A stretch of DNA of 64,000 nt, from assembly GCF_001937195.1 (NCBI RefSeq), contig NZ_MSDO01000001.1, positions 248,001-312,000 on the forward strand. The letters run 5' to 3'. Of this stretch, positions 1 through 64,000 are shown in pieces. The notes beneath the pieces are model-generated. The model had not been told where the DNA came from. It saw only the letters and a list, made by a program, of their open reading frames with translations, and did not search any database. Numbering within the stretch: position 1 is the first letter of the stretch; each line of letters opens with the position of its first letter. The translations under genes and the position numbers were made by a program. Origin of the DNA: Salinicola socius. Lineage in GTDB: Bacteria > Pseudomonadota > Gammaproteobacteria > Pseudomonadales > Halomonadaceae.

Positions 1-1233
1 TCGCTACAGCAGGGTGCGCTCGACGGGATCCGCAGCGGGCTCGAAGGCGTTCTGATCATCGTGACCGTCGGTGCCCTGATCGGCGGCTGGATCGCCGGTG
101 GCATTGTTCCCAGCGTCATCTATTACGGCGTGTCGCTGATCGACCCCGCATGGTTCCTGCCGGCGGCGTTTCTGATCTGCGCCCTCACCGGCCTGGTCAC
201 GGGTACGTCCTTCGGCGCGGTCGGCACCATCGGGATCGCCATGATGGGCATCGGCCACGGTTTCGAACTGCCGCTGCCGGTCGTTGCCGGCGCGGTCATC
301 TCCGGCGCATACGTGGGCGACAAGCTCTCGCCGCTTTCCGATACCACCGTGCTGACGGCCTCCATCTGTGAAGTGCCGCTGATCGAGCACGTGCGCTCCA
401 TGCTCTACACCGGCGTCCCTTGCGTGAGCCTGGCAACCGTCGGTTTCGCCATCGCCGGCAATCACTTCTCCAGCGCCGACTACGACATGCAGCAGGCCGA
501 TGCGGTCATGAATCAGCTCGACGCGCACTTCTCGATCTCGCTCTGGCTGCTGCTGCCCATCCTCGCCACACTGGTGCTGCTGGCCCTGCGCAAGCCGGCG
601 CTGCCGGTCATCGCCATCGGTGCGGTACTCGGCGTCACCTGCGCCTGGGCAATCCAGGGCAGTACGCCGCTGCAGGCCGTCACTGCACTCTATGCAGGCA
701 ATCAGGGCGACTACGGCGACGGCTACCTCGCCAGCATCCTCAACCGCGGCGGCATGGTGTCGATGCTACCGGTGATCGCCATCGTCATCTTCGCGCTGGG
801 CCTCGGCGGACTGATGGAACGTCTGGGCGTGCTGGAAACCATCGCCAACGCGCTGACGAAGATGGTGCACCGCAGCACTGGCAGGCTGACGCTCGCCACC
901 ATGGCCTGCGGTTTCTTCGGCACGATCTTCGGCGGCGCGGCGTATGTCGCCATCTTCACGGCCGCGTCGATGACCCGAAACATCTACGACCGGCTGGGGC
1001 TTGCGCGGGTGGTGCTGTCACGCAACGTCGAGGCCGGCGGCACGCTCTCCACGCCGATGATTCCATGGACCAGCGGCGCCGTCTTCATGGCGACCACCAC
1101 CGGTGTCGCTACCGCCGACTACCTGCCCTTCCTCTGGTACCACTGGCTGGTGATGGCGTTCTCGCTGCTCTACGGCTTCACCGGTTTCGCCATGTGGCAA
1201 CGCCCGCAGACCGATGTCGAACCCGCCCATTGA
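1..1233 (+). CDS. nhaC: NhaC-family Na+/H+ antiporter (5' end outside window)
   Basis: The frame is open from the first base and ends at TGA, leaving about 410 residues; a complete NhaC is usually 450-500, so only the N-terminal part is missing. The visible protein is a chain of hydrophobic segments with the motif GDKLSPLSDTT (about 20 residues after VVAGAVISGAYV), which is characteristic of NhaC exchangers. The family swaps cytoplasmic Na+ for H+ across the inner membrane, which fits a salt-adapted organism. The aminotransferase-like gene starts 24 bp downstream on the same strand, so the two may be cotranscribed. A different substrate (e.g. malate-lactate type MleN exchange) cannot be excluded. 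Confidence 0.88.
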   Translation, partial: SLQQGALDGIRSGLEGVLIIVTVGALIGGWIAGGIVPSVIYYGVSLIDPAWFLPAAFLICALTGLVTGTSFGAVGTIGIAMMGIGHGFELPLPVVAGAVISGAYVGDKLSPLSDTTVLTASICEVPLIEHVRSMLYTGVPCVSLATVGFAIAGNHFSSADYDMQQADAVMNQLDAHFSISLWLLLPILATLVLLALRKPALPVIAIGAVLGVTCAWAIQGSTPLQAVTALYAGNQGDYGDGYLASILNRGGMVSMLPVIAIVIFALGLGGLMERLGVLETIANALTKMVHRSTGRLTLATMACGFFGTIFGGAAYVAIFTAASMTRNIYDRLGLARVVLSRNVEAGGTLSTPMIPWTSGAVFMATTTGVATADYLPFLWYHWLVMAFSLLYGFTGFAMWQRPQTDVEPAH

Positions 1234-1257
1234 TTTTCGTTTTCTGGAGACACCCGA

Positions 1258-2169
1258 ATGACCCATACCAACGGCAGCTCGCAATCCTACGTCGCCGACG
1301 CGCGCAACGAGGACGTCATCGTCTACGTCGACGGCGAATTCAAACCCAAGAGCCAGGCGACGGTGTCGATCTTCGACAGCGGTTTCGTGCTGGGTGATGG
1401 CGTGTGGGAAGGTATTCGCCTGGTGAACGGCAAGCTGGTCGCACTCGACCAGCACATGAAGCGCCTCTATCAGGGGGCGGCGTCGATCTCACTGGATATC
1501 GGTGTCGACCGCGACGAACTGGTCGGCCTGATCCACGAGACGCTGGCGAAGAACGACATGACCGACGGCGTGCATATCCGTTTGATGGTCACCCGCGGCC
1601 TCAAGAGCACGCCCAACCAGGACCCGCGATTCCTGCTCGGCGAGGCGACCATCGTCATCGTTGCCGAGCACAAGGTGATCGACAAGGCGGCCAAGGCGAA
1701 GGGGCTGACGCTGTTCACGTCGACGTTTCGCTGCAGCTCGCCGGACGTGTTCGATCTCAGGCTCAACTCCCACAGCCGACTCAACTTCATTCAGGCCCTG
1801 ATCCAGGCGATCAACGCCGGGGCCAACGAGGCGCTGATGCTCGACCCTCACGGTTTCGTCGCCAGCTGCAACTCCACCAACTTCTTCATCGTTCGCGATG
1901 GCGAGCTGTGGACCTCAACCGGCCGTTACAACTTCAACGGCATCACCCACAAGACAGTCATGCGTCTGGCCCGCGACAACGGTATCGTCGTTCGCGAGAC
2001 GGACTATACCCTGGCAGAGACCTACACTGCCGACGAGGCTTTCGTGACCGGCACGCTTGGCGGTCTGACACCGGTCTATCAAATCGACGGACATGCTATC
2101 GTGAACCCCCAAAGCGAAAGCCTTACGGCACGTCTGGCGGCGCTCTACGACGCCTACCTGCACGCCTGA
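1258..2169 (+). CDS. Class IV aminotransferase-like protein lacking the PLP lysine
   Basis: 303 residues, the normal length for fold-type IV aminotransferases (branched-chain, D-amino-acid, aminodeoxychorismate lyase). Family landmarks are present: FDSGFVLGDGVWEG near residues 39-52, HMKRL near 66-70, and the C-terminal ETDYTLAETYTADEAFVTGT/LGGLTPV region. In relatives the internal-aldimine lysine lies in a K-S-L-N-R-L-N-like segment; here the aligned segment reads N170-S-H-S-R-L-N, so lysine seems replaced by asparagine. The protein may therefore not be a normal transaminase, or may use another residue. It sits between the antiporter and a GntR regulator starting 28 bp later, suggesting one transcription unit. 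Substrate unknown. Confidence 0.85.
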   Translation: MTHTNGSSQSYVADARNEDVIVYVDGEFKPKSQATVSIFDSGFVLGDGVWEGIRLVNGKLVALDQHMKRLYQGAASISLDIGVDRDELVGLIHETLAKNDMTDGVHIRLMVTRGLKSTPNQDPRFLLGEATIVIVAEHKVIDKAAKAKGLTLFTSTFRCSSPDVFDLRLNSHSRLNFIQALIQAINAGANEALMLDPHGFVASCNSTNFFIVRDGELWTSTGRYNFNGITHKTVMRLARDNGIVVRETDYTLAETYTADEAFVTGTLGGLTPVYQIDGHAIVNPQSESLTARLAALYDAYLHA

Positions 2170-2197
2170 AGGCCTCCATTCCAACCGCTGGAACCGA

Positions 2198-2863
2198 ATG
2201 TTCACCACCGACATCGAGCAGATACCCGGGCGACGCACACTCTGGGAACAGACCGCACAGCGTCTACAGACGCTGATCGCCAACGGCACGATTGCGCCGG
2301 GGACACGACTGACCGAGAACGCGCTCGCCAAGCAGCTCGGGGTCAGTCGCGCTCCCTTGCGCGAAGCGATTCGGCACCTGATGAATATCGGACTGCTGAT
2401 CAGCGAGCCCTACAAGGGCGTGCGGGTACTCGAGCTGACCAGCGAAGGGCTGCATCAACTCTACGAGTACCGCACCGGGATCGAGCAGATGGCGTTTCGC
2501 AGCCTGTGGCCCAAACGCAGCGCAGAGAGTTTCGCGGATCTCGACCGGCGTCACGCCCGCCTGCTCGAGGCAATCGACAGCGGCGACAGTGCGCTTGCCA
2601 TCGATCGTGAGCTGGAGCTGCATCAGTGGTGCTACGAACTCAGCGGCAATGCCCTGCTGATCGATGCCTGGGGGCGGGTCAAGCCGCATCTGCGCTGCTA
2701 TTTCGTCCTGCATCAGCGGGCACACAACCGATCCGGCCCGGCGCGCCAGTCCCACGACCGCTATTTGGAGCATGCCAAGGGAGAGTCCCTGCCAGCGGCG
2801 CTCGACTTCATCGAAGCGCACATGAAGCAGGGGTTCGATCAGGTAATCGACCACGTCGGCTGA
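2198..2863 (+). CDS. GntR-family regulator, FadR-type (FCD domain)
   Basis: 221 residues. The N-terminal winged helix-turn-helix includes LTENALAKQLGVSRAPLREAIRHL near residues 42-62, the classic FadR-subfamily recognition region, and the C-terminal part is the all-helical FCD ligand-binding domain. Such repressors usually respond to an organic acid and control a neighbouring catabolic unit. It begins 28 bp after the aminotransferase-like gene on the same strand, so it probably regulates that gene and perhaps the antiporter. Effector unknown. Confidence 0.88.
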   Translation: MFTTDIEQIPGRRTLWEQTAQRLQTLIANGTIAPGTRLTENALAKQLGVSRAPLREAIRHLMNIGLLISEPYKGVRVLELTSEGLHQLYEYRTGIEQMAFRSLWPKRSAESFADLDRRHARLLEAIDSGDSALAIDRELELHQWCYELSGNALLIDAWGRVKPHLRCYFVLHQRAHNRSGPARQSHDRYLEHAKGESLPAALDFIEAHMKQGFDQVIDHVG

Positions 2864-2906
2864 CGCGGCGCGAGCGGCGCAAACATCGGCATCGACGGCC
2901 CGCGCC

Positions 2907-4100
2907 TTAGCGCTTCTTGCGGCCCTGCGCTGAACGGCCGGCGCTCTTGCCGCTTCGGCGGGCATCGGGCTTGCCCGGTTTCGATGACGCCGCCTTGGAC
3001 TGGCTCGGCCCGCCGTTGCCGGACTTCGTGGCGTGTTGCCCTGCCGGCTTGCCCCTGGCGCCAGGCTTGCCCTGGGTGGCCTTCGGATTGCCTTTGGCGC
3101 CGGGTTTTCCGTTCGCCGTTGGCTTTCCCTTCATGGCCGGTTTGCGCTTCGCGGCCGGCTTGCCCTTCTCTGCAGACCTGCCCTTCCCCGGGGGGGTGGC
3201 CGAGCCCCGCGCGCCCGATTTCGCGGCGTGACGGCTGGCGGGGCCACCCCTGCCACCCGCGCTGGGCGGCTTGTTCTTCGCGCCACCGGCCGAGCTATTC
3301 CCTGGCCCATGACCGGCGCTTTTCGCACCCGCTTTCGACGCCGACCTGGCGCGGGGTGACTGGCCCTTGTCGGCCACCTTCTCGGACTGCTGGGTCAGCG
3401 CGAGAATACCGTCGAGTTCCTTTTCGGTCAGATCCCGCCAGTCGCCCAGCGCCAGACCCTTGAGCGCCACGTTCATGATTCGGGTACGAATCAGCTGAGT
3501 GACTTCATAGCCGAAATACTCGCACATGCGGCGTATCTGTCGGTTGAGCCCCTGCACCAGGGTAATGGTGAACACGAACGTGGACTCTTTGCGCACCTGG
3601 CAGCGCTTCGTCACCTTGCCCAGAATCGGCACGCCACTTTGCATGCCGTCGATGAATTCGTCGGTGACCGGCTTGTTGACCGTCACCTGATACTCTTTCT
3701 CATGATGATTGTTGGCGCGCAGGATCTTGTTGACCAGATCGCCGTTGTTGGTCAGGAAGATCAGCCCCTGGGAATCCTTGTCGAGTCGGCCGATGGGAAA
3801 GATTCGCGCGCCGTGTTTCACGAACTCGACGATATTGTCCTTCTCGCTGGACTCGGTCGTGCTGACGATACCCACCGGCTTGTTCAGCGCGATCAGGATC
3901 AGATCCTCCGCTTCCTGAGGCTCGATCTCCTGCCCATTGACCTTGACCCGATCCCCCGCCACCACCTGGTCGCCGGTCGTCGCTCGGCGCCCGTTGATCC
4001 ATACGTTGCCCTGCTCCACGAAACGGTCGGCTTCACGGCGAGAGCACATCCCGCTTTCGCTGATGTACTTGTTGATACGGGTCGATTGTCGTAACGCCAT
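2907..4100 (-). CDS. rluF: 23S rRNA pseudouridine(2604) synthase RluF with long basic tail
   Basis: The first ~245 residues closely follow RluF: an S4 RNA-binding domain ([18 protein letters not shown]), then the RsuA/RluF catalytic core with [10 protein letters not shown] containing the catalytic aspartate, and [20 protein letters not shown]. The enzyme isomerises U2604 in 23S rRNA. I chose the ATG that gives [16 protein letters not shown] because it matches the family N-terminus; an upstream in-frame start would add 26 unrelated residues. The last ~150 residues are a Lys/Gly/Pro/Ala/Ser-rich low-complexity tail with repeated KGKP/GKPGA units, absent from E. coli RluF as I recall it, and probably a disordered RNA-binding extension. 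Confidence 0.92.
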
Positions 4101-4287
4101 AAAACACCGTGGTGGCCAGATAGTTGATAAAGAGATGGCTCGGAGTCGTCCACTCCCCGAAGGCGTCAGCCCTCCCAACCGAGGACGACGCGTCCGGGTA
4201 GTTTGACGCTCAAGCCGCGGGGATAAAACCTGGACCCGTCGATAGCGTCTTCTCTACGACTGCCGGGGGAACTTATCGGCCCGAAAA

Positions 4288-4304
4288 GTTCTACCTGAGA
4301 GAAC
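4288..4304. promoter_or_regulatory. Putative IclR operator upstream of tctC
   Basis: A 17-bp dyad GTTCTACCTGAGAGAAC with arms GTTCT/AGAAC. Its core agrees at 12 of 15 positions with the dyad at 6377-6393 in front of the CoA-transferase gene, giving a shared pattern TTCTnnCTGAnAGAA. It lies about 50 bp upstream of the predicted -35 box of tctC. Binding by the IclR protein encoded between the two sites is inference. Confidence 0.5.
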
Positions 4305-4352
4305 AACATAGCCTCTGTCAATATTCTTTAGTCGCAATTCACGGTCTTGAGA

Positions 4353-4381
4353 TTGACCCCGTTCCCGAGCCGACATAATTT
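4353..4381 (+). promoter_or_regulatory. Sigma-70-like promoter of tctC
   Basis: TTGACC (4353-4358), a 17-bp spacer and TAATTT (4376-4381) form a near-consensus promoter 45 bp before the tctC start codon. A small dyad CTGT-CGGA-ACAG (4385-4396) follows at about the transcription start. Confidence 0.6.
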
Positions 4382-4425
4382 CCACTGTCGGAACAGGTTC
4401 TACAAAAGAGAATAATGGAGACGCC

Positions 4426-5418
4426 ATGAAACTGCTGTCCTTGAAACCATCCGCACTCTGTGCGGCGCTCACGTTGGCAACGCTGTCCCTGTCGGCCCAG
4501 GCGGCCGGTCCGAGCGGGAAGATCGACTGTATCGCGCCCGCCAATCCCGGCGGCGGCTGGGATTTCACCTGCCGCAGCGTGGGGCAGGTACTGAGTGAAA
4601 TCGGCGCCATCGACGGCAGCGTCCAGACCACCAACATGCCAGGCGCCAGCGGTGGCGTCGCATTCTCTCACGTCGTCACCAAACGGGCCGGTCAGAACGA
4701 CGTCATCGTTTCGGCGTCGACGTCCACCACCACCCGCCTGGCCCAGCATCAGTTTCCGGGCTTGGACGCCGACATGGTCAACTGGGCCGGCACCGTCGGC
4801 GCCGACTACGGCGTCATCGCGGTGAGCAAGGATTCTCCCTACCGGACCCTCGAGGATCTGCTCGACGCGATGGAGCAGAAACCCTCCAGCGTCAGTTTTG
4901 CCGGCGGCAGTGCCAGCGGGGGCTGGGATCATCTCAAGGTACTGATGATGGCCCGCGCCGACGGCATCAAGCCGCTGAACAAGATCAAGTATCTTCCGTT
5001 CGACGGCGGCGGCGAAGCGATGACGCAGGTCGTCGGCGGTCATATCGACGCCTTCTCCGGAGACGCCTCGGAGATTCTGGGTTTCGTCGAATCGGGCGAT
5101 CTTCGCGTTCTCGCCGTACTCGCCGATGGCCGCCTGCCCGGTGCGCTCAACGACTTCCCCACTGCCAAGGAACAGGGCGTGGATGTCGAAGGCATCAACT
5201 GGCGCGGCTTCTACCTACCGCCGAAACTCTCCGACGAAGACGTCGCCTGGTGGGAAGATGCCCTGCACAAGGTGTACGAAAGTCAGGAGTGGAAGGACGT
5301 CATGCGTCAGAACGGGCTGATTCCGTTCGACCGTAGCGGCGACGACTTCAAGGATTACGTCCACCAGCAGATCGCCGATATCGAAGAGATCTCCAAGGAA
5401 GTCGGCCTGATCCAGTAA
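4426..5418 (+). CDS. TTT-family periplasmic solute-binding protein (TctC-type), orphan
   Basis: 330 residues with a Sec signal peptide (Lys after Met, hydrophobic core, SAQAA cleavage region near residue 26) and the Bug/TctC fold: IAPANPGGGWDFTCRSVGQVLSE near the N-terminus and MPGASGG soon after. Such proteins bind carboxylates in the periplasm for a TctA/TctB membrane pair. No tctA or tctB is adjacent, so it must use a pair encoded elsewhere, possibly the one at 58-60 kb. It shares a candidate operator with the IclR-CoA-transferase-lyase cluster just downstream, which suggests a tricarboxylate or related acid as ligand (inference). Confidence 0.88.
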   Translation: MKLLSLKPSALCAALTLATLSLSAQAAGPSGKIDCIAPANPGGGWDFTCRSVGQVLSEIGAIDGSVQTTNMPGASGGVAFSHVVTKRAGQNDVIVSASTSTTTRLAQHQFPGLDADMVNWAGTVGADYGVIAVSKDSPYRTLEDLLDAMEQKPSSVSFAGGSASGGWDHLKVLMMARADGIKPLNKIKYLPFDGGGEAMTQVVGGHIDAFSGDASEILGFVESGDLRVLAVLADGRLPGALNDFPTAKEQGVDVEGINWRGFYLPPKLSDEDVAWWEDALHKVYESQEWKDVMRQNGLIPFDRSGDDFKDYVHQQIADIEEISKEVGLIQ

Positions 5419-5461
5419 GCCTGATCCGGCGGGTCTGATCTGGCGAGCCTGATTTGGTAAG
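5406..5461. repeat. Degenerate 14-bp tandem repeat, 4 units
   Basis: Four consecutive 14-bp units of the form CCTGATCCGGCGGG (units begin at 5406, 5420, 5434, 5448). The first unit contains the stop codon of the tctC-type gene, the others are noncoding. The 140 bp that follow up to the iclR stop show nothing else recognisable. Confidence 0.7.
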
Positions 5462-5601
5462 TCCAGTCCGACACGGCGGTTCCACAGGCGGGTTCAGCAG
5501 CAAGGTAAATCTCGATTCCTGCTCGCAATCAGCTGGCAACTCGTTGGCAACAGGACGACTCGCTACCGAGCCGTCCGTTGTATCACGCGAACGCCGATTA
5601 T

Positions 5602-6267
5602 TCAGGAGGTGCGCAGCGCGCGTGGCCATTGGCGTTCGAGACGCGGGGCGTACTGTGTCAGTAGCGGCATGTGGCGGTCCTTGGCGGCCAGGTTGAATCG
5701 CTCGCTCGGACCCGACAACGCCAGCGCGCCCATCAACTCCCCTTCACCGTTATAGATGCCGATGGCCGCCGCCGACAGGCCGGCCTGGCGCTCTCCGCTC
5801 GACACCGCGACCTGGCCCCGGGGTGTCTCGTAATTGAGCACCCGACCCGCCGCACCGCGACCCAGAGGCAGTCTGACGCCTTCCTCGAGGTGGTGGCGCA
5901 CCTCCAGCCGACCGTTTTCGCGCAGCCGACAGATACGATGGTCGCCATCGCGGACATAGAAAGAGGCGGTCTCTTCGCTGGCGTCGCGCAGCGATTCCAG
6001 AATCGGCCGCACCAGATTCTCGAGCTGCGGTCCGTCGCCCGCCAGCGGCGCCAGGCGCGACACGGCGGGGCCGACCCGGTAGATGCCGCGCTCGTCACGG
6101 GTGACGTAGCCGAAATGCTCCAGCGACGCCATCAGCCGCAGGATGGTGCTCTTGTAAAAACCCGAGGCGTTGGCGAGTTCGGTCAACGAGAACTCTCGCC
6201 GCTCCTGGGAGAACGCCTCGAGCAGAGTCAGGGCTCGCTCGACGGCCTCCACACGTCGCTGGGCCAT
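5602..6267 (-). CDS. IclR-family transcriptional regulator
   Basis: 221 residues from the ATG that follows a strong AAAGGAG ribosome site; further upstream in-frame starts lack one and run into the promoter region. The N-terminal winged HTH (VERALTLLEAFSQERREFSLTELANASGFYKSTILRLMASLEHFGYV) and C-terminal GAF-like effector domain are typical of IclR. It is transcribed divergently from the CoA-transferase gene, and matching dyads lie at 4288 and 6372. It probably controls tctC and the CoA-transferase/lyase pair in response to their substrate or its CoA ester. Confidence 0.9.
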   Translation of the reverse strand: MAQRRVEAVERALTLLEAFSQERREFSLTELANASGFYKSTILRLMASLEHFGYVTRDERGIYRVGPAVSRLAPLAGDGPQLENLVRPILESLRDASEETASFYVRDGDHRICRLRENGRLEVRHHLEEGVRLPLGRGAAGRVLNYETPRGQVAVSSGERQAGLSAAAIGIYNGEGELMGALALSGPSERFNLAAKDRHMPLLTQYAPRLERQWPRALRTS

Positions 6268-6352
6268 GGGACGCTCCTTTCGATCGTGGATATTTTCTGT
6301 CACGGACATTTGACTTGAACTAATGGCGAATGTTGCGACAGACAAAACGCTA

Positions 6353-6381
6353 TTGCAACCAACTCGGACCGAACATATTCT
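6353..6381 (+). promoter_or_regulatory. Promoter of the CoA-transferase gene
   Basis: TTGCAA (6353-6358), a 17-bp spacer and TATTCT (6376-6381). The -10 box lies inside the dyad at 6372-6398, so a protein bound there would block RNA polymerase. Confidence 0.6.
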
Positions 6382-6398
6382 CTCTGAAAGAATTTGTT
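6372..6398. promoter_or_regulatory. Extended palindrome, putative IclR operator
   Basis: A 27-bp inverted repeat centred on 6385: inner arms ATTCT/AGAAT (6377-6381 and 6389-6393) and outer arms AACA/TGTT (6372-6375 and 6395-6398). Eleven of thirteen base pairs match. It overlaps the -10 region of the rightward promoter and ends 15 bp before the start codon, in the divergent gap with iclR. Its core recurs upstream of tctC. Confidence 0.6.
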
Positions 6399-6413
6399 TC
6401 GTCAGGAGGAATG

Positions 6414-7574
6414 ATGTCATCGCCGTTAACCGGTTATCGGGTACTCGATCTGACCAACGTGCTGGCCGGCCCGTTCTGCTGCCATCAACTGGCTCATCTG
6501 GGAGCCGAGGTGATCAAGGTCGAACGACCCCAGGGTGGCGATCTGGCCCGCCAGCTCGGCGCGGACCCCGCGCTCAATCAGGCGCTGATGGGGGTTTCCT
6601 TCCTCGCCCAGAACGCCGGCAAACGTTCGGTGACGCTCGACTTCAAGCGACCGGAAGAGCGTGAAGCCTTTCTCGAACTGGTCGCCACCGCCGATGTCGT
6701 GGTCGAGAACTTCCGCCCCGGCGTGATGCAGCGCCTCGGGCTCGGCTTCGAGACCTTGCGCCAGGCCAATCCCGAACTGGTCTACTGCGCGATTTCCGGT
6801 TTCGGCCAGGACGGCCCGCTGGCCAACTATCCGGCCTACGACCAGATCATTCAGGGCATGGCCGGCGTGATGAGCATCACCGGCGCGCCGGAGAACGCAC
6901 CCTACCGGGTCGGCTATCCGCTGGCCGACACCGTCGGCGGCCTGACGGCGGCGATGGCGATCAACGCGGCACTGGCGGAGCGCCCGCGCAAGGCACACTT
7001 CATCGATATCTCGATGCTCGAGTCCGTGCTCGCCACCATGGGCTGGGCGGTATCCAACCTGCTCATCGCCGGCAAGCCGCCGCAGCCGCTCGGTAACGAC
7101 AACGTGACCGCGAGCCCTTCCGGCACCTTCTCCACGGCCGATGGGTTGATCAATATCGCCGCCAACAAGCAGGAGCAGTTCGAAGCGATCTGCCATTTGC
7201 TCAGACGCCCCGAATGGCTGACGGATACGCGATTTGCCCAGCGCCAGGCACGGCTGGATAACCGACAGGCGCTGAGCGACTGCATCGAGGTGGTGCTGAA
7301 ACAGGAAACGACCGAGTACTGGTGGCCACGCCTGGTCGAAGCCGGCGTGCCCGCCGGGCCTGTCTACAGCGTCGCCGAAGCGCTGGCCCACCCCCAGGTT
7401 CGCGACCGCGGGTTGATCGAGCGATTCGACGACACCTCGATCGGCCGACCGCTGGAGGTGGTCAGCGGCGGTTATCGCTTCGATGACCAGCCACCGCGGG
7501 TGGCGTCGCCGCCGCCTCGGCTAGGCCAGGACAACGCCACCCTGCTTCCCGCTCACGCCGCCAACGACGAATAG
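6414..7574 (+). CDS. Family III (CaiB/BaiF-type) CoA-transferase
   Basis: 386 residues, near the usual 380-430. Family III transferases move CoA between acyl-CoA and a free carboxylate. The N-terminal GYRVLDLTNVLAGPFCCHQLAHLGAEVIKVE is the family signature. D172 in LADTVGG sits where the catalytic aspartate is expected. Two adjacent ATGs follow an AGGAGG site; the second gives the better spacing. Only 15 bp separate it from the citryl-CoA-lyase-like gene, so the pair probably activates a di- or tricarboxylic acid to its CoA ester and then cleaves it (inference from context). Confidence 0.9.
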   Translation: MSSPLTGYRVLDLTNVLAGPFCCHQLAHLGAEVIKVERPQGGDLARQLGADPALNQALMGVSFLAQNAGKRSVTLDFKRPEEREAFLELVATADVVVENFRPGVMQRLGLGFETLRQANPELVYCAISGFGQDGPLANYPAYDQIIQGMAGVMSITGAPENAPYRVGYPLADTVGGLTAAMAINAALAERPRKAHFIDISMLESVLATMGWAVSNLLIAGKPPQPLGNDNVTASPSGTFSTADGLINIAANKQEQFEAICHLLRRPEWLTDTRFAQRQARLDNRQALSDCIEVVLKQETTEYWWPRLVEAGVPAGPVYSVAEALAHPQVRDRGLIERFDDTSIGRPLEVVSGGYRFDDQPPRVASPPPRLGQDNATLLPAHAANDE

Positions 7575-7589
7575 AACCGGAGATATCTC

Positions 7590-8423
7590 ATGATCGACGC
7601 TCACACGCCCGAATACCAGGCTCAGCAGTGGTGGAAAACCGACATCATCGATATGCGCCCCGGCGAGATCCGCTATCGCGGCTACCCGATCGAGGAGCTG
7701 ATCGGCAACGTCGGCTTTACCGACATGGTGTGGCTGATGACTCGCGGTGAGCTGCCCACCCGAGCGCAGGCGGCGCTGCTGGAAGCGGCGTTGATGAGCG
7801 CTGTCGATCACGGTCCGCAGGCCCCGAGCATCGCCATCGCACGGATGGCGGTGACCTGCGGCAGCAGCCTCAACAACGCCATGGCCTCGGCCGTCAACGT
7901 GCTCGACGACGTCCACGGCGGCGCTGGCGAACAGGCCGTCGAGCTGTACCAGTCGATCCTCGAATACCAGCTTGGCGGGCACAAGCTGGAAGCCGCCGTC
8001 CAGGAAGGGATTGCCGCCTGGCAGCGAGAACGAACCAAAATCATTCCCGGCTTCGGTCACCGCTTCCATCCGGTCGATCCCCGCGGGCCGCGACTGCTGG
8101 AACTGGTCGAGGAAGCCGCCGGTCGCGGCGAGGTAGATGGCAATTTCGTCGCCATTGCCCGCGAGGTCGAACGCCAGCTCATCGCCATGAAAGGCAAGCC
8201 GATTCCGCTCAACATCGACGGTGCTACCGCCGTGATCTATGCCGAACTGGGCTTTCCCGCCCCGCTGGCTCGCGGCCTGTTCTGCCTGTCGCGCTCGGTG
8301 GGCATCCTCGCCCACGCCTGGGAACAGCAGTGCCAGGGCGGTCGCAACAAAGGACCGATGCCCAAGGGTTGGCTGTGGCCCTACGGCGGTCCGGCCAAGC
8401 GTCCGGTACCAAGCCGGGGCTGA
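7590..8423 (+). CDS. Citryl-CoA lyase-like protein (short citrate synthase superfamily)
   Basis: 277 residues, much shorter than citrate synthase (~430), matching stand-alone citryl-CoA-lyase-type proteins. It has EIRYRGYPIEELIGNVGFTDMVWLMTRGELP at the N-terminus, GHGP-like VDHGPQAPSIAIARM near 68-84, and GFGHRFHPVDPRGP near 150-165 with the histidine typical of the citrate synthase fold. It probably cleaves citryl-CoA or a relative such as citramalyl-CoA to acetyl-CoA and a 2-oxo acid. It overlaps no other gene and is followed by a hairpin terminator. The exact substrate is not readable from sequence. Confidence 0.83.
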   Translation: MIDAHTPEYQAQQWWKTDIIDMRPGEIRYRGYPIEELIGNVGFTDMVWLMTRGELPTRAQAALLEAALMSAVDHGPQAPSIAIARMAVTCGSSLNNAMASAVNVLDDVHGGAGEQAVELYQSILEYQLGGHKLEAAVQEGIAAWQRERTKIIPGFGHRFHPVDPRGPRLLELVEEAAGRGEVDGNFVAIAREVERQLIAMKGKPIPLNIDGATAVIYAELGFPAPLARGLFCLSRSVGILAHAWEQQCQGGRNKGPMPKGWLWPYGGPAKRPVPSRG

Positions 8424-8428
8424 TCTCT

Positions 8429-8449
8429 CTTGAACGGCGGCCGTTCAAG
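8429..8449. terminator. Bidirectional hairpin between convergent genes
   Basis: Perfect 9-bp stem CTTGAACGG/CCGTTCAAG around loop CGG, between the lyase-like gene and cysI; its right arm contains the cysI stop codon. No long T-run, so termination efficiency is uncertain. Confidence 0.6.
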
Positions 8450-10238
8450 TCTGGTGAAACACACGCCCGGCGGTGGTCGCGTTGATCTCGCCGATGCGAA
8501 TCACGAAGTCGCCGAAGGGCTCGCCATCTTCACGCTCGGTGGCGTAGCGCTGGATCAGCGGCGTCAGCGCCTCGAGAATGGTCGCTTCGTCGATGTTCTC
8601 GCGGTAGAGCTTGTTCAACCGTTGGCCGCTGAAACCGCCGCCAAGATAGAGGTTGTAATGCCCCGGCGCCTTGCCGACGAAACCGATCTCGGCCAGGTAC
8701 GGCCGCGCGCAGCCGTTGGGGCAGCCGGTCATGCGCACGATGATGGCATCGTCGGCGAGCCCAGCCTTGCGCATCACGGCGTCGAGCCGGTCGATCAGCG
8801 ACGGCAGGTAGCGCTCGCTTTCCGCCATCGCCAGCCCGCAGGTCGGGAATGCCACGCAGGCCATGGCGTTGCGTCGCAGCGGCGAAGTTTCCGCGACCAG
8901 CCGATGACGGTCCAGCAGCGCGTCGATGGCCCCGCGCCGGGACTCTTCGACCTGGGTAATGATCACGTTCTGATTGGTGGTCAGAACCAGATCGCCGTCA
9001 TGCTGCTCGGCAATCTCGCGCAGGCCGGTGCGTAGCTGCGGGCCATCCGGGAAGTCGGCGATGCGACCGTTCTGGACGAACAGGCCATAGTGCCAACGAC
9101 CGTCATCGCCTTGTATCCAGCCCAGCCGATCGCCGTTGTTGTCGAAGTGATAGTCGTGCGCCGGTGCCAGCGATTCGCCCAGTTGCCGTTCCACCTCCAA
9201 TTTGAACGCGTCGAGTCCCATCTCCTCGACGGTATATTTCAGTCGTGCCTGCTTGCGATCGCGGCGATTGCCGTTATCGCGCTGGACCAGCATGATCGCT
9301 TCCGCGACGGCGGGCGCGGCTTCCGGCGAACAGTATCCGATGGGATCGGAAAGGCGCGGAAAGGTCGACGGGTCGCCATGGGTCATGCCCATGCCACCGC
9401 CGATGCAGACGGTAAAGCCGTGAAGCTCGCCGTCGACCACGTCGGCGATGAAACCGACGTCGTGGGCGAACAGATCGACATCGTTCTCCGGCGGAATCGC
9501 CAGGGCCACCTTGAACTTGCGCGGCAGGTAATGGCGCGTATACAACGGCTCCTTGGGATCGAGCGGCTCCCGGTCGTCTCCCACCTTCGCTTCCGACTCA
9601 GCGCGCTCCGATTCACTCTTCGATTCACGTTCCTGGGCCCCACCGGCGACACGCTCCTCGCCGAGAAAGATTTCGTGATAGGCGCGGGTGCTGGGCAGTA
9701 GTCGGGTACTGATCCGGTGACTCAACTCGTAAACCTGACGATGAACGGCCGAGCGATGCGGATTGGCGGTGCAGATCACGTTGCGGTTGACGTCGCCACA
9801 GGCGGCGATGGTGTCCACCATGGCCTGATGGATCGTCTGCAGGTGCGGTCGCAGATTTTCCTTCAGCACGCCATGGTACTGAAAGGTCTGCCGTGTGGTG
9901 ATGCGCAGCGTGCCGTTGGCGTAGCGTGACGCCACGTCGTCGAGGGTCTGCCACTGCGCCGGCGTGACCAGACCGCCGGGCAGCCGCAATCGCACCATGA
10001 AGCTGTAGAGCGGTTCGAGTTTCTGATGCCGGCGCTCGTCGCGCAGGTCTCGATCATCCTGCTGGTAAAAGCCGTGAAACTTGGTCAGTTGGGTATCGTC
10101 CTCGGCGACGGCACCGGTAGCACGGTCGGCCAGACCCTCTTCGAGCGTCCCCCGCAGGTAATCGCTTTCAACCTTGAGCCGCTCGTTGGGATGCAGCTCA
10201 TCCAAGGGTACGTCACGCAATTTGGCGATGATGTCCAT
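8445..10238 (-). CDS. cysI: Sulfite reductase (NADPH) hemoprotein beta subunit
   Basis: 597 residues from an ATG preceded by AGGAGCG. CysI carries siroheme and a [4Fe-4S] cluster and reduces sulfite to sulfide in cysteine synthesis. The cluster/siroheme cysteines are visible in CVAFPTCGLAMAESER and MTGCPNGCARPYLAEIG near the C-terminus, and the N-terminal YQQDDRDLRDERRHQKLEP matches the family. An insertion of about 25 residues rich in Glu, Ser, Arg and Lys (after LGEERVAGG) precedes LYTRHYLPRKFKVA and is not in E. coli CysI as I recall it. It follows cysJ by 16 bp, so the two are cotranscribed. Confidence 0.96.
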   Translation of the reverse strand: MDIIAKLRDVPLDELHPNERLKVESDYLRGTLEEGLADRATGAVAEDDTQLTKFHGFYQQDDRDLRDERRHQKLEPLYSFMVRLRLPGGLVTPAQWQTLDDVASRYANGTLRITTRQTFQYHGVLKENLRPHLQTIHQAMVDTIAACGDVNRNVICTANPHRSAVHRQVYELSHRISTRLLPSTRAYHEIFLGEERVAGGAQERESKSESERAESEAKVGDDREPLDPKEPLYTRHYLPRKFKVALAIPPENDVDLFAHDVGFIADVVDGELHGFTVCIGGGMGMTHGDPSTFPRLSDPIGYCSPEAAPAVAEAIMLVQRDNGNRRDRKQARLKYTVEEMGLDAFKLEVERQLGESLAPAHDYHFDNNGDRLGWIQGDDGRWHYGLFVQNGRIADFPDGPQLRTGLREIAEQHDGDLVLTTNQNVIITQVEESRRGAIDALLDRHRLVAETSPLRRNAMACVAFPTCGLAMAESERYLPSLIDRLDAVMRKAGLADDAIIVRMTGCPNGCARPYLAEIGFVGKAPGHYNLYLGGGFSGQRLNKLYRENIDEATILEALTPLIQRYATEREDGEPFGDFVIRIGEINATTAGRVFHQT

Positions 10239-10254
10239 GTTGGCGCTCCTACGC

Positions 10255-12060
10255 TTAATAGATGTCGCGCTGATACCGCTTCTCCTGCTGCATCTCGCGC
10301 AGATAATCGTCGGCGCCGGCCTCGCCGTGCCCACCCTGCTCACGGATGACGTCGCGCAGCGCCTGATGCACGTCCGGCGCCATGAACTCGGCATCGCCAC
10401 AGACGTAGACATACGCCCCCGCTTCGAGCCAGGCATAGAGCGTTTCAGCCTGTTCGCGCAGACGATCCTGAACGTAGACCTTGTCGGCCTGATCGCGAGA
10501 GAAAGCGACATCCAATCGCGTTAGCAAGCCATGCTGGCGCCACTTGAGCCATTCCGATTGATACAGGAAGTCGCTGCGGAAGCGTCGGTCACCGAAGAAC
10601 AGCCAGTTGTCGCCGCCGGCGCCACGCTCCTCGCGTTCCTGCAGGAAAGCGCGAAACGGGGCAACGCCGGTACCGGGGCCGATCATGATCAGCGGCGCCT
10701 CGTCATCGTCCGGCAGCTTGAACTGCTTGTTGCGGTCGATATAGATCGGCACGCGGTCGCCGGGCTCGATGCGGTCCGCCAGGTAGCTCGTGGTGACGCC
10801 GTTGCGGGCGCGGCCGTGCGTCTCGTAGCGCACCACGGCGACGGTGAGATGCACTTCGTCGGGCACGGCTGCCTGGCTCGAAGCAATGGAATAGAGCCGT
10901 GGCGGCAACTTGCGCAGCGCCGCCGAAAACTGGGCGGCATCGATCCCCTCGACCGGGAACTGCTCGACCACATCGATGATCTGGCGCCCGTGAAGCCAGT
11001 CACGCAGTTCATCGCGGGCCTCTTCACCCAGCAACCGGCGCAATTCCGGCGCCTGCGACCATTCGGCCCATTGCTGCAGGAACGGCCGCGTCAGCGTCGT
11101 CACCTCGAAGTCCGTCAGCAGCGCGTCCCGCAGCACGCGCCCCTCTTCCAGCGGCGATTCGGCATCGAACTTGAGCATCTCGATCAGTTCGTCGACGTGG
11201 CCAGGGTCGTTCTGCGGCACCACGCCGACCGCATCGCCCGGCAGATATTCGAGCCCCGACTCTTCCAGCGACAGTTCGAGATGCAGGGTCTGCTTGTCCG
11301 AGTCGCGACCGTTGAGCGGCTGGCTGGTCAGCACTTCGGCCAAAAACGGATGCTTCTTGGAGTAGCGTGGCTGAACGTGTTGCGAAGCGTCGGTTGCGGC
11401 GACCTGAGTCGGTGGCGGCGTGGCGAGATCCCCGGCCAGCGACTCGAGCACCTCGTCGATCCAGGTTTCGGCCGTCTCTTCATAATCCACGTCGCAATCC
11501 ATCCGCTCGTGGATCGCTTCGCCACCGAGCTCTGCCAGCCGGGCGTCGAACTCCTTGCCGGTCTGGCAGAAGTGCTCGTAGCTGGCGTCGCCCAGGCCCA
11601 GCACGGCAAAACGCAGCCCCGCGAGTTTGGGCGCCTTGCGGCCCATCATCAGCTCGTGGAATTCGAGCGCCGGGTCGGGCGGATCGCCGTCGCCCTGGGT
11701 GCTGACGACGACCAGCAACCGCTCGACCGCCTTCAGCGTCTTCTTGCTGGCATCCGCCATGCTCAATAGCGTGACGTCGAAGCCCTTGGCGCCAGCACGC
11801 TCGGCGGCCAGCTCGGCCACCCCTTCGGCATTGCCGGTCTGGCTGCCGTAGAGCACGGTCAACGTGGTGGACGCTGTCGGCGTTGTCTGCGAGGCCCCGG
11901 CCTGCGTCGTCCCTGCTGCGGCCTGGGCGCCGAGACCGGCCAGATAACCGCTCAACCACTGGCGCTGGGAGGCATCCAGATCCGCCAGCGCCTGCTGCAC
12001 GCGCTTGGCCTGATCGGCACTCAGGGGGCTGTTGGTGTCGGTCAGCGAGTTGGGAGCCAT
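10255..12060 (-). CDS. cysJ: Sulfite reductase (NADPH) flavoprotein alpha subunit
   Basis: 601 residues from the ATG after GAGAGG. Domains in order: a flavodoxin-like FMN domain (VLYGSQTGNAEGVAELAA, VSTQGDGDPPDPALEFHELM), a linker/FAD domain with RLYSIASS, and an NADPH-binding domain with GPGTGVAPFRAFLQEREERGAGG and the C-terminal YVCGDAEFMAPDVHQAL. The protein passes electrons NADPH-FAD-FMN to CysI. The C-terminus REMQQEKRYQRDIY is the standard CysJ end. First gene of the cysJ-cysI operon; its upstream region has repeated GGTAACC-type motifs. Confidence 0.96.
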   Translation of the reverse strand: MAPNSLTDTNSPLSADQAKRVQQALADLDASQRQWLSGYLAGLGAQAAAGTTQAGASQTTPTASTTLTVLYGSQTGNAEGVAELAAERAGAKGFDVTLLSMADASKKTLKAVERLLVVVSTQGDGDPPDPALEFHELMMGRKAPKLAGLRFAVLGLGDASYEHFCQTGKEFDARLAELGGEAIHERMDCDVDYEETAETWIDEVLESLAGDLATPPPTQVAATDASQHVQPRYSKKHPFLAEVLTSQPLNGRDSDKQTLHLELSLEESGLEYLPGDAVGVVPQNDPGHVDELIEMLKFDAESPLEEGRVLRDALLTDFEVTTLTRPFLQQWAEWSQAPELRRLLGEEARDELRDWLHGRQIIDVVEQFPVEGIDAAQFSAALRKLPPRLYSIASSQAAVPDEVHLTVAVVRYETHGRARNGVTTSYLADRIEPGDRVPIYIDRNKQFKLPDDDEAPLIMIGPGTGVAPFRAFLQEREERGAGGDNWLFFGDRRFRSDFLYQSEWLKWRQHGLLTRLDVAFSRDQADKVYVQDRLREQAETLYAWLEAGAYVYVCGDAEFMAPDVHQALRDVIREQGGHGEAGADDYLREMQQEKRYQRDIY

Positions 12061-12080
12061 CCATGACCTCTCGGCATATC

Positions 12081-12164
12081 CGGTAACCGATAAACCGGTA
12101 ATTGAACGAAACGGCGCAAAGCGCGCTCTCGACATCGATTGGCTAAAGCCTAGTCGGTTAACCG
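12081..12164. promoter_or_regulatory. cysJ upstream region with repeated GGTTAACC-like motifs
   Basis: Within the 311-bp gap between cysJ and the glutathione transferase gene, three related motifs occur: CGGTAACCG (12081-12089), AACCGGTAA (12094-12102) and the perfect palindrome CGGTTAACCG (12155-12164). They may be binding sites for a regulator of cysJI (CysB is the usual one), but this is a guess. The rest of the gap (12165-12371) shows only an SD-like GGAGG before the next gene. Confidence 0.35.
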
Positions 12165-12371
12165 TTGAGTGTTGGGGCGAGTGAAAAGAATCAAAAAGTC
12201 CGATCGGCGCTGTGCTTATTCCATCGAACGATCACGCTTCATTGGATCGCGCGCTGTGTCCCGAGTAATCAGGCGCTGTTCTCTCGAACGTTCGGCGACC
12301 GAGTGACCGAGGCTTTGCGGATCAACGACGAAATCGCAATACTCGACGTTTCCCTGACAGCGGAGGCCGCC

Positions 12372-13061
12372 ATGACGTATCGACTCTTCATCGCCAACAA
12401 GAACTACTCTTCCTGGTCGATGCGACCCTGGGTGCTGCTGCGCGCGCTGGACATCCCGTTCGAGGAGGTGCTGACGCCGTTCGAAGGTGCCGGCCAGCAG
12501 CAGGCGTTCACGCACTTTTCGCCCACGGCCAAAGTGCCCTGCCTGCACGATGGCGAGCAGGTGGTGTGGGATTCACTGGCGATTCTGGAATATGTTGCCG
12601 AGGGTCATCCGGCCGCATGGCCCGGCGATCGCGCCGCCCGGGCCTGGGCGCGCTGCGCCAGTGCCGAGATGCACTCGGGCTTTGCGGCGATACGCGACGA
12701 GTGCTCGATGAACTGCTCGCTGACCCTCGATCTGGATACGCCGAGCGAAGCGCTCGAGAAGGATCTGACTCGCCTCGATATTCTCTGGCAGGAAGGTCTC
12801 GAGGCGTTTGGCGGCCCATGGCTCGCCGGCGACACGTTCACCGCCGTGGACGCCATGTTCGCCCCGGTCGCGGTGCGTATCCGCGGCTACGGTATCGAAC
12901 TCGGCACGCCCGCCATGGCCTACGCCGAGCGCCTGCTCGCGCATCCGGCGGTGGCCGAATGGATCGAACAGGGCATCGCCGAGACGTGGATCGACGAGCC
13001 ACATGAGGCCGACTGCATTCGTGGCAGACGAATCATCGAGGATCGGCGCCAGCGAGCCTGA
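12372..13061 (+). CDS. Glutathione S-transferase family protein
   Basis: 229 residues from the ATG 5 bp after GGAGG; longer in-frame versions add about 69 residues with no family resemblance. The N-terminal thioredoxin-like domain reads YRLFIANKNYSSWSMRPWVLLRALDIPFEEV, with the serine-rich SSWS at the glutathione site, followed by the helical C-terminal domain. It most resembles the bacterial GST branch that includes YfcF-like proteins. Such enzymes conjugate or reduce electrophiles with glutathione in the cytoplasm. It stands alone between cysJ (divergent) and an araC gene 102 bp downstream. Confidence 0.9.
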   Translation: MTYRLFIANKNYSSWSMRPWVLLRALDIPFEEVLTPFEGAGQQQAFTHFSPTAKVPCLHDGEQVVWDSLAILEYVAEGHPAAWPGDRAARAWARCASAEMHSGFAAIRDECSMNCSLTLDLDTPSEALEKDLTRLDILWQEGLEAFGGPWLAGDTFTAVDAMFAPVAVRIRGYGIELGTPAMAYAERLLAHPAVAEWIEQGIAETWIDEPHEADCIRGRRIIEDRRQRA

Positions 13062-13163
13062 GTCGAGATCCGGCCTCGTCGCCTGCCATTGCGCAATAAT
13101 GTCCAAGCTATCGGCATGTCGCTCGGCCTAGGCTAGGCGGATCGGCGTTCGGGGAGAGGAGCC

Positions 13164-13997
13164 ATGGCCAAGCAGACCAGCCAGTTTCGGTTTTTCAAGA
13201 GTCGGCACGTGCCCGAGCTTACCGTGCTGCAAGCGGCGATGAGTGATTTTCGCTACGATCCTCACGCTCACGAGGAGTATGCCTTCGGCGTCACGCTCGC
13301 CGGCCGCCAGGATTTCTTCAGCAGCGGGCAGTATCACCGCAGCCCGCCCGGCAACGTCATCCAGTTCAATCCCGGCGAGGTCCACGATGGTCAGTCGGGT
13401 GGCGGCAGCGCGCTGGGCTACGTGATGACCTACGTGTCGCCCGCCCAGCTCGAAGCCGCGTTTGCCGATGCGACGGGGCACGAGAGTAACGAAAGCTTCA
13501 GAAGCCGCGACACGCTGATCCCCGACCCGGTACTGCGCGACGCCATCCTGGAGCTGGCGCGCCTGGTGACCCAGCATGTCGGCAGCCGTATCGACCAGGA
13601 ATACGCCCTCTACCGGATCGCCACCCGACTCGTCCAGCGTGACGGCCAGTTCAATCCGGGGGCCGTCGTGGGCCGCTCCGATGCGCTGCTGAAGCGCGCC
13701 AGGGAGTACGTTCTCGCTCATCTGGAAGAGGATATGTCGCTGGACGATCTGAGCCAGGCTGCGCATCTTTCGAAGTACCATTTCCTGCGACTGTTCCGCC
13801 AGCAGTTCGGCATGACGCCGCACCAGTATGTCATCAACTGCCGCATCAACGCCGCGCGTCATGCGCTGGAAACCGGCGAGCAGCCCAGCGCGGTTGCGAT
13901 GCGTTACGGCTTCGCCGACCTCAGCCACTTCAACCGGCGCTTCAAACGCATCTACGCCATGACGCCGTACCAGTACCAGCGCGCCGTCACCCCCTGA
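13164..13997 (+). CDS. AraC-family transcriptional regulator
   Basis: 277 residues preceded by a strong GGGGAGAGGAG site. The N-terminal half is an AraC-type cupin (DPHAHEEYAFGVTLAGRQDFFS, NPGEVHDGQ), the C-terminal ~100 residues contain two HTH motifs ending in the family signature AMRYGFADLSHFNRRFKRIYAMTPYQY. It is followed after 13 bp by a LysE-type exporter, an arrangement in which the AraC protein senses an amino acid or related compound and switches on its export. Ligand unknown. Confidence 0.9.
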   Translation: MAKQTSQFRFFKSRHVPELTVLQAAMSDFRYDPHAHEEYAFGVTLAGRQDFFSSGQYHRSPPGNVIQFNPGEVHDGQSGGGSALGYVMTYVSPAQLEAAFADATGHESNESFRSRDTLIPDPVLRDAILELARLVTQHVGSRIDQEYALYRIATRLVQRDGQFNPGAVVGRSDALLKRAREYVLAHLEEDMSLDDLSQAAHLSKYHFLRLFRQQFGMTPHQYVINCRINAARHALETGEQPSAVAMRYGFADLSHFNRRFKRIYAMTPYQYQRAVTP

Positions 13998-14010
13998 CCC
14001 AGAGTCCGCC

Positions 14011-14619
14011 ATGTTAGCGATCGTCGCCTATGCTCTGGGCGTCATGTACACGCCTGGGCCCGTGAACCTGCTCGGCCTGAATGCCGGGCTCCATGGCCAG
14101 GCCAGATCCTCGCTGGGGTTCTATATCGGCGTGGGGCTGGCCATGCTGATCCTGTTTCTCCTGTTCGGCTGGGCCGGTGCCGCCTGGGTCCGGGGCGATA
14201 TGCTTGCGGTGGTGGGCGCGCTGGGCTGCGGTTACATCTTCTATCTCGCCATCAATATCGCCCGTTCGAGCATCGACCTGCCGGCCGTGCGCCAGGCACC
14301 ACGGGTAATGCGCTTGCGCGATGGGCTGATCATGCAGCTGTGCAATCCCAAGGGAATCGTGGCGACGCTGCCGATCGCCACCATTCAGTTTCCCGCTGCG
14401 GGCATCCACGGGCTCAGCCTGACGCTGTGGTCAATGGGTCTGGCCGCGCTGGCTGTCGGTGCCCCCGGCAGCTACGCGCTGATCGGTGTCGTGCTCGGCA
14501 AGCGACTCGAGAATCCCAAAATCCTCCAGGGCTTCAGCCTGGGGATGGCCGCGCTACTCGCGGGTGTCGCGCTGTCCATCGGCTACGAGCATGTCTGGCT
14601 GCCGCTGACGGCTGATTGA
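14011..14619 (+). CDS. LysE/RhtB-type amino-acid exporter
   Basis: 202 residues, almost wholly hydrophobic with about six membrane segments. The N-terminal MLAIVAYALGVMYTPGPVNLLGLNAGLHG carries the TPGPxN signature of LysE/RhtB transporters, which export amino acids or their derivatives by H+ antiport. It is the second gene of the araC-lysE unit and is probably induced by the upstream regulator. Substrate unknown. Confidence 0.9.
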   Translation: MLAIVAYALGVMYTPGPVNLLGLNAGLHGQARSSLGFYIGVGLAMLILFLLFGWAGAAWVRGDMLAVVGALGCGYIFYLAINIARSSIDLPAVRQAPRVMRLRDGLIMQLCNPKGIVATLPIATIQFPAAGIHGLSLTLWSMGLAALAVGAPGSYALIGVVLGKRLENPKILQGFSLGMAALLAGVALSIGYEHVWLPLTAD

Positions 14620-14668
14620 CTGATGGCTGGCCGAATAGCGCCCAGATCGCCGCTAGTGGGCTATCCGT

Positions 14669-16456
14669 TCAACCGTCGCCCCCGATCAGCGCTTGCAGGG
14701 AGTCGACCGGCGACGTGACAATATTGTTGAGCGACTCCGTGAGCGCTTGCCACACCACCACGCTCATATCCACCTGAGTGTTGCCATCGACGGTGGTCTC
14801 GATGGGGATGTCCAGGTTGATCACGCCCGTTTCGGCCTGCAGCAACCCGATCAGACGCTTCAAAGGTAACGACGTCTCGTTCGGGTCGATCTCGTTGCCC
14901 AGATCCAACCGCTTGAGAATGATGTGGTTGCGCGCGGTCAACGTATCGCCCTGCAAGAGATAGTCGAGCTCGAGATCAGCGATACCGTGTTCGATACGAT
15001 AGCCGGCAAAGCGCTGAATGTAGGGCGCGAACTGGGACAGCGCCAGATGCTGGGTCGTCAGGCGCATCCGTCCACCGGGTGGGTTGCCCAGACTGACGTT
15101 CCCCTCGATCCTCACCGGGGTGCCGTCGCTCTCCATGCCCTCGAAGCGATAGCTCGCGGGCTTGGCGCTGCGGGTATCGAACCGGGTGAACTGGCCGCTC
15201 AACTGGCTGACGGCGAGCGAAACGGTCGGCGACATGCGCCGATCCTCGAAATCGAACCTTCCCCGCTCGATCTCGAGTCGGTTCAAGGCGACCGCCAGCC
15301 CCTGGCTCCGACCCGCGTTACGCGCCTGGTCCTGCGGCAGATTCCGGTTCTGCTCCTGCCCCTGATTCGGAGAGGCCTCGCCTCGACCAGCGGCCTGATC
15401 GCCGCCCTGTCGATCATTCGTCGCCTGACCACCTTGCCCGTCGCTGAACGGCGCGGTGAGATTCAAACGCCCATCATCATCGATCAGGGCCGTCAGCGTT
15501 GGTGCGGCGAGCCTCGATGAATCGATCACCAGATGATCGCCTGCAGTGAAATCGAGGCCCTCGAAGACGCCATGTTCCAGCGACAGCAACGACTGGCCCT
15601 GCTTGTCGGTCGTTGCCAGATCATCGAGCCCCAGTTGCCCCTGATAGGCGATCAACGCGTCCACGGCGGCACCGAAACGAACCTGACCATCGAGATCGAC
15701 TCGGCCTCTCTCGAGTCGTACCGCCGACGCAGCGCTGATCCACGGCTCGAAGGCCTTGACCGCTACGTTTCGCGCGTTGACGGAAAGATCGCCGATCAAC
15801 GGCATCACGCCGAATCGCCCGTCGAGATCGACGCGGCCACCGCCGACCGTCCCCGAGGCCTGCCCCTGCATCGGCGAATCGCTCGAGCGCTGATAATCGT
15901 GCAGCGTGACGCTCACGTCAGTGGCGCCCAATGACGGCTTCCCGGAAATCCGTCGGTCCTGCCAATCGATCCGGCCGTCGTCCGCCTCGATACGGTCGAT
16001 GCCGAGCGGCGCGACGTTCCCCGACGATGAATCCTCGCCCAGTGTGGTCAGGTTGAGCGGCCCGGAGGAAGGAGAAACGAGGTGGAGACGTGGCGAATGG
16101 AGCTGCACCTCAGAGATATGAATGCCGGGCTGCCAGAGCGTCGACCACGAGAAGACGACCTTGCCGGACTCGATCGAGATCATCGGTGTGTCGTTCTTGC
16201 CGATTCGCAGCGCCGAGAACGCGGCAGTCGCCGTGAACGGATTGAAACTGACGCGTTCGATCTGGACACGCTCCCCCAGCGATTGGGTGAAGCGGCTTTC
16301 CGCCCACTTCGTGAGCGCCCAAGGCCCCACCACGAGGATCAGAAACATCACCAGGACAGCCAGGCCGAATAGACTGGCGCGGCGGCCGCGAGCCGCGTTG
16401 AACATGGCCTCGCTCCCTTGCGTTGATACCGGAGATTGCGAAAAAGACATCGTCAT
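14669..16456 (-). CDS. DUF748 (AsmA-like) envelope protein
   Basis: 595 residues. One N-terminal membrane anchor (about residues 27-50, LFGLAVLVMFLILVVGPWAL) is followed by a long periplasmic region built of beta-rich AsmA/DUF748 repeats: ERVSFNPFTATAAFSALRIG near the start and GMRLTTQHLALSQFAPYIQRFAGYRIEHGIADLELDY further on. Relatives are AsmA-clan proteins linked with lipid transfer across the envelope; no defined reaction is known to me. A Gln/Asn/Gly-rich insert lies near residues 345-385. Its ATG shares one base with the stop codon of the YgjV-like gene, so translation is coupled. An alternative start lies two codons in. Confidence 0.82.
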   Translation of the reverse strand: MTMSFSQSPVSTQGSEAMFNAARGRRASLFGLAVLVMFLILVVGPWALTKWAESRFTQSLGERVQIERVSFNPFTATAAFSALRIGKNDTPMISIESGKVVFSWSTLWQPGIHISEVQLHSPRLHLVSPSSGPLNLTTLGEDSSSGNVAPLGIDRIEADDGRIDWQDRRISGKPSLGATDVSVTLHDYQRSSDSPMQGQASGTVGGGRVDLDGRFGVMPLIGDLSVNARNVAVKAFEPWISAASAVRLERGRVDLDGQVRFGAAVDALIAYQGQLGLDDLATTDKQGQSLLSLEHGVFEGLDFTAGDHLVIDSSRLAAPTLTALIDDDGRLNLTAPFSDGQGGQATNDRQGGDQAAGRGEASPNQGQEQNRNLPQDQARNAGRSQGLAVALNRLEIERGRFDFEDRRMSPTVSLAVSQLSGQFTRFDTRSAKPASYRFEGMESDGTPVRIEGNVSLGNPPGGRMRLTTQHLALSQFAPYIQRFAGYRIEHGIADLELDYLLQGDTLTARNHIILKRLDLGNEIDPNETSLPLKRLIGLLQAETGVINLDIPIETTVDGNTQVDMSVVVWQALTESLNNIVTSPVDSLQALIGGDG

Positions 16457-16980
16457 CAGCCTGACTCGGGCCGATGCCTTGCGCGATGAAGACGCCAGAT
16501 GGTGAGAAGGTTGGTGCCGAGCGCCAACGCTTCGGCGATGGCACCACCGATCGAGCCGATGATCAACGCATTGATCAACCAGCTAAGCGCCACGCCGGCG
16601 AGCATGGCCCGCATGACCAGGCCGCGGAACAGGAACATCGCCAGCGTGCCGAAGGTGGCCGCCAGCAAAGGAAAGAGATCGTACCATTCGCGCCACGTCG
16701 CGAGCGCCACGAGGCCACTGGCGACCAGCACCAGACTCATCACCGTCAGATTGCGGGGAAAACGACGTGCCAGCAGGATACGCAAGACGACCAGCACCGA
16801 CATGCCCATCGCCACCCACTGCCCGAAAAAGCCGAAATGCACCGCGAAAGCGACATTGGCGAAGATCAGATAGACCAGCAGCCGATCATCCTGGCGGCTG
16901 GCAAAGGCGATGATGATAAAGCCGAGAGCGACGAGCCCGCCCAGTTGGGCGGCGATCCAGGTCGGGCTGAAAGCGTCCAT
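16456..16980 (-). CDS. YgjV-family inner-membrane protein
   Basis: 174 residues from the ATG after TTAGGAGC; nearly all hydrophobic, with six or so membrane segments beginning WIAAQLGGLVALGFIIIAFASRQDDRLLVYLIFANVAFAVHFGFFGQWVA, a pattern typical of the YgjV family. Function of that family is not established. It is the first gene of a two-gene unit with the DUF748 protein, whose start overlaps its stop. The 200 bp upstream of it (16981-17180) hold no gene. Confidence 0.78.
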   Translation of the reverse strand: MDAFSPTWIAAQLGGLVALGFIIIAFASRQDDRLLVYLIFANVAFAVHFGFFGQWVAMGMSVLVVLRILLARRFPRNLTVMSLVLVASGLVALATWREWYDLFPLLAATFGTLAMFLFRGLVMRAMLAGVALSWLINALIIGSIGGAIAEALALGTNLLTIWRLHRARHRPESG

Positions 16981-17180
16981 GCGGCTCCTAATGCCGAGCA
17001 GGATTGACTTGAAAGCCCTCAAGCTTAGACGGTTCGGAACGCGACCGATGCCTCTGCCTCGCATCGATCGAAAATTCCCTGGAGTGAACGTTCATGCTGG
17101 CGCAGCCCTACCCCCATCAAGAAAGACGCCAGACGAAGAGAAATAGCTGAAGTGATGAGACAGTGACGAGACCAGAGCGC

Positions 17181-17930
17181 TTAGTAACCCACTCCGCGCA
17201 CGCCGCCGGACGCCCGAATGGATTCGCCGGTAACCCAGCGCGAGTCGTCGGAGGCCAGGAACACCGCCAGCGGTGCAACGTCTTCCGGCTCGCCTAACCG
17301 GCCCAGCGGCGTACCGGCAACGAGCTTTTCGCCAAGCTCCCCGGCAAAATTGCCGTCAGTCCCCGGGGTATTGGTGTGTCCGGGCAAGATCGAATTCACT
17401 CGAATACCTCGCGCTCCGAGCTCTCTTGCCAAGGCGAACGTCAACGTATCGACGGCGCCCTTGGTGGCGGAATAGACACTGGAAGCCAGGTAGGGATCGG
17501 TGCTGAGAATCGAACTGATATTGATGACACTGCCCGATTGACCGAACAGCTTGGAGGCCTCACGAATGGCCAGGAGATAGCCCAAGACATTCAGATCGAA
17601 CTGTTTGTGGAACGCTTCCTCGGTGAGATCTTCGATCATTTGAAAGACCGCCACACCGGCATTGTTGACCAGGACATCTAGCGTCCCGTATTCCATTCTC
17701 ACGCTTTCGAACAGCCGAACGACATCGATGGCCTGACTCATGTCCGCCTGGATAGGGAAAGCGTTGCCGCCTTGCTCCTGAATCTGCTTCACAACCGTGT
17801 TGGCGTCGTCCGCGTTCGAGGCATAGTTGACGACGACGGTGGCGCCCGCCGCGCCCAGCGCTTTGGCGATACCCGCACCGATGCCTTTAGATCCGCCGGT
17901 GACGACGGCAATTTTTCCTTCGAGTTTCAT
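17181..17930 (-). CDS. Short-chain dehydrogenase/reductase
   Basis: 249 residues from the ATG after GGAAG; a TTG five codons upstream is a poorer start. Classical SDR motifs: TGGSKGIGAGIAKAL (cofactor binding, near residues 11-25), NNAGVAVFQ (near 89), the catalytic Ser in NISS, and YSATKGAVDTLTF with the Tyr-x3-Lys pair near 154-158. It probably uses NADPH and reduces a small carbonyl compound. It is divergent from the AraC gene at 18121 across 190 bp, the likely regulator. Substrate unknown. Confidence 0.9.
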   Translation of the reverse strand: MKLEGKIAVVTGGSKGIGAGIAKALGAAGATVVVNYASNADDANTVVKQIQEQGGNAFPIQADMSQAIDVVRLFESVRMEYGTLDVLVNNAGVAVFQMIEDLTEEAFHKQFDLNVLGYLLAIREASKLFGQSGSVINISSILSTDPYLASSVYSATKGAVDTLTFALARELGARGIRVNSILPGHTNTPGTDGNFAGELGEKLVAGTPLGRLGEPEDVAPLAVFLASDDSRWVTGESIRASGGVRGVGY

Positions 17931-18120
17931 GAGATTAGCTTCCAATTATGGGGTGATCCCGTAAATATCGCGTTACGTTCTTGCAACCTCGGTGCGATCT
18001 ACGGCCTGGCAACAGTATTCGGCCAAAAGGAAGTCAGACGATTGCCAACTACTCGCAGCTTATTGCCTGTTCTTCTCATGTCGCTTGCTTTGCCCGTATA
18101 GCCGGCTCAAGGTCGAGTCC

Positions 18121-19023
18121 ATGAACAACCCAATGGGTGAACTGCGCAGCATCGTGATGCGCGCGGAAAGCAGATGGACGGATACTGGCCTGCCACGCGT
18201 GGCGATGGTCCAGGCCGAGGCGTGTGCAGATCAGGTGTATCAGCCGATGCTGCACCTGGTTCTACAAGGCTCCAAGACGCTATCTATCGGAAATCAGATT
18301 TCGACCTACGATTCGGGCACGTACTTTCTCGTCCCCGTCGACGTGCCCGCCACTGGACAGATCCACGCCAGCGGACCGGACCTTCCCTACCTCGCGATCA
18401 GCTTGACGCTGGATCCCGATGTCATCGCCACGCTACTGATCGACGAAGTGGTGACGACGGAGCAGCCGAGCACGAGTGACTTCTCCGCCGTGCCCGCGCC
18501 GGCCGAGATGATCGATGCTTGGCTACGCATGATGCGGTTGATGGACCGACCGAACGACGCCCCGGTGCTGGCGCCGATGATCGAGAGAGAAATCCTGTTT
18601 CGGGCATTGCAAGGGCCGCTGGGAGGCACGTTGCGTGAAATCGCACGCCCGGATGGCAGACTGGCGCAGGTCCAGCGTGCCACTCACTGGATTCGCGAAC
18701 ATTACACCGAGCCTTTTCGCGTGGAGCCACTCGCGACGATGAGCAACATGAGCGTTGCAGCCTTCTATCGCCATTTCAAAGCGGTGACCGCCATGACCCC
18801 GATTCAGTACCAGAAACAACTACGCTTGCTCAGGGCCCGCTGGCTGCTGATGTTCGATACGCTTGACGCCGCATCGGTCGCGTTCACCGTCGGGTACGAA
18901 AGCGCGTCACAATTCAGCCGAGAATATGCGCGTCTGTTTGGGCTGCCGCCTGCCCGAGACGCGGCGCGGTTCCGATCACCGACGGTCACGGATAGCGTTG
19001 CCGTAATAGAAACGGGTGTCTAG
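18121..19023 (+). CDS. AraC-family regulator, AraC_N type (copy 1)
   Basis: 300 residues from the ATG that gives MNNPMGELRSIVMRAESR; longer frames add unconvincing sequence. The N-terminal domain (TGLPRVAMVQAE ... MLHLVLQGSKTLSIGNQ ... YLAISLTLDP) is the AraC_N type found with regulators next to reductases, and the C-terminus holds two HTH motifs ending VGYESASQFSREYARLFGLPPARD. It is clearly paralogous to the regulator at 23853, with long shared blocks. It faces the SDR at 17181 and probably controls it. Confidence 0.9.
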   Translation: MNNPMGELRSIVMRAESRWTDTGLPRVAMVQAEACADQVYQPMLHLVLQGSKTLSIGNQISTYDSGTYFLVPVDVPATGQIHASGPDLPYLAISLTLDPDVIATLLIDEVVTTEQPSTSDFSAVPAPAEMIDAWLRMMRLMDRPNDAPVLAPMIEREILFRALQGPLGGTLREIARPDGRLAQVQRATHWIREHYTEPFRVEPLATMSNMSVAAFYRHFKAVTAMTPIQYQKQLRLLRARWLLMFDTLDAASVAFTVGYESASQFSREYARLFGLPPARDAARFRSPTVTDSVAVIETGV

Positions 19024-19105
19024 GCAAGCTGACATCGATGAGGAGTCGTCTTCCAGGCTCTTTGTGCCTTTTGCCACACAAGTTTCTACGGAAGCTTTCC
19101 TACCA

Positions 19106-19513
19106 TCACTGGTTGTTGATAGTGGCGTCCTGGCAAACCACTTCCACATTGTTACCGTCCGGGTCCAATACGTACGCCGCGTAGTAGTGTTCGTGGTAGT
19201 GCGTCCGGATGCCGGGCGGTCCGTTGTCGGTCCCGCCCGCTTTCACTGCGGCCTGATAGAAGGCATCGACGATGGCCCGGTCCCGCGTCGCGAAGGCTAT
19301 GTGCATACCCGCTCCAGGCGCCTCGTGATCATGGACCCAGAGGCTGGGATAGCGGTCCTTGCCGAAACCGTGGCGCGTGCCCCCTGTGCGGGTACGCTCG
19401 GGCCCGACGGTGATGACCCGGACGATATCCAGCGGCGCGAGGGCAAGTTCGTAGAAGCGACGCGAGACTTCGGCGTCGCGCACGGCAAATTCGATGTGGT
19501 CGAGGATGGTCAT
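19106..19513 (-). CDS. VOC-family (glyoxalase-fold) protein
   Basis: 135 residues, one vicinal-oxygen-chelate unit: LDHIEFAVRDAEVSRRFYELALAPLDI at the N-terminus, GMHIAFATRD mid-protein, and YYAAYVLDPDGNNVEVV near the end, with His and Glu at the usual metal-ligand positions. Family members are metal-dependent lyases, isomerases or dioxygenases, or bind small molecules. It lies between the AraC copy 1 gene and the next SDR, on the SDR strand and 50 bp after its stop, so the two may form a unit. A related VOC gene is at 23296. Substrate unknown. Confidence 0.85.
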   Translation of the reverse strand: MTILDHIEFAVRDAEVSRRFYELALAPLDIVRVITVGPERTRTGGTRHGFGKDRYPSLWVHDHEAPGAGMHIAFATRDRAIVDAFYQAAVKAGGTDNGPPGIRTHYHEHYYAAYVLDPDGNNVEVVCQDATINNQ

Positions 19514-19562
19514 GGTTTTACGCAGCTGCTCCAGTGGTATGGGTTACCGGCTCGCTGGCTGA

Positions 19563-20303
19563 TCAGACCTGGGACGCGCCACCATCGGCGAACAGTTCGA
19601 CGCCGTTGATATAGCTCGAGGCATCGCTCGCCAGGAACGCCGCCGCCTTGCCGATTTCGTGTGCCTCGCCGATCCGTCCGAGCGTGCTCTTTTCGCTGAA
19701 CGCTTGAATGATCTGCTCCGCGTCATCGGCCAGCATGCTGCGCAGAGATTGCGTGTCGACCGGGCCGGGACTGAGGAGATTGATCCGCACGCCGGAACCC
19801 TTGATGTCCAGAATCCAGCTTCTGACCATGGCACGCAGAGCGGCCTTGGTGGCACCGTAGACACTCAGGCCAGGGCCGGGGTTCATCGAGGCGGTCGAGC
19901 CGATGATGACGATGCTGGAGCCCCTAGGCATCAGGGGCAGCGCGCCCTGGACGGTAAACGTCACCCCTTTCACGTTGGGATTGAAAATGCGATCGAAGGT
20001 CGCTTCGGTGATCGTACCCAGTGGCGTAATTTCTCCCGTCCCCGCGTTGGCGATCAGGACATCGAGACGGCCATGCAGCGACTCGATGCGGCTAAATAGC
20101 GAGGCGAGATCGGAGGTGTTCGACACATCGGCGGCAATGGCGACCGCGTTGTCGCCCAAGCTGGACAAGGCCTCGTCCAGCGCCTCCTGTCGGCGCCCGG
20201 TGATGACCACGCGAGCACCCTGCTCGGCGAACTCCTGCGCAATCGCGAGCCCCAGACCGGATGAGCCACCGGTGACCAGCACGACTTTATCTTGGAATGA
20301 CAT
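19563..20303 (-). CDS. Short-chain dehydrogenase/reductase
   Basis: 246 residues with the classical SDR pattern: TGGSSGLGLAIAQEFAEQGARVVITGRR near residues 11-38, NAGTGE near 86, GSTASMNPGPGLSVYGATKAALRAMVRSW with Tyr-x3-Lys. It ends ...YINGVELFADGGASQV, typical of the family. It is divergent from the TetR gene at 20474, and the 170-bp gap contains a TetR-like palindrome and a pair of direct repeats, so TetR control is likely. The reaction is an NAD(P)-dependent oxidation or reduction of an unidentified substrate. Confidence 0.9.
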   Translation of the reverse strand: MSFQDKVVLVTGGSSGLGLAIAQEFAEQGARVVITGRRQEALDEALSSLGDNAVAIAADVSNTSDLASLFSRIESLHGRLDVLIANAGTGEITPLGTITEATFDRIFNPNVKGVTFTVQGALPLMPRGSSIVIIGSTASMNPGPGLSVYGATKAALRAMVRSWILDIKGSGVRINLLSPGPVDTQSLRSMLADDAEQIIQAFSEKSTLGRIGEAHEIGKAAAFLASDASSYINGVELFADGGASQV

Positions 20304-20342
20304 GGAAATTTCCCTGTACGAGGAAGGAGACGGAAATGACCA

Positions 20343-20360
20343 ATGTAGTGAACGCTACAT
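20343..20360. promoter_or_regulatory. Palindrome in SDR-TetR divergent gap
   Basis: ATGTAGTGAACGCTACAT: 6-bp arms around a 6-bp spacer, 40 bp upstream of the SDR start codon. The size and position suit a TetR-type dimer site, but binding is inference. Confidence 0.45.
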
Positions 20361-20385
20361 AGCACGATGTGTCACGCACTTTATT

Positions 20386-20447
20386 TAGCGGTCGATATAG
20401 AGAAGTCCTTGCTCATGCATTGGAGCTTTGATATAGCAGTCGATACA
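20386..20447. repeat. Pair of 14-bp direct repeats, possible TetR sites
   Basis: TAGCGGTCGATATA (20386-20399) and TAGCAGTCGATACA (20434-20447) match at 12 of 14 positions and are spaced 48 bp apart, the second 27 bp before the TetR start codon. They may be regulator half-sites or a small duplication. Confidence 0.45.
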
Positions 20448-20473
20448 ATGCAGTTTTCATCTCGCGAGGTCCC

Positions 20474-21076
20474 ATGAACGCCAAGACCCGGCAACGCCGT
20501 CCTGCTTTCGATCGCGAAGCGGGCGTCGCTATTGCCCAGGCGCTTTTTCATGAGCGCGGCTATGACGCGGTCAGCCTTGCGGACCTGACCCACGCCATGG
20601 ACATCAAGCCCCCCAGTTTTTATGCCGCCTATGGCAGCAAGGCAGAGCTGTTCGAACGGACTATGCTGCGCTATGCGCAGGAAAACGCCCTGCCGCTGGC
20701 CGAACTTCTGGCACCTGATCGCCCCCCCGCCGAAGCGCTTCCCGCGCTGCTGCTCGCCGCGGCCGAACAGTACGGTCGAGATAGCGTGCTGCGTGGCTGC
20801 ATGATTACGGAGGGAATGCGGGCAGATGACCCGGCCGCCCGTCGGATGGCCGAGAATCTTGCCAGCGGCGGCCTCCAGGCGATTCGCGCTTACCTCGACC
20901 AAGTCCATCCGCAGGATGCGGAGTCCCTGACCGACTATGTGTCGGTCACCTTGCGCGGGCTATCCGCCTCGGCCTGCAACGGCATGCCCTACGAGCGCCT
21001 GACGCAAGTCGCCCGGACCGCCGGCCGATTTATCGCGCATGAACTGGAAGCCGACGAGCCCACGACAGCTTCCTGA
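20474..21076 (+). CDS. TetR/AcrR-family transcriptional regulator
   Basis: 200 residues. The N-terminal HTH domain reads AIAQALFHERGYDAVSLADLTHAMDIKPPSFYAAYGSKAELFERTML, the standard TetR recognition region; the C-terminal helical ligand domain contains cysteines in LRGCMITEGM and ASACNGMPY. It faces the SDR at 19563 and probably represses it and itself. A 14-bp direct duplication follows its stop (21108-21135). Effector unknown; the cysteines make an electrophile sensor possible but this is speculative. Confidence 0.9.
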   Translation: MNAKTRQRRPAFDREAGVAIAQALFHERGYDAVSLADLTHAMDIKPPSFYAAYGSKAELFERTMLRYAQENALPLAELLAPDRPPAEALPALLLAAAEQYGRDSVLRGCMITEGMRADDPAARRMAENLASGGLQAIRAYLDQVHPQDAESLTDYVSVTLRGLSASACNGMPYERLTQVARTAGRFIAHELEADEPTTAS

Positions 21077-21107
21077 GCCGTGAAGTCGCTGTGGGTGAGT
21101 CGCGTCT

Positions 21108-21135
21108 ATCTCTGCAGGTTCATCTCGGCAGGTCT
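21108..21135. repeat. 14-bp tandem duplication downstream of tetR
   Basis: ATCTCTGCAGGTTC followed directly by ATCTCGGCAGGTCT (11 of 14 identical). Noncoding, between the tetR stop and the converging NTF2-like gene; nothing else recognised in this 173-bp gap. Confidence 0.5.
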
Positions 21136-21249
21136 ATATCTACTGGCCGATGATGGTCGCCCTTCGCGATCGCCTCGACCTATCAGCGCTAATGTCCAGC
21201 ATCCACATTACGACACCACGCCAGTCGCAACGGGAGGTTCGGCCGTGTT

Positions 21250-21714
21250 CTAGACGCCGGTGAGGACCGTTGGGTCGCCATCGCGCCATACGTTGTCGAT
21301 CGTCGCTCGCTGGATCAGCCACGCTTCATCGTGTCGGATCAATTCGACGTCATAGCGGTTTTTCATGAGGTAGTGCCGCGAGTGGTCATCGCGCGGCACA
21401 TGTTGCGCTTCCACGATCGCTTCCAGAGTCGCCTTGTCACCGTCGATGCACACGCGGGGGTTGGTGACGGAGTGAGTGGTGTCGAAGTGCTGCAACGAGT
21501 CCGATAACGCGGAGACGATAGTCTCTCTGCCTTGCAGCACTGGATATTCGAACCCGGCTTTTGCCGCGGCCGGTCGGAAATCGGATATCGCATCTTCCGT
21601 GAAAGTGGACCCGAGAAGCGCGCCGTCGCGCAGATCAATGCCTGCGGCGAACCGGTAAAGCACATCGATGACCGCGAGTTTATCTTCCGTTTCTGTGAAA
21701 TGAACTGACGACAT
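21250..21714 (-). CDS. SnoaL/NTF2-like protein
   Basis: 154 residues from the ATG after AAGGATC; upstream in-frame codons run into the promoter. The cone-shaped NTF2-like fold is suggested by ETEDKLAVIDVLYRFAAGIDLRDGALLGSTFTEDAISDF at the N-terminus and RYDVELIRHDEAWLIQRATIDNVWRDGDP at the end, as in SnoaL_4 proteins. Members are cyclases, isomerases, dehydratases or ligand binders. It is divergent from an HxlR regulator across 97 bp containing a dyad. Specific activity unknown. Confidence 0.78.
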   Translation of the reverse strand: MSSVHFTETEDKLAVIDVLYRFAAGIDLRDGALLGSTFTEDAISDFRPAAAKAGFEYPVLQGRETIVSALSDSLQHFDTTHSVTNPRVCIDGDKATLEAIVEAQHVPRDDHSRHYLMKNRYDVELIRHDEAWLIQRATIDNVWRDGDPTVLTGV

Positions 21715-21743
21715 GAGGTTGATCCTTTTCGAATGAATTCGAA

Positions 21744-21762
21744 TGGTATACTTCTGATACCA
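21744..21762. promoter_or_regulatory. Dyad in NTF2-HxlR divergent gap
   Basis: TGGTAT-7 bp-ATACCA (6-bp arms). It lies 30 bp from the NTF2-like start and 49 bp from the HxlR start, where an HxlR dimer would control both promoters. Binding is inferred from position. Confidence 0.5.
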
Positions 21763-21811
21763 GATATCAATTACGCACTTTAAAGCCATCAGGTATCTCG
21801 GAGGTAACCGC

Positions 21812-22219
21812 ATGCAGGAAACGACGGATCGGATATCGGCTCCCAACGAGTCAACCGAAAAGGACAACACCATCGAGTGTACGAGCCGCTTCTTGCTGGA
21901 TCAGATAACGGACAAGTGGTCAGTGCTGATTCTGACGGCACTTTGCGAAAAGCCGCTTCGGTTCAATGAACTCAAACGCCGCCTGGAGGGGATTACTCAA
22001 AAATCGTTGACTCAGGCACTTCGCCGTCTCGAGCGAAACGGCATTGTCGCTCGGCGGGTCATCCCATCCTCACAAGTCGCGGTGGAATACAGCATCACCC
22101 CCTTGGGGCGAACGTTGGAGGAACCGTTCGGTGCTCTCTATCGGTGGACGATCGACCATCTGGAAAGGGTGGCCGAGGCGCAGAATGCATTCGATAGGCG
22201 CGAGAACGAGATGTCGTAA
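21812..22219 (+). CDS. HxlR-family (MarR-like winged helix) regulator
   Basis: 135 residues. The HxlR signature ECTSRFLLDQITDKWSVLILTAL (residues 22-44) and PLRFNELKRRLEGITQKSLTQALRRLERNGIVARRV (winged HTH) are clear. C23 and C45 fall in the part of the protein where thiol-switch members such as HypR and YodB carry redox cysteines, so a redox or quinone signal is possible but unproven. It faces the NTF2-like gene and probably regulates it. Confidence 0.9.
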   Translation: MQETTDRISAPNESTEKDNTIECTSRFLLDQITDKWSVLILTALCEKPLRFNELKRRLEGITQKSLTQALRRLERNGIVARRVIPSSQVAVEYSITPLGRTLEEPFGALYRWTIDHLERVAEAQNAFDRRENEMS

Positions 22220-22315
22220 TTCCCGCACCTGACAAAATCAGTGCTTTGTCGGGGAAGGAAAGGTGCCTGGTGACGCCTCCCTCTGCCCCGCCCCCGCTAA
22301 ATACCCATTTTCACC

Positions 22316-23299
22316 CTAAAGATCGGTAATTACCGTGCCCGCAATGGTCTCGGCGAACCCGCCACCGAATAGCCGCGCTGGCGTTTCGAAACCCGACCGG
22401 CGTTCACCTTCGAGGACTCGACTTGCAGCCGCCACGGCCGCCAGCGGCGTGTAGGAGTAGCCGTTGACGGTTTCGATCATCGAGCGGGCCACCGTGCCGT
22501 CAGCCGCCGTTACCTCGGCCACGGCGCGGGCGCGATGGGCATCGCGTTGCTCCGCCGTCGGGCCGTCAGGCAGTTGTGACAAATCGCCCTCGGGAAATGC
22601 ATCGCCACTGACATGCACGAACATGGCGATATTGGGGATACTGGCAGAGTGCCAGGCGGTCACCAGATCCCCGAACGACAGCGGCGCGCACGGCACCAAA
22701 CCCTCGCCGAAATCGAAGTCTTGCGGCTGCGCCTCGGGGATGGGTGCGAGATGGCCGTCGACTCTCGCCATCAGACCCGCGCCGATGATCTCGCTGACGC
22801 TCATGGCGGAGCCCCGCGACATGGAGCCGGGAACCTGAAGCGCCACCCTCAGCGACTGCGGCTCGTGCACACGCTGCGCGACATGCACTGCCAGGCAATC
22901 GGTCGGCACCACGTCCCAGCCGACACCAGGCAGCAGCATGACGCCGGCCTCGACTGCTTCATCACCCAGGCGTTCCGCCAACCGATAGACGTTGATCTCG
23001 GCGGTGATATCCAGGTAATCGACCCCGGCCTCGAGGCACGCCCGCATCAATGGCTCCGCCGTTTTCGCGAAAGGACCCGCGACGTTCAGCAGCACATCGA
23101 TACCGGCCAGGGCTTGCGCTGCCCCGGCATCGGCCTCGGCCTCAAATACCCGCAACGGAACACCCAGCTGTTCAGCGAGGGGCGCCAGCCTTTGCTGGTT
23201 GCGTCCGGCGATCTCGAAATCGAGCCCCCACGTTTTGGCATGCGCTGCCGCCATGCGGCCGGTATAGCCGGTCGCGCCGTAGATCAGGAGTTTTTTCAT
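22316..23299 (-). CDS. Saccharopine-dehydrogenase-like NAD(P)-binding protein
   Basis: 327 residues. An N-terminal Rossmann fold reads KLLIYGATGYTGRMAAAHAKTWGLDFEIAGRN (residues 3-34), followed by DVLLNVAGPFAKTAEPLMRACLEAGVDYLDITAE, the pattern of saccharopine-dehydrogenase-like and trans-acting enoyl-reductase-like proteins. The substrate domain is not one I can assign. Its ATG overlaps the stop of the upstream VOC gene by 4 bp, so the two are translationally coupled, and both are divergent from the AraC gene at 23853. Confidence 0.83.
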   Translation of the reverse strand: MKKLLIYGATGYTGRMAAAHAKTWGLDFEIAGRNQQRLAPLAEQLGVPLRVFEAEADAGAAQALAGIDVLLNVAGPFAKTAEPLMRACLEAGVDYLDITAEINVYRLAERLGDEAVEAGVMLLPGVGWDVVPTDCLAVHVAQRVHEPQSLRVALQVPGSMSRGSAMSVSEIIGAGLMARVDGHLAPIPEAQPQDFDFGEGLVPCAPLSFGDLVTAWHSASIPNIAMFVHVSGDAFPEGDLSQLPDGPTAEQRDAHRARAVAEVTAADGTVARSMIETVNGYSYTPLAAVAAASRVLEGERRSGFETPARLFGGGFAETIAGTVITDL

Positions 23300-23697
23300 C
23301 GGGCGTGCTGCCAGTTCTTGTAGACGAATTCGAGACTGTAGCCATCGGGATCCAGCACGTTGGCGGCGTAATAGTCGGGGTCGTAATGCAGTCGTGCCCC
23401 GGGCGCGCCGTTGTCGATAGCACCGTTGTCGATGGCCGCAGCGTAGGCCGACTCGACTTCTGCCTTGCCGTTCGCCACGAAACCGACGTGAACGGCTTTT
23501 CCTTCGACCACGCCCTCGCGCAGCCAGAAGAACATCCGGCCATTGGCGCCGAATCCCTTGAGATCCGGGTGGCCCGGCGGGCCGTCTTTGCCGTCGTAAT
23601 CGAGCCGCGCCGTAATCCCCAGCGGGGCGAGCACGGCCTCGTAGAAGCGAATCGAGCGTTCGATATCGCTGACGGATAGAAAGAGATGATCAAGCAT
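23296..23697 (-). CDS. VOC-family (glyoxalase-fold) protein
   Basis: 133 residues with one VOC unit: LDHLFLSVSDIERSIRFYEAVLAPLGI at the N-terminus, KAVHVGFVANGKAEVESAY mid-protein, and YYAANVLDPDGYSLEFVYK near the end. It is related to the VOC protein at 19106 (shared Y-Y-A-A-x-V-L-D-P-D-G block). The four-base ATGA overlap with the downstream saccharopine-dehydrogenase-like gene indicates a two-gene operon, probably under the divergent AraC copy 2. Substrate unknown. Confidence 0.86.
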   Translation of the reverse strand: MLDHLFLSVSDIERSIRFYEAVLAPLGITARLDYDGKDGPPGHPDLKGFGANGRMFFWLREGVVEGKAVHVGFVANGKAEVESAYAAAIDNGAIDNGAPGARLHYDPDYYAANVLDPDGYSLEFVYKNWQHAR

Positions 23698-23852
23698 GGA
23701 GTAGCCTCGCGGTTCCGACGATGTCGCCAGCGACTACCGTAACCCTTACCCTCATCGCGGGCTCAGCCGTTCCTGCCCCAAACCTGCCCGTTTCTGCTTT
23801 TTGCTTGCGCGGACACCCGCCCGGGATCAGCATGCCTGGCATGAAAGATCTC

Positions 23853-24737
23853 ATGAACGATCAACTGCTCGACCTTCGCGCCTTGGCTTCCAGGGCCGAG
23901 AATCGCCGTACCGAAACGGGTATCCCGCGGGTGGCCATGGTTCAGGGCGAAATCCCGGAACATATGCTGGCCGCCGTCTACGACCCGATGATCAATCTGA
24001 TCCTGCAGGGCAGCAAGACGATGACCGTCGGCGAGCGCACGCTGCGCTATGATCCGGCCACGTATTTCGTCATGTCGATCGAGTTGCCGGCGGTGGGCAC
24101 GATCCATCCGGCGGCGTCGGGAGAGCCCTATCTCGCGCTGAGTCTGACGCTCGATTCCACGGTGCTCTCGACGCTGCTGACCGACCTGCCCTCGCCCGCC
24201 GAACGCAACGAAAGCGAAGCCGGCTTTTCGGTGGCTGCGGTCACGCCTGAATTGATGGACGCGTGGCTACGTATGCTGCGATTGATGGACAGGCCAGACG
24301 ACATCGCGGCTCTCGCACCGGTATATGAGCGGGAAATTCTCTATCGCGTCCTGCAAGGGCCCCACGGCTGGATGCTGCGAGACATCGCGGCGCCGGATAC
24401 CGCCATGGCACGCGTCAGCCAGGCCATTCAGTGGATCCGGCGGGACTTCGCCGAACCGATCCGAGTGGAGACACTGGCTCGGAAAGCGTCGATGAGCGTG
24501 TCCGCTTTCCACCGGCACTTCAAGGCAGTCACGACGCTGAGCCCATTGCAGTATCAAAAGCGGGTTCGCTTGCTCAAGGCACGCATGCTCATGGTGGCCG
24601 GTGCCAAAAGCGTCACCAGCGCGGCCTTCGAAGTCGGCTATGAAAGCGCCACCCAGTTCAGCCGTGATTACGCCCGGGTATTCGGGCTGCCGCCGGCCCG
24701 GGATACCGCGAGAATTCTGGGTGAGACGCAGCGGTAA
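23853..24737 (+). CDS. AraC-family regulator, AraC_N type (copy 2)
   Basis: About 294 residues; I chose the ATG giving MNDQLLDLRALASRAENR because it aligns with copy 1 at 18121, but ATGs 12 and 21 bp upstream are possible. Shared blocks with copy 1 include TGIPRVAMVQGE, MINLILQGSKTMTVGE, DAWLRMLRLMDRPDD, HFKAVTTLSPLQYQKRVRLLKAR and VGYESATQFSRDYARVFGLPPARD. The same pairing of AraC_N regulator, VOC protein and dehydrogenase occurs in both copies, so the units may be diverged duplicates. It likely controls the divergent VOC-dehydrogenase operon. Confidence 0.88.
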   Translation: MNDQLLDLRALASRAENRRTETGIPRVAMVQGEIPEHMLAAVYDPMINLILQGSKTMTVGERTLRYDPATYFVMSIELPAVGTIHPAASGEPYLALSLTLDSTVLSTLLTDLPSPAERNESEAGFSVAAVTPELMDAWLRMLRLMDRPDDIAALAPVYEREILYRVLQGPHGWMLRDIAAPDTAMARVSQAIQWIRRDFAEPIRVETLARKASMSVSAFHRHFKAVTTLSPLQYQKRVRLLKARMLMVAGAKSVTSAAFEVGYESATQFSRDYARVFGLPPARDTARILGETQR

Positions 24738-24800
24738 GAGACGCTGCAGAGCCAGGCCAACCACTATCCTCCCTTTGATCTGCCTGCCACCCGACGGCTC

Positions 24801-24832
24801 GGGGGATCGGGGGATCGGGGGATCGGGGGATC
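24801..24832. repeat. Perfect 8-bp tandem repeat, 4 units
   Basis: Four perfect copies of GGGGGATC in the 189-bp gap between the AraC copy 2 gene and the dienelactone hydrolase gene, ending 94 bp before the latter's start codon. Perfect short repeats can change unit number by slippage and so alter promoter spacing. No other feature was recognised in the gap. Confidence 0.85.
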
Positions 24833-24926
24833 GCCATACTCTCGTCTTTTTCATTGCCTGCTAGACTTCCTCCCTCGGGCTTCACCGTCTATCTCAAGTT
24901 CAGTCAACCGCCCACAAGGAGAGACC

Positions 24927-25652
24927 ATGTCTCAGAGCGATTCCCAGACGAACATCAAGACCGAATGGATCGAGATCACCGCCGAGGACGGCAAGACGTT
25001 CAAGGCGTACCAGGCGCTGCCGCACAAGGGTAAAGGCCCGGGCATTCTGCTGATTCAGGAGATCTTCGGCGTCAATGGCCACATGCGTGGCGTCGCCGAG
25101 CAGTACGCGATGGATGGCTATAGCGTCATCGTGCCCGACATGTTCTGGCGCGATGAGCCGGACGTCGAGCTGGGCTATGACGGCGACGACTGGAAAGCGG
25201 CGGTCGCCCACAAGCAGGCGCTCGATTACCCGACGGCGACCAGCGACCTGCGCGCCGCGGTCAAGGCGTTGAAGGCAAGCCCGGTCTGCGACGGCCCGGT
25301 AGCCTCGGTGGGCTACTGCATGGGCGGCGTCTTTTCCTACCTCTGCGCCCTGGATGCCGGTGTCGATGCGGCGATCTGCTATTACGCCGGCGGCATCACC
25401 GAGTATCTGCCGCGGGCCGGCGAACTCAAGGTGCCGGTCCAGTTTCACTTCGGTGCCGAGGATGACCACATTCCGCTCGAGCATGTCGAGCAGACCCGCC
25501 AGGCACTTGCCAGCCACCAGAATGCCGAAGTCCATCTGTACGACGGAGCGGAGCACGGTTTCAACTGCTGGGCACGGGCGAGCTACCACCAGCAAGCGTC
25601 GGCGCTGGCCCACGGTCGTACGCTGACCTTCCTGGCCAGCCGTACCGCCTGA
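24927..25652 (+). CDS. Dienelactone hydrolase family protein
   Basis: 241 residues, preceded by AAGGAGAG. It has the alpha/beta-hydrolase fold of dienelactone hydrolase with the expected Cys-Asp-His triad: C131 in GYCMGG, an Asp in AEDDHIP (179/180) and H210 in GAEHGFNC. The E-I-F-G-V-N motif near residues 45-50 is also typical. The prototype opens dienelactone to maleylacetate in chloroaromatic degradation, but most chromosomal homologues have unknown ester or lactone substrates. It is not part of an obvious aromatic pathway here. Confidence 0.92.
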   Translation: MSQSDSQTNIKTEWIEITAEDGKTFKAYQALPHKGKGPGILLIQEIFGVNGHMRGVAEQYAMDGYSVIVPDMFWRDEPDVELGYDGDDWKAAVAHKQALDYPTATSDLRAAVKALKASPVCDGPVASVGYCMGGVFSYLCALDAGVDAAICYYAGGITEYLPRAGELKVPVQFHFGAEDDHIPLEHVEQTRQALASHQNAEVHLYDGAEHGFNCWARASYHQQASALAHGRTLTFLASRTA

Positions 25653-26053
25653 GAAGCGAGTCGAGCTCGTGTCGGAATGGCTGAGAGCGTTTCGGCGCGA
25701 GTGTTGAAAGGCCAGGGCTGATGAATCAGGGCCGGTGAAAATGCGGCAAAGCGTGAGCGGCCAGTCCTCGAGGATGGCTTCGGCCGGCGCGATCGCCTGG
25801 TCGACTCCGCCAGCAGACATGCCCCCTCCCTGGATCATTCGATCGATATCCAGCGATGCGTCGTCCGAGCGCGATCTGGCTCATGATGCCCGAGAGGCGA
25901 GATCATGACGTCCGGAACACCCGACGCAAGCCATGATGATAGCGCCGATCCTTGCTTGTCGTTTCCCCCATCTACGACTAACTTCCAAGGGCGTGTCAGG
26001 AAGGATGCGCTTGTTGCGAATCACTCAGCATGACTCAAACAGGGACAGACACC
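25653..26053. other. Intergenic region, no recognised feature
   Basis: About 400 bp between the dienelactone hydrolase and GlsB-type genes. No convincing reading frame, RNA gene or terminator with a T-run was seen. The last 60 bp must contain the promoter of the GlsB-type gene, but no clear -35/-10 pair stands out. Confidence 0.5.
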
Positions 26054-26302
26054 ATGGGAATTATTGCGTGGATCATCTTCGGCCTGATCGCCGGTGCCAT
26101 TGCCAAGCTGGTCATGCCGGGTAAAGATCCGGGTGGCTTCATCGTCACGATCATCATCGGTATTCTCGGTGCCGTCATTGGCGGCTGGATCGGTACGGCA
26201 CTCGGCTTCGGCGACGTTTCCGGGTTCAATCTCGGCAGTTTCGTCATCGCCGTGCTCGGTGCCATCGTGCTGCTGATCATCTATCGCGTCGTGCGCAAGT
26301 AG
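26054..26302 (+). CDS. GlsB/YeaQ/YmgE-family small membrane protein
   Basis: 82 residues from the ATG giving MGIIAWIIFGLIAGAIAKLV; a start eight codons earlier lacks family similarity. Three glycine-rich membrane segments with the hallmark GKDPGGFIVTIIIGILGAVIGGWI are those of the transglycosylase-associated/GlsB family, induced by stress in many bacteria and located in the inner membrane. Molecular role unknown. A strong hairpin 15 bp after the stop suggests a monocistronic transcript. Confidence 0.93.
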   Translation: MGIIAWIIFGLIAGAIAKLVMPGKDPGGFIVTIIIGILGAVIGGWIGTALGFGDVSGFNLGSFVIAVLGAIVLLIIYRVVRK

Positions 26303-26316
26303 CACCGCCTGGATGC

Positions 26317-26346
26317 TCGGCCCGGCGGCTCAGTCCGCCGGGCCGA
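26317..26346 (+). terminator. Strong hairpin after the GlsB-type gene
   Basis: A perfect 12-bp stem (T plus CGGCCCGGCGG against CCGCCGGGCCG plus A) with loop CTCAGT, starting 15 bp after the stop codon. No long T-run follows. Confidence 0.7.
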
Positions 26347-26400
26347 CAAGCTGTCGGCTCCCGATCGACAGAGCGGACTGAAGGTCTCTCGCCCAGACCT

Positions 26401-26439
26401 GATCGAGAGCCCTGATCGAGAGCCCGGATCAAAAGCCTC
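26401..26439. repeat. 13-bp tandem repeat, 3 units
   Basis: GATCGAGAGCCCT, GATCGAGAGCCCG and a degenerate third unit, GATCAAAAGCCTC, back to back in the gap before the flavin reductase gene. Confidence 0.7.
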
Positions 26440-26497
26440 GAGAGAATGTTTGAGACCAATCGATCCTCTTCCCGTCATTTCGTTAGCCCGCCTCTTT

Positions 26498-26533
26498 CCA
26501 TCAAGACGCTCCATCAAGACGCTCCATCAAGAC
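26498..26533. repeat. 13-bp tandem repeat, 2.8 units
   Basis: CCATCAAGACGCT twice, then CCATCAAGAC, ending 17 bp before the flavin reductase start codon and so within its leader. Unrelated in sequence to the 13-bp repeat 60 bp upstream but with the same period. Confidence 0.8.
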
Positions 26534-26550
26534 TTTCAGGATCCTCCGGT

Positions 26551-27171
26551 ATGCCCAACAACGCGCATTTCTATGAACCGAGCCGCGGCCATGGGCTGCC
26601 CCATGACCCGTTCAATGCCATCGTCGGCCCGCGACCGATCGGCTGGATCTCGTCTCGTAACCGCGAAGGCCAGCTGAATCTCGCCCCTTACAGTTTCTTC
26701 AACGGTTTCAACTACACGCCACCGATCGTGGGTTTTGCCAGCGTCGGCTACAAGGACAGCGTGCGCAACATCGAAGCGACCGGCGAGTTCTGCTGGCAGC
26801 TGGCCACGCGCCCGCTGGCCGAGCCGATGAACCAGAGCTGTGCCGCCGTCGGCCCCGAGGTCGACGAATTCGAACTGGCCGGGCTGACGCCGGCCGAATC
26901 GCAGGTAGTGGGCGTCCCCCATGTCAAGGAAGCGCAGGTCGTGTTCGAATGCCGGCTGACGCAAACCCTTCAGCTGCAGTCCTCCGCCGGCGACAGGATC
27001 GATACCTGGATGGTGCTGGGCGAAGTGGTCGGCGTGCATATCGACCCGACGCTATTGGAGGAGGGCGTCTATCAGACCGCTGCCGCTCGGCCGATCCTGC
27101 GTGGCGGCGGCCCCGCCGACTACTTCGAGATAAGCCAGGATCAGAATTTCAAGATGTTCCGTCCCGGCTGA
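26551..27171 (+). CDS. Flavin reductase family protein
   Basis: 206 residues from the ATG giving MPNNAHFYEPSRGHGLPHD; longer frames run through tandem repeats. The FMN-binding split-barrel is indicated by PFNAIVGPRPIGWISSRNREGQLNLAPYSFFNGFNYTPP at the N-terminus, a region that binds FMN in this family. Members reduce flavins with NAD(P)H or act on small substrates. It stands alone, converging with the diguanylate cyclase gene. Partner or substrate unknown. Confidence 0.88.
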   Translation: MPNNAHFYEPSRGHGLPHDPFNAIVGPRPIGWISSRNREGQLNLAPYSFFNGFNYTPPIVGFASVGYKDSVRNIEATGEFCWQLATRPLAEPMNQSCAAVGPEVDEFELAGLTPAESQVVGVPHVKEAQVVFECRLTQTLQLQSSAGDRIDTWMVLGEVVGVHIDPTLLEEGVYQTAAARPILRGGGPADYFEISQDQNFKMFRPG

Positions 27172-27183
27172 GATTCGGCGTCG

Positions 27184-27233
27184 GATCGCGCCTGATTTTC
27201 AGATCGTGCCTGACCTTCAGATCGTGCTCAGGG
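27184..27233. repeat. 18-bp tandem repeat, about 2.7 units
   Basis: Units start at 27184, 27202 and 27220 with consensus GATCGTGCCTGACCTTCA. The last unit overlaps the 3' end of the diguanylate cyclase gene. Confidence 0.7.
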
Positions 27234-28812
27234 CCTCGTAAAAGCGCCAGGTATTGCGCCCGGCGCGTTTGGAGGCGTACATCGCCATGTCGGAGAACTG
27301 CACGGCCTGGCTGACGTCATCGGTGTCCAGACCCAGCATGGCGACACCGATGCTGACACCAATGGCGATATCGATATTGTCCTCGACCTTCAACGGTACC
27401 CGCAGGCGGTCGAGGAATCGCGCCAGAACGATCTCGACATCGGCACGCTGATCGCACCCTTCGAGCAGCACCACGAACTCGTCGCCGCCCAGGCGAGCCA
27501 CGTAGTCCCGCTGTCGCATCAGATCCGCCAGAATGGCGCCGACATGACTCAGCACCAGATCTCCGACCTGGTGGCCATAAGTATCGTTGATGCGCTTGAA
27601 GTGATCGAAATCCAGCGTGATCAATGCATGGCAGCGTTCGGGATAGAGACGGTGGTGGCGCGCCATCACCGCCAGACGGTGATCGAAACCGCGACGGTTG
27701 CCCAGTCCGGTCAAGGGGTCGGTCATCGCCATCCGTTCGGCGGCATCCGCGGCTCTCTTGCGCTCGGTAACGTCGTGCGCAACCCCTTGCAGCCGTCCGG
27801 TCTCGAGCGGGCTCAGGATCAGGCTGACCCAGCGCTGCTGATCGCCATTCTCCAGCGCCACTTCCCACTGCCGTTCGTGCCCGCCGGCGTCATCGTCGAT
27901 CAAGAAGGGCCCAGCCATGCCCTCACCCTCGCTCACCAGCGATGCGAACGCGACCGGGTGACTTTCCAGATCCATCTCGCCCGAGATGTCGAACAGGCGC
28001 CGGAAGGCCGGATTGGCGGATCGGATCAGGCCGGCACCGTCGAGCTCGAAAATACCGGCTTCCACGTTGTCAAAGATCGCCCGGTAACGGCGCTCCTCGA
28101 CTTCCCGCTCGAGCCGTAGCCGGCGCTCCTCGCTGAGACTCTGGACCAGGTTGTCGATCATGGCGTTGACGCTGATGACGAGCTGACCGATCTCGTCATC
28201 GCGGTTGCCCTTGGGCGCCTGTAGCTGCTGGCCGGTCTCCGCCTCCAGTTCGCTCAAGCGATGCGAAAGCCCGGTGATCGGCCGCGTGACGAACTTCACC
28301 ACTACCAGCACGACACAGAAGCCGATGCCTATCAGCTGCAGCAGCAAGGCGCCGCCGATGAAGTTCGAGGCCTGCGCCACGAGCGTGTCGATATAGGCCT
28401 GGTTGGGCTCGATCGTGATTCGGCAGACCGGCGTCTGCGGCTCGAACGGCGAGGCAACGTCTCGGGTGACCCGTGTGACACCGGGGGCGATCTGACCGGC
28501 TCGGCCACTCGCCAGCGTGGTGCCATCGGCGGACTCGATGCTTACGGCGTTGACGATATTGTTGCTGAGCAGACCGTCGGTGACCTCCTGCGCCAAATGG
28601 CGATCGCCGAGGAAGCAACCGACCTGGGCGGTACGCTCCACCGTCGTCAGCAGCTCCTGGATACGCGACTGCTGCTCCTGCTGGACGCTCTCCGCCCGCA
28701 GGTAGACGGCCAGCGACAGGAACACCACGCCCAGCAGCGTGACGATGAGCAGAATGATCGCCGTGGTGCGCAGCGCCAGCCGTGTGTGCAGCAGCAGCAA
28801 TAGGCGAGGCAT
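27217..28812 (-). CDS. Membrane diguanylate cyclase with periplasmic sensor (module 1)
   Basis: 531 residues. Order: membrane segment ~17-37; periplasmic domain ~38-151 with two cysteines (C66, C130); second membrane segment ~152-174; HAMP ~175-228; PAS ~240-350; GGDEF domain ~360-525. The active-site GGDEF is intact at 442-446, and the inhibitory-site pattern RxxD (R433-D436) lies five residues upstream, so the protein should make c-di-GMP with product feedback. It is the last gene of a unit with the outer-membrane barrel and the PBP-like protein, only 4 bp after the latter's stop. The signal is presumably received in the periplasm, perhaps from that protein (inference). Confidence 0.93.
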   Translation of the reverse strand: MPRLLLLLHTRLALRTTAIILLIVTLLGVVFLSLAVYLRAESVQQEQQSRIQELLTTVERTAQVGCFLGDRHLAQEVTDGLLSNNIVNAVSIESADGTTLASGRAGQIAPGVTRVTRDVASPFEPQTPVCRITIEPNQAYIDTLVAQASNFIGGALLLQLIGIGFCVVLVVVKFVTRPITGLSHRLSELEAETGQQLQAPKGNRDDEIGQLVISVNAMIDNLVQSLSEERRLRLEREVEERRYRAIFDNVEAGIFELDGAGLIRSANPAFRRLFDISGEMDLESHPVAFASLVSEGEGMAGPFLIDDDAGGHERQWEVALENGDQQRWVSLILSPLETGRLQGVAHDVTERKRAADAAERMAMTDPLTGLGNRRGFDHRLAVMARHHRLYPERCHALITLDFDHFKRINDTYGHQVGDLVLSHVGAILADLMRQRDYVARLGGDEFVVLLEGCDQRADVEIVLARFLDRLRVPLKVEDNIDIAIGVSIGVAMLGLDTDDVSQAVQFSDMAMYASKRAGRNTWRFYEALSTI

Positions 28813-28816
28813 GCGA

Positions 28817-29245
28817 TTACTCGCCCAACATCAGTACGACATGCATGTCGTCGGGTACGTTGGCGCCATCGACATAGCTCAAGGCGTTCATGTTCTGGAT
28901 CACGAGTTGATGCACGTCATCGCTCGAGGCGATCTGCTGTGGCGGCGACGCCTCGCCGGAAAACACCAGCCTGGCCCAGTAGGAGTTGATCTCCGCCAGA
29001 TCCTTGTTGACCAGCGCACGGTAGAAGCGCGCCTTGAGCGAAGACGAATCCACCGGCAGCGCGACGTTACCCGTGGGCAGCTTGCGGTAGCGGCCCATGA
29101 AGATATTGACCGCATCGCTCCGGGTCAGTTGGTCGATGCCGCTGCCGGCATTGACCACGATCGCGATGTCGGCACTGGCCGACGAGGTGATCAGCGTGGT
29201 GACGGTCAGGGTTGAGGCAAGTAGAAGCCTTCGGACTCGGTTCAT
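28817..29245 (-). CDS. Small phosphate-binding-like periplasmic protein (module 1)
   Basis: 142 residues from the ATG after AGGATAG. A signal peptide (MNRVRRLLLASTLTVTTLITSSASA) precedes a fragment of the PstS/PBP-like fold: VVNAGSGIDQLTRSDAVNIFMGRYRKLPTGN, then FYRALVNKDLAEINSYWARLVFSGEASPPQ, then LSYVDG. At about half the size of PstS it is unlikely to be a full transport receptor, and no ABC permease is nearby. The same pattern and length recur at 54018. It lies 10 bp from the barrel gene and 4 bp before the cyclase, so a sensory role for c-di-GMP control is likely (inference). Confidence 0.83.
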   Translation of the reverse strand: MNRVRRLLLASTLTVTTLITSSASADIAIVVNAGSGIDQLTRSDAVNIFMGRYRKLPTGNVALPVDSSSLKARFYRALVNKDLAEINSYWARLVFSGEASPPQQIASSDDVHQLVIQNMNALSYVDGANVPDDMHVVLMLGE

Positions 29246-29255
29246 GGACGCTATC

Positions 29256-30446
29256 CTAGAAAATGAAGTCCAGACCGAGGCTGAAGATCGATCCCCAGCC
29301 CCCGTTCCAGTCACTATCGATGTCTCGCCACAGAAATCCGGGGCGCTGAATATGAACGCGGTCCAGCTGTGCCTTCAAGGCCATGTTGGCCGTGACATCA
29401 TAGCGCGCACCCACCGAATAGGTCCGTTGCTTGAAGTCGCCCTCGCTGCCGCCCTCGCCATCGGACGTCGTCTCGACCTCCGAATAGACCAGATAGGGCG
29501 TGACACGATCGATACGATAGCCCGCCGAGACGAATCCCGAATCGACGGCACCTTCCGCGCTGGTCTTGCTGCGATTCCACATCGCCTGCAGCTGCAGGGG
29601 CCCCTGATCGTAGACTGCGCCCAGCGAGTAAAGCCGGACCCGGTCGAAACCGAAGGCATCGCCCAGCACGTCGTCGGCGGTCAGGCTGAAAAAGGGATTG
29701 AACGCGCGGATCTGATCGAACTGAGCGTCGAGCTGCTCTGGAACATCCCCCGAAAAGGTAATGTCGGATTCGACCTCAGTGTAACCCACGCGGAATCGCC
29801 ACGGCCCGGTCTCGTAATCGAGATGCCCGCCGTAGACCTTGTCGACGTCGAAATGGGCCTCGATGCCTTTCCCGATGAAGACATCGCTGTCGGAACGCCC
29901 CGTGTAAAGCTTCAGCAGCAGCAGATCGCTGCCGACCGGTTGCTTGAAAGTGACATCGGCCCCATCGATATAGGTCAGCTGCAGGGTGCCGAAATGATCC
30001 ACCGGCGGTCGTACCCAGGGGTAGGCGTAGCCGACATAGCGTGAGTCGGAGAGCTGATAGACATCCCAGCCGAGGCGGCCGACGCGCAGCTGCACACCCG
30101 GATCTGGTCGATAGCGCAGGAACGCCCAGCTCACTTCCGGACTGAAATCGCCGCTGTCGTGGTAGCGGCTGATGCCCTGCACCACGGTGTCGAGCCGATC
30201 GGTGAAGCGATAGCCGACCTGCGCGCCCAACAGCGAGTCGGTGCGCGCGCTCCAGCCCTCGCCGGCGCCCTTGGGCTGACTGATGTCGCGGGTAAAATCC
30301 GCCTCGTCGAGGTTGTTGTGGATCAGCCCCAACGTGCCGAACCCGCTGAACGTCAACCGCCCATCATCGGTCAGGGGGCGCGCCTCGGCGATGCCGCTCA
30401 GCGCCGCCATGGCCAGCCCCGCACAGACCGGTAGTAATCGTCTCAT
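29256..30446 (-). CDS. Outer-membrane beta-barrel protein (module 1)
   Basis: 396 residues, preceded by CGGAGAT. A signal peptide ends near ALSGIAEA; the mature protein is made of alternating amphipathic strands with many aromatic residues and ends in Phe (SLGLDFIF), the usual outer-membrane insertion signal. Early GRLTFSGFGTLGLIHNN resembles porin-like or DcaP-like barrels, but I cannot assign a specificity. It is the first gene of the three-gene unit with the PBP-like protein and diguanylate cyclase; a barrel of similar size is in the second module at 52832. Confidence 0.85.
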   Translation of the reverse strand: MRRLLPVCAGLAMAALSGIAEARPLTDDGRLTFSGFGTLGLIHNNLDEADFTRDISQPKGAGEGWSARTDSLLGAQVGYRFTDRLDTVVQGISRYHDSGDFSPEVSWAFLRYRPDPGVQLRVGRLGWDVYQLSDSRYVGYAYPWVRPPVDHFGTLQLTYIDGADVTFKQPVGSDLLLLKLYTGRSDSDVFIGKGIEAHFDVDKVYGGHLDYETGPWRFRVGYTEVESDITFSGDVPEQLDAQFDQIRAFNPFFSLTADDVLGDAFGFDRVRLYSLGAVYDQGPLQLQAMWNRSKTSAEGAVDSGFVSAGYRIDRVTPYLVYSEVETTSDGEGGSEGDFKQRTYSVGARYDVTANMALKAQLDRVHIQRPGFLWRDIDSDWNGGWGSIFSLGLDFIF

Positions 30447-30670
30447 GCCGCATCTCCGACGGGAGCGCCGAACCGCTCAACGTCGCAAAGGAAAATTAGG
30501 TTTGCTGAGGTTATTGTCGGCAGGACGCCCGCATTCTGAAGGGCCGATTGACCGGGGTTGGACGATTCGAATCCCGATACCGCGGGGGTGAGGAGGCGTC
30601 GGCGTGTTAGACTTTGCGCCTAGATCCACGTTTTCCACGCCCCTTATTCTCGGATGGAGTCAGGCGCTCA

Positions 30671-32233
30671 ATGTCTCTGGAAGAACTGCACCTCAATCTG
30701 CGCAACCTCACCCCCGAGGACTACCCGCAGCTCAAGCGACTGATGGACGCCGTCTACGACGATATCGGCGGCGCATGGTCGAAGCTGACGATCGACAAGC
30801 TGATCGGCGAATTTTCCGATGGTCAGATCATCATCGAGGACGACGGCAAGATCGTTGGCGTCGCGCTCACGGTGCTGGTCGACTACGACCACTTCTCCAA
30901 CCCGCACAAGTACGACGAGCTGATCGGCCATCGCGAGATCATCCTCAACGATGCCAATGGCGACGCGCTCTACGGGCTGGACGTACTGATCGACCCGGCC
31001 TATCGAGGCTATCGTCTCGGCCGGCGCCTCTACGAAGCGCGCAAGGATCTGTGCCGCTCGATGAACCTGCGCGCGATTCTCGCCGGGGGCCGGATCCCGA
31101 ACTACCACCAGCACGCCGACGAGATGTCCCCCGCCGAGTACATCGATCGGGTCGCGCGCAAGGAGTTCTACGACCCGATCCTCTCGTTCCAGCTGGCCAA
31201 CGACTTCCTGGTCAAGCGCCTGCTGACCAAGTATCTGCCCGAAGACGAGAAATCGATGGGCTACGCCACGCTGCTCGAGTGGAACAACATCCTCTACGAA
31301 CCGGCAAGCCGGATCATCGAGACCCGCCGCACCCAGGTTCGCGTGGGCGCCGTGCAGTGGCAGATGCGCGAATTCGACTCGGTCGAAGCGGTGCTTCAGC
31401 AGGTCGAGTTCTATGTCGATGCGATCTCCGACTACCAGAGCGATTTCGCGGTCTTCCCGGAACTGTTCAACACGCCTCTGATGGGGCTGACCGACCAGAC
31501 CGATCAGGTCGCCGCGATCCATTTCCTGGCCGGGTTCACCGAGCGCTTCAAGACCGAAATCTCGCGCATGGCGATCTCCTACAACATCAACATCGTGGCC
31601 GGTTCGATGGTCGAACTGGGCGAGGACGGCAAGCTCTACAACGTCGCCTATCTTTGCCACCGCGATGGCGAGATCGACCGTCAGGCAAAGCTGCACATCA
31701 CCCCGCAGGAGCGTCGTGACTGGGTGGTCGAAGGCGGCGACGAGCTGCAGGTGTTCGAAACCGATGCCGGTCGCGTCGGCATGCTGATCTGCTACGACGT
31801 CGAATTCCCCGAGCTGCCGCGGCTGCTGGCCGAGCAGGACATGGATATCCTGATCGTACCGTTCTGGACCGACACCAAGAACAGCTACCTGCGCGTGCGC
31901 CACTGCGCCCAGGCCCGCGCGATCGAGAACGAGTGCTACGTGGTGGTCTGCGGCAGCGTCGGCAACGTGCCGTCGATCGAGAACCTGGACATCCAGTACG
32001 CCCAGTCCTCGGTGTTCTCGCCGTCGGACTTCGCCTTCCCCCACGATGCGGTGCTGTCGGAAACCACGCCCAATACCGAAATGGTGATGTTCTCGGATCT
32101 CGACCTGACCAAGCTCAAGCTGGTGCGCTCCGAGGGCGCGGTGACCAACCTCAAGGATCGCCGTCTGGACCTGTTCGACCTGCGCCTGCGCGACTGGTCG
32201 TGGAAATCCGGAGGCCGTCAGGAAGAGAGCTGA
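30671..32233 (+). CDS. GNAT acetyltransferase-nitrilase fusion
   Basis: 520 residues with two domains. Residues ~8-215 form a GNAT fold (LRNLTPEDYPQLKRLM ... LDVLIDPAYRGYRLGRRLYEARKDL, the acetyl-CoA loop). Residues ~222-505 form a carbon-nitrogen hydrolase with the Glu-Lys-Cys triad: E264 in VFPELF, K340 in AKLHITPQE and C374 in MLICYDVEFPEL. Fusions of this kind occur widely and are annotated as bifunctional acetyltransferase/amidase, substrate unknown. It ends 7 bp before the MtfA-like gene. The start gives MSLEELHLNLRN; an ATG 57 bp upstream is less likely. Confidence 0.92.
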   Translation: MSLEELHLNLRNLTPEDYPQLKRLMDAVYDDIGGAWSKLTIDKLIGEFSDGQIIIEDDGKIVGVALTVLVDYDHFSNPHKYDELIGHREIILNDANGDALYGLDVLIDPAYRGYRLGRRLYEARKDLCRSMNLRAILAGGRIPNYHQHADEMSPAEYIDRVARKEFYDPILSFQLANDFLVKRLLTKYLPEDEKSMGYATLLEWNNILYEPASRIIETRRTQVRVGAVQWQMREFDSVEAVLQQVEFYVDAISDYQSDFAVFPELFNTPLMGLTDQTDQVAAIHFLAGFTERFKTEISRMAISYNINIVAGSMVELGEDGKLYNVAYLCHRDGEIDRQAKLHITPQERRDWVVEGGDELQVFETDAGRVGMLICYDVEFPELPRLLAEQDMDILIVPFWTDTKNSYLRVRHCAQARAIENECYVVVCGSVGNVPSIENLDIQYAQSSVFSPSDFAFPHDAVLSETTPNTEMVMFSDLDLTKLKLVRSEGAVTNLKDRRLDLFDLRLRDWSWKSGGRQEES

Positions 32234-32240
32234 GCGTGAC

Positions 32241-33101
32241 ATGAGTGCCTGGAAAGACGGGGAAAAGAGCGGGTGGCAGGGCTGGTGGAAAGCCCGGCGC
32301 CAGGATTGGAAGGATAGCCGGCGCGACGCCAGGAAGCGGTCGCGCCAGCCATTCGACCCAGAGGCGTGGCGGACGATCCGCCACGGCCTGCCACTGCTGG
32401 CCGATCTCGACGACAGTGATGCCGAATGGCTCGGCCCACGCGCCTGGCAGCTGCTGCAGCGCAAACGCTGGGGCGCGGGTGACGGCGTCGAGTTCGACTC
32501 ATCCGCCCTGCTCGCCATCGCCGCGCAGGCTCAACTGCTCACCCTCGGCTGGTCGGACCGCGACGCCAGCGCCGCCTTCGACAATGTCACCGAGATCCTC
32601 CTGCTGCCGGACGCCTTCCATCGCCACGTCGAGGAGATGGACGACTTCGGCGTGATGCACGAATACGTCGACGAGCGCGCCGGGGAAACCTCCTGGCGCG
32701 GCCCAGTGGTACTGGCGATCCCCGATGTCGCCGAAAGCGGCGACTACACCGGCTATAACGTCATCATTCACGAATTCGCCCACAAGCTCGACCTGGGCAA
32801 CTCGCAGGATATCGACGGCTTCCCCCCGCTCGCCGCCAACAGTGATGTCACCGCCCAGGAGTGGCATCGCGTTTTCACCGCGGTGTGGGACGACCTGCAA
32901 GCCCATCTCGAACGTGGTGAAGAAACGCCCATCGACGACTACGCCGCCACCCACCCCGGCGAATGCTTCGCCGTCTGCTGCGAACTCTTCTTCACCGCCC
33001 CAGATCAGTTAGTCGATGTCTACCCCGAGCTTTACGACCTGCTGAAGCGGTACTTTAGGCAAGATGTATTGGGGCGGTTTGGGGGTAATTCAAAGACCTA
33101 A
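32241..33101 (+). CDS. mtfA: MtfA-like M90 zinc peptidase
   Basis: 286 residues. H177-E-F-A-H181 is the zinc-binding HExxH motif, in the context NVIIHEFAHKLD typical of MtfA. In E. coli MtfA is a cytosolic aminopeptidase-like protein that binds the repressor Mlc and so affects glucose uptake; whether that applies here is unknown. An N-terminal Trp/Lys/Arg-rich stretch (residues 1-35) is longer than I recall for E. coli MtfA. Probably cotranscribed with the GNAT-nitrilase gene 7 bp upstream. It ends where an AT-richer islet begins. Confidence 0.9.
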   Translation: MSAWKDGEKSGWQGWWKARRQDWKDSRRDARKRSRQPFDPEAWRTIRHGLPLLADLDDSDAEWLGPRAWQLLQRKRWGAGDGVEFDSSALLAIAAQAQLLTLGWSDRDASAAFDNVTEILLLPDAFHRHVEEMDDFGVMHEYVDERAGETSWRGPVVLAIPDVAESGDYTGYNVIIHEFAHKLDLGNSQDIDGFPPLAANSDVTAQEWHRVFTAVWDDLQAHLERGEETPIDDYAATHPGECFAVCCELFFTAPDQLVDVYPELYDLLKRYFRQDVLGRFGGNSKT

Positions 33102-33191
33102 CAAAGTGGATTCGGCGACGGTGTCACAACTTTGGCTCATTCCATAAAACGGCATTGGACTTCCTGGCAACGCCAGACACTCGAGGATGTC

Positions 33192-33701
33192 ATGGAGTTA
33201 TCAAAATCTCAGATAGGCAAATGCGGAGAGTTTTTAGTTCAGTACCGTCTACTTCTGTGCGGGATTGAGTCTGCTCCCATGACCACTGATACCGGCGTGG
33301 ATCTCGTCGCGTATTCCCCTAAGGATGGGGAGGCCCGAACGATACAGGTAAAAACTAATCATAAGGCAAAACCAGGTGGTGGCTCTGGTAAATCAGCGCT
33401 TGACTGGTGGTTGCGTAAGGATTCCCCTGCTGAGTTAGTAGCGTTCGTTGATTTATCAAGCGAAAAAGTCTGGCTCATGACCCATTCGGAAGTTGAGCAA
33501 TTCGCTCAGCAGCGGTCCGGGAGCCGCCTTCATCTGTACATGTATACGGACCCGACAGCGCGTCCGAGAAAAAAGGATCGTCTAAGTCATCAATGGGAGT
33601 TCAATCGATTTCTTCTCGAAAACTATGTGCACATCACGTTTAGTATTCAAGCCGCCATTAAAACCAACCAGCCTGCTAAATTTTACAAAACAGGCGCTTG
33701 A
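33192..33701 (+). CDS. PD-(D/E)XK nuclease-like protein
   Basis: 169 residues from the ATG following GAGG. E13 (GKCGEFLVQYRLL), D37 (DTGVDLVAY) and Q52-x-K54 (IQVKTN) have the order and spacing of the restriction-endonuclease-like core, as in Holliday-junction-resolvase and Mrr-like proteins. The C-terminal part (residues ~85-169) is not recognised and contains a basic stretch DPTARPRKKDR. The gene is visibly richer in A/T than its neighbours and stands alone, which suggests recent acquisition. It could be a defence nuclease, a repair enzyme or an inactive relative; no methyltransferase partner is present. Confidence 0.7.
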   Translation: MELSKSQIGKCGEFLVQYRLLLCGIESAPMTTDTGVDLVAYSPKDGEARTIQVKTNHKAKPGGGSGKSALDWWLRKDSPAELVAFVDLSSEKVWLMTHSEVEQFAQQRSGSRLHLYMYTDPTARPRKKDRLSHQWEFNRFLLENYVHITFSIQAAIKTNQPAKFYKTGA

Positions 33702-33823
33702 AAAATCGCCACTTAACACTCGAGCTAGAAAAACAAAGAACCCAACATCTACTCATGATTTACGTGAATTTAAATTAATTCACTACCTTATCGTAAAGCC
33801 ACGCAATAATTCCTATTACATAA

Positions 33824-34027
33824 CGCCCGATGGCCGCCTAAACTCTTCCCGCCAAGCCTTGGCATGTCGCGCCAGGTCGGCAGGAAACCGCCCCAACTCC
33901 AAGGCGAGATCGAAGAAGCCTTGGGCCTGCAGCCTTTCTTTCGTTGGCTGACGACCAATGCGGCGATGAAGGGCCGATCTTCGCCGGGCGCACCCGCGCA
34001 TCAAGTTATCCAATGCCTAGGCCACGC
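33824..34027 (-). pseudogene. Truncated, frame-disrupted copy of the 35807-36151 gene
   Basis: The last ~65 codons match the C-terminal half of the intact protein encoded at 35807-36151: LDNLMR against LEILMR, then QGFFDLALELGRFPADLARHAKAWREEF against QGFFDLAVALRRFPADPAQQIEAWRQEF. Between these blocks the copy reads in another frame (two compensating indels), where the shifted frame still spells RPFIAALVVS. The N-terminal half is absent. It is a decayed partial duplicate about 2 kb from its parent. Confidence 0.72.
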
Positions 34028-34036
34028 TAATACCTG

Positions 34037-34351
34037 TTAGGACCTACTGCGTCCTAGCCAGTAGCCAGGCTTTCGGGAGTGGTGAGCAAAGGCGATAACG
34101 ACGGTTTCTTCCGGCAACTCGATCGCGACAACGTCAAACGGGAAGCGCTCCAAAATCAGTCTCTTTGCACCGATTTCGCCAGCTTCTTCCGAGAGGGGAG
34201 ATAAAGGAATGAAATTTTCTTCAATGACGTCAATGGCAGCTTCAATAGCAACGAAAAACTCTGTTCCGAGTCCAGGTTGCTCGTATTCGTACCAAGCTGC
34301 AGCCTCGATCGCTTCCTGAGAGGCTTCTTCGAGTATTCTTACCGTTCGCAC
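34037..34351 (-). CDS. RelE/ParE-family toxin
   Basis: 104 residues from a GTG that directly abuts the antitoxin stop codon. The ParE/RelE fold is indicated by VRILEEASQEAIEAAAWYEYEQPGLGTEFFVAIEAAIDVIEENF and the C-terminal KRLILERFPFDVVAIELPEETVVIAFAHHSRKPGYWLGR, close to ParE-type toxins. ParE members poison gyrase and RelE members cut mRNA on ribosomes; the sequence resembles the ParE side but the target is not certain. Second gene of a toxin-antitoxin operon. Confidence 0.87.
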   Translation of the reverse strand: MRTVRILEEASQEAIEAAAWYEYEQPGLGTEFFVAIEAAIDVIEENFIPLSPLSEEAGEIGAKRLILERFPFDVVAIELPEETVVIAFAHHSRKPGYWLGRSRS

Positions 34352-34588
34352 TTACTGGCCCAGTCTCGCCCGCATCTTGGTTCGGAATTCTTCGCGACTG
34401 AACATTGTGCCCTTGCCGCTTTTGGCCTTGGATGCACGGCGAACGATTTCCTCGTTCCAGGCCTGCTCAACGGAGTCGTCACGGGGCCCATCCAGGCTCA
34501 TGATGAGTTCGCGAGCCAGCGCCGCGCGTTCTGACTCGGAGAGAGTCAAAATCTGGGAGCGTAGGTGATCCAGCGTTTCGGTAGTCAT
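34352..34588 (-). CDS. Addiction-module antitoxin (PF09720-type)
   Basis: 78 residues preceded by GGAGGCG. The sequence DHLRSQILTLSESERAALARELIMSLDGPRDDSVEQAWNEEIVRRASKAKSGKG matches the short family of putative addiction-module components that pair with RelE/ParE toxins. It neutralises the toxin encoded immediately downstream and probably autoregulates the operon. The pair sits in the AT-richer islet at 33-35 kb. Confidence 0.88.
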   Translation of the reverse strand: MTTETLDHLRSQILTLSESERAALARELIMSLDGPRDDSVEQAWNEEIVRRASKAKSGKGTMFSREEFRTKMRARLGQ

Positions 34589-34752
34589 GACGCCTCCGCG
34601 AGTAGCGATAAAGTTATGCTATGCCGTCTGATAAGCCCTAACAAGGCCAGTCACGGAAACGGCATTGCGGTTTCACATTGATGCCGCAGCCGCACGTGCT
34701 CAGTGGCATTATATTCACATCACCTAATCCGGCCATTCAAAAGGCTACCCAC

Positions 34753-34818
34753 TTTCCCGATAGGGAAAACCAGAGCGCCATCGGCCCACCGCTTTGCTAT
34801 TTTTCCCTATCGGGAAAA
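34753..34818. promoter_or_regulatory. Two operator-like palindromes, no adjacent regulator
   Basis: TTTCCCGATAGGGAAA (34753-34768) and TTTTCCCTATCGGGAAAA (34801-34818) are perfect-armed palindromes whose 4-bp centres, GATA and TATC, are reverse complements. Their centres are 49 bp apart, in the 312-bp gap between the antitoxin and the CbiX-like gene (start 34901). Such sites are typical of Xre/HipB-like autoregulators, but none is encoded beside them. Nothing else was recognised in the gap. Confidence 0.6.
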
Positions 34819-34900
34819 CCCGGTTATGCTGGTTTCGTGTCGGCTCGTTTTGCCGCGAAAGGCTTGATTGGCCACCCATCTGCGCCAGCTTTGAGGTTCC

Positions 34901-35767
34901 ATGCGAAAGATTCTGCTCGTCGACAACGGCTCCCTGCGCCCCAAGTCAACGCTCAACCTGCGTCGTCTTGCCGAGGCCTTGAGCCAGGCCACGGGCGAGG
35001 CGGTCGAGGCTGCATCGCTACTCCACTCGTTCAAGATTCCGCCCGAGCAGCTCGGCGGGCAGAAGGCTGTATCCGTGGGGCCGCTGGCCGAACGATATGC
35101 GGCCGAGGGCGTGACGGAGCTGCTGATCCTGCCCTTCTTCTTCGGGCCCAGCCAGGCGCTGACCCGCTACCTGCCGGAGCGTCTGGCCGAGGTGCAGGCC
35201 AGCTACCCGCAGCTGTCGGTGAAGGTCGCCCCGCCGCTGGTCGATACGCTGCTGGCGCCGGATCTGCGCCTGGCGCGACTTCTCGCCGACAACGTGCGCG
35301 AGCGCATGGCCAACCTGTCGCAGCCCAAGGTCGTGCTGGTCGACCACGGCAGCCCGATCCCAGAGGTCACGGCGGTGCGCAACTATCTCGCCGGGCAATT
35401 GAGCGCGCTGCTGGCCGACGAGGCCGAGTGTGTGACCTTTGCCTCCATGGAGCGCCGCGAGGGCGAGGCCTACCGCTTCAACGAGCCACTGCTGGAGACG
35501 CTGCTGGCCTCACCGGAGCTGGCCGAAGGCGACGTGATTTTGTCCATGCTGTTTCTTTCCCCGGGCCGACACGCCGGCGAAGGTGGCGATATTGCCGAGA
35601 TCTGCGCCCAGGCGATGTCACGCGCCCCCGGCCTGAATGTCGTGACGACCCGGCTGGTGGGCGAGAACGACGCCATTCTGGAACTCCTCGCCACTCGCCT
35701 GCACCAAGCCCTGGCCGGCGGGCCGCTGCTGATGGAACTGTCGGCGATCGGCGCCAAGGGCACATGA
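34901..35767 (+). CDS. CbiX/SirB-type sirohydrochlorin chelatase-like protein
   Basis: 288 residues made of two CbiX-like halves: MRKILLVDNGSLRPKSTLNLRRLAEAL ... VTELLILPFFFGPSQALTRYLPERL and then PKVVLVDHGSPIPEVTAVRNYLAGQL ... GDVILSMLFLSPGRHAGEGGDIAEI. VDHGSP and the histidine in SPGRHAGEGGD correspond to metal-binding parts of the chelatases that load Co or Fe into sirohydrochlorin. The first half has Asn in place of the usual His (VDNGS), so perhaps only one site is active. Siroheme is needed by CysI, but the genes are far apart. Role otherwise uncertain. Confidence 0.82.
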   Translation: MRKILLVDNGSLRPKSTLNLRRLAEALSQATGEAVEAASLLHSFKIPPEQLGGQKAVSVGPLAERYAAEGVTELLILPFFFGPSQALTRYLPERLAEVQASYPQLSVKVAPPLVDTLLAPDLRLARLLADNVRERMANLSQPKVVLVDHGSPIPEVTAVRNYLAGQLSALLADEAECVTFASMERREGEAYRFNEPLLETLLASPELAEGDVILSMLFLSPGRHAGEGGDIAEICAQAMSRAPGLNVVTTRLVGENDAILELLATRLHQALAGGPLLMELSAIGAKGT

Positions 35768-35806
35768 GCCGCGCCTCGGCTTAGGCTGGAAATTGGCCGC
35801 GAAGGC

Positions 35807-36151
35807 CTACCTCGTCGCCGCCAGAACGCGCTCGAACTCCTGCCGCCAGGCCTCAATCTGCTGCGCCGGGTCAGCGGGGAATCGCCTCAGTGCCACCGCC
35901 AGATCGAAGAAACCTTGCGCCGGCATGCCTTTCCCGCGGCGGCTGACGACCAGTGCGGCGATGAAGGGACGGTTCCGTTGGGCATCCTCGCGCATCAGGA
36001 TTTCCAGTGCCTGGGCGACGCGCTGAATGGTGCGCGGCGGCTGCAACCCCAACGCCTCGGCGAGTTGCTGATAGGTCAGCGGTAGCGTTTCGCGAGGCGC
36101 CGTCTCGAGAAGATGGCGAACCTGACATCCAAGCGTGGGGCTATCGGTCAT
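35807..36151 (-). CDS. Uncharacterised protein with HTH-like segment
   Basis: 114 residues after GAGAGAAT. I do not recognise the family. Residues ~24-50 (LPLTYQQLAEALGLQPPRTIQRVAQALEILM) look like a winged helix-turn-helix, and the second half (RPFIAALVVSRRGKGMPAQGFFDLAVALRRFPADP) is conserved in the decayed copy at 33824. It ends the operon begun by the YciI-like gene, 7 bp away. The 39 bp between it and the converging CbiX-like gene hold no clear terminator. Confidence 0.75.
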   Translation of the reverse strand: MTDSPTLGCQVRHLLETAPRETLPLTYQQLAEALGLQPPRTIQRVAQALEILMREDAQRNRPFIAALVVSRRGKGMPAQGFFDLAVALRRFPADPAQQIEAWRQEFERVLAATR

Positions 36152-36158
36152 GATTCTC

Positions 36159-36455
36159 TCAGGCGCTCGGATCGAACAGTTTCACTTCGCGAATGTCGAC
36201 ATGTTCCCAGACCCGCCCGGTCATGTAGGGCTCGGTTTCGAGCCAGGCGTCAAGATCGGCGCGGTCGTCGAAACGAAAATGCGCGTTGGAGCCGATCATC
36301 TTGCCCTCATCATTCAGGATCGCGCCGCCACTGAGAAACTTCCCCTGCGCGGCAAGCTCACGCACGCCGGCCAGATGCGCATCGCGATTGGCCAGCCGGC
36401 GGTCGAGCGCCTCTTCATCCGTGTAGTCGTAAGCCACCACGGCGTACTGTGTCAT
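36159..36455 (-). CDS. YciI-family protein
   Basis: 98 residues preceded by CAGGAGAAG. The YciI-like ferredoxin-type fold is recognisable: YAVVAYDYTDEEALDRRLANRDAHLAGVRELAAQGKFLSGGAI, then the conserved Asp-containing RADLDAWLETEPYMTGRVWEHVDIREVKLF. The His-Asp pair typical of YciI proteins is present. Members are small, mostly uncharacterised cytoplasmic proteins, some acting in catabolism of chlorinated compounds or quinols. It precedes the uncharacterised HTH-like gene by 7 bp. Confidence 0.9.
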   Translation of the reverse strand: MTQYAVVAYDYTDEEALDRRLANRDAHLAGVRELAAQGKFLSGGAILNDEGKMIGSNAHFRFDDRADLDAWLETEPYMTGRVWEHVDIREVKLFDPSA

Positions 36456-36651
36456 GCGCTTCTCCTGTCGTTCAGACGTTTTCGAAAATGATTCGCATCA
36501 TGCGTCAGCCCTACTGACCAGGCAAATTGGCCTTGAGGATAAAGGCTGGACGAGATGACAACAGCCGCGCCAGCGTCTTCAAAAGCCATGCTGACGCACG
36601 GAGCGCCGGAAATGTCGGTCAGCCCGTCAGTACGGAAGAAGTCCTGGCTGA

Positions 36652-37536
36652 CTAGTCTTGGAAACCGGATGCCAGATGATCGATCAGGGCGCGAACTCGC
36701 ACGGGCTGATGGTGGCGATCGGTGTAGACGATCTGCAGGTCGAGTCGTGTCGTTTGGTGATCGTCCAATACCCGCACCAGGCGGCCGTCGTCCAGCGGCT
36801 CGTCGAGCGCGAACATGGGCGCATACACGATACCTAGGCCTTCGGCCGCCGCACGAACCAGCAGGGTGATGTCGTCCGAGCGCATAGCGGTTGGGCCGTC
36901 GACGGCGTACGCGCGATTGTCACTATCGCTCACCATCCAGTCGCCGGGCGATCGGGCGGCCGTAAATACCAGTCGCGGTAGCTGGCGGATTAGCAAGACA
37001 TTTTGACGTTCATGAGCGCCGAGCAAGCCGGGCGCGCAGCCAAGGCCCATGCGAACACTGCCGAGTGGCCGGGTATACAACGCCGAATCGGAGAGTGTTC
37101 CGATGCGCACGGCAAGGTCCAGCCGGCCATCGATCAGATCGGCGTAACGCTCATCCGTTTGCAGGTTCAGTGTGATCTGTGGATGAGCGCGGCAGAATGC
37201 GGTCAGCATCGGCGCCAGCTTTAGGGTGCCGAAGGCGCGCGGTACGCCGACTCGAATCTCCCCGGCAAGCTGGCTGCGGCCCTCGCGTGCTTCGGCGTCC
37301 GCCTCGGCCAGCGCCTCCATGATCCGGTTTGATGTCGCCAGATATTGCTGGCCGGCATCGGTTAGCGACAACGCCCGGGTGCTGCGCTGCAAGAGCCGCG
37401 TTGCCAGCGTCGATTCGAGCGCACTCAGATATTTGCCAGCCATGGCAGGCGAAAGATCCAACGCTCTTCCGGCGGCGGCGATGCTGCCATGTTCGACCGC
37501 CGCGATGAAGACTTCGATTTGTCGGAAACGATCCAT
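36652..37536 (-). CDS. LysR-family regulator
   Basis: 294 residues. The N-terminal HTH (MDRFRQIEVFIAAVEHGSIAAAGRALDLSPAMAGKYLSALESTLATRLLQRSTRALSLTDAG) and periplasmic-binding-like effector domain (GEIRVGVPRAFGTLKLAPMLTAF onward) are typical. It is divergent from the alpha/beta hydrolase at 37649 across 112 bp and probably regulates it. Effector unknown. About 195 bp separate its stop from the YciI-like gene; nothing was recognised there. Confidence 0.92.
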   Translation of the reverse strand: MDRFRQIEVFIAAVEHGSIAAAGRALDLSPAMAGKYLSALESTLATRLLQRSTRALSLTDAGQQYLATSNRIMEALAEADAEAREGRSQLAGEIRVGVPRAFGTLKLAPMLTAFCRAHPQITLNLQTDERYADLIDGRLDLAVRIGTLSDSALYTRPLGSVRMGLGCAPGLLGAHERQNVLLIRQLPRLVFTAARSPGDWMVSDSDNRAYAVDGPTAMRSDDITLLVRAAAEGLGIVYAPMFALDEPLDDGRLVRVLDDHQTTRLDLQIVYTDRHHQPVRVRALIDHLASGFQD

Positions 37537-37648
37537 GAACCCGATTCCCTCATTTCATGATCGACAGTATTTCATTTTTGCCACATTCCATCGCCTGACG
37601 ATCTTATTCAGGATAGCGACTCCTCGTACGTGTTGGGAGTAGAAAGAG

Positions 37649-38431
37649 ATGATGATCGAAACAGACAATGCCGTTCTTCATGTCGTGGAGCATGGCGCTG
37701 GGCAGCGCACGCTCGTGTTTCTGCATTACTGGGGCGGTTCTGGCCGCACTTGGACGGAAGTGGCGAAGGCACTCGGGGGGCGGCACCGTTGCCTGATGCC
37801 TGACCTGCCGGGCTGGGGGCAATCCAGCCTGTCGCGGCGCGGGTATCGGATTGCGGATCTGGCCGATTCGGTTAGCGGGATGATCGACGCGCGTCAGCTT
37901 CGCGATGTCGTCCTGGTCGGCCATTCCATGGGTGGCAAGATTGCCCAGTATCTCGCGGGCCAACGGCCGGCCTGGCTGAAAGAGCTGGTGCTGGTGGCAT
38001 CGTCCCCGGCCCTGCCAATGGATGTTCCGGAGCCTCAGCGTCTTGCCATGCAATCGGCCTATGACAGCCGCGCGAGTGTCGAAGAGACGCTCGATCATGT
38101 CCTCACCGCGACGCCCGTCGCCGGGGTGATGCGCGAACGCGCCATTGCCGATAGTTTGGCCGGCGATCCGGCGGCCAAGGCCGCCTGGCCGGCCGTGGCC
38201 ATGCTCGAAGACATCAGCGAGACGACACGACGGATCGATGTGCCGACGCTGCTGTTGACCGGTGAGTGCGACCGAGTGGATCCTCCAGCCGTGCTCGCCG
38301 ACCGACTCGCGCCCTTTCTACCGACCCCGGAAATACAGGAACTGGCAGGTATCGGCCACTTGTTGCCGCTGGAAGCGCCGGCGGAAGTCGCAGCGCATAT
38401 CCAGCGGTGGCTTGACGAGCATCGAGGATAA
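37649..38431 (+). CDS. Alpha/beta hydrolase
   Basis: 260 residues with an alpha/beta-hydrolase fold: LVFLHYWGGSGRTWTEV (oxyanion region), DLPGWGQSS, VVLVGHSMGGKIAQYLAG with the nucleophilic serine near residue 93, an acid in LTGECDRVDPP near 209-217, and the catalytic His in ELAGIGHLLPLEAP near 236. Substrate (ester, lactone or C-C bond) is not identifiable. It is divergent from the LysR gene at 36652 and is followed by a rho-independent terminator, so it is probably a single-gene unit. Confidence 0.9.
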   Translation: MMIETDNAVLHVVEHGAGQRTLVFLHYWGGSGRTWTEVAKALGGRHRCLMPDLPGWGQSSLSRRGYRIADLADSVSGMIDARQLRDVVLVGHSMGGKIAQYLAGQRPAWLKELVLVASSPALPMDVPEPQRLAMQSAYDSRASVEETLDHVLTATPVAGVMRERAIADSLAGDPAAKAAWPAVAMLEDISETTRRIDVPTLLLTGECDRVDPPAVLADRLAPFLPTPEIQELAGIGHLLPLEAPAEVAAHIQRWLDEHRG

Positions 38432-38451
38432 TCCGCGTACTGATCGTGCCT

Positions 38452-38473
38452 GGCCCCACCATTGGGGCCTTTT
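38452..38473 (+). terminator. Rho-independent terminator after the alpha/beta hydrolase
   Basis: GGCCCCA-CCAT-TGGGGCC followed by TTTT, 20 bp after the hydrolase stop codon. Confidence 0.85.
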
Positions 38474-38562
38474 CACAGCTGCTTGCCACATACGAGTACA
38501 AGGCATGTTTGTACGGCATCGATGGCGTCGCCACCCGGCAAGAAATGCCCCTAAGTGTATGG

Positions 38563-39498
38563 TTAGCATCTTGTCGCGGAACGATCGCTCATGCCCTCGC
38601 TGACTTCAACGACCAGGTCGCGAAACCACCGATGAGCCGGATCGTCCCGCATGCGTGGATGCCAAAGCGCATAAAGCTCAAATGAACCCATCTCCATCGG
38701 TGGCGTGAATAGGTCCAACATGGATTCAAACCGCCGGAGAAAGCGGCCGGGCAACGTACACAGATGATCGCTGTCCGCCATGATAATCGGCGCTAGGGCA
38801 TAACTCTGGACCGATAGACTAACCTGCCGTTTCCGACCCAGCGCCTCCAATGCACGATCCACCGGCCCCGCGTAGCCCCCGCCCTCGCTCGACACCACTA
38901 CATGCTCAGCGGCGCAAAACTCGTCCAGCGTGACCGGCTGACTTCCCCGTGGATGGCCCCGGCGCTGTGCCGTGACGAACTGATCGGAAAACAGCGTCCG
39001 GCCAATCAGGCCCTCGTCTGCCGTCCGGGGCAATCCGATGACCATATCCACGTCCCCGCGATCAAGCGCCGGGGTGATCGTTTCGGGATCCGGCAACACG
39101 AACGTAATCCGGGCATGGGGCGCCACTCGCTTCAAGGCCGTAACAAGGTCGGGGCCAAGCATGACGGCAGGGTTATCGTAAGCTGCCAGCACGAATGTCC
39201 GGTCGCTTTGTGACGGATCAAAATGGGGAGCATGTCCGATGAACTCGCGCAGGTGTCCCAGGAGCCTGGGCAATGTCTCGCCCAATGCCTGGGCACGTGG
39301 CGTTGGCATGACGCCCCGACCCGCCACCGGTACGAAAAGCTGATCGCCGAACAATGCCCGCAGACGGGTCAATCGCCCTGAAAGGGCCGGCTGACTGATT
39401 CCTAGACGGTCTGCGGCGCGGCTGACGTTGCGCTCCTGGATCAGGGCTTCGAAGGCCATCAAAAGACCAATATCGATATCATTCAAACGGTCGGGCAT
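38563..39498 (-). CDS. LysR-family regulator (NodD/LinR-like)
   Basis: 311 residues. The HTH reads NDIDIGLLMAFEALIQERNVSRAADRLGISQPALSGRLTRLRALFGDQLFVPVAGRGVMPTPRA, of the NodD-like LysR branch that usually controls degradation of aromatic or chlorinated compounds. The effector domain follows from residue ~95. It is divergent from the MBL-fold hydrolase at 39653, its likely target. Effector unknown. Confidence 0.92.
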   Translation of the reverse strand: MPDRLNDIDIGLLMAFEALIQERNVSRAADRLGISQPALSGRLTRLRALFGDQLFVPVAGRGVMPTPRAQALGETLPRLLGHLREFIGHAPHFDPSQSDRTFVLAAYDNPAVMLGPDLVTALKRVAPHARITFVLPDPETITPALDRGDVDMVIGLPRTADEGLIGRTLFSDQFVTAQRRGHPRGSQPVTLDEFCAAEHVVVSSEGGGYAGPVDRALEALGRKRQVSLSVQSYALAPIIMADSDHLCTLPGRFLRRFESMLDLFTPPMEMGSFELYALWHPRMRDDPAHRWFRDLVVEVSEGMSDRSATRC

Positions 39499-39652
39499 GA
39501 AAGCACGTCTTTTGTGGAGCCTCGCTCACTTCGAGCGTGGCCATGAGTATTCGTGAGGGTTATGCAAGGTATAACCGGCATCGTTTTCTCGCCAGACCCG
39601 CCGGCCCCTATGATCTGTCTCTGACACCTACCTGAAACAGGAAGACAGACCC

Positions 39653-40636
39653 ATGATGATACGTTCACTCATACTTTCCACTCTACTGCTGGGCCTTTCA
39701 GCCGCAGGACCCGTCTCTGCAGCCACTACCGCCACTCTGAATCACTCCCCGGGGATCGCCCAACAGAATGAAGGCGCCGATACTTATGCCTTCACTATTG
39801 GAAGCGTCCGGGTAACGGCTCTCTCCGACGGCAGCGTACCGCAGAACCTTCACGAGATTCTGCACGGTATCACCAACAAGGAGATCGACGAACGCTTGGC
39901 GCAGGCGTACCTGACCAATCCCGTCGAGGTCTCCATCAATGCATTTTTGCTAGAGCTAGGGGACAAGCTTGTCCTCGTTGATACCGGCGTAGGTCAACTC
40001 TTCGGTTCAAACCTCGGTGGTCAGCTGATCGAGAGCTTGCAGGCGGCCGGCGCAAAACCCGAACAGATCACGGATGTCTTACTCACCCACGTCCATTCCG
40101 ATCATATGGGCGGACTAACCCGTGATGGCCAGCGCGTTTTTCCCAACGCGACGGTCCATGTGGGTAAACCGGATGTCGACTTTTTCCTGGATCCTCAAAA
40201 TGCAGAACAGACCGACTATGACCAGCATTACTTTGACCAGGCTGAAACGATCCTCGAACCCTATGTCAAAGCCGGGAAGATCGACACCTTCGATAAAACT
40301 ACCGAAGTGCTGCCAAGCCTGACCGCCTTCCTTCATCCGGGGCATACGCCGGGAAGTGCATTCTTCACATTGGAAAGCGAGGGTCAGACCCTTACCTTCA
40401 CCGGCGACATCGTTCATGTAGTGGCTGTTCAACTCCCCGATCCGTCCGTGACGATCGCCTATGACGTCGATCAGAAGAAGGCGAGGAAAGTCCGCACAGC
40501 GGCCTTCGCCGACTTTGCCAAGCATCGGGACCTGGTGGCTGCGCCGCATATGCCTTTCCCTGGCATCGGTCATATTCGCAAGGTCGGAGAGGGCTATGAG
40601 TGGGTACCTATCAATTATGGAAACCGAAAAAAGTGA
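39653..40636 (+). CDS. Exported MBL-fold metallo-hydrolase
   Basis: 327 residues with a signal peptide (MIRSLILSTLLLGLSAAGPVSA) and the metallo-beta-lactamase fold. Zinc ligands are visible in H146-x-H-x-D-H151 (THVHSDHMGG), then HPGHTPGS near 226 and a late HMPFPGIGH. Similar exported proteins include methyl-parathion-hydrolase-like and quorum-quenching-lactonase-like enzymes, but the substrate is not determined. Start follows AGGAAG; a second ATG is the next codon. Divergent from the LysR at 38563, which probably regulates it. Confidence 0.9.
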   Translation: MMIRSLILSTLLLGLSAAGPVSAATTATLNHSPGIAQQNEGADTYAFTIGSVRVTALSDGSVPQNLHEILHGITNKEIDERLAQAYLTNPVEVSINAFLLELGDKLVLVDTGVGQLFGSNLGGQLIESLQAAGAKPEQITDVLLTHVHSDHMGGLTRDGQRVFPNATVHVGKPDVDFFLDPQNAEQTDYDQHYFDQAETILEPYVKAGKIDTFDKTTEVLPSLTAFLHPGHTPGSAFFTLESEGQTLTFTGDIVHVVAVQLPDPSVTIAYDVDQKKARKVRTAAFADFAKHRDLVAAPHMPFPGIGHIRKVGEGYEWVPINYGNRKK

Positions 40637-40967
40637 AGGCAACGGAGTAATTTGAAAGTAGACGCTCAGGCTTCCACCTAACATCGCGGTTACGATAGGC
40701 AGAGTTTAGATGGAATCTACATCAGATTTTCCCCTCTCATCCTGCCTATCTTATAAAGCGGCAGGTTCACCACACGCCCACATTTGTCGCCAAGCTTGCC
40801 GGATGGAAATACCCAGACAGCGAGAACCATGCGGCCGCTCGCGTATCACATCGATCGCGCCGCGCTAGCGACGGTTATGCCCAACCTGAGTCCTGTGCGC
40901 ACTCGCGGCGTCACGCAATGGAGTAAAGTCACCCATCGACTCCGACAACTTTTACAAGGCTATCCCC
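40637..40967. other. Intergenic region, no recognised feature
   Basis: About 330 bp between the MBL hydrolase and threonine aldolase genes. No convincing gene, repeat or terminator was seen; the first ~130 bp are AT-richer. The aldolase start is preceded by a weak AAGG. Confidence 0.5.
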
Positions 40968-41978
40968 ATGATCGATCTTCGCAGCGATACCGTCACCCGC
41001 CCGAGCGAGGCGATGCGTCAGGTGATGTTCGAGGCACCGCTGGGCGATGACGTCTGGGGCGACGATCCCAGCGTTGCACATCTGGAAGCCTATATCGCCG
41101 AGCGTACCGGCAAGGCGGCGGCGCTGTTCTTTCCTTCCGGCACCCAGAGCAATCTGGTGGCGCTGTTGAGCCACTGCCAGCGCGGCGATGAGTACATCGT
41201 CGGCCAGCTGGCACACACCTATCGGATGGAGGGCGGTGGGGCGGCAGTGCTGGGCGGCATTCAGCCGCAGCCGATCGAGAACGAAGCGGACGGCACGCTG
41301 CCTCTCAAGAAGATCGAGGCCGCGGTCAAACCGATCGATCCTCACTTTGCCCGCACGCGCCTGCTGACACTGGAGAACACCTTCCACGGCCAGGTGCTGG
41401 AGGCGAATTATGTCGAAGAGGCCACGACACTGGCGCGGCGTTACGGCCTGGCGACCCATCTGGACGGCGCGCGAATCGGCAACGCCGCGGCCGCTACCGG
41501 GGCCAGCCTGAAGGCGCTGTGCCAGCCCTTCGATACGATCTCGATCTGCTGCTCGAAAGGGTTGGGAGCGCCGGCCGGTTCGGTGCTGGTCGGCGCTGCC
41601 GATTTCATCGAGACGGCGCGACGCTGGCGCAAGGTGGTCGGCGGCGGCATGCGTCAGGTCGGTATGCTCGCGGCGGCGTGCGAATATGCGCTGGAGCATC
41701 ATCTGGCGCCACTGACCGAAGACCACGCCAAGGCCGAGCGTCTGGCGGCAGGTCTCGCCGATATCGACGGCATCACGGTAACAGCGCAGGCCACCAACAT
41801 GGTGTTCGTCGCATTTACCCGCCCGCAACTCGACCCTGCGCATCTGCATGCCTGGTTAAAGGAACGCGACATCCTGGTCGGTGCGCTCTATGCCCCACGC
41901 TTCGTAACCCACCGCGATGTCTCGATGGCCGATATCGACCGGGTCGTCGCCGCCCTCGAGGAGTACTTCGCCCGCTGA
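40968..41978 (+). CDS. ltaE: Low-specificity L-threonine aldolase
   Basis: 336 residues, the usual length. It is a PLP enzyme that cleaves L-threonine and L-allo-threonine to glycine and acetaldehyde. The N-terminus MIDLRSDTVTRPSEAMRQVMFEAPLGDDVWGDDPSV is the family signature, HLDGARIGNAA carries the PLP-ring-binding Asp, and K197 in CCSKGLGAPAG is the PLP lysine. It converges with a secreted-protein gene, with a hairpin at the junction. No regulator is adjacent. Confidence 0.95.
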   Translation: MIDLRSDTVTRPSEAMRQVMFEAPLGDDVWGDDPSVAHLEAYIAERTGKAAALFFPSGTQSNLVALLSHCQRGDEYIVGQLAHTYRMEGGGAAVLGGIQPQPIENEADGTLPLKKIEAAVKPIDPHFARTRLLTLENTFHGQVLEANYVEEATTLARRYGLATHLDGARIGNAAAATGASLKALCQPFDTISICCSKGLGAPAGSVLVGAADFIETARRWRKVVGGGMRQVGMLAAACEYALEHHLAPLTEDHAKAERLAAGLADIDGITVTAQATNMVFVAFTRPQLDPAHLHAWLKERDILVGALYAPRFVTHRDVSMADIDRVVAALEEYFAR

Positions 41979-41980
41979 CG

Positions 41981-42003
41981 GACTCGACGAGCTCAGTCGA
42001 GTC
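41981..42003. terminator. Hairpin between convergent genes
   Basis: GACTCGAC-7 bp-GTCGAGTC (8-bp perfect stem) directly after the threonine aldolase stop and overlapping the end of the minus-strand secreted-protein gene. No T-run. Confidence 0.6.
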
Positions 42004-42427
42004 GCGTCGACGAGGACGTATTGGGACGGGTTGGCGCAGGCGAAGAAGATCGGGCCGGAGCGTCGTCAGCGCCGCCATCGCCGGCGGGTGCGCCGGGATC
42101 GCAGGCACGCCGTGCGGTGGAGACGGTCGACCCGCCATCGTTGCCATGGCAGATCGAGCCACCGCCGCTGGGCCGCTGCTCGCGGGTCTCACGCGGATAG
42201 GTGAGCCCAGGGCTGACATGGACATCCAACCGGTTGGGCACATAGTCGGCTCGACCGTCGCGATCGTTGTCCGGGAGTCTCACGCGGTGGCCGGTTTTGG
42301 GATCGACCACCGAGACACCGTCGGCGACGGCGGGAGAACCGACCAGCGTCGTGCCCGCCAGCGCGAGGGCGAGCAAGGTCGTTGCCAGCGTGATGCGACG
42401 CCTGGCGGGCGTGAAGAACGTTGCCAT
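41993..42427 (-). CDS. Small secreted protein, uncharacterised
   Basis: 144 residues from the ATG after GGAGGTGG. A clear signal peptide (RRRITLATTLLALALAGTTLVGSPAVADG, cleavage near residue 32) precedes a short conserved-looking stretch, VSVVDPKTGHRVRLPDNDRDGRADYVPNRLDVHVSPG, in which NDRDGRADYV resembles a calcium-binding DxDxDG loop. The rest is low-complexity Gly/Ala/Ser/Pro. I do not recognise the family. It is convergent with ltaE and 52 bp downstream of the LysR gene on the same strand. Confidence 0.65.
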   Translation of the reverse strand: MATFFTPARRRITLATTLLALALAGTTLVGSPAVADGVSVVDPKTGHRVRLPDNDRDGRADYVPNRLDVHVSPGLTYPRETREQRPSGGGSICHGNDGGSTVSTARRACDPGAPAGDGGADDAPARSSSPAPTRPNTSSSTRLD

Positions 42428-42479
42428 GGTCCACCTCCGGTAGGATTCGTTACCACTAGAGTGTAGCGCCCGCCAAGAT

Positions 42480-43355
42480 TCAGGGCGGAGATTCACTGGT
42501 CTGGGAGAGCCATTCCCACAGCGCCGCAGCGGCAGGCCTGAGCTGGCGACGGCTGGGGCGGACCAGCCAGAACGCTTCATCCGTTGCCATGTCGAGATCG
42601 AACGGCGCGACCAGGTCCCGGCTGGCCTCGAGCAGGCGGCGATGCGACAGCGCAACCCCACCGCCATAGGACGCCAGCGCCAGCGTCGTCACGTGCGTAT
42701 CGCAGATCATCGCCTGACAGCGGTGCTCGAGACCGGCGAATCCTGCCTCGACCAGCCAGCGCGGCCAGCCGGCGGCGAACCCGGCGGCATGCAGCAGCGT
42801 CTTGCCGGCAAGATCCTCCGGCGAGTTGAGCTCCGCCGCCAGCGCGGCGGAGCAGACCGGCAGCAACCGCTCTTCCCCCAGACATTCCGCTGTCACGTCG
42901 CTCCAGTCGCCATGCCCATAGCGGATCTCCAGATCGGCCCCTTCGGCGCCAAAATCGTCTGCCCAGATGGCGCTGACCAGACGGAGCGTGATCTCGGGGT
43001 GCATCCGCTGAAAATGAATCAACCTCGGCGCCAGCCAGGTCTGCTGCATCGCCGGCGTGGCGCGTAACGTCACCGGCGCGCCGGGGCTAGGGCCGAAGAC
43101 TTCCGATGTGCCCTCGGCCAGCCGGCTGAATGCGCCCTGTACGCTGGGCAGCCAGGCTTGCCCGGCCGGCGTCAGCGCCAGACTGCGCGGATAGCGGACG
43201 AACAGCGGCTGGCCGACGCGATCCTCGAGGAGCCGGATCCGCTGGCTGATCGCCGACTGGGTGACGCCGAGTTCGCGCCCGGCCTCGGTAAAGCTCAGCG
43301 TTCGCGCCGCGGCTTCGAACGCCTGCAGCCATAGCACCGGCGGTAGTTCCGACAT
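42480..43355 (-). CDS. LysR-family regulator (GcvA-like)
   Basis: 291 residues from the ATG after GGGAGCG; 18 upstream in-frame codons lack similarity. HTH: LPPVLWLQAFEAAARTLSFTEAGRELGVTQSAISQRIRLLEDRVGQPLFVRYPRSLALTPAG, of the GcvA branch. It is divergent from the gamma-butyrobetaine-hydroxylase-like gene, and a tandem TAACACACGTTAC repeat lies in the gap, so it probably controls that gene. Related LysR proteins regulate carnitine and betaine catabolism in pseudomonads (as I recall), which would fit. Confidence 0.9.
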   Translation of the reverse strand: MSELPPVLWLQAFEAAARTLSFTEAGRELGVTQSAISQRIRLLEDRVGQPLFVRYPRSLALTPAGQAWLPSVQGAFSRLAEGTSEVFGPSPGAPVTLRATPAMQQTWLAPRLIHFQRMHPEITLRLVSAIWADDFGAEGADLEIRYGHGDWSDVTAECLGEERLLPVCSAALAAELNSPEDLAGKTLLHAAGFAAGWPRWLVEAGFAGLEHRCQAMICDTHVTTLALASYGGGVALSHRRLLEASRDLVAPFDLDMATDEAFWLVRPSRRQLRPAAAALWEWLSQTSESPP

Positions 43356-43478
43356 GACGCTCCCAAAAATGATTCGTTGGCCCAAGAGACAAAGCTGGTC
43401 ATTAGCCAAACTTGGCCTTAGCGGTCAGATTAATCGTTTGTCATGTCACGACGCAATCCGCATCCTAGTGACACGCAA

Positions 43479-43511
43479 TAACACACGTTACTAACACACG
43501 TTACTAACACA
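43479..43511. repeat. 13-bp tandem repeat, 2.5 units, possible LysR sites
   Basis: TAACACACGTTAC twice, then TAACACA. Each unit contains the dyad TAAC-4-GTTA, and the T-N(11)-A style symmetry suits LysR binding. It ends 33 bp before the TTG start of the dioxygenase gene, around the expected promoter. Confidence 0.6.
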
Positions 43512-43544
43512 GATGGCAATTTCAGCCATCGAGGAAGTGCCCTG

Positions 43545-44786
43545 TTGTCATCCGCTCTTTTTTCATCCAGAAATGCCTTCAACGACGCTCTGACTGCTCG
43601 TCAGGGCCAGACTCCCATCGACATGGCCGAACTGCGCCGCTATCGCCAGGGCAACGGCGCCACGGAGGCTGCGCTGGCAAGCGCCGTCCAGCAGGCTCGA
43701 CGTCTGACGCTGACCTGGTCGGATGGCCGAACCGGCCAGTTTCCGCTGATGTGGCTGCGCGATCACTGCGCCTGTGATCAGTGCCGTCATCCGATGACGC
43801 GTGAACGCCTCTACAAGCTGCTCGATGATCCCTTGTGGGAGCGCTTCGCCTCTGACGAAGTGCTGGCGTCGTTCGAGTTCGATGTCGATTCGCTGACGCT
43901 GATCTGGCAGGACGACCACGTGTCACGCTTCGACGCCGGCTGGCTACATCAGCGCTGTCCAGGGCAGGAGCTCGCGACCTTGCTGCCGACACCGACCCCC
44001 TGGCACCAGGGCTTCACGCCAAGCCACGTCAGCCATGCCGATTTCGTCGGTGGCGGCGATGGTCGCAGCCGCTGGGCCAGCGCCCTGCTGCGCGACGGGC
44101 TGGTGATGCTCGATCAGGGGCCGTGCGAGCTGGAAGAAGTGTCGCGTATCGCGGAGAGCATCGGGCCGATGCGCTCGACCAACTTCGGCGGCCGGTTCGA
44201 CGTGCGCTCGGTTCCCAATCCAAACAACGCCGCTTACACGGCGATCGGTCTCGAGCTGCACACCGACCTGCCCAACTGGCGCCAGCCGCCGGATATCCAA
44301 CTACTTTACTGCCTCGAGAACGATGCCGAAGGTGGCGAATCCAGCTTCGCCGACGGCTTCGCTGCCGCCGAAACCCTGCGGGTGGAAAACCCCGAAGCGT
44401 TCCGGGTGCTGTCGGAAACACCGATCGACTTCCGCTTCCAGGACGAAGGCCACGATATCGCGGTGCGCGAACCGGTCATCGATCTGGATGCCGAAGGCCG
44501 CCCCTGCGAGATCCGCTTCAACAACTGGATCCGCGATACGCTGAGCCTGCCATCGGATCGGATCGAAGCGTGGTATGACGCCTATCGCGCGCTGTGGCAG
44601 ATCCTGCGTCGCCCGGAAGGACGCGTGGAACTGACGCTCGCTCCTGGCCAGATGGTCGCCTTCGACAACCGCCGCGTGCTGCATGGTCGCAACGCCTTCG
44701 ACCCCAACACCGGCAAGCGTCATCTCCAGGGCACCTATCTCGACCTGGACATGCTGCAATCACATCTACGGGTGCTGTCGAGATGA
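43545..44786 (+). CDS. Gamma-butyrobetaine hydroxylase-like dioxygenase
   Basis: 413 residues from a TTG seven bases after GAGGAAG; the next in-frame ATG is 26 codons in and would shorten the N-terminal domain. The N-terminal DUF971-like zinc domain shows MWLRDHCACDQCRHP (residues 69-83), followed by a TauD/TfdA core with the Fe ligands H239-T-D241 (LELHTDLP) and a late His in RRVLHGRNAF. The family uses Fe(II) and 2-oxoglutarate, and gamma-butyrobetaine hydroxylase makes L-carnitine. A betaine-type binding protein follows, supporting a quaternary-amine substrate (inference). Confidence 0.88.
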   Translation: MSSALFSSRNAFNDALTARQGQTPIDMAELRRYRQGNGATEAALASAVQQARRLTLTWSDGRTGQFPLMWLRDHCACDQCRHPMTRERLYKLLDDPLWERFASDEVLASFEFDVDSLTLIWQDDHVSRFDAGWLHQRCPGQELATLLPTPTPWHQGFTPSHVSHADFVGGGDGRSRWASALLRDGLVMLDQGPCELEEVSRIAESIGPMRSTNFGGRFDVRSVPNPNNAAYTAIGLELHTDLPNWRQPPDIQLLYCLENDAEGGESSFADGFAAAETLRVENPEAFRVLSETPIDFRFQDEGHDIAVREPVIDLDAEGRPCEIRFNNWIRDTLSLPSDRIEAWYDAYRALWQILRRPEGRVELTLAPGQMVAFDNRRVLHGRNAFDPNTGKRHLQGTYLDLDMLQSHLRVLSR

Positions 44787-44944
44787 ACCGGACAGCGTTG
44801 CGTTGATGCAAGCCGCCCGAGGTTACGGATTCGATCCACTAACCGGGCGGCTTTTCTGCGTGTATCCCTGGTACGCGTGCGCGCCGAGACCGCGCGCCTA
44901 TGCGGAGGAGATACGCCAATTGAGGGAACGACAGGAGACAATAA

Positions 44945-45901
44945 ATGAAACGAGCGACAACGATTTCCGCCCTGACGCTGACCACTGGCTTGCTGATGGG
45001 CGCCGGCCTGACGTTGACCAGCGCGAGCGCGGCGCAGGCCGCCGACACCGTCACCTACGGCGTGCCGGCCTGGCCCGGCATCACCGTGAAGACCGAGATT
45101 GCCCGCCAGCTGCTGGCACCACTGGGATATCAGGGCAAGGCCCAGGAGATCGGCCTGCAGGTGATCTATCAGGGCCTCGACACCGGCGACGTGGACGTCT
45201 TCCTGGGCGCCTGGCTGCCGGCGCAGAATTCGATGCTGGAACCGCTGGAAGCCGACGGCAGCATCACCCGCCTGGCCACCAACGTGACCGGGGCGCAGAT
45301 GACGCTGGCCGTGCCCGATTATGTCTACGATAGCGGCGTCACGTCGTTCGCCGATCTCGATGCGCATCGTGACGAGTTCAACGGCGAGATCTACGGCTTC
45401 GGCGCCGGCTCCGCTGCCAGCGAGATCCTCAACAAGGCGATCGATGGGGACACCTGGGGCCTGGGCGACTGGACGCTGGTCGACACCAGCACGGTGGGCA
45501 TGCTGAGTGCCGCCAAGAGCCACATCGCCAACGAGGAGCCCATCGTCTGGGTCGGCTGGACGCCACACTGGATGAACCTCGAGCTGCCGATGCGGTATCT
45601 CGGCGATTCGAAGAACCTGTTCGGCGAGGGCAACGGCGCCAGCGACGTGCGCACGTTGATGGCAAGCGATTTTGCCGACGCCCACCCCAACCTGGTCACC
45701 TTTTTCAACCAGTTCTCGTTTTCTGCCGAAGAGCAAAGCTGGATGATCAAGCAGTACGGCCAGGAGGAGAAATCGATGGAAGAGGTCGCCAAGACCTGGA
45801 TCGAAGATCATCCGGATCGCGTCGAAGCCATGCTCGACGGCGTCGAGACCCAGGGTGGCAAGCCTGCATGGCCGGCCGTCGAAGGCGCATTCTCGTTCTA
45901 G
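44945..45901 (+). CDS. Betaine/choline/carnitine-type ABC binding protein, orphan
   Basis: 318 residues with a signal peptide ending near ASAAQAAD. The OpuAC/ChoX-type fold is shown by DTVTYGVPAWPGITVKTEIARQLLAPLGY, GDVDVFLGAWLPAQ and the late EPIVWVGWTPHWMN, whose tryptophans form the aromatic cage for trimethylammonium groups. No permease or ATPase is adjacent, as with pseudomonad binding proteins that share one transporter (CaiX-type, as I recall). With the gamma-butyrobetaine-hydroxylase-like gene 158 bp upstream, carnitine or gamma-butyrobetaine is the likely ligand (inference). Confidence 0.88.
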   Translation: MKRATTISALTLTTGLLMGAGLTLTSASAAQAADTVTYGVPAWPGITVKTEIARQLLAPLGYQGKAQEIGLQVIYQGLDTGDVDVFLGAWLPAQNSMLEPLEADGSITRLATNVTGAQMTLAVPDYVYDSGVTSFADLDAHRDEFNGEIYGFGAGSAASEILNKAIDGDTWGLGDWTLVDTSTVGMLSAAKSHIANEEPIVWVGWTPHWMNLELPMRYLGDSKNLFGEGNGASDVRTLMASDFADAHPNLVTFFNQFSFSAEEQSWMIKQYGQEEKSMEEVAKTWIEDHPDRVEAMLDGVETQGGKPAWPAVEGAFSF

Positions 45902-46059
45902 AATGTGAGGGTAATCCAGGTGTCGCGATTCGTGCTCGCGGCACGATGGCCGCTGGCAAAATAACGTTACAATTTCATGCCGATTTTTTTGATCTCTCTC
46001 GGAACTAATCGGAACGGCTCGCACTCTGAGTTAGTGTTCCCTTGAATGATCCCTTACTC

Positions 46060-46088
46060 GCCCACCATCCCCTGGTGGGCATTTTTTT
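46060..46088 (+). terminator. Rho-independent terminator with T7 tract
   Basis: GCCCACCA-TCCCC-TGGTGGGC followed by A and seven T. It lies about 160 bp after the binding-protein stop, leaving room for a long 3' UTR or a small RNA. Confidence 0.85.
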
Positions 46089-46147
46089 GCCCGGCTTTTG
46101 TTTCCCCCACTCGCTGACTTGAGTCTCTGCCCCATCGAGCCACGGCA

Positions 46148-47062
46148 TCACGACAACGGTGGCACCCGCCCGGCCATCTCCGCGGTCATGAAGTCGACGA
46201 ACTGTCGAATCCGCGCGCTCTCGCGTGCTCGTTCGCTGTAGAGCAGATGAAAATCCGCTCGGATCCCCTGCCACTGAGGCAGCACGGACACCAGCTCACC
46301 GCTCGCCAGATGCTCGTGAACGTCCCACCACGAACGCAGCAACACGCCATGGCCATCCAGCGCCATCCGCGTCATGGCTTCGGCGTCATTGCTGGCAAGC
46401 CGGCCCTGAACGCGAATGGCGCGCGGTGTGCGCGTCTCGTCGGTGGCCTCGAACCGCCACAACGAATAGTCGCTGTCGTTTTCGCGCACGATCAGGCAGC
46501 GATGCCGTGCCAGATCCTCCAGCCGTTCGAGCTTCGGTGACTGCGCCAGATAGCCGGGCGCCGCGCAGAGCATGCGGCGGTTGGCGAGCAGGCGTCTGGC
46601 GATCCAGCGCGACGCCGGCGGCTCACCGACACGGATGTTGATATCGAATCCCTGCTCGTCGAGCCCCACCGGAAAACTGGTGAGTTCCAGCAGCAGCTCC
46701 ATCTGGGGATGAAGCGCGGCAAAACGTGAGATCAGTGGCGCGACATGACGCCGACCGAAACCGAACGTCGCATTGATTCTCAGCCGACCAGACAACGCAG
46801 CACTCTGATCTCTCAGCGAGTTTTCCAGGTCGCCCAGATCATCGAGGATCATCGCGCCGCGTTTGAGGTAGCGCTCCCCCTCCGCCGTCAGCGCCAATCG
46901 CCGCGTCGTCCTCGCGGCCAGCGACACGCCCAGACGCGCCTCGAGCTGCTGCAAGCGCTTGCTGACGGCGGACAGGGAAAGGCCCAGCTCCCGGGACGCA
47001 CCGGTCAAACTGCCTGCCTGGGCGACCCGCTGAAAGAAGGCCAGATCATCGACCGCCGACAT
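46148..47062 (-). CDS. LysR-family regulator
   Basis: 304 residues from the ATG after GTGGAG; a GTG four codons earlier is less likely. HTH: VDDLAFFQRVAQAGSLTGASRELGLSLSAVSKRLQQLEARLGVSLAARTTRRLALTAEG, then the effector domain from about residue 90 (GRLRINATFGFGRRHVAPLI). It is divergent from the dehalogenase-like and tartrate dehydrogenase genes across about 113 bp and is their likely regulator; many tartrate units have a LysR activator. Confidence 0.92.
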   Translation of the reverse strand: MSAVDDLAFFQRVAQAGSLTGASRELGLSLSAVSKRLQQLEARLGVSLAARTTRRLALTAEGERYLKRGAMILDDLGDLENSLRDQSAALSGRLRINATFGFGRRHVAPLISRFAALHPQMELLLELTSFPVGLDEQGFDINIRVGEPPASRWIARRLLANRRMLCAAPGYLAQSPKLERLEDLARHRCLIVRENDSDYSLWRFEATDETRTPRAIRVQGRLASNDAEAMTRMALDGHGVLLRSWWDVHEHLASGELVSVLPQWQGIRADFHLLYSERARESARIRQFVDFMTAEMAGRVPPLS

Positions 47063-47175
47063 AAGATTCTCCACTTGAACGAAACAGTCGCTTCGATTCT
47101 AGCCCGATTATCCCGAGCCGTTCAGTGGCTACACTGCAGTCAGCGCAGAAAGAAACCCAAGTCGAGGCCAAGCCG

Positions 47176-48057
47176 ATGTTCGAGGGATTTCGCGAATTCG
47201 ATATCGAGGTGGAAGATAACGTCGCCATTCATGGCGTGATCGGCGGCGAAGGCCCGCCGCTGTTGCTGCTTCACGGTCACCCGCAGACGCACATCATCTG
47301 GCATCTTCTCGCCCTCAGGCTCGCCGAACACTACACCGTGATCGCGACCGATCTGCGCGGCTATGGTGATTCTGGCAAGCCAGCGGGTGAAGAACATCAT
47401 TCCAACTACAGCAAGCGTCGGATGGCGCTGGATCAGGTCGCGGTCATGCAGGCGTTGGGGTTCGAGCGATTCTTTCTCTGCGGCCACGATCGCGGCGGTC
47501 GGGTCGCGCATCGGCTGGCGCTGGATCACGCCGACCGGGTGATCAAGCTGATGGTGCTGGATATCGCACCGACGTTGGCAATGTACGAGGCCACCGATCT
47601 GGCTTTCGCCACTGCCTACTGGCACTGGTTCTTTCTGATTCAGCCCGCGCCGCTGCCGGAATCCTGGATCGAAGCCTCGCCCGGCGACTACGTCACCCGA
47701 ATCATGGGCGGCCGCCACGCCGGACTCGGCCCGTTCGATCCGCGAGCGATCGCCGAGTACCAGCGCTGCCTGGCGCTTCCCGGTGCAGCCCACGGACTGT
47801 GTGAAGACTATCGCGCCTCCCGCACCATCGATCTGGAACACGACCGCGCCGATCGAGATGCCGGCCACCATCTTCGCGTTCCGCTCAACGTGCTGTGGGG
47901 CGAGCATGGAACCATCGAGCGGTGCTTCGATGCGCTCGCCGAGTGGCGGACAGTCTCCAGTGCCAGCGTCGAGGGCGGCGCCCTGCCATGCGGACACTAT
48001 CTTCCCGAGGAAGCGCCGGATGCGGTCTTCCGACAGCTCATCGACTTCATGAGGTAA
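47176..48057 (+). CDS. Haloacetate dehalogenase-like alpha/beta hydrolase
   Basis: 293 residues from the ATG following GAGG; a GTG 51 bp upstream adds dissimilar sequence. The key residues of fluoroacetate dehalogenase are present at a constant offset of about five: nucleophile D105 in GHDRGGR, carboxylate-binding R106 and R109, acid D129 (LDIAPT), halide-site H150-W151 (YWHWFFLIQPAPLPE) and catalytic H274 (PCGHYLPEEAPD). Such enzymes replace the halogen of haloacetate by hydroxide, giving glycolate. The next gene, tartrate dehydrogenase, starts 7 bp later. Some relatives with these motifs act on other esters, so activity needs testing. Confidence 0.85.
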   Translation: MFEGFREFDIEVEDNVAIHGVIGGEGPPLLLLHGHPQTHIIWHLLALRLAEHYTVIATDLRGYGDSGKPAGEEHHSNYSKRRMALDQVAVMQALGFERFFLCGHDRGGRVAHRLALDHADRVIKLMVLDIAPTLAMYEATDLAFATAYWHWFFLIQPAPLPESWIEASPGDYVTRIMGGRHAGLGPFDPRAIAEYQRCLALPGAAHGLCEDYRASRTIDLEHDRADRDAGHHLRVPLNVLWGEHGTIERCFDALAEWRTVSSASVEGGALPCGHYLPEEAPDAVFRQLIDFMR

Positions 48058-48064
48058 CTCGACC

Positions 48065-49159
48065 ATGGTTCAACAGAAAGCCCAGAAAAAGGCCCACAAG
48101 ATTGCCGTGATCGCCGGCGACGGCATCGGTATCGAGGTGGTTCCGGAAGGTCTGCGCGCGCTGGAGGCGGCCGCCAGGCGCTTCGATATCGAGTTGGAGT
48201 TCGAGCATTTCGAGTTCGGCAGCTGCGACTACTACCTCGAACACGGCAAGATGCTGCCGGATGACTGGTTCGAGATCCTGTCTGGCTTCGACGCCATCTT
48301 CTACGGCGCGGTGGGCTGGCCGGACAAGGTGCCGGACCACATCTCGCTGTGGGGTTCGCTGCTGCAGTTCCGGCGCCACTTCGATCAATACATCAACCTG
48401 CGGCCCTGTCGTCTGATGCCCGGCATCAAGAGCCCGCTGGCCGATCGAGAGCCCGGTGATATCGACTTCTACGTGGTCCGCGAAAACACCGAAGGGGAAT
48501 ACTCGAGCATCGGCGGCAAGATCTTCGAGGGTACCGAACGGGAAACGGTGATGCAGGAGACCGTGATGACGCGAACCGGCGTCGACCGGGTGCTGAAGTA
48601 CGCCTTCGAGCTGGCCCAGAGCCGTCCGCGCCGGAAGCTGACCTCCGCGACCAAGTCCAACGGGATCTCGATCACCATGCCGTACTGGGACGAACGGGTG
48701 AAGGCGATGGCCAAGGGTTATCCGGACGTCAGCGTCGACCAGTTCCACATCGATATCCTGACCGCCAATTTCGTGCTGCATCCGGACTGGTTCGACGTCG
48801 TCGTCGCCAGCAACCTCTTCGGCGATATTCTCTCCGACCTCGGCCCCGCCTGTACCGGCACCATCGGTGTCGCGCCCTCGGCAAACATCAACCCGGAAGG
48901 CGAGTTCCCGAGCCTGTTCGAGCCGGTCCACGGCAGCGCGCCGGACATCGCCGGCAAGGGCATCGCCAATCCCATCGGCCAGATCTGGTGCGGCGCAATG
49001 ATGCTCGAGCATCTCGGCTTCAAGGAAGCCGGTGACGCGATGGTCAGCGCGATCGAGAAAGTGCTGGCGAGCGACGACAAGTCAGCGCTCACCCCGGACC
49101 TGAAAGGCAAGGGAACGACCCAGAGCCTGGGCGAGAAGATCGCCGCAGCGATCGGTTGA
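48065..49159 (+). CDS. ttuC: Tartrate dehydrogenase/decarboxylase
   Basis: 364 residues of the isopropylmalate/isocitrate dehydrogenase family: IAVIAGDGIGIEVVPEGL at the N-terminus, LRPCRLMPG, FYVVRENTEGEYSSIGG and VVASNLFGDILSDLGPAC with the metal-binding aspartates, then EPVHGSAPDIAGKGIANPIG. The pattern closest to mind is tartrate dehydrogenase, which is NAD- and Mn-dependent, oxidises tartrate, decarboxylates malate and converts meso-tartrate to glycerate. It follows the dehalogenase-like gene by 7 bp, so the two are one operon under the divergent LysR. A bidirectional hairpin follows. Confidence 0.9.
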   Translation: MVQQKAQKKAHKIAVIAGDGIGIEVVPEGLRALEAAARRFDIELEFEHFEFGSCDYYLEHGKMLPDDWFEILSGFDAIFYGAVGWPDKVPDHISLWGSLLQFRRHFDQYINLRPCRLMPGIKSPLADREPGDIDFYVVRENTEGEYSSIGGKIFEGTERETVMQETVMTRTGVDRVLKYAFELAQSRPRRKLTSATKSNGISITMPYWDERVKAMAKGYPDVSVDQFHIDILTANFVLHPDWFDVVVASNLFGDILSDLGPACTGTIGVAPSANINPEGEFPSLFEPVHGSAPDIAGKGIANPIGQIWCGAMMLEHLGFKEAGDAMVSAIEKVLASDDKSALTPDLKGKGTTQSLGEKIAAAIG

Positions 49160-49166
49160 TGCAAGG

Positions 49167-49196
49167 CGGCGACGGCGAGCTGGAGCGCCGTCGCCG
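49167..49196. terminator. Bidirectional hairpin between convergent genes
   Basis: Perfect 11-bp stem CGGCGACGGCG/CGCCGTCGCCG with an 8-base loop, 7 bp after the tartrate dehydrogenase stop and 5 bp before the acyltransferase stop. Confidence 0.75.
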
Positions 49197-49201
49197 GTCA
49201 A

Positions 49202-50056
49202 TCAACGAAAATCGCCAAGCTGGGTGTTTCCTCCCTCGCGAGCATACTGCGCTTTCAAATCATCCCGTAGTGCCTCATAGAGCGGGCGAACGGTATTGCT
49301 AAGTTCTACCTCAGCTCGCTGCTGATTGATGTAGAAAGCCGCTCTCAGTCCTAGAAGCTCTACCGTCGGGCTTACTTGTTCGAAGCGCAGGCCGACACGC
49401 GCCAACAAGCGTTGGAAACGCGGCTCAATCATTGCCAACACGTGATAACGTTCCGAAATCCCACTCAATGCCGTTGCGCACAGGTTGAGAGCGACGCCTG
49501 TCATGAAGAAATCTTGACGATCATGCTGACCAAAGACCCAGCGCTCCAGCTCGGTCGCAAGCGATTCATCCTTACCGCCAGATCGAAAAAAACGAGGAAT
49601 AGCAACGCGTGAAATCTCGCATAGGCTTTCCCTGTTAATTTCATTGAGATCAAGATTGATCGCCACGCCAAGATCACGACAATGTTTTTCGACAGGTAGT
49701 GTCGAAATCCTGCCAGTAAAATCATTCCCCATGACGACGCGCAAGCAGCCTATCGCCAGTCCCGTGTTACGGTGTTCTACCAGACAGTGAAGAGAGTTAG
49801 CGTCAAACGCATCCTGTTCCAGGCGATCCGTCAGGTCGAGCGAAAAAAAACCTAACTCTTCGCAGAAAACACGATGCCTAAGAGTAAAAACCCTCGCTCT
49901 GTCGTGATCATTTGTCGCCAACAGAAATTTGAAGTTCCTCAAAAATTCAGCGTTTGGCGTCTCGCTATTTCGACATCGCTCATACGCCGCTGAACTTTCA
50001 TCCAATCCCAACTTCTGTGGCCGGCTGAGGCCTTCCCAAATAGAATCCCTGCACAT
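49202..50056 (-). CDS. FeeM/exosortase-associated-type acyltransferase (module 2)
   Basis: About 284 residues. The start is uncertain: this ATG overlaps the upstream gene by 59 bp and has no SD, while a TTG at 50005 overlaps the upstream stop and would give LDESSAAYERC. The core reads FLLATNDHDRARVFTLRHRVFCEELGFFSLDLTDRLEQDAFDANSLHCLVEH, then AIGCLRVVMG, ICEISRVAIPRFFR and ALNLCATALSGISERYHVLAMIEP. This is the GNAT-like fold shared by N-acyl amino acid synthases, PEP-CTERM/exosortase-associated acyltransferases and LuxI-type autoinducer synthases. No exosortase is nearby. Overlap with the GGDEF-EAL gene implies translational coupling. Product unknown. Confidence 0.75.
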   Translation of the reverse strand: MCRDSIWEGLSRPQKLGLDESSAAYERCRNSETPNAEFLRNFKFLLATNDHDRARVFTLRHRVFCEELGFFSLDLTDRLEQDAFDANSLHCLVEHRNTGLAIGCLRVVMGNDFTGRISTLPVEKHCRDLGVAINLDLNEINRESLCEISRVAIPRFFRSGGKDESLATELERWVFGQHDRQDFFMTGVALNLCATALSGISERYHVLAMIEPRFQRLLARVGLRFEQVSPTVELLGLRAAFYINQQRAEVELSNTVRPLYEALRDDLKAQYAREGGNTQLGDFR

Positions 50057-52799
50057 AGTCAATATTGTATTTTCTTAAATATGGTAGTATGGAGGGCTTG
50101 TCGACAAATTCTGCCACCGTTTTCTTACCCAATCCCTTGGCAATGTCGGCAATCGCCCTGACGATAAGCTGATTTTCTGCACTATCTGGAAGCGTCGTGA
50201 TGAACGAGCCGTCAATTTTAATATAATCAGAGGGTAGTTGGCCAAGATAGTAAAAACTGCTGAACCCGACTCCAAAATCATCCAATGCCACCTGACACCC
50301 CAGGCGCCGAATATCCTCGAGAACCCCTCTCGCGGAGGTAAAGTCAGTTACGGCAGCCGTTTCCGTGACTTCTACAATCAGGCGACGAGGCTCGACCCCT
50401 CGCTTGCCAAATTCAGACTCCATGAAAGGCACTAACTCCTTGTCTTGCAAAGACTGCCCAGAAAGATTGATAGCAAGACTTATCGAACCGTCAGTAAATT
50501 TCGAGATGAGCTCAATCCCTTTCGCTACCACCCAACGGTCGATTGCTGCGATTTGGCCGTTTCGCTCAGCAATGGGAATGAAGGCGCCCGGAGAGAGATA
50601 CTCGCCATCGTCGCCTCTCAATCTTAGCAGCGCCTCATAATGTTGGATGTTGAAATCTATCAACCTAAAGATGGGTTGTAGCATTAGCTCGAACTGATCA
50701 TACAATAGCGCGCTTCGTATTCTCTCGGCCCAGAAAACCCGCTGCTTCAGCTCTTCACGATCCTGCTGATCAGGTTGTAGTAGATGCCAACGTTTCGCCA
50801 TATCCGCTTTGGCTTTGTACATGGCATAGTCTGCATTAGCCATCAGCTCGTCAGGACGATCACCGTGATCGGGATAGGCCGCAATACCGATACTCGCGCT
50901 GGCTCTATGTGTCCGCCCATGAATATGGACACTTTGCTGATCCAGGTGGTCAACTATCTTTCTCGCTAGATCGACAGCGGTGTCGGTGGACGTGTGCTCC
51001 ATTAGAACCGCAAATTCGTCCCCACCAAGGCGAGCCACGATAGATCCATGACTCAGCCCAGATAGCGTAGAGGCAACCGCTCGCAGTAGTTGATCGCCGG
51101 TTTGATGCCCACTCAGCTCATTGACGTCCTTGAAACGATCTAGATCCAGGTAAAGTACAGCGCCAAAAGCGCCAGTGACGACGGCTCGTTGGAGGGCTTC
51201 TTCGAAAAAACGACGGTTATAAAGTTCTGTCAGTGGGTCTCTGTTGGCTAGCCAGGCAAGGCGGCTTTCCGCCAGCTTGCGCTCAGTGATATCGACGCCG
51301 ACAGAAATCAACTCTTGGCAGTTTTCATCAATTCTGAGTGGCGTATGATACCAGACAATCGTTCTAACAATGCCATCCACCGCCATAAAATGGCTTTCCT
51401 GCTGCCCACCAATACTCAAAAACTCATCGGCATTAAAAAAGTCGGTCGAGAACAGTTGTTGAAAAGTGCGCTGCTGCAAAGCTTCATCGCTTAGGCCAGT
51501 AATAGCCTGGCAAAGATGGTTCGTCAGCGTAATACGTCCGTCGCGCCGGTGCGTCAGTACCAGGACCTGTGCGGTATTCATCAGACCTCTGATAAAATCC
51601 CTTTCTCTTGCGAGTTCTTTAACCCTGGCTTCGAGCTGCACCCCACGTTTACCAACCTCACTTTCCAAACTTTCAAGCTTGACTTCAAGTTCCACCGCTG
51701 TCGTTTCCAGCGCATCAATTTCATCGACAAACAAGGATTTTCTTGCCTTTATACTGCGCCGCATCACGTTATATTCGCGCTCGGCTAGCAGAGGTAGTTT
51801 TCGGCTGATTTCTCTCAGACGGCCCATACGATAACGCAGAATGAGATAAAGCAAGATTTCCGCCGCCGCCCAACCTATGAGAGAGATCGTAAGAATGGCT
51901 TGTGTCGTCTTCGCTATCTCCTTGAGCTGATTCGTTACGTCTGAAATCAACAAAAAATAACTAGGAGACCGGTCATCGCTTCCCGTGCCCAAGGCAATAG
52001 AAGCAACCTCGTATTTTCTACCGCCATCGTTATAACTCAAGGATTTCCCTTGAGTCGCTGAAAAATCGAATTGCTGAGATAGCTTCTTAATAAAAGGGAA
52101 AACCGTAGACTCATGAGTCAATGCGGCCAAATATGCGCCCCATCGTGGAAGATAACGTCCTTCCACCGAAGATTTACCTGAATTGACAAGTAAAGCCACC
52201 TCGCTACCCGAACTCTTTTGTAAATAGCGGGTAATATCTGCCAATGATCTGGAAATCATAACGACACCTGCGTCCACACCTTGTGCAAGGATAGGAACGG
52301 CTACATACTGCTGACAGGCTTCAACACACAGTAGTCTGTCACTGGGCTTCTCGTTACTCAAAACTCCCTCTATCCACTCTTTGCTATCCACTCGAGACGA
52401 AAACTCCAACTTCCGTCCCATCGCCACAATGGGAGTTAGATTTCGGTTATAAACGACAATATCGTCGATCCCAACATCAAGCTGCAAAGTCGGCCATAGG
52501 GCTTTTATGATTGCTTCGACACCGGCTTCGTTATGATTCAGAAGTGCATGCCCCAGATCTTCCGAAGATGCGATCATGCCGGCCATTTGCCTCATGACAT
52601 CAGCAGACCGCTGTATATTAAAACTGACTTCTTGGCTCTGATTACTATAAAATTCGTCCCGGGATTGCTGAAACTGGCTCATCAAAGAATGATTGCTCAC
52701 CCATACTATCAGGCTGGTCAGTGCCAGCAACAGCAAGCTCGTTAGCAGCATCGCTCGCCACTTTAGGTCTAAACGAAAACTCCTTCCCTTTGCGTGCAT
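49998..52799 (-). CDS. Membrane GGDEF-EAL c-di-GMP enzyme (module 2)
   Basis: About 933 residues; a GTG 24 bp upstream is an alternative start. Order: membrane segment ~16-38; large periplasmic dCache-like sensor ~39-298 with C158 and C162; membrane segment ~300-323; coiled coil ~360-405; PAS ~405-510; GGDEF domain with intact GGDEF at 592-596 but no RxxD inhibitory site upstream; EAL domain from ~690 with EAL at 722-724, DDFGVGFSS and KIDGSF, and AEFVD where AEGVE is usual. Both synthase and phosphodiesterase activity look possible. The gene is AT-richer than its flanks (50% G+C in one 60-bp line against 60% in tartrate dehydrogenase). Confidence 0.92.
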   Translation of the reverse strand: MHAKGRSFRLDLKWRAMLLTSLLLLALTSLIVWVSNHSLMSQFQQSRDEFYSNQSQEVSFNIQRSADVMRQMAGMIASSEDLGHALLNHNEAGVEAIIKALWPTLQLDVGIDDIVVYNRNLTPIVAMGRKLEFSSRVDSKEWIEGVLSNEKPSDRLLCVEACQQYVAVPILAQGVDAGVVMISRSLADITRYLQKSSGSEVALLVNSGKSSVEGRYLPRWGAYLAALTHESTVFPFIKKLSQQFDFSATQGKSLSYNDGGRKYEVASIALGTGSDDRSPSYFLLISDVTNQLKEIAKTTQAILTISLIGWAAAEILLYLILRYRMGRLREISRKLPLLAEREYNVMRRSIKARKSLFVDEIDALETTAVELEVKLESLESEVGKRGVQLEARVKELARERDFIRGLMNTAQVLVLTHRRDGRITLTNHLCQAITGLSDEALQQRTFQQLFSTDFFNADEFLSIGGQQESHFMAVDGIVRTIVWYHTPLRIDENCQELISVGVDITERKLAESRLAWLANRDPLTELYNRRFFEEALQRAVVTGAFGAVLYLDLDRFKDVNELSGHQTGDQLLRAVASTLSGLSHGSIVARLGGDEFAVLMEHTSTDTAVDLARKIVDHLDQQSVHIHGRTHRASASIGIAAYPDHGDRPDELMANADYAMYKAKADMAKRWHLLQPDQQDREELKQRVFWAERIRSALLYDQFELMLQPIFRLIDFNIQHYEALLRLRGDDGEYLSPGAFIPIAERNGQIAAIDRWVVAKGIELISKFTDGSISLAINLSGQSLQDKELVPFMESEFGKRGVEPRRLIVEVTETAAVTDFTSARGVLEDIRRLGCQVALDDFGVGFSSFYYLGQLPSDYIKIDGSFITTLPDSAENQLIVRAIADIAKGLGKKTVAEFVDKPSILPYLRKYNIDYVQGFYLGRPQPATEVGIG

Positions 52800-52831
52800 C
52801 TGAGTACGCCCTGAAGTGATCACCCATCCAT

Positions 52832-54025
52832 TTAAAACAAATAAGAAACCTGAAAAAGAAGCATATTCCAGTATTTTTCCTGCGTACTAACTTCTGACAC
52901 GTCCTGAAACGGTACCCAGCCAGTCCCTTCGATATTGTGGAATTCCGTAGAAATCAAAAAACGAGAATATGGCTGCCATTGCAATCCAGCAGTCCAGTCT
53001 TTTGCGTACCTTGTATAAGCAGGCCTCCCCGTTCTTTCCTCATAGTCTCGTCCAGAACGATCTGCTCTATTTGTCACCAGCGAGTCATATCTTAACAGCC
53101 ACTGCCAATCAGCGCTTAGGCGACGAGTAAACTGGACATACCAACTCTCGCCTGTCGCTTCGTAATTATAGGGGTCTGAGAACCCACTTGACCTGACGTG
53201 ACGGAGAGCATACTCACTCGTCAAAGACCAGTTTTCTCTATTGTATTGAAAAGAGAATATCCAAGGTTGAAACGAAAAGTTTCCTGATCCCGGGCCAGAC
53301 GGTTTGGAATCCAGGCCAGCGTTGACGTCGGCGTAAGTCATCGCCAAGATGATGCCTCCACCGCCATGTTCATAGCGTAGCTGTCCAATATAAGAGGTCT
53401 TACCAGAATAATCTCCTAAATCGTCCCTGCCCCAGGCCGATATTTCGGATTGCTTGTCCATACGAGGTTTGCCAGCACCCACCTGCAGTCTTAAAACACC
53501 GTCCTTCAGTGGTTTTTCAAGATAGCTAGTCAATCCATCGGCAGATAACGCGGGCTTGCGTGTGCGATCAAAGTAAATCGACTGCGGCAGCAAAATACTG
53601 GGACGAGTAATGGCAATATCACGAGTCTGATTATAGAGACCTAACGGATTCTTGAATCGCCCCACTTGCACTCCTGCTGTCATATCGGCGTCACTATAAA
53701 ACTGGTAATCGATGACACCATAATCCAGCTCTACGTCGTTTAACTGTTGTATATCTCCTGCTTGTCTGGCAAGAAGCTGCCCCGCCACTAGCACATTGCT
53801 CAATGGCCGAACAGAAGCGTTAAGCCCTAATTCGGTATATTCCAGGCTGCCGCCTTTCTCACTACTAGGACCGAAGAAGTCATTGTGGTCAGTCACGATG
53901 AGTGCCTGGCTCATGAAGCCATGAACCTGAAAGGTATCCGACATTTCCACGGCATGAGCGTTTGCCGCGAGCATCAGGGATATCGCCGCTTGAGCTGCGA
54001 TCGAGAACGGTTTCAGTTTATTCAA
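52832..54025 (-). CDS. Outer-membrane porin-like protein (module 2)
   Basis: 397 residues. A signal peptide (MNKLKPFSIAAQAAISLMLAANAHAVE) precedes alternating amphipathic strands ending in Phe (LLFQVSYLF). QVHGFMSQALIVTDHNDFFG and QVGRFKNPLGLYNQTRDIA are typical of porin-like barrels related to DcaP/OprP-type proteins, though specificity cannot be assigned. It overlaps the preceding PBP-like gene by 8 bp and is followed by the GGDEF-EAL gene after a few bases, so the three are cotranscribed. It corresponds in role, not close sequence, to the barrel at 29256. Confidence 0.87.
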   Translation of the reverse strand: MNKLKPFSIAAQAAISLMLAANAHAVEMSDTFQVHGFMSQALIVTDHNDFFGPSSEKGGSLEYTELGLNASVRPLSNVLVAGQLLARQAGDIQQLNDVELDYGVIDYQFYSDADMTAGVQVGRFKNPLGLYNQTRDIAITRPSILLPQSIYFDRTRKPALSADGLTSYLEKPLKDGVLRLQVGAGKPRMDKQSEISAWGRDDLGDYSGKTSYIGQLRYEHGGGGIILAMTYADVNAGLDSKPSGPGSGNFSFQPWIFSFQYNRENWSLTSEYALRHVRSSGFSDPYNYEATGESWYVQFTRRLSADWQWLLRYDSLVTNRADRSGRDYEERTGRPAYTRYAKDWTAGLQWQPYSRFLISTEFHNIEGTGWVPFQDVSEVSTQEKYWNMLLFQVSYLF

Positions 54026-54446
54026 TGTCGAGCACCCGCACTTGATCCGTCAGGCTTGTTTGTTTGATGTATCCAACGCTGCCAGGCGTCGAGGCAACGG
54101 CCTCGAGCATTTCGGTTTCGTCGTCGACCTCATTGGGCGCTTGCCCGGTGCCCGAGAACACGGCGCGGTCCCAGGCCAGTCGAAGCTGGTGAGGGTAGAC
54201 CCCAAGTATTTTCTTGGAGAAAGCTTCGTGAATCGGATTGTCGTCGGGCAACACGAAAACGTGGACGGCCTGGCCGTCGGGAAGCGTTCTCTGTCGCATC
54301 GCGAATATGGCTCTAAGCGTTTCGAGCGGCAGGGAGGACTGTTGCACGGTCAGGTTGGCAATGATGGCAGGCGCGAGCTCATCGCCCCGACTGTCGAGTG
54401 AAACGAAGGAGAGTAGCGACAGACATCCGATCAACGCCCATCGCAT
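54018..54446 (-). CDS. Small phosphate-binding-like periplasmic protein (module 2)
   Basis: 142 residues from the ATG after AGGGGGCG; earlier in-frame codons lack similarity. A short signal peptide (MRWALIGCLSLLSFVSLDSRGDE) precedes a PBP-like half domain: LPLETLRAIFAMRQRTLPDGQAVHVFVLPDD, FSKKILGVYPHQLRLAWDRAVFSGTGQAPNE and PGSVGYIKQTSLTDQVRVLDIE. Length and the spaced motifs IF-M-R-LP-G, W-x(3-4)-VFSG and gY match the protein at 28817. First gene of the module 2 operon, overlapping the barrel gene by 8 bp. Likely a periplasmic signal protein (inference). Confidence 0.82.
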   Translation of the reverse strand: MRWALIGCLSLLSFVSLDSRGDELAPAIIANLTVQQSSLPLETLRAIFAMRQRTLPDGQAVHVFVLPDDNPIHEAFSKKILGVYPHQLRLAWDRAVFSGTGQAPNEVDDETEMLEAVASTPGSVGYIKQTSLTDQVRVLDIE

Positions 54447-54844
54447 GCGGCTCGCCCCCTGATCCTGTCTGCTTTTGCCATTGCTGTCGTCACAGACGAA
54501 CCCCGACCCGAAGATGACTAGATCCTGGAAACAACCGACGGAATAACCTAGGCCCGTCAATGAGTGTGGCAGATTGAGGTGTCCGACAAGTCAGAATCTA
54601 CATCGGGAATGGTTCGTATCTCTCGAGATAGGCGATCCAGCTCCATGTTCGGCATCATTGCTCTTCCCTCGTCCCCCTGCTTTATTCTCTGCATTATTCG
54701 CGCAAAAGCGGCCTTGACCGTCTCGCACCATCGGCGGCGTGTGAATCCACAGCATACCCATGTTGTTCCGGCGCGCCCAGCAGCCATATGGATCACGGGT
54801 GCCATTCGAAGACAGTCGGGAAAAAGCGAATGGCAGAACCGGCT
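54447..54844. other. Intergenic region upstream of module 2
   Basis: About 400 bp between the PBP-like gene and the hydroxy-acid oxidase gene. It must contain the module 2 promoter. A minus-strand frame of 82 codons (54557-54805) is present but shows no family resemblance, signal peptide or ribosome site, so it is not called. No clear terminator was seen. Confidence 0.5.
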
Positions 54845-56011
54845 TTAGCGCGTTCTTCTCAATCGGCTCATGTCCATCTGCTCGATCTCCGTAATACCGA
54901 GAAGTGCCATATCGCGGGTGACTTCATCTTGCATCAGACGGATCGCATGGCTGACGCCGGCTTCTCCGGCGTAGGCTGCCGCATAATTGAAAGGGCGCCC
55001 GAAGAAGACGAAGCGGGCACCCAGCGCGAGGGCTTTCAGCACGTCGGTTCCGCGCCGGAAGCCACTATCGATCATGACGGGGAAGTCTCCGACCGCATCG
55101 ACCACTTCGGGAAGCATTCGTAGCGGCGCGATCGTGCCATCCAGCTGTCTGCCGCCGTGATTGGACACGATGATGGCATCGACACCTTGCGCCTTGGCCC
55201 GCCTGGCATCCTCAGGATGCAGGATGCCCTTGACGATCAGGTTCCCCGGCCAGCGTTCTCGCACCAGCGCGAGATAGTCCCAGTCGAGATGCGTGCGTCC
55301 GGAGAAGTCGCGATTGACGTGACGGGAGATGACTGGAATGCCCCGGGTCGCGTGATTGTTCTCGAAGTGAGGAATCCCGTGATGACGAAGCGTCTTGTAG
55401 AACGTCTCGTAGAGCCAACGCGGCTTGACCAGCCCATCCAGGGCCAGGCGAAGACTCGGACGAATTGGCGATGAAAAGCCGCTGCGTCGGTTGTTGTCGG
55501 GATTGGGGGGAACGGGATAGTCGACGGTAATGACCAGATGATGAAAGCCGGCTCGCTCGACACGGGCGATCAACGCCTCGATGCCCGGCTTGTCTCCCGG
55601 CAGATAGGCCTGGAACCAGTCTGCGCCCTCGACCCTGGCTACCTCCTCCATCGGGATCAACGACGAGCCACTCATGATCATCGGCACATTGGCCTGAGCC
55701 GCCGCCCGAGCGAGCGCCAGATCCCCCCGATAGGCGGACAAGGCACTGATCCCCATGGGCGCGATCCCGAACGGGGCGGCATAGCGCTTACCCAGCAGTT
55801 CGGTCTCGAGCGAAACGCGGGAGACGTCGGTCAGCGCGCGGGGCAGGAAACAGTAGTCATCGAAGGCCGCGCGGTTGGCGGCCAGGCTCTTGCCATCTTC
55901 CGCCGCGTTGGCGACGTATCCATGGAGTGGCCGGGGAAGATGGCGCTGACCGGCGCGCTCGAGATCCAGGAAATTGCGAATGCGGGACAGGCGGCGTTGT
56001 TGACGCGTCAC
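54845..56011 (-). CDS. FMN-dependent alpha-hydroxy-acid dehydrogenase (LldD-like)
   Basis: 388 residues of the L-lactate dehydrogenase/glycolate oxidase family. Active-site features: FGIAPMGISAL, QAYLPGD, ITVDYPVPPN, K261 in IVKGILHPEDA and H285 in IVSNHGGRQLD with R288. It oxidises an L-2-hydroxy acid to the 2-oxo acid with FMN, passing electrons to the respiratory chain or oxygen. It is the last gene of the operon tctC-tctB-tctA-dehydratase-aldolase, where it could oxidise lactate or glycolate released by the aldolase step (inference). Confidence 0.92.
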   Translation of the reverse strand: MTRQQRRLSRIRNFLDLERAGQRHLPRPLHGYVANAAEDGKSLAANRAAFDDYCFLPRALTDVSRVSLETELLGKRYAAPFGIAPMGISALSAYRGDLALARAAAQANVPMIMSGSSLIPMEEVARVEGADWFQAYLPGDKPGIEALIARVERAGFHHLVITVDYPVPPNPDNNRRSGFSSPIRPSLRLALDGLVKPRWLYETFYKTLRHHGIPHFENNHATRGIPVISRHVNRDFSGRTHLDWDYLALVRERWPGNLIVKGILHPEDARRAKAQGVDAIIVSNHGGRQLDGTIAPLRMLPEVVDAVGDFPVMIDSGFRRGTDVLKALALGARFVFFGRPFNYAAAYAGEAGVSHAIRLMQDEVTRDMALLGITEIEQMDMSRLRRTR

Positions 56012-56060
56012 GAATGATCCTTATCACTGAAAAAGACGATCGACTCTACTTCACCAACAG

Positions 56061-56984
56061 TCACCCTGCGACGCCCGGCATCGTGAATCCGACCCGTGCC
56101 AGCGACATCAGCAACGTCTCGCGCTGGCGCTCGTCGAGCGAGACCAGCGGCGGCCGCAGGCGATCCCACTCGGCATCGCCGCTGAAATGCGCGGTGGCAG
56201 CCTTGAGCGCCGGGATCATCGGCACACTTTCGAAGATATCGCGAATCTCGTTCAGCGCCTGCTGGCGCGCATCGGCATCGTCGCCCTGCCAACTGCCGCC
56301 CAGCGCCGAGATCGCGCGGGGATTGACGTTGGCCGTGGCACTGATGCAACCGGCGCCGCCGGCTCGCAGCGTGGGCAGCAGAAAGCGCTCGCTACCCGCA
56401 TAGACTCTAAATCCCAGCGTTCCGAAGGCATCGATGACAGCTTGAGTATTGGCCCAATCACCAGAGCTGTCCTTGATCCCAGCCACGACCTCGGGATAGC
56501 GCTTCAGCAACCGCTCGATAAGACCCAGCCCGATCGGCACCTGCGCCACCGGCGGGATATGGTAGAGATAGAGGCGCAGCCGCTCGTCGCCGACGCGTTC
56601 GATCACCTCGCAGTAGAACCGGAACAGCCCCTCTTCCGAGACGCCCTTGTAGTAGAACGGCGGCAGCATCAGCACGCCACCCACGCCCTGGCTCACGGCA
56701 TGGCGGGTCAGGGCCACGCTGTCGGGTATCGAACAGCAGCCGGTCCCCGGCATCAGCCGGGCGGTGTCGATCCCCGCCGCGACCAGGTGATCGAGCAGAT
56801 CGAGACGCTCCTGCAGCGACAGCGAATTGGCCTCGGAGTTGGTGCCGAAGATCGCCAGACCGACATCGTTGGCCATCAACCAGCGGCAATGGTCGACGAA
56901 GCGCTCGGCATCGGGAGAGAGATCATCGTTAAACGGCGTGATGACCGGCGAAAGTACGGCACCGCAGGGCGCATTCGACGACAT
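56061..56984 (-). CDS. Dihydrodipicolinate synthase-family aldolase/dehydratase
   Basis: 307 residues from the ATG after AGAGG. Family features: GTNSEANSLS (residues 48-57, normally GTTGE), Y141 in YLYHIPP and the Schiff-base lysine K171 in AGIKDSSGD. Class I pyruvate-type lyases of this family include 2-keto-3-deoxy-sugar-acid aldolases and dehydratases. Its place after an enolase-superfamily dehydratase and a TctCBA transporter favours cleavage of a 2-keto-3-deoxy acid to pyruvate plus an aldehyde (inference). It is not the lysine-pathway DapA, given the divergent GTNSE. Confidence 0.9.
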   Translation of the reverse strand: MSSNAPCGAVLSPVITPFNDDLSPDAERFVDHCRWLMANDVGLAIFGTNSEANSLSLQERLDLLDHLVAAGIDTARLMPGTGCCSIPDSVALTRHAVSQGVGGVLMLPPFYYKGVSEEGLFRFYCEVIERVGDERLRLYLYHIPPVAQVPIGLGLIERLLKRYPEVVAGIKDSSGDWANTQAVIDAFGTLGFRVYAGSERFLLPTLRAGGAGCISATANVNPRAISALGGSWQGDDADARQQALNEIRDIFESVPMIPALKAATAHFSGDAEWDRLRPPLVSLDERQRETLLMSLARVGFTMPGVAG

Positions 56985-57064
56985 GAGCACAAACCTCTGG
57001 CAGGCAGGTAATGAGGAAAAGGTAGTGGGAAAATGGAAAGCGTCGACCCTGGCGATCGCTCGAC

Positions 57065-58186
57065 TCAGGACCAGGGGTCGGCGGCGTGGCGCGACAGCGT
57101 CGCCTCGTCGAAGTCGAAACCCAATCCCGGCGTCTGCGGAAGGTGCAGACGTCCGTCGCTGAAGGTCAACTGCGTATCGATCAGTCTACGGAAGTTAAGC
57201 ACTTGATCGTCGGCAAAAAATTCGACGAAAGGCGCATTCGGTGTCGAGCCGACCAGATGTACGTGAAGATCATGGAACCAGTGCGGGCAGATCTCCACCC
57301 CGTAACTGGCCGCCGTGGCGGCGATGCGACGAAATTCCGTGATCCCGCCACAGACCGCAGCATCGGTCTGCAGGATCATCGCCGCCTCCTTGTCCAGCAG
57401 CTCCTTGAAGCGCCAGCGTCCGGCTTCGATCTCGCCCGTCGCCACCGGAATCGGCGTGCGCTCGGCCAGGCGACGATGGTTGTCGATGTCGTCCGGGCTG
57501 AACGGCTCTTCGATCCAGTAGGGAGAATAGGGCTCGGCCATCCGCGCGAAGGCCAGGGCCGAAGGCAGATCATGCCAGGCGTTGTTGGCGTCCATCATCA
57601 GCAGCACATCGGGGCCGATGGCCTCGCGGACGGCCGCCAGACGCGCTTCCTCGCCAGCCAGACCTTCGCGTCCCACCTTCATCTTGACCGCCTTGAAACC
57701 CTTCTCGACGTAGCCGGTCATCTCTTCCGCCAGCCTGGCCGGCGTCTTGCCGTCGAGGTAATAGCCACCGCTGGCGTAGGCCGCCACGCTCTCTTCGTCG
57801 CTGGCGCCAAGAAATTTATAGAGCGGCAGATGGGCGGCGCGGGCATTGCGATCCCACAGCGCCACGTCGAGGATGCTCAGCGCCCGCATCACCGAACCGG
57901 TGCGGCCGTGCAGCAAACTCTCCTGATACATCTCCTGCCACAACCCCTCGACGCGGTGAGTGTCCTGCCCCATCAGCACGGGCTTTAGCAGATCGCGTAC
58001 GGCCTGCGTCACCAGGTGGCCGGCATTGTTGCCGCCGTAGCAGAAGCCGATACCACTGATGCCGTCGTCGCCGGTCACCTTGACCAGCGCGTAGTCACGC
58101 TTGAGGACCTGCCGGTTGGAAAAGCGGGTCGGGTTGTCCAGCGCGACATTGACCGTTCGCGCCTGTACATCGGTAATTCGGGTCAT
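57065..58186 (-). CDS. Mandelate racemase/enolase-superfamily sugar-acid dehydratase
   Basis: 373 residues with the capping domain and TIM barrel of the mandelate racemase subgroup. Catalytic and metal residues: K168-x-K170 (KAVKMKVG), D199 (MMDANNAW), E226 (WIEEPF), E252 (ATGEIEAG) and a late His in CPHWFHDLHVHL. The subgroup dehydrates acid sugars such as galactonate, rhamnonate, arabinonate or fuconate to 2-keto-3-deoxy acids. It is 35 bp downstream of tctA and 80 bp upstream of the aldolase gene in the same operon. Exact substrate unknown. Confidence 0.9.
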   Translation of the reverse strand: MTRITDVQARTVNVALDNPTRFSNRQVLKRDYALVKVTGDDGISGIGFCYGGNNAGHLVTQAVRDLLKPVLMGQDTHRVEGLWQEMYQESLLHGRTGSVMRALSILDVALWDRNARAAHLPLYKFLGASDEESVAAYASGGYYLDGKTPARLAEEMTGYVEKGFKAVKMKVGREGLAGEEARLAAVREAIGPDVLLMMDANNAWHDLPSALAFARMAEPYSPYWIEEPFSPDDIDNHRRLAERTPIPVATGEIEAGRWRFKELLDKEAAMILQTDAAVCGGITEFRRIAATAASYGVEICPHWFHDLHVHLVGSTPNAPFVEFFADDQVLNFRRLIDTQLTFSDGRLHLPQTPGLGFDFDEATLSRHAADPWS

Positions 58187-58221
58187 CGGTCATCTCTCCG
58201 GTTGGTTGGCATGCCGTGGCA

Positions 58222-59730
58222 TCAATCAGGTTTCAGGCGACGCTTGAACGGCACGCGCAGCCAGCGGAAGAACGGTGTCGCCTGCAGGATCGACAGCAGC
58301 GCGAGGATCAGCAGCACGGTGGCGATCGGGCTCTCCAGAAAAACGCCGAAGCTGTCGTTGCCGATCAGCATCGATTGCTGGAAGCTGGTCTCCATCACCG
58401 GACCCAGGATCAGACCGATCACCATCGGCGCAGGAGATACTCCGGCCTTGCTCATCCAGTAACCGAACAGACCGAAGCCGAGCATGAGTCCGACATCGAA
58501 CAGGCTGTTGTTGATGGCGAAGGCGCCGATGATGCACAGCGTGAGAATCGCGCAGGCGATGAAGCCATCGGGGATCTTGGTCACCGACACGCTCATCTTG
58601 GTGAACGCCAACCCCACCACCAGCAGCGCGATGTTGGCGAGAATCACCGCCCAGATCAGGGTGTAGGTGACATCGCCGTAATCGGTCAGCAGATTAGGGC
58701 CCGGCAGAATACCCTGCACCATCAGCGCACCCAGCAGGATCGCGGTGGAAGAGCTGCCCGGGATCCCGAGGGCGATGGTGGGGATCAGTGCGCCACCGAC
58801 CACGGCATTGTTGGCGGCCTCAGGCGCGGCGACCCCGGCGACCTCTCCCTTGCCGAAGCGGCTCTTGTCCTTGGCGAAGCGCTTGGCCTCGTTGTAGGCG
58901 AACCAGCTGGCAGTATCGCCGCCGGTGCCGGGGATCAGCCCAACGACAATACCGATGCCGCTGGAGCGCAGGATGTTGGGCATCAGTTGCTTGATGGTGC
59001 TCCACCGCGGCATCAAGCGGTCGGTGATACGGCTCGCCACCTTGCCACCCTGGTGAGAATTCTCGATCAGGGTCAGTGCCTGGGGCACCGAGAACAGTCC
59101 GATCAGCGCTACCGTGAAATCGATCCCGCCGAACAGATTGATCTGATCGAAGGTCATCCGTGGCGTGCCCGTCGTCAGATCCATCCCGACGGTACTGAGC
59201 AGCAGACCCAACCCGCCGGAGAGCAGTCCGCTGATGACCGAGCCCTGGGCCAGCGAGCCGATGATGGTGATGCCCAGTACGGCGATCGCGAACAGCTCGA
59301 CCGGACCGAACTCGAGCACCAGCGTGCCGAGGAGCGGCGCCGCCGTCAGCAGCGCGATACCGCTCATCAGCCCACCGAAGAATGAGGCGAACAGCGACAC
59401 TCCCAGCGCTTCGCCGGCACGCCCCTGCTGCGAGAGCGGAAAGCCATCGAGAACGGTTGCCGCCGCCGACGGCGTACCGGGCGTGCGCAACAGAATCGCA
59501 GCGATGGAACCGCCATAGGACGCCCCCACGTAGAGCGAAGCCAGCATGCTCAGCCCGGTCGCGGGGTCGAAGCTGAATGTCAGCGGCAGCAGCAAGGCCA
59601 ACGCCATCGTTGCCGACAACCCCGGCATCGCCCCGACGAACAACCCCAGCAGCGTCCCGCCAAGGATGCAGGCTATGTTGTTGAAGCTGAGCACGTTGGT
59701 CAGCCCGATCATTACCAAAGAGGAATCCAT
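58222..59730 (-). CDS. tctA: TTT transporter large membrane subunit TctA
   Basis: 502 residues, about twelve membrane segments. Signature stretches: ILGGTLLGLFVGAMPGLSATMALALLLPLTF near the N-terminus and GIVVGLIPGTGGDTASWFAYNEAKR further on, both typical of TctA. It is the Na+- or H+-coupled permease of the tripartite tricarboxylate transporter. It lies between tctB and the dehydratase gene in the six-gene operon and probably imports the sugar acid used by the downstream enzymes. Confidence 0.95.
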   Translation of the reverse strand: MDSSLVMIGLTNVLSFNNIACILGGTLLGLFVGAMPGLSATMALALLLPLTFSFDPATGLSMLASLYVGASYGGSIAAILLRTPGTPSAAATVLDGFPLSQQGRAGEALGVSLFASFFGGLMSGIALLTAAPLLGTLVLEFGPVELFAIAVLGITIIGSLAQGSVISGLLSGGLGLLLSTVGMDLTTGTPRMTFDQINLFGGIDFTVALIGLFSVPQALTLIENSHQGGKVASRITDRLMPRWSTIKQLMPNILRSSGIGIVVGLIPGTGGDTASWFAYNEAKRFAKDKSRFGKGEVAGVAAPEAANNAVVGGALIPTIALGIPGSSSTAILLGALMVQGILPGPNLLTDYGDVTYTLIWAVILANIALLVVGLAFTKMSVSVTKIPDGFIACAILTLCIIGAFAINNSLFDVGLMLGFGLFGYWMSKAGVSPAPMVIGLILGPVMETSFQQSMLIGNDSFGVFLESPIATVLLILALLSILQATPFFRWLRVPFKRRLKPD

Positions 59731-59813
59731 GCGCGTCTACTCTCCTGCGCTCGATTTGAGCAACGTGGGCCGCCGGTTGTGACGAGTGCTTACAAGCTGT
59801 CCTTGATGAGCGC

Positions 59814-60362
59814 TTATAGAAAGCTCGGCAGCAGCGGAATCGGCAAGCCCAGGAACTGCACGAACACCAGGCAGATCATCGCGATCAGCACCGCTCCGGC
59901 GATCAACGCGAAGGTCCATTTCACCGTGCGCAGAATCGCCAGCGCCAGGGCCATGAACAGCGCCGTGGCCAGCACGTAGCCGAGTGTCGTCATCACCGAG
60001 ACGTAACCCACCGCCAGCAGGAAAATGACGGCGACCGCCGCCCAGCGCCGAGGTTCCGGCGTTGCCTCGCTCGAACCCTCCGCAACGGTGTTTACGCCCG
60101 TAGCTCCAGCACGGGTCACTCCAGCACCTGCGCCAGTCACTCCCGTACCTGAACCAGCTCCGGCACCGGAGCCGCGAGTGGCCGTCGCACGGCGCCGGAG
60201 GCGAAGTTCGCTGGCCACCATCGCCAGCGACAGCAGCGCCACGGCCACGGCGTAGATCACCGGCATCTGGGCCGCGGCGCGCGGGTACTGGCTGGCGTCG
60301 AAGAAGAAGACGCCGGCCACGACGATGCCGAACACACCCAGCAGCAAACGACTGACATTCAT
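59814..60362 (-). CDS. tctB: TTT transporter small membrane subunit TctB
   Basis: 182 residues, a little longer than usual (~150-160). Four membrane segments are expected: two at the N-terminus (LLLGVFGIVVAGVFFF, MPVIYAVAVALLSLAMVA) and two at the C-terminus (WAAVAVIFLLAVGYVSVMTTLGYVLATALFMALALAIL, FALIAGAVLIAMICLVFVQFLGLPIPLLP). Between them lies an unusual linker of about 45 residues rich in Gly, Ala, Thr and Val. It sits between tctC (32 bp) and tctA (83 bp). Confidence 0.92.
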   Translation of the reverse strand: MNVSRLLLGVFGIVVAGVFFFDASQYPRAAAQMPVIYAVAVALLSLAMVASELRLRRRATATRGSGAGAGSGTGVTGAGAGVTRAGATGVNTVAEGSSEATPEPRRWAAVAVIFLLAVGYVSVMTTLGYVLATALFMALALAILRTVKWTFALIAGAVLIAMICLVFVQFLGLPIPLLPSFL

Positions 60363-60394
60363 GGCGCCCTTCTCCTCGCTAGTGCGTCAGCCAT

Positions 60395-61375
60395 TCAGCG
60401 ACCGACCTCGTCCTTGACCGACTCCCAGATCCCGCGATAGTCGCTTTCCATCTGCTCGATCATCGCGCGGTAGTCATCTCCGGTGACGACATCGAGGTTC
60501 ATGGCGCGTTTTTCCGCCTGGGCCTGGAAGTCGGGATCCTTGGCCAGAGTCTGGAATGCCTCGATCAGCTGCTGACGAGCCTCATCCGGAATGCCCGCCG
60601 GTGCGCTGTAACCGCGCGAGGAGCCCGCCACGATATCGACGCCTTTCTCTTTCATGGTGGGCACGTCAGGCAGGCTGGTCAGCCGCTTTTCGGCGAACAC
60701 CGCCAGCGCTCTGAGGTTGCCGGACTCGACCTGGCCATAGACGTTGCCCACGTTGTTGAAACTGGCATCGATCTTGCCACCCATGGCGGCCGTCGCGGAG
60801 GGGCCGTCGCCCTGGAACGGTACCTTCTTGAACGACAGGCCCTTGGCCTGCTCGAGCAGGATGGTGGTGAAGAAATCGTCCCCGCCGACGCCGGAATTGC
60901 CGATTGTCACCGTTCCCGGGCTCTGCTCGGCGGCTTCGAAAAGATCCTCGATGGTCTGATAGGGACTGTCAGGGCTGACGACGACGATGCCCGGATCGGT
61001 CACCACGTTGGCGATCGGGGTCAACTCGTCGGTGCTGTAGGTAATGGCATCGTTCATGATGTAGTTGGTCATCAGCATCGGCGTATTGGTGATGCTGATG
61101 GTGCCGCCATCCTTGGGCGACTGCTTGGCCAGACGCGTCCAGGCAATGGCACCGGTGGCGCCGGGCATGTATTCGTTGACAAAATCGACGCCGAGGATCT
61201 CGCTCAGGCGCGGCTGGACCAGCTGTGCCAGGGCGTCACTGCCGCCTCCCGGTTTGAATCCCTGCAGTACGGTGACTTCATCGCCTCCCACGTAATCGGC
61301 GGCTTGCGCCAGGGGAGACAGACTGATGGCCATGGCGGTGATCGTCAGCCAGTGGCGAAGGGCTTTGGCGTGCAT
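60395..61375 (-). CDS. tctC: TTT transporter periplasmic binding protein TctC
   Basis: 326 residues with a signal peptide (MHAKALRHWLTITAMAISLSPLAQAAD) and the Bug/TctC fold: EVTVLQGFKPGGGSDALAQLVQPRLSEILG, NEYMPGATGAIAWTRLA and GGKIDASFNNVG. It captures the carboxylate substrate for TctAB. It is the first gene of the six-gene catabolic operon and is divergent from a GntR regulator. Its leader carries five 15-bp tandem repeats, and its promoter overlaps a palindrome likely bound by that regulator. Confidence 0.94.
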   Translation of the reverse strand: MHAKALRHWLTITAMAISLSPLAQAADYVGGDEVTVLQGFKPGGGSDALAQLVQPRLSEILGVDFVNEYMPGATGAIAWTRLAKQSPKDGGTISITNTPMLMTNYIMNDAITYSTDELTPIANVVTDPGIVVVSPDSPYQTIEDLFEAAEQSPGTVTIGNSGVGGDDFFTTILLEQAKGLSFKKVPFQGDGPSATAAMGGKIDASFNNVGNVYGQVESGNLRALAVFAEKRLTSLPDVPTMKEKGVDIVAGSSRGYSAPAGIPDEARQQLIEAFQTLAKDPDFQAQAEKRAMNLDVVTGDDYRAMIEQMESDYRGIWESVKDEVGR

Positions 61376-61424
61376 GATCGATTCCTCTCTGACGGAGTCT
61401 GGTTATCGTTATCGTGCTTATTCG

Positions 61425-61499
61425 TTGTCGTACCTATCCTTGTCGTACCTATCCTTGTCGTACCTGTCCTTGTCGTACCTGTCCTTGTCATGCCTGTTC
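61425..61499. repeat. 15-bp tandem repeat, 5 units, in the tctC leader
   Basis: Five head-to-tail units start at 61425, 61440, 61455, 61470 and 61485; in the tctC sense each reads GGATAGGTACGACAA with slight variation (GGACAGG in later units). They lie 50-125 bp before the tctC start codon, between the predicted promoter and the gene, so each transcript copy carries an AAGGA-type SD-like motif. Confidence 0.9.
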
Positions 61500-61515
61500 T
61501 TGCCGCGACTGAAAG

Positions 61516-61545
61516 AACGTATTAATTTATCGATCATATTGTCAA
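61516..61545 (-). promoter_or_regulatory. Predicted tctC promoter
   Basis: On the minus strand TTGACA (61545-61540), an 18-bp spacer and TACGTT (61521-61516). The consensus -35 box lies inside the palindrome at 61541-61555. Confidence 0.5.
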
Positions 61546-61555
61546 TAATATTGAC
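61541..61555. promoter_or_regulatory. Perfect 15-bp palindrome, putative GntR operator
   Basis: GTCAATAATATTGAC, with 7-bp perfect arms around a central A, in the tctC-gntR divergent gap. It overlaps the predicted -35 box of tctC, so a bound repressor would block transcription. Assignment to the adjacent FCD-type GntR protein is inference. The remaining ~210 bp up to the gntR start hold no other clear feature. Confidence 0.6.
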
Positions 61556-61769
61556 GCCAATAGAGACTAAAGCACTAACGTCCTACAAAACGGCGCTAAA
61601 AGCTGAAAAACTGGCATCATCCGGGAGGTTGACGCAGCAGAATCGATTCTGCACGTTTCGATCATGATTCTTGGTGGGAGTCGTGCCGAAGCGCCACTTG
61701 CCCCACTCCGATCGGCTGCAGACAATGGCCGACAGATCGACGGGAACTTCATCATGACGGGAAACGCTC

Positions 61770-62498
61770 ATGCCAAAGCGAGACATCGCTAAATCGACCA
61801 TCCCCGCTAGCGGTCAGCGGCTCGCCGACGAGCGTGCAGAGGCGACTGCCGAAGCGGTCAGCGTCGCCGATATCGTCTCGGCCATCGAAGAGGACATCGT
61901 GCTGAATCGGGTGCACCCGAAAGAGAGACTGGTCGAAGAGGACCTGATGCAGCGCTTCGCCGGCAAGCGCCACGTGGTGCGCCAGGCGCTATTTCAGCTC
62001 GAGAACGCCGGTCTGGTGGAACGGATCAAGAATCGTGGCGCCTTCGTCAAATCCTACACACCCGAAGAGGTGGAAGGGATCTATGTCATGCGTGAGCTGC
62101 TGGAAGAGGCCGCCGCGGATCGCATCCCGATGCCGGCCCCGCCCGCGTTGATCGATGCGCTGACCGCCATCCAGTCGCAGCACGGTGCGGCGGTGGAGAG
62201 CGGGGATCTGCGCGCGGTGTTCCATCACAACATCGCCTTCCATCGCACGCTGTTCGCGGCCTGCGGCAACGACTATCTCGCGGATACGATCAACGAGTTC
62301 GCGCAGAAGGCCCACGCCATTCGTTTCATCGGCACCACCGATCGCCAGGCGATCCTGCTGGCGCGCGATGAGCACCTCGCCATGATCGACGCGCTCAAGC
62401 AGCAGGATCGCGCCGAGCTACACCGCCTCTGCTACCAGCATCTCCAGCCCTCGAAAGAGCGTTATCTGCATCTCTACCGGCTCCGGGAAGGCGGCTGA
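61770..62498 (+). CDS. GntR-family regulator, FCD type
   Basis: 242 residues. Winged HTH: IEEDIVLNRVHPKERLVEEDLMQRFAGKRHVVRQALFQLENAGLVERIKNRGAFV near residues 33-87, then the FCD domain with histidines expected to bind metal/ligand (HHNIAFHRTLFAACGND). It is divergent from the tctC operon and converges with the IlvD/Edd gene, so it likely controls both catabolic units in response to the sugar acid or its keto-deoxy derivative. Confidence 0.92.
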   Translation: MPKRDIAKSTIPASGQRLADERAEATAEAVSVADIVSAIEEDIVLNRVHPKERLVEEDLMQRFAGKRHVVRQALFQLENAGLVERIKNRGAFVKSYTPEEVEGIYVMRELLEEAAADRIPMPAPPALIDALTAIQSQHGAAVESGDLRAVFHHNIAFHRTLFAACGNDYLADTINEFAQKAHAIRFIGTTDRQAILLARDEHLAMIDALKQQDRAELHRLCYQHLQPSKERYLHLYRLREGG

Positions 62499-62526
62499 TA
62501 CGAGTGATCGGCCTCGAGGCCCGCCA

Positions 62527-64000
62527 TCACTTCGGCACCCGACGCTGGATGTTCGGCGGCCGCAGGAAGGTGAAATCGCAACCCTGATCCGCCTGGGTGA
62601 TCTGCTCGAGAAACAGCTTGCGATACCCTCGCTCGGCGGTCAGGGCAATCGGCCGCCAGCCTTCCCGGCGCCGCGCGAGTTCTGCGTCATCGACCAGCAG
62701 CTCGAGGCGGCGTTCGCTCACGCTCAGGCGAATCCGGTCGCCGTTCTCGACCAGCGCCAGCGGCCCGCCCAGGGCGGCTTCGGGCGTCACGTGCAGCACG
62801 ATGGAACCCGCCGCCGTGCCGCTCATGCGGCCGTCGGAGATTCGCAACATGTCGCGCACGCCCTGCCGGGCCAGCTTGCGCGGGATCGGCAGATAACCCG
62901 CTTCGGGCATTCCCGGTGCACCGACGGGTCCGATCCGCTTGAGCACCAGAACATCCTCCGCCGTCACGTCCAGCGCCGGGTCGTCGATGCGCGCGGCCAT
63001 GTCCTCGGCATTTTCGAACACCACCGCACGACCTTCGTGCTCCATCAACCGGGCATCGGCGGCCGACTGCTTGATGATCGCGCCATCGGGCGCCAGGTTG
63101 CCGCGTAAGAAGGCGATCCCGCCGGCCGGATAGAGCGGCGCGTCGAAGCGATGCACCACCTGCTGCTCGAAAGCCGGCACGGCATCGATCTCTTCGCCCA
63201 GCGTGCGTCCGGTCACGGTCATGGCATCCAGGTGCAGCAGCGGTTTCAGTTCGCGCAGCACGGTCGGCAGCCCGCCGGCACGATGCAGATCCTCCATGTA
63301 GTGCTGACCCGACGGCTTGAGATCGACCAGCACCGGCGTCTCGCGGCTCATCCGATCGAAAGCCGCCAGGTCGATATCGATACCCATGCGTCCGGCGATG
63401 GCCGTCAGGTGAATGATCCCGTTGGTGGAACCACCGATCGCCAACAGCACCCGCAGCGCATTCTCGAACGCCTTTTCGGTCAGGATCCTGTCCGGCGTCA
63501 CGCGCGTCCTGGCGTTGATCACGGCTTGTCTTCCGGTCGCCTCGGCGACGCGCATGCGATCCGCGGTCACCGCCGGCGGCGAGGCGCTGCCCGGCAACGC
63601 GATGCCCAGCGCTTCGCTGATACACGCCATGGTGCTGGCCGTGCCCATGACCGAGCAGGTACCGACACTGCCGACCAGTTTGGCGTTGACCTCTTCGATC
63701 TCCTGATCGTCGATCTCCTGGCCGCGATACATGCCCCAGTAGCGACGACAGTCGGTACACGCGCCGACACGGACGCCGCGATGGCCGCTGGTCAGCATCG
63801 CGCCGGTCACCAGCTCGAGCATGGGCACATTGGCGGAAGCGGCGCCCATCAACTGGGCAGGCACCGTCTTGTCGCATCCGCCGATGAGCACCACCGAATC
63901 CATCGGCTGGGCGCGGATCATCTCCTCGGTATCCATCGACATCAGGTTACGCAGGTACATGCTCGTGGGCGTGGAGAAACTCTCGGCGATCGAGATGGTG
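62527..64000 (-). CDS. IlvD/Edd-family dehydratase (5' end outside window)
   Basis: The frame is open to the window end, giving about 490 residues of a protein normally 570-600 long; the N-terminal ~90 are missing. The [Fe-S]-ligand cysteines lie in VLIGGCDKTVPAQLMGA, GACTDCRRYWGMYRG and VGTCSVMGTASTMACISEALG, and GGSTNGIIHL, GGPLALVENGD and RISDGRMSGTA are family motifs. Members dehydrate dihydroxy acids or aldonates (dihydroxyacid, xylonate, arabinonate, gluconate). Next to a sugar-acid operon and its GntR regulator, an aldonate substrate is more likely than valine/isoleucine synthesis (inference). Confidence 0.9.
   Translation of the reverse strand, partial: TISIAESFSTPTSMYLRNLMSMDTEEMIRAQPMDSVVLIGGCDKTVPAQLMGAASANVPMLELVTGAMLTSGHRGVRVGACTDCRRYWGMYRGQEIDDQEIEEVNAKLVGSVGTCSVMGTASTMACISEALGIALPGSASPPAVTADRMRVAEATGRQAVINARTRVTPDRILTEKAFENALRVLLAIGGSTNGIIHLTAIAGRMGIDIDLAAFDRMSRETPVLVDLKPSGQHYMEDLHRAGGLPTVLRELKPLLHLDAMTVTGRTLGEEIDAVPAFEQQVVHRFDAPLYPAGGIAFLRGNLAPDGAIIKQSAADARLMEHEGRAVVFENAEDMAARIDDPALDVTAEDVLVLKRIGPVGAPGMPEAGYLPIPRKLARQGVRDMLRISDGRMSGTAAGSIVLHVTPEAALGGPLALVENGDRIRLSVSERRLELLVDDAELARRREGWRPIALTAERGYRKLFLEQITQADQGCDFTFLRPPNIQRRVPK

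Follow-up and report, generated by a model that had tools for sequence, protein, structure and literature searches.

A VpvABC-like operon of Salinicola socius carries an N-acyl amino acid synthase-type gene

In a 64,000-nucleotide stretch of the Salinicola socius genome (the window) we found an operon of four genes that very probably makes up an envelope-to-c-di-GMP signalling unit, working like VpvABC of Vibrio cholerae and signalling through a dCache sensor. The genes lie on the minus strand from 54446 to 49998, with the fourth reaching to 49202, and encode in this order a protein resembling a periplasmic binding protein (PBP), an outer-membrane barrel, a c-di-GMP enzyme and an acyltransferase (ORF listing). 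We refer to this operon as module 2. The PBP-like protein (54018..54446) has 142 aa counted from its ATG and is predicted to consist of a hydrophobic N-terminus followed by one lobe of the PstS type, with no second lobe. The barrel (52832..54025) has 397 aa and is porin-like with about 16 strands. The enzyme (49998..52823) is a membrane-bound dCache_3-GGDEF-EAL protein of 941 aa, and its dCache_3 sensor domain (residues 59-297, at 51933..52649; Pfam) is predicted to be periplasmic. The acyltransferase, of the TIGR03694 N-acyl amino acid synthase type (about 49202..50056), overlaps the 3' end of the enzyme gene.

The PBP and barrel genes overlap by 8 nt, and a gap of 8 nt separates the barrel from the enzyme. 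The original prediction, which described one operon in PBP-barrel-enzyme order with an 8-bp overlap and then a short gap, agrees with these ORF positions; the fourth gene was absent from its three-gene description. Since the starts of relatives point to an ATG at 52799, the enzyme probably begins there, making the barrel-enzyme gap 32 nt. There were 11 related loci, 8 of them from Salinicola; identity was 80-82% to S. salarius, S. acroporae and S. corii. The operon's four genes include neither an ABC transporter gene nor a LuxR-type receptor. Searches of the window with Rfam at gathering scores and for tRNAs gave 0 matches, and therefore no known c-di-GMP riboswitch lies ahead of the operon.

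At a Pfam threshold of 0.001 no family was assigned to the PBP-like protein or to the barrel of module 2. With E values up to 10 the PBP-like protein matched PBP_like_2 only (E 0.085, under the cut-off of that family), plus unrelated weak rows. By itself the PBP sequence drew no useful match from the PDB (best E 0.42); it took the profile of the family, together with the fold, to place the protein. The PBP family profile was found similar to PstS at 2e-11 among PDB sequences. In the fold comparison the protein aligned with 109 residues of the PstS chain 1twy_F (101-219 in the numbering of the entry; chain length 247 residues), with a TM-score by target length of 0.38-0.39 against chains of the 1twy entry. 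PstS has two lobes that close on phosphate, a feature not found in the 142-aa protein. The likeness of the module 2 PBP to PstS thus lies in the fold of one lobe and in the profile similarity, whereas it differs from PstS in having one lobe, in a phosphate segment that is not conserved (see below) and in the lack of a transporter gene in its operon. The model and the profile point to a single PstS-type lobe, which is new relative to the description of VpvABC. The earlier term "PBP-like" holds with respect to the PstS-type fold but needs qualifying, since only a single lobe is present.

The model of the module 2 barrel was of moderate confidence (mean pLDDT 69.5, pTM 0.72) and lists 17 strand elements, or 16 if the neighbours 204-208 and 211-220 are taken as one. 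Foldseek matched it to porins, with VhChiP at 4.6e-11 and also Omp32 and DcaP; the neighbours listed are porins, with no FadL-like lipid channels among the matches listed. In the enzyme Pfam recognized dCache_3 (4.5e-20), GGDEF (4e-39) and EAL (8e-67), and hydrophobic stretches at residues 22-48 and 309-329 bracket the dCache domain. A motif scan found GGDEF, EALLR and DDFG but not RxxD, in agreement with the earlier description of an enzyme with both domains and without the RxxD site. Among 38 dCache enzymes of relatives, GGDEF and DDFG were each present in 38/38, the strict motif E[AVG]L[LIVM]R in 30/38 and RxxD in 9/38. At one locus (L047, genome G031) the dCache-GGDEF-EAL enzyme is split into two ORFs of 596 and 299 aa, next to PBP, barrel and synthase ORFs of the usual length.

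In the NspS-MbaA system a periplasmic binding protein acts on a GGDEF-EAL receptor. NspS is a two-lobed PBP of full size that is not known to have a dedicated porin, whereas module 2 has a single lobe together with a porin and a synthase. MbaA of this polyamine sensor is covered in the abstract of PMC8079147. A closer comparison is VpvABC of V. cholerae, which the available excerpt of its description presents as a porin, a periplasmic binding protein and a membrane-bound diguanylate cyclase in one operon (PMC12456836). The same excerpt calls vpvAB a conserved sensing unit, occurring with and without vpvC, the link to which may be later, and calls the signal unknown (PMC12456836). VpvA and VpvB are called hypothetical in an excerpt from another report (PMC8754643).

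Judged by this published description as excerpted, and not by the VpvB sequence, VpvABC shares its part composition with module 2 and with a second operon of the window, module 1. Module 1 matches both the composition and the order porin, PBP, enzyme, while module 2 has a porin-like barrel and a small single-lobe PBP beside the porin. Module 2 differs in its order, which is PBP, porin, enzyme, and in its third part, predicted from sequence to be dCache-GGDEF-EAL where VpvABC has a diguanylate cyclase. Because the order and the GGDEF-EAL enzyme differ, we do not file module 2 as a member of VpvABC, although by analogy it would work like it. The acyltransferase gene, the single-lobe fold and the kinase and chemoreceptor partners described below do not appear in the excerpted description of VpvABC (PMC12456836). 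No V. cholerae record was among the PBP relatives found, which did include Vibrio and Photobacterium records with the gene beside hybrid histidine kinases.

Module 1 spans 30446-27217 on the minus strand and has the order barrel (29256..30446, 396 aa, Porin_4 at 1.1e-10), PBP-like protein (28817..29245, 142 aa from its ATG) and diguanylate cyclase (27217..28812, 531 aa, HAMP-PAS-GGDEF with RxxD present as RQRD). Its PBP is homologous to that of module 2. BLASTP aligned the two at 23% over 94 columns, with E 8e-8 as a single pair and E 9.5e-4 in a whole-genome search, and in reciprocal profile searches each type recovered all tested members of the other (9/9 and 37/37). Both proteins were said to have 142 residues and shared spaced motifs, with which lengths, motifs, alignment and profiles agree. 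The barrels and sensor domains had been described as strongly different, and this was borne out. Direct BLASTP between the barrels gave E 0.73 and their reciprocal profiles recovered only 2/9 and 11/37, and the sensors are dCache_3 in module 2 and HAMP plus PAS in module 1. An iterated profile unites the two barrels, but such a profile may drift. The enzymes align solely around GGDEF (E 1e-18).

We built a tree of 92 distinct PBPs from loci found by searches with PBP sequences, thus not a random sample; the proteins are short and 49/89 inner branches are open. A branch with SH-aLRT 99 separates 45 rows from 47 and places modules 1 and 2 on opposite sides. All 37 loci with a nearby dCache-GGDEF enzyme fall on the module 2 side, where 44 rows are PBP-first, none is barrel-first and the one remaining row, a tandem case, has barrels flanking the PBP. 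The 47 rows on the module 1 side are mixed: the barrel comes first in 31 and the PBP in 9, barrels flank the PBP in 3, and in 4 no barrel was found; module 1 itself sits in an 8-row barrel-PBP-GGDEF group with support 99. This deep split suggests that modules 1 and 2 are old separate lineages, and it rules out module 2 as a recent duplication of module 1. The original prediction of a "second, rearranged copy" is therefore misleading, given the old lineages, the distant barrels and a kind of system already described in VpvABC. In genome G025 (L088:7669-12953) module 1 occurs in tandem as barrel, PBP, GGDEF enzyme, barrel, PBP. Genome G057, from the same bacterial order as S. socius, holds 14 PBP-family matches (L064-L076), mostly PBP-barrel pairs without an adjoining c-di-GMP enzyme.

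A barrel adjoins the PBP in 88/92 distinct family members examined, with barrels called by the iterated profile at these searched, non-random loci. Together with the 37 dCache-GGDEF loci on one side of the tree, this upholds the proposal that PBP, barrel and enzyme are functionally linked and not simply the result of a recent duplication. Coevolution of PBP and sensor, suggested earlier as a check, was positive and modest in size: across 34 loci the distances correlated with r 0.829, and with the catalytic part held constant the partial r was 0.287 (Mantel p 0.002). At the same loci the partial correlations were 0.400 for PBP-barrel (p 0.002) and 0.212 for barrel-sensor (p 0.014), and in the 28 loci with a synthase that of sensor-synthase was 0.234 (p 0.005). 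Mirror-tree comparisons are weak evidence, since shared ancestry makes every pair correlate (raw r 0.757 to 0.962), and we take the correlations as modest support for linkage.

The pair of PBP and barrel also adjoins other transducers. Hybrid histidine kinases adjoin it in three Vibrionaceae records, two from Vibrio and one from Photobacterium, and L125 is the only one of these with the kinase on the same strand. At a locus of PBP clade I (L119, 2300-8345) a 1402-aa hybrid histidine kinase (PAS, GAF, receiver, Hpt) follows the barrel on the same strand after 23 nt. At L085 (7796-9878) a barrel-PBP pair is followed by an MCP chemoreceptor gene overlapping the PBP gene by 8 nt, possibly a chemotaxis version of the sensing unit, and at L054 a PBP-barrel pair precedes a dCache-PAS protein. 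Such pairs beside hybrid histidine kinases or a chemoreceptor are new. On a bolder and less likely reading, the porin and half-PBP would be a general, exchangeable input device, given that relatives adjoin kinases and a chemoreceptor. At 45/92 PBP loci none of the enzymes searched for was found within a few ORFs. Downstream ORFs at three loci were rejected as possible receptors: the one at L059 encodes an aminoacyl-tRNA synthetase, and L116 and L118 have kinases there that are out of line with the PBP-barrel pair. At L122 (3465-6289), on a plasmid of Alteromonas macleodii, the type IV CRISPR genes csf2 and csf3 are neighbours of a PBP gene and a barrel-like ORF of 387 aa.

The product of the fourth gene scored 169.3 bits against TIGR03694 (curated cut-off 111.95) and was the sole match to that profile in its genome. 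Pfam gave Acetyltransf_5 at 46.9 bits and Autoind_synth (PF00765) at 24.7 bits, barely over the cut-off of 24, and found no PilZ domain. R62, E82, D84, D87, R108, E149, S151 and R152 (numbering of the 286-aa reading) were invariant in 34/34 acyltransferase rows; these correspond to the LuxI residue set. A profile of 16 acyltransferases found AHL synthases at 4.1e-7 among 8 matched PDB sequences, which did not include FeeM. The FeeM profile PF21926 matched 7/16 acyltransferase relatives, while the window protein had no match at 1e-3. From its sequence, the enzyme probably makes a lipid-like signal or surfactant. It resembles LuxI-type synthases in its Autoind_synth score and the profile matches to AHL synthases, but differs from them in that its four-gene module has no LuxR-type receptor.

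With FeeM and Nas343/Nas354 it shares the TIGR03694 family of N-acyl amino acid synthases, from which it differs by lacking PilZ and the known PEP-CTERM/exosortase link and by its tie to a c-di-GMP sensing operon. An excerpt of one report considers it not clear what bacterial N-acyl amino acid synthases do physiologically and presents synthases fused to a putative PilZ domain (Nas343/Nas354), a further connection of this enzyme type to c-di-GMP (PMC4897644). An excerpt of another report describes N-acyl tyrosines affecting biofilms and cites the link between synthase and exosortase (PMC7293339). An exosortase profile found no match in the S. socius genome and 0/201 in a sample of Halomonadaceae genomes; hence we rejected, for this family, the idea that the acyltransferase acts in connection with an exosortase.

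These 201 genomes were drawn evenly from a larger group. Matches at 1e-3 were found in 122 genomes for the synthase and in 121 for the PBP. Strong matches numbered 115 for the synthase and 116 for the clade-I PBP, with both in 115, the synthase alone in 0 and the PBP alone in 1 (G060). This strong count omits seven genomes whose synthase match is weak (G060 plus six more) and 5 whose PBP match is weak; the six have no strong PBP match, and their synthase-profile matches ranged from 2.6e-7 to 9.5e-5. In 111/115 genomes synthase and PBP share contig and strand at a distance of 4016-4338 nt; the other 4/115 have them on different contigs. At least 3/115 of the synthases are partial or in pieces. 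In G060 (L120) the PBP and the enzyme are of usual length, the barrel has only 184 aa and the synthase match is weak (5.4e-6), which represents partial decay of the module.

In a sample of 274 genomes of the class, 35 had the synthase (E at most 1e-15), 40 a PBP match (E at most 1e-10) and 84 an exosortase match; 20 of the 40 PBP genomes were placed in clade I and the other 20 are unplaced. The synthase was present in 12/20 genomes with a clade-I PBP versus 23/254 others (Fisher 1.8e-7), and in 15/40 genomes with any PBP match versus 20/234 others (Fisher 9.7e-6). Both tests are uncorrected for kinship; the family and class genomes are related, and p values that ignore this overstate the association. 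Exosortase accompanied 22 of the 35 synthases, and 7 had neither exosortase nor a clade-I PBP.

Regions from outside the family were chosen from 65 listed places, partly for PBP and synthase sharing a contig. All four genes were found in L102, L106 and L107, with the synthase divergent from PBP-barrel-enzyme. L105 has synthase-PBP-barrel with the enzyme on the other strand two ORFs off, L108 has synthase-enzyme opposite PBP-barrel, and in L103 and L104 synthase-PBP-barrel runs to the contig end, the PBP of L104 being taken from the class-wide PBP search. In L109-L119 no synthase lies beside the PBP; genomes G360, G426 and G443 carry one on another contig. The four-gene set thus recurs, reordered, in other families, which is new; our searches of open-licence literature turned up no report of it. 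The strong co-inheritance and the gene maps outside the family suggest that in Halomonadaceae the synthase belongs integrally to the set and that elsewhere it often accompanies it.

In the mechanism we propose, the porin would let in a small molecule, or present it, at the outer membrane. Lacking a second lobe, the half-PBP cannot close round a ligand in the manner of PstS; it would dock on the dCache sensor and relay its occupancy, and the sensor would shift the balance of c-di-GMP synthesis versus breakdown. The synthase would make either the cue or the output, a direction that we infer. Tentatively, we lean to a four-part unit whose synthase product would serve as cue to the same operon, pairing a LuxI-like synthase with a membrane c-di-GMP receptor, because the synthase adjoins the PBP gene and not the enzyme in 6/7 loci outside the family that hold both (L102-L107, versus the enzyme in L108). 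Several observations point against it. The partial correlation of PBP and synthase was not significant once the enzyme was controlled for (0.094, p 0.188, 28 loci), the barrel neighbours among the matches listed are porin-type and not FadL-like, and the operons of Halomonadaceae end with the synthase, beside the enzyme. Also counting against it are the 8/20 clade-I class genomes without a synthase match, the 23/35 synthase genomes without a clade-I PBP, 16 of those 23 with exosortase, and the six family genomes that lack this PBP but show weak synthase-profile matches.

Possible, and nearly as likely as the self-made cue, is that the same sensing unit reads an external cue and that the acyltransferase provides the output, an N-acyl amino acid surfactant or lipid altering surface attachment, via c-di-GMP or by co-expression. 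The position of the synthase at the end of the window operon, overlapping the enzyme, fits this, and so do those clade-I modules without a synthase match, according to which the sensor can work without a synthase. The excerpted report on PilZ-fused synthases suggests, by analogy, control by c-di-GMP and hence an output (PMC4897644). However, the window acyltransferase has no PilZ domain, and an output need not adjoin the PBP gene, yet does so in the 6/7 loci. Our lean remains towards a cue made by the operon itself.

It is unlikely that the porin and half-PBP handle the acyl product, by export or outer-membrane retention, without being a sensor, with the enzyme only timing the system. Barrel and synthase distances do correlate beyond the enzyme's (0.371, p 0.001, 28 loci), and the synthase adjoins the PBP gene in other families, but at 61/92 PBP loci the eight ORFs closest by include no synthase, and some loci lie beside kinases or a chemoreceptor, which argues for sensing. 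We consider it very improbable that the synthase is a passenger, its synteny derived from one ancestor without a functional tie. The family genomes are related, so 115/116 are not 115 independent events. However, genomes with neither a synthase match nor a strong PBP match occur within genera mostly having both (g10: G112, G178 and G182; g19: G074; g20: G036), and the link between synthase and PBP survives rearrangements in other families. By strong matches, none of the 201 genomes has one gene intact and the other absent save G060, with its short barrel and weak synthase match. A sensor of phosphate or another anion, brought by an anion porin to the PstS-like lobe, is hardly credible in spite of the PstS fold and of relatives that carry the annotation phosphate ABC transporter substrate-binding protein, since there is one lobe, the PstS segment GSGTRDAF, presumably the phosphate-binding segment, falls on variable positions of the PBP family and reads DNPIHEAF in the window protein, and a position of this segment is occupied by H73 in 29/31 members of PBP clade I and 0/47 of the other clade.

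The single-lobe reading of the PBP alters how the "periplasmic binding protein" of VpvABC-like systems should be pictured. The pairing of a VpvABC-like unit with an N-acyl amino acid synthase offers a concrete, testable candidate both for the signal of VpvABC and for the role of the synthase.
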